In this document: piece after piece, positions 1 through 19,383 of the stretch
Layout: each line of letters begins with the position of its first letter
Position numbering within the stretch: the first letter of the stretch is position 1
Assembly (NCBI GenBank): GCA_004000155.1
Contig: RCSS01000196.1
Coordinates: 1-19,383 of the forward strand
Length of the DNA: 19,383 nucleotides
DNA from: Tubulinosema ratisbonensis
Lineage: Eukaryota; Microsporidia; Tubulinosematidae
Reading direction: 5' to 3'
Position numbers and translations under genes: made by a program
The notes under the pieces: generated by a model
What the model was told of the DNA's origin: nothing
Databases searched by the model: none
The model's input: only the letters and a program-made list of their open reading frames with translations

Positions 1-724
1 TTAATAGCTTTGAAATATTAAAATTACTTTTGTAAAGAATAATCACGCTAGAAACCAAACTAAATATTCCTAAAGCTATCAATGAAAGAGATAAAAAAAT
101 GTTTCTAACCCCAAAAGAAGACGTTTCAGCAAAAACGATTTTAATATTTTGATAATTTTTATTGCTGCTAATGTTTAAGGTATGATTTCCTTTTTTTAAA
201 AAAATTTTACCATGCAGTTTCCTGAAATTATCAAATGCAGCAATGTTAATCCAATTTACAAATCTTTTATTTTGATTCAGTTTTTTTAAGTCTGTGTTTT
301 TAGACCATGAGATAGGAGGAATAATATCATTTAAATCATAGCTTGTCGGTTTTATAAAATTTTTTTGACTGTTCCAAATAATACCTGAATCACTTATCTC
401 CTGTTTATCGATTAATATTTTAAATTGTGGGAATGAGTTTGCAATTAATCCACACGGATAGATTATTTTGTTATTGTTTCTAATAAATGGTTTACAAGAA
501 TCTAAATTTTCCGGTATTTTACCTTTAAGTTGTTTAAAACTTATACTTTTTGAATAATTATAGTAATTTTGATAATAATCTTTGAATTGAATGTAAATTT
601 TATATTCTGCGTCTTTTTGTACATCAAAAATGAACTGCGTCTTTGTGATTGGTATCTCAAAATTACCCAAATTTAAATATTTAAAAGTTAAAAAAATACC
701 AAAAACAATGTCAACAATGCTCAT
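1..724 (-). CDS. CDC50: CDC50/LEM3 (TMEM30) family P4-ATPase flippase subunit, partial (3' end beyond window)
   Basis: Reading the minus strand from ATG at 724 gives 241 uninterrupted codons that run off the left edge. Family landmarks are visible in order: a first membrane segment (about residues 2-17), the motif YYQNYYNYSKS (50-60) followed by QLKG (65-68), Cys77, YPCGLIANSF (89-98) with Cys91, GIIW (114-117), NWINIAAFDNFRKLHG (157-172), and a second membrane segment (about 207-231). Members of this family are obligate partners of P4-ATPases, which move phospholipids between leaflets of Golgi, endosomal and plasma membranes; the two Cys probably form one of the family's conserved ectodomain disulfides. 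The usual 40-50-residue cytosolic N-terminus is missing, and the ATG cuts into the first membrane segment. The open frame continues upstream without a Met to the TAA of MSH5 at 785-787, so the true start is uncertain. It follows MSH5 on the same strand after 60 bp. The family call is firm, the start is not. Confidence 0.85.
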   Translation of the reverse strand, partial: MSIVDIVFGIFLTFKYLNLGNFEIPITKTQFIFDVQKDAEYKIYIQFKDYYQNYYNYSKSISFKQLKGKIPENLDSCKPFIRNNNKIIYPCGLIANSFPQFKILIDKQEISDSGIIWNSQKNFIKPTSYDLNDIIPPISWSKNTDLKKLNQNKRFVNWINIAAFDNFRKLHGKIFLKKGNHTLNISSNKNYQNIKIVFAETSSFGVRNIFLSLSLIALGIFSLVSSVIILYKSNFNISKLL

Positions 725-784
725 CAACAAAATCAAAATAATTATTAATTTATTATTTGATTTATTTTCATATTTTTTTACAAT

Positions 785-2821
785 TTATTTAATAAATTCT
801 TCAATTATTTTTTTAGATTCTTCATTTTCTTCCTTTGGTAAAGTAAGCTTCTCTCCTTTCTTAATCTTAAAAAACAAATCCATAAACTTATCACCAAACA
901 TAAAAGATTCAATCAACTTATTACTTTCTTCTTGTAAAAAGATGCCTTCTTCAATCCCAAACTCATAAATTGAAATGGTTTTTAGAAATTTATATTTTTC
1001 AAGGAAGGAAAATTCTTCTTTTAATTTTGATGAATCATTTTTTAAAAAAAGTTGGTGTAAATTGGTAGAGAATATTCTGTAGGAGTATGGTAAATTTTTT
1101 AAAACTGCTAATAAAACACAAATACCATCGTTAAAAGAGGTGCCTTTTCCTAATTCATCAACTAAAATTAAAGAATTTTCGTTGCCAAATTTGATTATTT
1201 CATTTAATTGTTGTAAATCATTTACAAATGAACTAATTGGTTTTGTATTGCTAAATTTTACTAAAATTTTATCAAACAAAGGTAAGTTAGCACTTTCACA
1301 AGGTAAAAAAGATCCTATTTGGTTTAAAATTACCAAATAAGCTAAGTTTTTAAGAAAATTAGTCTTACCTGATCCATTCATTCCTGTTAAAATGATACTT
1401 TTGTCAAATACAAAATCAAAGTTATTTTTAGTATCAAAAAAAAGATTTTTTAAATTTTGTACTTTAAAGTTCTTTTTCAAATTTATTTCTCCTCTTTTTA
1501 AATTATTTTGCTCAGCAAAGATTGCTAATGAATTTAAAGCATCCATTTCAGTTAAATAATTTTGTATCTCTTCAATACTGTCAGAATATTTTTTGATAAT
1601 TTTATGTGTTAACTCAATTTCTAAATCATTTATTTTATTTTTTATATCCCCAAATTCTTCATCCAAATTTATCATAAATTCATTTTTAAAATATTTTTTT
1701 TGATTTATTTCAAATATTTTTTCAATATTTAATTCTACCTTCGTTTCTATCAAGTATCCTAGTTGAGGAAAATAAATTATACTTCCTTCTATTTTATAAT
1801 CTTTAAAAACTTTTTTGCCAATTTCATTTAAGTACACTGGTAAATTTTTATAAACATTTTTTAATTTTTTCAGTTCTGATGAAATGGAAAGAAAATCAAA
1901 GGTTTTTTCTAAGTTTGTTAAATTTTCTTTGAAAATGAAAGTGTCATTTTCTTCTATAAAATTTAACCAATCAAAATTTTCATTGATTTCAATAATAAAC
2001 TCATTTTTTAACAAATTTGTTATATTTTTAAAAATACAAATATTATTTTTTAAATTGATCAAATGTTTTTTTGTGTAATTTAGCTCAAAACTGTTAAGTT
2101 TTTTTAGAAGATTCTTAATTTCTAAGGTGATATTATTTTTTATCAAATATTCTATCACTGATCTCCTTTTATAAATCATTTTTATATCCAAAAGTGGAAA
2201 TAACATCCATTTTTTTAAAAGATTCTTTCCTTCCTTAGTCACACAAAAGTCAATTTTACCAAAAAATGAATTCTCTCTCTCTGTTTTTATAAATTTATTA
2301 GGATGTAAATCACAACTAATCAGGTTCAAAGAAACTATACCAGAAGCACCAATAAATAAATAATTTTCATTTACAAACAAATATATTTCATATTCACCAA
2401 ACATCCCAATTTTATCCATCGATTCTTTTTTTATTTTTTCATTTAATTTTATTATTTTTTTTTCAATTGAATTATAAAATTCATTATTTTTACTCAAAAA
2501 CAAATCTAAATTACTTAAAGCCAATAAACTTAAATGACATCCTTCAATCGTACAGTTTTGTTTTTTTGAATTTTTTATTTGTATTTTTAATTCTACCCCA
2601 GTTTCTAAAAGTAAATCATATTTTTTTAAAGGAATGCTTAAAGAAGTTACACATAAAGAAATATTAAATTTATAAATGTATGATTTGGTAATCTCTAAAG
2701 AAAAAGTATCAAAGAAGTCTTTGAAAATGATAAACTCATTTGAATTGTAAATAACTAAACCTATAAAATTATTCTTTACTTCTACAAACATAAAATTTTT
2801 ATTTTCCATGAGTTTATGCAT
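785..2821 (-). CDS. MSH5: MutS homologue MSH5 (meiotic crossover factor)
   Basis: This 678-aa MutS-family ATPase lacks the mismatch-binding domain I, as MSH4 and MSH5 do. The C-terminal ATPase is clear: Walker A GMNGSGKT (480-487), GSFLP just after it as in MSH5's GSFVPA, and Walker B/signature LILVDELGKGT ending near 561 with Asp555 and Glu556; the GKGT form is typical of MSH5, against GRGT in MSH2. Upstream, SIIYFPQLGYLI matches the conserved SVIYIPLIGFLL block of MSH5, and LLKKWMLFPLLDI matches the core/lever region. The tail GEKLTLPK resembles MSH5's end. With MSH4 it forms a clamp on branched recombination intermediates in meiosis and stabilises crossovers; it has no repair role. It is shorter than human (about 834 aa) or yeast (about 900 aa) MSH5. 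It starts 37 bp after RPN3; a second Met lies at residue 5. MSH4 is the alternative, but the ATPase details favour MSH5. Confidence 0.82.
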   Translation of the reverse strand: MHKLMENKNFMFVEVKNNFIGLVIYNSNEFIIFKDFFDTFSLEITKSYIYKFNISLCVTSLSIPLKKYDLLLETGVELKIQIKNSKKQNCTIEGCHLSLLALSNLDLFLSKNNEFYNSIEKKIIKLNEKIKKESMDKIGMFGEYEIYLFVNENYLFIGASGIVSLNLISCDLHPNKFIKTERENSFFGKIDFCVTKEGKNLLKKWMLFPLLDIKMIYKRRSVIEYLIKNNITLEIKNLLKKLNSFELNYTKKHLINLKNNICIFKNITNLLKNEFIIEINENFDWLNFIEENDTFIFKENLTNLEKTFDFLSISSELKKLKNVYKNLPVYLNEIGKKVFKDYKIEGSIIYFPQLGYLIETKVELNIEKIFEINQKKYFKNEFMINLDEEFGDIKNKINDLEIELTHKIIKKYSDSIEEIQNYLTEMDALNSLAIFAEQNNLKRGEINLKKNFKVQNLKNLFFDTKNNFDFVFDKSIILTGMNGSGKTNFLKNLAYLVILNQIGSFLPCESANLPLFDKILVKFSNTKPISSFVNDLQQLNEIIKFGNENSLILVDELGKGTSFNDGICVLLAVLKNLPYSYRIFSTNLHQLFLKNDSSKLKEEFSFLEKYKFLKTISIYEFGIEEGIFLQEESNKLIESFMFGDKFMDLFFKIKKGEKLTLPKEENEESKKIIEEFIK

Positions 2822-2858
2822 TACATTTTTATAAAAATAAAAAAATGTTTTTTTTTAT

Positions 2859-3887
2859 TTATTCATCCAACAAATCTTCAAAAGAAATTGGGGTAATTTC
2901 TTTGTATTTTAGCATTGATTTTGTTTTTATTCTTGTTTCTCCACACTCAGTTATTCTTGCATAAATGTCGTATGATGATTTAATTGGATCAACAAAATGT
3001 ATTATTTCTTCATTCGTAGACAGCATTTCTTTTGTAATACCTTTGTTTATCAAATCTACTGTCTTTATTCTTGAGTAAACTTTACTCATTTTCTTGAAAT
3101 TTTGTAATCTAACATTATTTTCTAATTTTTGGATCACTCCGTAAAGCATGTCTCTTTCAAAAATAGGTTTGTATTTTTCTAAAATTTCATTGAATTTGTT
3201 AAAATTTCCATTTTGAACAAAAGAGGCAAGTTTTAAATATGGCTTAAGTTTCTTAAAAGGAAGTTTTTTTACCTTTTCATTCAATAAAAGTGCATTTACA
3301 ACCAAACACATATGTGTTTTTAAAGAAGATCTCAAAACTAAGCTTTGTTTTAAAAATGTAAAAGAATCTTTGTAATTTCCATGTACCAAATTTAGAAAAC
3401 CTTTGTAATAAAAATATAACCCTTGGTGACGTAAATCAACAGAACTGTCAATCATCAAATTCTTTCCCAATAAAATACCAATTTTATAGCAAATATTAGT
3501 TAAAACAGATACACATTCGTGATGGCTTAATTCTCTATGAACAGTAAACAAATGAAAATATAAACTGTGTTCTAAAGAATTAAGCTTCCTTTTACAGTAA
3601 AAATGATAGTTAATGAAAATAGAAGTTAAAAAATCCAATTCTATGTCCTCTTCTTGGATCAAATCTATAGAAATTTCTTTTACAATTTCAAAGTTATTCT
3701 TTTTAATTTCTTTGTTTAGTTTTATTATGTGTGTCATCAGCTTAGACCACTTGTTTTTATGTTTTGATGGCAGGTCTATGTCTCCAAGAAAGAATTCTGG
3801 TGACTCTTTGAATGCATTAAGTGCTGGGTAGAATGGAAAATCATTTATGATTTTGTTGGCTAGGTTAGAATTTTCAGTGGATTTCAT
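2859..3887 (-). CDS. RPN3: 26S proteasome regulatory lid subunit RPN3 (PSMD3)
   Basis: The 342-aa protein matches the C-terminal two thirds of RPN3. A TPR-like helical repeat has YFYYKGFLNLVHGNYKDSF (about 163-180). It is followed by the PCI-domain block with KPYLKLASFVQNGNFNKFN and YSRIKTVDLINKG, which parallel the human segments around YFLLTQAVRTGNLAKFNQV and YSRISLADIAQKL. RPN3 is a scaffold subunit of the proteasome lid, needed for docking and degradation of ubiquitinated proteins in nucleus and cytosol. The usual length is about 500-530 aa, so the N-terminal helical region is much reduced, as is common in microsporidia. The protein ends in an acidic tail (FEDLLDE). The start codon is preceded by CCCTT (GGG at 3890-3892 on the plus strand), and the gene heads a minus-strand cluster with MSH5 and CDC50. 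Its 5' region is shared with the divergent gene at 4595. Confidence 0.85.
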   Translation of the reverse strand: MKSTENSNLANKIINDFPFYPALNAFKESPEFFLGDIDLPSKHKNKWSKLMTHIIKLNKEIKKNNFEIVKEISIDLIQEEDIELDFLTSIFINYHFYCKRKLNSLEHSLYFHLFTVHRELSHHECVSVLTNICYKIGILLGKNLMIDSSVDLRHQGLYFYYKGFLNLVHGNYKDSFTFLKQSLVLRSSLKTHMCLVVNALLLNEKVKKLPFKKLKPYLKLASFVQNGNFNKFNEILEKYKPIFERDMLYGVIQKLENNVRLQNFKKMSKVYSRIKTVDLINKGITKEMLSTNEEIIHFVDPIKSSYDIYARITECGETRIKTKSMLKYKEITPISFEDLLDE

Positions 3888-3889
3888 AA

Positions 3890-3892
3890 GGG
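3890..3892 (-). promoter_or_regulatory. CCC start-site motif upstream of RPN3
   Basis: On the minus strand the sequence TTATCCCTT directly precedes the RPN3 ATG. A C-triplet within about 15 bp of the start codon is a reported microsporidian signal linked with transcription initiation and very short 5' leaders. It stands out here because the surrounding 100 bp are nearly pure A/T. Confidence 0.5.
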
Positions 3893-3900
3893 ATAAATAA

Positions 3901-3994
3901 ATTAAAAAGTATTTTATATAAAAATAAATAAAGAATTATTTATTTTATTTATTTTTTTATTTTTATTTTATTTTTTAATAAAATACTTTTTAAT
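3901..3994. repeat. 17-bp perfect inverted repeat in the RPN3/4595 intergenic region
   Basis: The 17 bases at 3901-3917 (beginning ATTAAAAAGT) are exactly reverse-complementary to 3978-3994. A 60-bp A/T spacer rich in TTTATTT lies between. The left arm begins 13 bp upstream of the RPN3 start on the minus strand. It could be a promoter-proximal cruciform or simply A/T-biased drift; the AGTATTTT/AAAATACT core contains G and C, which argues for some specificity. Confidence 0.6.
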
Positions 3995-4589
3995 TTTTAT
4001 AAAAATTAAAAATTTTTAAAGGAAAATAGGATAACAAATTCTTAAAAAATACAAATATTACTTTTATTTAAATATTTTTCAAAAATTTATTGTTGCTTGA
4101 CTTTTTACTGAAAAACACCAGTTTTTAATTTTAAAATATTTTTAATTTATTTATGATGAAAACTTCTTTATAAGGCAAATATTATTTTATCTCCAAAAAC
4201 AACTACGAAGTTAAATAAGTAATTTTATTTTGTTATTAAGGTTTTATTGTTATAAAGAAGTCTCGGATAGGAAGACAGAGGTTTATTTAATTTAATGTTT
4301 GTTTATTCATCTTTTTGGCTTTTTTGTGTCATTGAGAATATTAAATTGTTTCTTAAAAAATAAATAAATTTATCTTTGTATAATATTGGTGTGTTTAATA
4401 GTTAATGTATTATAAAAGTGAATTGTAAAATTTTTTAATGTTAATTGGTTGCCCCTTTAGTAAATTTAAAAAATTTTTTTAACTTTGCAAAAAAAAATTT
4501 TTAGCCATCCTTAAATAGAAAATTGATTCAATTTTTTTAATTGCTTGCTCATTGAAATAAAGACAAATAAAATTTCTACTAAATTCTTA

Positions 4590-4593
4590 CCCC
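4590..4593 (+). promoter_or_regulatory. CCCC start-site motif
   Basis: CCCC followed by one G and then the ATG of the gene at 4595. It is one of very few C runs in the surrounding A/T-rich intergenic DNA and fits the CCC-type initiation signal of microsporidia. It also supports ATG 4595 as the start rather than a later Met. Confidence 0.5.
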
Positions 4594-4594
4594 G

Positions 4595-5482
4595 ATGTTC
4601 TATTTATTGATTCAATTTTTGTGCAGTAGTGATCACAATGATTTAGTTCAAACAACTGAGGAACCCCGAGGTGATCACATAAGCTTGGAAGAATTAGACC
4701 GTATGTTATCAAACTTAAATTTTAGTGAAACTAAAAAAGATGAGCATAAAGTTTCAAAATCCGATTCTAATTATCTATTTTTGAATGAATTGTTTCAAGA
4801 AAATGAAGAAAGTCATTATGATTCTAATACATCTAAGAGAGAAAGCAAAAAACCTTACTCAAAATATGACGCATTAGACATGTATGATGAAAGCTTATAT
4901 GATCAAATAAATGAGGATGAGTTATCGTGTTCATCAGAGGAGCATAATTGTTTTAAACTAAGAAATTGCAAATCTATTAATGAATTTTTGACAAAGCTTT
5001 GTTCTGTTTTTAGAAAAAAGAAGCAAAGTCAAACAAAAGAACAAATATCTCAAAAAAACAGTGATTATAAACCAACCCGGTGTTTAGATATATTTAATGA
5101 CTTGTTTGAAATAAAACCTGAAAATATTTCTAAACCTGAGGAGCATATGAATACAACTCCATTATCTGATAAAAAATTTGATAAAACAAATAATTTTATG
5201 AATAAAAATACTGTTGTTAATCCAAACAAAAATAAAAGTGGTTTCAACAAACCATCTAAAAGGCCTCAGTCTATTTCATTTAGAATGTTAAATAGACCAT
5301 TATTGCCGTTGCCCCAAAAAGAATGCTCTTCAAATAATTTGGAAGAGCAAATATGTGATGATAACTATCAAAAGTATATCCAGTTAGTAAAATATTTTCA
5401 AGATCATAACCATCATTCAATTATATCCGGGTTTTTCTTAGATTATGAATCAGATTTTGAAAGTAAAATGAAGAAAGATTAA
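4595..5482 (+). CDS. Putative secreted, largely disordered protein of unknown function
   Basis: I do not recognise this 295-aa protein. It starts with a short hydrophobic stretch (MFYLLIQFLC, 1-10) that can act as a signal peptide. The rest is hydrophilic and low-complexity, rich in Ser, Lys, Asn, Asp and Glu, with no membrane segment. Visible blocks are an acidic stretch at about 92-116, a Cys-containing segment (112-136), a basic cluster (FRKKK, 139-143), and a basic/proline-rich patch (219-240). An acidic/aromatic C-terminus (257-295) looks foldable. This layout fits a protein exported by the parasite, to spore wall, parasitophorous space or host, but that is inference. The start is supported by the CCCC tract just upstream. 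Codon use resembles the neighbours and there is no sign of decay. Confidence 0.7.
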   Translation: MFYLLIQFLCSSDHNDLVQTTEEPRGDHISLEELDRMLSNLNFSETKKDEHKVSKSDSNYLFLNELFQENEESHYDSNTSKRESKKPYSKYDALDMYDESLYDQINEDELSCSSEEHNCFKLRNCKSINEFLTKLCSVFRKKKQSQTKEQISQKNSDYKPTRCLDIFNDLFEIKPENISKPEEHMNTTPLSDKKFDKTNNFMNKNTVVNPNKNKSGFNKPSKRPQSISFRMLNRPLLPLPQKECSSNNLEEQICDDNYQKYIQLVKYFQDHNHHSIISGFFLDYESDFESKMKKD

Positions 5483-6123
5483 ATTGGTTTAACTAAAAAT
5501 TTTATATGAAAATTTTGTAATAATACTTTTTAGTCTTCAATATTTATAGTTCGAAGAAAATATTAAATTAAAAAATCAGTCTTCTATCTAAAATTTTACA
5601 AGATAAATTATAAATAATAATTATTTTTTTACTTGTTTCTGGGTAGAGCAAGGTTATATATTTCAAGATATGATATATTTTTATGAAACTAATCTTCACA
5701 TTATTTTTGTCGTATTTAAAATCCAAAGGAAATTGGCATCAGACTAGATTTTTTTGAAATAAAAGAACTATTTTGAAATCAAAACAACCAAATGTTATTA
5801 AATTTTGTAATTTTAGTGGTAAAAATACTTGTTATTAAGAACATTTAATTTATTTATTTTATAAACCAAAATTTTTACTGATTTGTAAAAATATAACCAG
5901 TAATATGTCGAAGATCAAGTTAACAAATAATAGGTTTTTCTAAACTGAAAGAAAAAAAATCAAATATATCTAGGTCTTGAATAATTTAATTCTCCCAAAC
6001 AAACAAGATTTTTAAAATATTTATAAAACAATAACTATCCATGAAAACTAAAATGTATAGTTACAAGCATAAAAGACTCTGCTTATATATTAAAAAAATT
6101 TAGTTTATAATCTGTAGAAGATA

Positions 6124-6338
6124 CTGTAACCAAAACCTGAAGGCAAAGTAGATATGGGCAGTCAATAGAGTGCATAATGGTGGGTTTTATCGGTTGAAAG
6201 GCTCGCAATATATTGCGCTAAACCTAATTGTGTAGAAACATATTTTTACATATGTTTCTTGTGACAGATACTAATTTTTATATAGATAACAAAGTTAAAA
6301 TCTTTGTATGGATTTCCCATCTCCAGACAACAAAAAAA
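6124..6338 (+). mobile_element. SINE-like retroposon, copy A
   Basis: This is a 215-bp unit that starts CTGTAACCAAAACCTG and ends in CAACA plus an A tail (A run 6332-6338). The blocks GGCAGTCAATAGAGTGCA, AAAGGCTCGCA, AGAAACATATTTT and TATGGATTTCCCATC recur in the same order in copies B and C. An internal 10-bp hairpin (AGAAACATAT with ATATGTTTCT) is present. GGTTGAAAGGC near 6191-6201 resembles a degenerate RNA polymerase III B box. Flanking duplications are not clear, so this copy is probably older. It has no coding capacity. Confidence 0.7.
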
Positions 6339-6663
6339 TATTAAGAATATAAAAGTTTAATTTTATAGAGATAAATTTATTCAACCATCTTATTTATTTT
6401 TTCGCAGAAATACTTATATTTGTTATCATTGACAAAAATTCAATAAATTCTGATATATAAATTATTTTTAGGACTATATACAACATTTCATTGACTAAAA
6501 GTTAAATGTCATATCCTGAAAGATATGAATCACAATATGAAAAAATTTAATTTTGAAATAATTGTAAAATTTTTTTGTTGTTACTCATTGTTAGTCAGGA
6601 GGGCTTAAAAATTTAATGATTCACATATTTTTAAAATTGAAGTCTTTAAAGTTAAGTAGCTGA

Positions 6664-6678
6664 GTTAGTAATATTAAT
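6664..6678. repeat. Target-site duplication, left copy (retroposon B)
   Basis: GTTAGTAATATTAAT here is repeated exactly at 6901-6915, immediately outside the two ends of retroposon copy B. The length (15 bp) is typical of LINE-type, target-primed insertion. Confidence 0.8.
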
Positions 6679-6900
6679 TTTTTTTTGTTGCCTAGGGATG
6701 GGAAATCCATACGAAGATCTTTTCGCTATACCTTCTTTATAAGAATATTTATACCTAGTCGACAGAAAAATATGGTAAAATATGTTTCCTATACTTAGGT
6801 ATAGCTCAAGATACTGCGAGCCTTTCCCCCTCTAAACCCCTCCCCTGTGCACTCTATTGACTGCCTAAGTCTACCTTACCTTGCAGGCTTTAGTTACAGG
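6679..6900 (-). mobile_element. SINE-like retroposon, copy B, with poly-A tail and target-site duplication
   Basis: Read on the minus strand, the element begins CCTGTAACTAAAGCCTG at 6900 and ends GGCAACAAAAAAAAA at 6679. It is the reverse-oriented counterpart of copy A. It is bounded by an exact 15-bp direct repeat (6664-6678 and 6901-6915) and has a tract of about eight to nine A at its 3' end. These are the marks of an RNA-mediated (SINE or retropseudogene) insertion rather than a DNA transposon. There is no reading frame of note, so it would depend on a partner reverse transcriptase coded elsewhere. Confidence 0.8.
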
Positions 6901-6915
6901 GTTAGTAATATTAAT
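6901..6915. repeat. Target-site duplication, right copy (retroposon B)
   Basis: Exact second copy of the 15-bp sequence at 6664-6678, abutting the CCTGTAAC head of the element on its other side. Confidence 0.8.
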
Positions 6916-7874
6916 AATTAGTTTTAAAATAAGTGTTTAAAAACAGCTATTCATCAAATTATAAGAATGTTTTATATCGAATTTCTATATTTTTCTAATA
7001 AATTTTAAATCAATTATAACAAAAAAATACATGGTAAGACAATTCTAAGTTTTATTATTATATTATTTTGAATGAGCAAAATTTATATTATGCAGAAATT
7101 ATCAAGAAAATTCGTAAAATTACTTTCTTGTTTGAGAACTCAGCCCCATTTATTTTACAAATCAAAAACCACTTGACATTAATATTCAAACAATAAACCC
7201 CGTTTAAATTGAACGCCAAGCATAAAAAATAACATATTTTCTTAATAACTTAAAACTTTGAATTAATCCGAAGTAAACTTTTGTACTAATTGAAAAAAAT
7301 TGTCTAATTAAAAAATATGTTTCTAAAAACGTGGTAATACCATTAAAAAAATTTGTATTAAATTCAAAAGAAGAATAAATTTATTTGAAATAAAACAAAA
7401 ACATTTTTTTGATTACATAAGATTATAAATGTTTAAAATAAATCTTATCAAAATTAATCTATTTACAAATAGTTTTTTGTTATTTCCTCTTTTGGAATAG
7501 ATAAATTTTCAAATTTTATTCTTCTCAAAAATGTCAAAAATTTGGGTCAATTTATAAATGATTTTAAAGTAAAAAACAATTATTGATCCTGTATTAGCAA
7601 CAGAAAAAAACTTATTTTTGTACAAATTTAAATTATAAAAACACACTTTCATATATGATTCTTTAATATGCTATTATTAAAAAATAATAAATTAGAAAAT
7701 ATAACATAACCACAAATATTTTATTGTAAAAATAAGTAATAATAAAATAAAAATTTATTAATTTAAAATGGTTTAGATTTTGAGTCCCCACTTTAAATTA
7801 TTAATTATTAGAAATTGTTCTATTATGAGAGATAGAAATAACTTAATTTTAAAATTTATCTATAGAATAAAGCA

Positions 7875-8050
7875 ATGTGTAATGGTAAATAAAAATATTT
7901 TTTATTTATTTTAATTTTTTACCCTATGCAGACAAGAAAAAAAAGAAACACTTAGACAAAAATACTTTAAATAAAGTATTTAAAGATTTTTTACGTTTTT
8001 CGAATGATAAAAAGGTGTTCTTCCACTTAAAAGAACACAATGATTTCTAA
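7875..8050 (+). CDS. Candidate 42-aa basic protein with a 47-nt intron (or a homopolymer frameshift)
   Basis: A stretch of 38 sense codons (7934-8047, stop TAA 8048-8050) reads like protein: lysine run, then HLDKNTLNKVFKDFLRFSND and KKVFFHLKEHNDF. It has a balanced D/E/H/R content unusual for random A/T frames, but no ATG in frame. Two readings give it a start. (1) ATG 7875, exon 1 of 10 nt, intron 7885-7931 beginning GTAAAT and ending in a T-rich tract plus CAG, exon 2 from 7932; this restores the frame exactly and gives a protein starting MCND. (2) ATG 7926, directly after CCC at 7922-7924, with one base missing in the 8-A run at 7937-7944. Short introns at the extreme 5' end are typical of the few spliced microsporidian genes. 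Function not recognised; it could also be a decaying fragment. Confidence 0.35.
7885..7931 (+). other. Candidate 47-nt spliceosomal intron
   Basis: GTAAAT at the 5' side, an A/T-rich body, a T-rich tract (7915-7920) and TATGCAG at the 3' side. Removal joins ATG TGT AAT G to AC AAG without a stop. The length fits the short introns known from intron-bearing microsporidia. No RNA evidence is available, and a frameshift is an equal alternative. Confidence 0.3.
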
Positions 8051-8257
8051 AAATTATCGAATTTGATTTAAAAATTATGTTTGATTTGATTTAATAATAG
8101 TCTTTAAACAAAATTAATATCCCAAACTATGTTTTAATTGTTTTTATTTTTAAAAATTCCTAATCATTTTTTAAAATTTTAACAACTTTATAGCTATTAA
8201 ATCTTCATTAAATTTTGATAAGAATAGAAAAAATATGATAAAGTTTATTTAGAATTA

Positions 8258-8261
8258 CCCC
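8258..8261 (+). promoter_or_regulatory. CCCC start-site motif
   Basis: CCCC lies 5 bp upstream of the ATG at 8267, in otherwise A/T-rich DNA. It is the same kind of signal as at 4590-4593 and upstream of RPN3, and supports this ATG as the start. Confidence 0.5.
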
Positions 8262-8266
8262 TTGAA

Positions 8267-9490
8267 ATGAATAATAAAACACTTTCCTTTTTTAAATTCA
8301 TATTCGTTCATTTTTTTATATTAGTTGTACTAAAGAATTGCAAATGCACCTCTGCTTTTCTTAAAGAATTTTCTTATTTAAATCCGAAAAAATTTATATG
8401 TAATAGTCAGCCAAAGAATTTTAACATTTCTTTAAGTTTTCTTATGATTAAATATAATTTAAATGTTACGGAAGAAAGTTTATCAGACTTTAATCAAACT
8501 TTGAGATTGTTAGCAGAAAAACAAAATACTTTGAAAAGTGTCTTTGATTTTATAACAAAAAATAGTTCAAAAGCTTATTCATATTTACAAATTTTTAGAT
8601 TAATATTACTTAAATTATTCGTATCTCTAATCAAAGAATATCAATTACATCTAAGAAGTATGTTTTGGATAGTGTTTAGAAAAAATGGGTCTGATACTTA
8701 TGTATGGACATCTTTAATAGATCATGAATTTGATCTTACTGTTTTAATAAATTTGTTAGCAGAAGAATTTTTCTTAGAATCACAATTAAAAAATAGCAGA
8801 ACCGACATTCTAAGATGTAAACCTCATTCTGAACTAAATAACCAAAAATTCTGGTTTAAATATGAAAAAATAGAAGACAAAATTAATAAATATTACAGAA
8901 ACAAAAAAAATAACCTACAAGTTGTTAGTTATTTTTATTTAAAAGAAGCTGATAACATAATACATTCTCAAAATTATACCGATTACATTCCAAAAACAAG
9001 AATATTCTTAACTTTGTTGATTGAAAAAGTTTTTCAGTCAACAGAATTCAATCTAATACTTAAAATATGTCCCGAATTTGTTTTTTTGTGTGAAGTCATC
9101 CGTTTTTTCTACTTAGATATACATATCTTAAAAAAATTACATTTTATTTTATTGTTTTGTATCACTAAATGTGAATTAACGCTTATTTTATTGTTCGGCG
9201 ATCGAATTAATTTTACAAAACTAATTTATGTTCCTAAGTTTAAATTGAAAATTCTACAAACTTTAAAACAAAATCTTTTAATATATTTGTATAAATTGTT
9301 CGAAACAACGCTTATTTATGAACCCATGCCAGATTATAAGGAATACCTTAGGATGATGATTTATATTTCTTATTCCATTTGCAACGATTTATGTTTGTGC
9401 GAAACTAAAAAACCTGAGTTTAATCCTATCTTTAAAATCAAAGAAGACATAGAAATGTTTAAAAAAATATATGTAAAAAAAGATATCTAA
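8267..9490 (+). CDS. Putative secretory-pathway protein of unknown function
   Basis: This 407-aa protein has no domain that I recognise. An N-terminal hydrophobic run (FFKFIFVHFFILVVL, about 8-22) followed by a Cys-containing KNCKC segment looks like a signal peptide or anchor. The body is aromatic- and leucine-rich, probably helical. It has hydrophobic stretches around LQIFRLILLKLFVSL and LHFILLFCITKCELTLILLF that could be buried helices or weak membrane segments, and a Cys-rich CNDLCLC near the C-terminus. At least seven N-x-S/T sequons occur in the first two thirds, although well-studied microsporidia are reported to lack N-glycosylation. The frame is intact and the CCCC tract fixes the start. 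It is likely a lineage-specific exported or endomembrane protein; nothing more can be claimed. Confidence 0.7.
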   Translation: MNNKTLSFFKFIFVHFFILVVLKNCKCTSAFLKEFSYLNPKKFICNSQPKNFNISLSFLMIKYNLNVTEESLSDFNQTLRLLAEKQNTLKSVFDFITKNSSKAYSYLQIFRLILLKLFVSLIKEYQLHLRSMFWIVFRKNGSDTYVWTSLIDHEFDLTVLINLLAEEFFLESQLKNSRTDILRCKPHSELNNQKFWFKYEKIEDKINKYYRNKKNNLQVVSYFYLKEADNIIHSQNYTDYIPKTRIFLTLLIEKVFQSTEFNLILKICPEFVFLCEVIRFFYLDIHILKKLHFILLFCITKCELTLILLFGDRINFTKLIYVPKFKLKILQTLKQNLLIYLYKLFETTLIYEPMPDYKEYLRMMIYISYSICNDLCLCETKKPEFNPIFKIKEDIEMFKKIYVKKDI

Positions 9491-10020
9491 TTATTATATG
9501 TTATATAAATGATATTTTCTATTCAAACAACCAGTTAGATTTCAATATTCGATTTTTTTAAAAAAATTTGATATTTTTAAGGTAATATTTTATAAAAAAA
9601 TAATTTTATCTTTTTTTACTAAAAAAATTTTATCAAAAATTCAAGAAAAAAGAACTGATTTTTAAAATATTAAAGAAATGTTTTAATATTTGAATTTTAT
9701 TAAATTTATGAACGAAAAATAAAAAATATTTTATAAATAATTAATATTTAAAAAATTTTTCATAATTAAATGAAATATTAAGTTAGCTAAATTCATATTA
9801 TAAAATATTTACCAAAGACCTAATTATATAAATATAAGTTTATACATTAAAAATTAAGTTTTATGCATTCTATTTCATGCTAAAAAATCATAAAATTACT
9901 CCATGTAAAAATAAAAAAAAGAAATTATTAGAATCATGTAAAATGTATTTTTCATTAAGTTTATAATATTTATTACATCAAATGTTGAAGAATTTTTTTG
10001 TAAATTAAACTTACAAGAAA

Positions 10021-10067
10021 AATATTTTAATTTATTTTTTATATTAAAATATTTTAATTTATTTTTT
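10021..10067. repeat. Two-copy 27-bp tandem duplication
   Basis: AATATTTTAATTTATTTTTT at 10021-10040 recurs at 10048-10067, separated by ATATTAA. A/T-only sequence; probably slippage. Confidence 0.6.
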
Positions 10068-10122
10068 TTTAAAATTAGTTAAATTAAACAAGTAAAATTA
10101 AAATTAAATATTTTTATATAAA

Positions 10123-10154
10123 AAATAAATTATTTTAGATAAAATAATTTATTT
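10123..10154. promoter_or_regulatory. Perfect 32-bp palindrome upstream of YSH1
   Basis: AAATAAATTATTTTA (10123-10137), a 2-nt centre GA, then its exact reverse complement (10140-10154). It ends 11 bp before the ATG of YSH1. It could be a dimeric protein-binding site or form a hairpin in the 5' leader. It is A/T-only in its arms, so function is inferred from position and perfection alone. Confidence 0.45.
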
Positions 10155-10165
10155 CTTTCCTTAGA

Positions 10166-12085
10166 ATGGAAAAAAGTTTAACAATCACTCCTTTAGGTGC
10201 AGGATCAGAAGTTGGTAGAAGTTGTTTACATATCAAATATTTAGAGACACAAATCATTTTGGATTGCGGAATACACCCAGCATACACTGGTCAAAGCAGT
10301 TTACCCTTTTTAGACCTCGTTGACTTATCCAAAATTGACGCAATCTTTGTTACACATTTTCATTTGGACCACGGTGGAGCTTTGCCATACATAACAGAAA
10401 AAACAAATTTTAATGGAAGAGTGTTTATGACACATCCTACCAAAAGTATCTTAAGATTATTGCTTAATGATTATTCTAGGTTAGTAAGTGCAGGAGTAGA
10501 AGATTCTTTTTCTGATAATGAATTAAAAAAATGTATGGATAGAATTAGAACAATCGATTATTACCAACAAATAAGAATAAATGATTTAAAAATTACAGCT
10601 CTTAATGCCGGACATGTTTTAGGGGCTGCCATGTTTATGATCCAGGCCAGTAGTTCACTTATTTTATACACAGGAGATTATTCTAGAGAAGAAGATAGAC
10701 ATTTAAAAATGGCTGATTTACCAAGTGTTGTAAATTACCAAAAAAATGCTGGTAACCTTGGAAACAAATTGGATATTTTAGTTTGTGAATCTACTTATGG
10801 GGTAGGATGTCATTTACCAAAAGAAGAAAGAGAGAGCAGGTTTATTAATGAAATAATGAAAATTCTTAACAGAGGAGGAAGAGCACTTTTACCAGTGTTT
10901 GCATTAGGCCGCGCGCAAGAATTACTTCTGATTTTAGAAGAGCACTGGAGACAACACAAACTCAGATTTAAAATATATTATGTTTCTACATTAGCTAGGA
11001 AATGTATTAGTGTTTATCAGACATACTTAACAATGATGAATGCTAATATACAGAAACAAACAGATCCTTTTAATTTTAAATACGTTTCATATTTAGATTC
11101 AATTAATTCTTTCGATGACAATGAGCCATGTGTTATGGTGTGCTCTCCTGGTATGTTACAAAGTGGTATTTCTAGAGAGTTGTTTGATAATTGGTGTGTC
11201 AATGACAAGAATGGAGTTATTTTAACAGGATATTCTGTTCCTGGGACTTTAGCAAAGGAAATTCTTGGTGAACCTACACATATCACCACCCTTTCTGGCA
11301 ATAAAGTGCCACTAAAAATGTCAGTTTCTTTTATTTCCTTTTCTGCACATGTTGATTTTCTACAAAATTCAGCTTATATTTCTGAAGTCAATCCTGAGAA
11401 ATTATTCTTAGTTCATGGCGAGGTTAACGAAATGCATAGATTAAAAAATGCCATAACCCACAATAACAAAGAAACAGATTGTATTATTTTAAGAAACGGC
11501 GAAAGCAGCACACTAGAAATTAAAGAAAATGAAAACATTTCCTTGCCAATCATAAAAGAAGACGTTGTCTTTAAAGGAATTTTAGTAAAAAGTAAAAAAA
11601 TGAAGGTAATCAAACCAGAAGGAATCAATTTGATACAAAAACAATGTATAAAATACAATAACAGTATAGAAAGTATTAAAAATGTATTTCTATCATATTT
11701 CACAGATGTAATTAAAATTGAAAAAGATGGAAATGATCATAAAATTCTGTTCATAGATGAAATTAAAGTAGAAATGTCTGGCCAAACAATGAAATTAGAA
11801 TGGAACGGCAGCTTTAAAAATGATTTAATGGCGATGACTATTTGCAGGGTGTCATCTTTAGATGAAAATGCAATGTTTAGTCTAAAACCGAATTTATCAG
11901 CCAAAGAAGCTTTGATTGATTTGCTAAAAAATTATTTTTCTAATGTGTACACAGAAAAAGAAAATGTTTATGTAAAAGAAGAAGAAATTGTTTATGAGAT
12001 TGAAGGTAGAAATGTTATTGGGGATGGGGTGTTTAAGGGTCGTATAGAAAATTTGGTTGAAAAAATTTATAAAATCTTTCTTTAA
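10166..12085 (+). CDS. YSH1: CPSF73/Ysh1 pre-mRNA 3'-end processing endonuclease
   Basis: This 639-aa metallo-beta-lactamase/beta-CASP nuclease is colinear with human CPSF73 from its first residues (TPLGAGSEVGRSC). Zinc ligands and motifs are all present: HFHLDH (64-69), GHVLGA with His150, TGDYSREEDRH with Asp171, ESTYG with Glu208 (motif A), SFSAHVDF with His395 (motif B) and LVHGEVNEMHRL with His417 (motif C). It should therefore be an active two-zinc enzyme. It cuts pre-mRNA at the poly(A) site within the nuclear cleavage and polyadenylation factor. The C-terminal part (about 440-639) is divergent and corresponds to the domain that binds CPSF100/Ydh1. The length is a little below human (684) and yeast (779). 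The ATG lies directly before the conserved domain. A perfect palindrome sits 11 bp upstream. Confidence 0.96.
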   Translation: MEKSLTITPLGAGSEVGRSCLHIKYLETQIILDCGIHPAYTGQSSLPFLDLVDLSKIDAIFVTHFHLDHGGALPYITEKTNFNGRVFMTHPTKSILRLLLNDYSRLVSAGVEDSFSDNELKKCMDRIRTIDYYQQIRINDLKITALNAGHVLGAAMFMIQASSSLILYTGDYSREEDRHLKMADLPSVVNYQKNAGNLGNKLDILVCESTYGVGCHLPKEERESRFINEIMKILNRGGRALLPVFALGRAQELLLILEEHWRQHKLRFKIYYVSTLARKCISVYQTYLTMMNANIQKQTDPFNFKYVSYLDSINSFDDNEPCVMVCSPGMLQSGISRELFDNWCVNDKNGVILTGYSVPGTLAKEILGEPTHITTLSGNKVPLKMSVSFISFSAHVDFLQNSAYISEVNPEKLFLVHGEVNEMHRLKNAITHNNKETDCIILRNGESSTLEIKENENISLPIIKEDVVFKGILVKSKKMKVIKPEGINLIQKQCIKYNNSIESIKNVFLSYFTDVIKIEKDGNDHKILFIDEIKVEMSGQTMKLEWNGSFKNDLMAMTICRVSSLDENAMFSLKPNLSAKEALIDLLKNYFSNVYTEKENVYVKEEEIVYEIEGRNVIGDGVFKGRIENLVEKIYKIFL

Positions 12086-13446
12086 ATTTGTAAAATATTT
12101 TTTTAATTGTAAATGAAAAAAATATTTTATTAAATTTTAAATAAACAACAAAAGAAAAAGTTTTAAAATAAAATTGTTTTATTTTAAGTATTTAAAAAAC
12201 ATCTTAAAATATTTAATTGAGAATTAAATATTATTAAATTTTATTACACAAATAAGTAGATAATTTAATTATTTTTTACTAAAAATGAATAATAAAATAC
12301 AAAAATAAATCATTTAAATAATAAATTTTAACAAAAAAAAAGTTTATAACATTTATTTTAAAAAAACAATTTTATTTTAAAAATTTAATAAACAATTTTA
12401 GTTATGTATTGTTAATTAAAATGATATAGAAATAGAAAATAAAGAGATTTATTGTTGTAGATTAAGAAGCCACGTTATAATTAACTAATCAGAAAATATT
12501 AAAAAATGTTTTGAAGAAAATACTTTAAACCAAAGGGAACAAGATGAGAAAAAGAATGAACAACTTAAATAAAATTCTATTTAAATATCTTGGTTTAAGT
12601 GTAAAACACCGTAAAATTTTAAAAAAAGTTATTTCTAAAATATAATCTTAAATTAGATAAATTAAACATATTAAAGTAAATAAATATGTTTTTAATATAA
12701 ATCAAAAATATAGAAACTTCTATTAAACAATTTGTAAAAATATTTAAATTAAAAGAAAAAAAAATTTTATTGGTAAGAAATGCTTAAATTCTTAAAAAAA
12801 TATTTTATTTAATTGAAAAAATTTAATTTAATATTGTTTTAAAATTGCATAAAATTATAAATTTAAACATTATTTAAAACAATAAAAAAATAATATTTTC
12901 TTATATTCTTTTTAATATTTTAATTAAATATTATTAAATATTTATAAATGAAAATAATAAAGTAAATCTAATCATATTTTTAGTAGTGGATTTTGTTATT
13001 TTTTATTTAAAATATTCAAATTTAATTATTTCATAATACTAAAATTAGTCAATCAGATTACATGGCACACTATAATTGTAAATAAATATTTAAATTCTAT
13101 ATTAATACATAAAAAAATTAATGCTAAAAAATTTTTAAATCTTTTTAAGATTCAAAATAAAAAAATAAACAAATAAATTATTTATTTTATTTTAAATAAA
13201 AAATATCAAAAAAATAATAATCGTATGATCTTTAATTATTTATCTTTTAAAAATAATTAATTTTTTATAAACATAAAAAATTTCATGCAAATAATATTTT
13301 ACAAATTTATTTATATCTTAAAAAGTTAATTATTTTTAGCTATAAAATACAAATGTTTGATGTAAGAAATTAAAAAAACTACAATGAATTAAAAAAAATA
13401 ATTTAAATCATCGATTAAAATATAAAAGAGAAAAAACAGTTAATTT
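12086..13446. other. A/T-rich intergenic region
   Basis: This 1.36-kb gap is almost entirely A/T. The only stretch with mixed composition is about 12440-12640, which includes a 33-codon frame (12544-12645) for a basic peptide beginning MRKRMNNLNKILFKYLG. No homology is recognised. I see no tRNA or repeat of the SINE family here. Confidence 0.5.
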
Positions 13447-14145
13447 ATGCTATCACCTCACATTTTAAAAATCAAAAACACAAAATTAGTTCATCTTACA
13501 AAAGATGAGATACAAAAATTAGAGAAAACAACCACAGAAAACAAAACATTGTACATATTTGGCCTTGATGACACTTTATACAACTTTACCAGGTATTTAG
13601 AAAAAAAACACGAAAAAAATTTGGCTGACCTGATCCATAAATGTAAAAAAGGCCCAAATCCTTTCAAACTAATCGAAATTTACAAGAAAAAGTATAGCAT
13701 TCCACAGATTGGATTACTAAATTGTTGTAGTGTTGAAGAAATACTAAATGATTCAACTTACAAAACCTTTAAAAGGTTTTCTTTATCAAAAAATGAAAAA
13801 TTAAAAATATTGTTGGAAAAAATTAAAGGAGATAAATGGATATTTTCAAATAACCAATTAAATATTTCTGAAAAGCTTTTAAAAGAAATGGAAATATTTG
13901 AAAATTTTGAATTTGTGTTTGGGCCTGATTTAAACCACAGCCCTGTCATTTGTAAACCATTTATCAGTGCTTTTGAATTACTTAATTCACTAATAAAGCA
14001 CAGAAAATATTCTTTTGTTTATTTCTTTGATGATGAAATTGAAAATATTAAAAGTGGTGAAGATTTGGGATGGGAGANTAGAATTGGAAAAATGTTCTAT
14101 GGCTATAAATTAACAATAAATATTTTAATTACTATCTTTTGCTAA
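13447..14145 (+). CDS. SDT1: SDT1-like HAD-family pyrimidine 5'-nucleotidase, nucleophile Asp replaced by Gly
   Basis: This 232-aa HAD protein resembles yeast Sdt1, a nucleotidase that dephosphorylates UMP/CMP-type and modified nucleotides. Matching blocks are YKKKYSIPQIGLL (Sdt1 has YKEYGLAIRGL), WIFSNN with Ser134 (motif II), VICKPFISAFE with Lys170 (motif III) and FFDDEIENI with Asp195-Asp196 (motif IV, Mg binding). Motif I reads FGLDDTLY (38-45): Gly39 stands where the family has the phosphorylated Asp, while the second Asp (41) is kept. As written, the enzyme should not turn over by the usual route. The codon is GGC, one base from GAC, so a sequencing error or a true loss are both possible. 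An N at 14078 leaves residue 211 undefined. The C-terminus after it is short and ends in a hydrophobic tail unlike Sdt1 (about 280 aa), so a frameshift near the N is possible. Confidence 0.8.
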   Translation: MLSPHILKIKNTKLVHLTKDEIQKLEKTTTENKTLYIFGLDDTLYNFTRYLEKKHEKNLADLIHKCKKGPNPFKLIEIYKKKYSIPQIGLLNCCSVEEILNDSTYKTFKRFSLSKNEKLKILLEKIKGDKWIFSNNQLNISEKLLKEMEIFENFEFVFGPDLNHSPVICKPFISAFELLNSLIKHRKYSFVYFFDDEIENIKSGEDLGWEXRIGKMFYGYKLTINILITIFC

Positions 14146-15133
14146 ATTAAATATATATTTAGAATTTGTATTTTATATGTTTAATTTTTTATGTATGTAC
14201 CAGTAATAGAATCTTTAACCTGATAAAAATTTTTTGTGTAAGTTTTATATTCTATTTACCTTAAGCTTGGGTTTATATTAAACTCTTTAAATAAAAATAA
14301 TCAAGTGATAAAAAACTTTAGTAAATAAAATTATTGATTTAAATAATTTATATAGTAAATTAATGAAGATCTATTAGAGTGTTTCTTAAACATTAAAATG
14401 CCGTCTTACTTTATTTAATCGATCAAAATTAGTATAATACGATATATTATTTGAGAACTAAATTACAAAGATATTTCAATTTGTATTTTCTCAAAAATAG
14501 AATCTTTACATAAAACTATATTTTTTATAAAAAAAATCTTATCTTATATTTTTAAACATTAATTTATTTTATTAAATACTCTGTATCTAAAAATCAAGGT
14601 CGACTGTAATAATATACTAAATAATGTGCATTTTGAAAAATAGGATAATTTATAACAACTTTTAAGTTTCGAAATTGTGGTAGTTTGTGCGTACCACCTC
14701 ATCAGTCAGATATTAAATGTATACTGCAAGTATCTTTTTATTTTTACCATTAGGGTTTATATTATGACACGAACAATCATTGATCAAAATTGCAATTTAA
14801 ATAAATCACATTGATCAAAATTTAAAATTTTGATCAATGATTGTTCGTGTCATTATGAAAAACGTTCCGTCAGAATTCATAAAGAGGCTCGTTTATAATT
14901 TCTGGATCTTTTTAAAATTTCTGTAAAATAAAAAAATTTTGATAAACTTTATAAATAATCATATGTTTAAAGAATTCTTTAAGCAATAGATTTCATAAAA
15001 TTTCTAATATCAAATATTTATTTTTAACTTTTCGTAAATATTGTATTGTTTTTGAAAATAAGTAACTTAAAAATTTTATTAAAAAAGTTTTTATCTTCTT
15101 TATCAATTATTAAAAATTTTTTAAATTTTGTCC
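14146..15133. other. Intergenic region with a palindromic element
   Basis: No gene is supported. It contains a small GTGGTA/TACCAC hairpin (14677-14697), the long palindrome at 14764-14853, and a less A/T-biased stretch just after it (14857-14910). An AAATTT-type tract precedes the next start codon. Confidence 0.5.
14764..14853. repeat. 90-bp palindromic element with 28-bp perfect inverted arms
   Basis: The arms at 14764-14791 and 14826-14853 are exact reverse complements (left arm starts ATGACACGAACAATC). The 34-bp spacer carries a second copy of CATTGATCAAAATT, so a nested perfect palindrome also exists (15-bp arms around one central base, about 14810-14840). ATTATGA occurs directly at both outer edges (14761-14767 and 14852-14858). 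It looks like terminal inverted repeats of a tiny, internally deleted DNA transposon (MITE-like). Confidence 0.7.
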
Positions 15134-16015
15134 ATGAAAAAATCAGAAAAAGAATATACTAAAAACATTACAACACATAAATCGACACAGTCTTCATTAG
15201 AAAACAAATGTTTGTTTAGAAACTATCTTCCGCGAGCCTATATCTTCGTGGATGAATTGATTCAATTGTGTGTAATTTTATTTACTATACTAAATCTATT
15301 TGAAAGTGTAGATATATTTACCATATTGTTCTTTTATTTTATTTTGCTATTTATTATTTACTTTGTTCAATTAATAACATCAAATTTTGAAAATCTAAAC
15401 CTATCTTATGTGATAGATTTTCATTGTTTTGTGTTAAATGCAGCAAATATAGTTCATCTGATTTTCTTTTGGGTTCTAAATCTCTCATTTATTTCTCATG
15501 CTTATATGTTTATTTGTATTGGCCATTCTAAGATGGCTTTTGATTTTTTTGAGAAAATTTTAGATGTGATATATTTAATGCTAGTGTTTATCCTCTTTAT
15601 TTATATATCAGCTAGTTTTTTTCTAGGCTTAAGTACTTGTAATTTATCAAATAAAGATGAAGCTTTATTGAAATTTCAATCGTTTCAATTACTTACATCA
15701 TTGGTTTTTGTATTCCAATATTTTTCTTTTTTATGTTTATTTTTTACTTCTACAAAAATTTTTGATTTCATTTTCTATTTGGGCATTTTTATTCTTATCA
15801 CAGCTTTAATACCGGTAAATGTCATAAAAAGGGTATGCAATAAAAGAGAAATTTTATTCAAAGTCTACTATCATTCTGTGACGAAAATAGTTTTATCTAT
15901 TTGTGTATTTAATTTAATATTTTTTGAATTTATTAGAATTAAAATAGGGCTTCCGGAAATGTTGAATTTCAAATCTATTCAAAAAATTATGTTGATGAAA
16001 ATTCTTAATACTTGA
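15134..16015 (+). CDS. Multi-pass membrane protein of unknown function (paralogue of 17456-18331)
   Basis: From ATG 15134 (MKKSEKEYTKN) this is a 293-aa protein with a hydrophilic N-terminus of about 35 residues and then six to eight hydrophobic segments, rich in Phe, Ile and Leu. A basic loop (VIKRVCNKREILFK) precedes the last membrane segment, which ends in FFEFIRIKIG. The same order (LP, basic loop, HxTK-type stretch, final segment with IEYY) appears in the protein at 17456, with similar length and start of the membrane region, suggesting an old duplication. Microsporidia carry lineage-specific families of such proteins (for example the DUF2463 type in Encephalitozoon), but I cannot assign it to one. 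A TTG lies two codons upstream in frame; the ATG is preferred and follows an AAATTT tract and TCC. Confidence 0.75.
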   Translation: MKKSEKEYTKNITTHKSTQSSLENKCLFRNYLPRAYIFVDELIQLCVILFTILNLFESVDIFTILFFYFILLFIIYFVQLITSNFENLNLSYVIDFHCFVLNAANIVHLIFFWVLNLSFISHAYMFICIGHSKMAFDFFEKILDVIYLMLVFILFIYISASFFLGLSTCNLSNKDEALLKFQSFQLLTSLVFVFQYFSFLCLFFTSTKIFDFIFYLGIFILITALIPVNVIKRVCNKREILFKVYYHSVTKIVLSICVFNLIFFEFIRIKIGLPEMLNFKSIQKIMLMKILNT

Positions 16016-17455
16016 AGGATATAATACAATGAAATTTACTATAAATAATAAAATATTATGATTATATATTTAAAGATAAGATTATATATTTTTAGAAAAA
16101 TATTTTGTTTCGCAGTTTAGGTTAATATGCAATTTTAGTAAAAAAGAATATATAAATTTTTTATAAAGCGTCACAAAATTTTTTAAAGATGATTAATGAG
16201 AACTGTTAAAATAACAATAAGATAATATTAATCTTTAAATATAAATAATTTAAGTTTTTATTCATATGTTATAATATAGTGAATGGAATTCAATAAATTT
16301 ATAAGTAAAATATATTTATACGATATAGAATAGGCTTATAAGGAAGAAATATAAGTATTTTAGCTTCTTTAAAAAAGTGCTCTTTGGAAATTTTATTAAA
16401 AGCCTCGCCTTTGTATATTACAAAAAATACATAAACAAATGATTGACTGGTTTCTTCATTAAAACATATTTAAATTTTACTAAAATTAATCTTTATAATC
16501 TTAAAAATATTTTGGAAGTTGTTTATTTATAATTTCAGCAGTTTAAAATTTATAGTGTTGGAATTTTTTATAAACACTTAAAATAAAAATTTGTTTACTA
16601 GTAAGTCTCTTAAGCTGGATTTTATCAATTTTAACCGTTATTAGTTTGATTAGTTAAATATAAAAAACTTGAATTACAGCAAATATATCAAATATCACAA
16701 ATCTTAATTGGTTATTAAAATATATTTTTTTAAAAATTTATCAATCTAACTGCCAGTTCGTTTTTTAGTTCCGCATTTTACGATATATGTAAATTGCAAA
16801 AAATATGACAATAGACAGTATTTTGAATGTGCCATTCTTGTGTAGTTTAGTATTATTATAAATAAATGTGGATTTCAAAATTTTTTTGATATGAATATTT
16901 CTATAAAAAAAATTATATTGGTTATATTTTGGTATATTTAACTGTAAAATAATATGATTCCTGTAACCGAAACCTGCAAGGTAATGTAGGCCTAGGCGGT
17001 CAATGGAGTGCAGGGGAGTGGGTTTTGGCAGTGAAAGACTCCCAGTATCTTGAGTTATACCTAATTATGTAGAAACATATTTTACCGTATGTTTCTTCTA
17101 ACTGGATATTATACTTTATACAAAAGGTAAGCAAAAAGATCTTCTTATGAATTTCCCATCTCTAAGCAATAAAAAAATAATAATATTTTACATTAAAATA
17201 AATTAAATATAAATTTTAATAATGAATTGTGATAATGATATTTCAATAAGACTAAACAAAAGTCTAAATAAAATTATATAAATCTTTCGATTGATGAAAA
17301 TAAGTATATTTGTTAAAATTTAACCCATTTAATTCACACATATTTACAAAGAATTATTTCTAAGTTAATTTCTTAAAACTAAAACAAAAAAGGTATTGAT
17401 TTTTAAAATTTATAAATGTTATCTAAGATAAAAATTTAAAAATTAAATTTTTATC
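16016..17455. other. Intergenic region carrying retroposon copy C
   Basis: A/T-rich DNA without a convincing coding frame. The only structured element recognised is the retroposon copy at 16960-17177. An AAATTT-like tract lies just before the start codon at 17456. Confidence 0.5.
16960..17177 (+). mobile_element. SINE-like retroposon, copy C
   Basis: Third copy, same orientation as copy A. It starts CCTGTAACCGAAACCTGCAAG and ends CTAAGCAATAAAAAAA. It shares GGTCAATGGAGTGCA, AGTATCTTGAG, TATACCTAATTATGTAG, AAAAAGATCTTC and ATTTCCCATC with the other copies. The hairpin AGAAACATA/TATGTTTCT (9 bp) is intact. AATAATAT occurs on both sides (16948-16955 and 17179-17186), a possible but weak target-site duplication. 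Confidence 0.72.
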
Positions 17456-18331
17456 ATGAATTTAACATTTATGTCAAAAGAAGCTTCAAAGTATCAAAAT
17501 AAAAATTTGCCTGTGAAAATGAACTTTACAAGTTGTTTGATTGATTTGTGGTTACGGATAGATAATATCATTCATTCATGTATGCTAACATATTTTATAC
17601 TTTTTGTTTTTATAGAAATTAATATATATCTATATTCTATTGTATATACGATCGTGTTAACCATTTTTTATGTTTTAGTTTGTCTGAGCTTAAAATATTC
17701 ATGGTTTTCAATGGCCAGTACTTTATTTTCTTGCTACTATAATTTACTATACAATATAAGCGTAGCTTATATTTTGTTTTTCTTTGGACTGAACATATAT
17801 CACATATTTTGCATTTGTAAACTCTGTATAAATATACGTAGTCAAAACTTAAATAATTATTATCCACATATTTCCGCTATCCTAAATTCATTTTTAATTC
17901 TTTTTAAATCATTATTATTGCTCATAAAGTTAGCATATCCAAAAAAATTAAAAAAAATGATAAATAAAACCAGTTTTGATTATGTTACCGAATCGTTTTA
18001 TAATACTGTATTCTTTTTCTACCTAGTTACCAGTTTTTTTGGTATGTGTGTTTTATACGGAACATCTTATCTTTTCTGTATATGTTTATTTCTGACAATT
18101 TACTTGTTTTTATCTGTTTTCCTACCTTTAATTTTTGTGAGAAGGAAAGTTCGAGATTCTAAAACTAAAAAATTCGCATATTTTCATATGACTCTAAAAT
18201 TAATATCTGCTGTTTCTTTCTTAGATACAATCATAATTGAATATTATTTAGCTGTTTTCGATCCTAAACAGAAGTATTGTTTTTATATATTTAATACTGA
18301 AGGTGCATATCTCAGCCATCTTAGAAATTAA
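17456..18331 (+). CDS. Multi-pass membrane protein of unknown function (paralogue of 15134-16015)
   Basis: This 291-aa protein has a polar N-terminus of about 25-40 residues and about seven hydrophobic segments. A polar break (KKLKKMINKTSFDYV) sits in the middle, and a basic loop (VRRKVRDSKTKKF) precedes the last membrane segment (SAVSFLDTIIIEYYLAV). The tail is short and polar (DPKQKYCFY). The arrangement of loops and the last about 60 residues parallel the protein at 15134, so the two probably form a small, fast-diverging family. No transporter or enzyme signature is recognised. The ATG follows an AAATTT-type tract; a second Met lies at residue 6. The start is intact and the frame is undisturbed. 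Confidence 0.75.
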   Translation: MNLTFMSKEASKYQNKNLPVKMNFTSCLIDLWLRIDNIIHSCMLTYFILFVFIEINIYLYSIVYTIVLTIFYVLVCLSLKYSWFSMASTLFSCYYNLLYNISVAYILFFFGLNIYHIFCICKLCINIRSQNLNNYYPHISAILNSFLILFKSLLLLIKLAYPKKLKKMINKTSFDYVTESFYNTVFFFYLVTSFFGMCVLYGTSYLFCICLFLTIYLFLSVFLPLIFVRRKVRDSKTKKFAYFHMTLKLISAVSFLDTIIIEYYLAVFDPKQKYCFYIFNTEGAYLSHLRN

Positions 18332-19383
18332 ATCAAAGTATTTTTATTTTACTTCTCAATCAGAAAAATTTTGTATTTTTTTAACATTTTTCTTTATTAA
18401 AATTACATTGTTGGTAGAAAAAGTTAAAAAAATATGATGTTATTTTTAATTTTTTTATTAGAAATCATTAACTTTTATCATTTGTATCTCTAATGTGTAA
18501 TTAATTTAATAAATCTATTTTTAAAGATCTTTCTTTCATTGAAAAAAACAAAAAATATTATTTTTTAAATAAATTTACAATATTTTATATTAAAGATTAA
18601 GACAATTTTAAGAATATTATTTTGTTGTAAAAGGATATTTTTTATAAAATATTTTTCGACAATAATTTTGTTGTTTAGATAGTTTTTTGAAATAAAAAGC
18701 TTTTTATTTTAATTTGTTTTTGGTTTATTTGTCTTAGAATATTTTTTAGTTTCTTACTAAAAAAGAGATTAGTTCTCTTAGACTTCCTATTAGAAACACT
18801 TGTTTATTGAAACTTTTCTAAAATCAATTAAAATTAGTTAAGCTCTTAAAGGAATTAATATTAAAGAATTGAAAATTTGTTGACTATTTTTATTAGCTGA
18901 AAGTTTGGTAAAAAGTAACAAATTAATATTCAAAAAGGAGATGATTCTATTCCTGAGGAATATGATATCCAAGCTTAAATTTGATTAGTATATTATTTAT
19001 ACATTTAAAATTATTTTCTATGTTTTTCGATTCAGTATGAAAATAAGAAAGTTTAAAAAAATTTATAAATAAAGTATTTAATTTGATTTTAAAATATATA
19101 AAAAAGATCTATGCTTATTTTTATAAATAAAAAACGAATATCTTATGTAATTAACAAATCATTTTTTTATCGTCTATACAACTAAGTTAAAAGAACTAAT
19201 TCAAATAAAGTTTTTCATATTTTTTGCACAATTTTACAAGAAACTTAAGAAAAAATAGAATATTTTAAAAAACAACCTTTCTCCTTGAATTATTTAGTAA
19301 ATGAGGTCATGCTTTAAATTGTTCAGAATTAAATTGTAATAAAACCTTAATATGTTTTTGAATTTTTGCAAATTTAATCCTTA
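18332..19383. other. Right-end intergenic DNA
   Basis: A/T-rich sequence. The most protein-like scrap is a 19-codon open stretch ending at TAA near 18979 (GDDSIPEEYDIQA), without an ATG. No RNA gene, no retroposon copy and no gene entering from the right edge could be supported. Confidence 0.5.

Follow-up and report, generated by a model that had tools for sequence, protein, structure and literature searches.

The window, the whole stretch of 19,383 nucleotides analysed here, contains on its minus strand a full-length copy of a short repeated element (copy B, positions 6679–6900), which as a 222-bp query finds near-full-length matches across its own genome. Read in minus-strand sense, copy B begins CCTGTAACTAAAGCC and closes CCCTAGGCAAC, followed by a tract of eight adenines (A8) read directly at 6679–6686; its head (consensus 1–54) occupies 6847–6900 and its 3′ tail module (consensus about 149–213) lies at 6687–6752, the first part of this module being common to the end of a LINE on contig C19. 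The exact 15-bp sequence GTTAGTAATATTAAT (score 15) stands at 6664–6678 on the 3′ side of the copy and again at 6901–6915 on its 5′ side, confirming the bounding duplication claimed in the first-pass annotation. None of the open reading frames of at least 90 amino acids in the window overlaps copy B and the family consensus measures 221 nt, in keeping with the non-coding element of about 220 bp that had been proposed.

Two further copies on the plus strand, recovered both by BLAST and in the repeat analysis, were likewise real and older: copy A (6124–6338), inverted relative to copy B and 77% identical to it, and copy C (16960–17177), 80% identical to copy B. Copies A (6124–6338) and B (6679–6900) lie 340 bp apart, and an RNA reading through both could form a hairpin. 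On either side of copy C lies a hydrophobic protein, one of 293 amino acids (15134–16015) and one of 291 (17456–18331); the two resemble each other weakly (E 0.002; 16% over 67 residues) and may be an old tandem pair. The window also holds a possible small DNA transposon, an inverted repeat at 14756–14861 with 43-nt arms (86% complementary) around a 20-nt spacer, and a CPSF73 protein whose closest match named as microsporidian is that of Anncaliia algerae (77% identical). A CPSF73 entry labelled Exocentrus adspersus, a beetle, is 81% identical to the window protein over 69% of the query and may be a microsporidian contaminant in the beetle assembly.

The genome searched comprised 236 contigs with 4,116,903 bases, the window being contig C88; the published Tubulinosema ratisbonensis assembly totals 7.56 Mb over 952 contigs (PMC6675976), so that a little more than half of it was covered. 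With copy B as query, the whole-genome search gave at least 41 matches (40 of 306 first-look candidates were scored), including 39 other near-full-length copies at 87–93% and one partial match. A 31-nt tail pattern, allowing up to three mismatches, matched 138 times and its reversed control never; 100 of these 138 matches were examined, and from them 66 stretches, which exclude the copies from the first whole-genome search, were fetched. A 32-nt head pattern matched 72 times, again with no match for the reversed control, and the 28 head loci fetched were those not paired with any listed tail match. In the viral contigs, an exact 36-nt tail pattern had no match. Together, these searches yielded at least 165 distinct genomic intervals, corresponding to 163 copies after joining of pieces, or 164 if separated by sequence, one of the two joins (on C124) wrongly merging a nested copy and the older copy around it. 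The copies, at least 163, total 26.6 kb, or 0.65% of the 4.12 Mb searched. They diverge by 2.3–30% from the consensus, which was built from 65 full-length copies, and since the most similar pair is only 95.4% identical, no very recent burst is visible among the copies examined. Among the 28 head loci, 11 had no BLAST-recognisable tail and seven of them break near position 49–54 (L142, an rRNA-linked insert discussed below, and L146, L149, L150, L160, L166 and L169); by eye, L150, L166 and L169 look like decayed copies.

The copies share a 3′ end and differ mainly at the 5′ end. The common 3′ end (CCTAGGCAAC, usually with A7–9) is reached by 142 of the 163 copies, 82 of them full length and 60 truncated at the 5′ end, as against eight copies with a 5′ end but no 3′ end. 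At the 66 tail-selected loci, the sequence starts at consensus positions 1–3 in 19 cases, 4–10 in one, 11–140 in 26 and 141–172 in 20. The adenine run measures 7–9 nt in 100 of 122 copies, so that the poly-A tail of the earlier description stands as an A tract (A8 in copy B) and falls as a poly-A tail of variable length, the run being nearly fixed.

Target-site duplications were scored in the 122 copies, out of 130, for which both flanks were available, with mispaired 5′ and 3′ flanks from the same family as controls. Scores of 15–17 were reached by eight of the 122 true pairs, copy B included, and none of 2417 mispaired flanks scored above 12; the exact 15-bp repeat at the boundaries of copy B is therefore not a chance match. 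At a score of 9 or more, a duplication was recognised in 37 of the 122 copies, compared with 16 of 2417 controls, and the other 85 had none recognisable at that score. The possibility considered at the outset, that other copies lack A tails and duplications, was thus not borne out. The 37 duplications span 9–17 bp (median 14) and begin with A in 28 cases, a preference to which the A tract and the AT-rich genome themselves contribute. When the consensus served as query, duplications were found in 21 of 78 full-length copies (controls, 6 of 1149) and in 15 of 61 truncated ones (controls, 14 of 905). Among copies with at least 93% identity to the consensus, 23 of 61 have one; below 85%, none of 37 does, as expected under decay with age. 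Copies A and C of the window have no convincing duplication, C scoring 8 and A standing outside the 70 best-scoring copies.

Three individual loci strengthen this signature. On C235 (L016), a copy interrupts a repeat that has a relative on C104 (L039); the C104 locus matches both flanks, lacks the element and has a single copy of the target, and over the joined flanks the two repeats share about 91%. This pair was the clear empty site in a joined-flank search, in which many matches across the junction paired a locus with itself; two other candidate pairs, L076/L066 and L018/L061, failed on alignment. On C124 (L108), a truncated copy has inserted into an older one and is flanked on both sides by the 14-bp duplication GTGGTAGGTTTTAG. 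A minimal copy on C137 consists of about 24 nt of tail between TTGCTATAATCTTA and TTGCTATAAACTTA, a 14-bp repeat with one mismatch; an LTR-type reverse transcriptase lies about 800 bases away. At the LTR loci L032, L038, L040 and L049, copies lie downstream of, upstream of or opposite to the reverse transcriptase, standing as separate insertions would. Since flanks vary from copy to copy, the copies are not terminal parts of a longer coding element, the other doubt raised beforehand. LTR-type elements with long open or broken frames were also seen at L031, L033, L034, L048 and L067, two of them close together on C172; the one at L031 has reverse transcriptase, RNase H and integrase.

Collecting the copies genome-wide thus brought together a common 3′ end, A tracts, duplications of variable length, 5′ truncation and an empty site, which support the target-primed reverse transcription by LINE-type machinery that the first-pass annotation had put forward. 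Our main reading, to which we give a probability of about 0.9, is that copy B belongs to a non-coding retroposon family of 221 bases and at least 160 members, whose insertion proceeded by target-primed reverse transcription using LINE proteins. Transcription would likely start from the element's own head; a LINE endonuclease would then nick AT-rich target DNA, and the LINE reverse transcriptase would recognise the shared tail with its A tract and prime there, often stopping early and leaving 5′-truncated copies.

Remains of such machinery are present in the genome. Among 27 reverse-transcriptase matches, 24 align with LTR-type sequences and three do not, two of these being a single locus on C19 and one lying on C157. 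The C19 LINE (L058, minus strand) combines an endonuclease-like frame with RVT_1 reverse-transcriptase frames; the former resembles PF03372 (E 4e-5) and PF14529 (E 1e-4), in each case falling slightly short of the Pfam cut-off, and matched no PDB chain. This is the only extended LINE in the 236 contigs, where it is old and single-copy with interrupted frames, and LINE remnants lie on C157 and C201. Against the protein database it gave seven matches, the informatively named ones coming from Rhizopus. A search for other copies with its 635-bp 3′ UTR found only C19 itself and a 36-bp inverted self-match, and no duplication of the whole LINE was recognised in its AT-rich flanks, where shuffled sequence scores as well.

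About 620 bases past its last frame, the C19 LINE carries GAAGGTATAGTAAAAGATCTTTGTATGGAT, then 17 unrelated bases, then A8; the counterpart in the element is GAAGGTATAGCGAAAAGATCTTCGTATGGAT, then 18 bases, then A8. BLAST aligns the two over 32 bp at 90.6% (consensus positions 165–196), and a fuller alignment extends the match to about 149–196, some 45 bp, plus A8 in both. The element scores 50 against the LINE's 3′ UTR, the best of 1000 shuffles reaching 43. The last 17 nt before the LINE's A8 and the final 18 of the element are not alike (score −6, against a mean of −4.4 for shuffles), and nine or more distal mismatches occur in none of 115 element copies whose proximal block matches well. 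The LINE end is therefore not explained simply by decay of an element copy. Looking for a matching non-LTR reverse transcriptase, as had been suggested, therefore succeeded as far as the locus itself, its 3′ end matching only in part. From this resemblance we consider it likely that the C19 LINE is a relative of the element's partner, and the partnership itself probable, not proven. Three other comparisons were discarded: a LINE tail behind the C157 remnant fell below shuffles, the C201 remnant had behind it only a full-length element copy, and the sequence upstream of tail-only copies matched the LINE 3′ UTR at best with E 7e-4 in AT-rich sequence, which was not taken as homology.

The head of the element has no evident parent among small RNAs such as tRNA, 5S rRNA, 7SL RNA or snRNA. 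No Rfam family was matched at its gathering score, and looser thresholds gave only three matches, with E values of 3–8, to bacterial or plastid families; ARAGORN found no tRNA in the element. An origin from 5S rRNA was rejected, alignment to locus L140, which carries the best 5S gene of the genome, scoring 21 against a shuffled maximum of 36. The consensus contains no Pol III B box with at most one mismatch, and A-box-like matches only with one or more mismatches. One element copy folds somewhat better than its shuffles (z −2.1, 3 of 200).

Several other origins have to be weighed against LINE-dependent retroposition of a SINE-like element with its own head. A short non-coding sequence present in many copies between direct repeats might also be a MITE, another DNA transposon or a fragment of an LTR, which we regard as extremely improbable: the ends CCTGTAACC and CAAC-A8 are not inverted repeats of each other, the duplications have no constant length (9–17 bp), and truncation affects mainly the 5′ end (60 versus eight copies) while the 3′ end is an A tract. 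More weight attaches to the idea that the likeness on C19 is a separate 5′-truncated element copy that landed behind an unrelated LINE, the true partner being elsewhere, given that tail-only copies are common (the 20 of 66 tail-selected loci starting at 141–172) and that the bases just before A8 on C19 differ from those of the element. Such a copy should have decayed evenly, yet its proximal 32 bp are 90.6% identical and its distal part is unlike all 115 of the 115 copies compared; moreover, the would-be truncation point has no duplication (best score 5), and we hold this arrangement possible but doubtful. The element might instead derive from a LINE by deletion, uniting the 5′ end of the LINE with its 3′ end in one short stretch, as RIME does for ingi, rather than being a SINE with a head of its own. 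A tail module partly common with the C19 LINE and a head without known small-RNA parent would both suit such an origin; however, the 8.4 kb around the C19 LINE match the element only at 165–196 and its head nowhere (BLAST, E up to 1), a comparison that bears on the C19 LINE, which may not be the partner. We judge a deletion derivative unlikely, and retain the retroposon with its own head as the preferred account.

The remaining candidate source for the head is large-subunit (LSU) rRNA, which would make the element an rRNA-derived SINE from a region other than that of SINE28. It is suggested by an insert on C216 (L142:255–371, minus strand, together with L170:1–31) in which an LSU rRNA stretch (RF02543 1252–1300, E 4e-6) is followed, after a few bases, by element head 1–54 at 100% identity to the consensus, the whole forming one insert bounded on both sides by the 17-bp repeat ACCCAGGCTATGCACAT. 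The rRNA stretch of L142 matches all three eukaryotic LSU sequences compared, which come from contaminants (none of 300 shuffles as good); at E up to 1, L170 itself contains no LSU rRNA. Similarity to LSU ends at CCGA, and the next Rfam consensus bases, GAAAAUGGAUGGCGCU, a block near-invariant in eukaryotes, are absent from the C216 insert, which speaks against an rRNA origin of the head. Head 1–54 against the three eukaryotic LSU sequences was matched by 26 to 275 of 300 shuffles, and summed scores over the LSU references for four queries were reached by 54–259 of 500 shuffles (the E. coli rows being void). The LSU sequence of L173 alone came nearer, with 15 to 62 of 500 shuffles over the four queries and 15 of 500 for head 1–54. 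In a four-row LSU profile, the head was again at shuffle level, matched by 21 to 24 of 60 shuffles, and a control part of the element did better (4 of 60). Neither the head nor the L142 rRNA stretch with the head matched E. coli genomes by blastn. Eukaryotic LSU rRNA stretches (L172, L173 and L174) were noted in contigs that public collections file as viral or bacterial.

The C216 insert is likely a chimera of rRNA and retroposon. Because its head is fully identical to the element consensus, we prefer a template switch over an rRNA-derived head: the reverse transcriptase would once have switched from the 5′ end of the element RNA onto ribosomal RNA. That the head is itself a piece of LSU rRNA appears quite improbable, and equally so that the element was born by the fusion of a LINE tail to a piece of the parasite's own LSU rRNA, with the C216 insert as a trace of that origin. 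To our knowledge, this part of LSU rRNA is used by no known SINE, and such a birth, if true, would give an rRNA-headed retroposon drawn from an unused part of LSU rRNA, in a phylum noted for genome reduction.

Microsporidia are model organisms for genome reduction, and the papers that we found mostly do no more than count their non-LTR elements. An element with a LINE candidate, a truncation series, a range of ages and an empty site indicates that LINE-type retroposition shaped DNA in this lineage, and could supply insertion markers for a parasite of Drosophila. It is also a compact case of a SINE-like element without a small-RNA head, an oddity known from Entamoeba.

The T. ratisbonensis genome paper names LTR, Mariner and Merlin elements (PMC6675976). 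In the available part of the Nosema bombycis paper, the only mention of SINEs is a row of the repeat table (28,669 bp, 0.18%), with no head, tail, duplication or LINE partner (PMC3614468). For the close relative Anncaliia algerae, the accessible text reports four non-LTR families (PMC4202319), and the word SINE is absent from that text as well as from the portions available of PMC12449221 and PMC12558613. The open-licence PMC literature that we searched contained no dissected microsporidian SINE, and within that literature this is the first description of a microsporidian SINE-like element dissected to this degree. It is a SINE under the broad definition, which covers short, non-coding, LINE-dependent retroposons with duplications and a common tail. 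It is not one under the strict definition of a small-RNA head with A and B boxes, as quoted in the extract of PMC2996970, because its head corresponds to no known small RNA and clear Pol III boxes are lacking.

Among known systems, the likeness to the C19 LINE (32 bp at 90.6% by BLAST, plus A8) recalls Plutella xylostella, where, in the part of PMC8010984 available, the 3′ end of PxSE5 resembles that of PxLINE1.1 over 43 bp at 84%. According to the same part of that paper (PMC8010984), PxSE5 has a 5S rRNA head and Pol III boxes, neither of which was found in the microsporidian element, and PxLINE1.1 has eight further copies, whereas the C19 LINE is decayed and single-copy in the 236 contigs. 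By analogy, the element appears to work like a SINE, and most like EhSINE1 of Entamoeba histolytica, which, in the extract of PMC2996970, is likewise non-autonomous, bounded by target-site duplications and moved by a LINE. As described there (PMC2996970), EhSINE1 differs in its length of about 500–600 bp and its internal repeats, compared with 221 bp and mostly an A7–9 end in the microsporidian element. The resemblance extends to the head and to the LINE: in that extract (PMC2996970), no small-RNA ancestor was found for EhSINE1, which has only weak Pol III-like boxes, and its LINE is present in 88 complete copies, all with broken frames, as are the frames of the C19 LINE.
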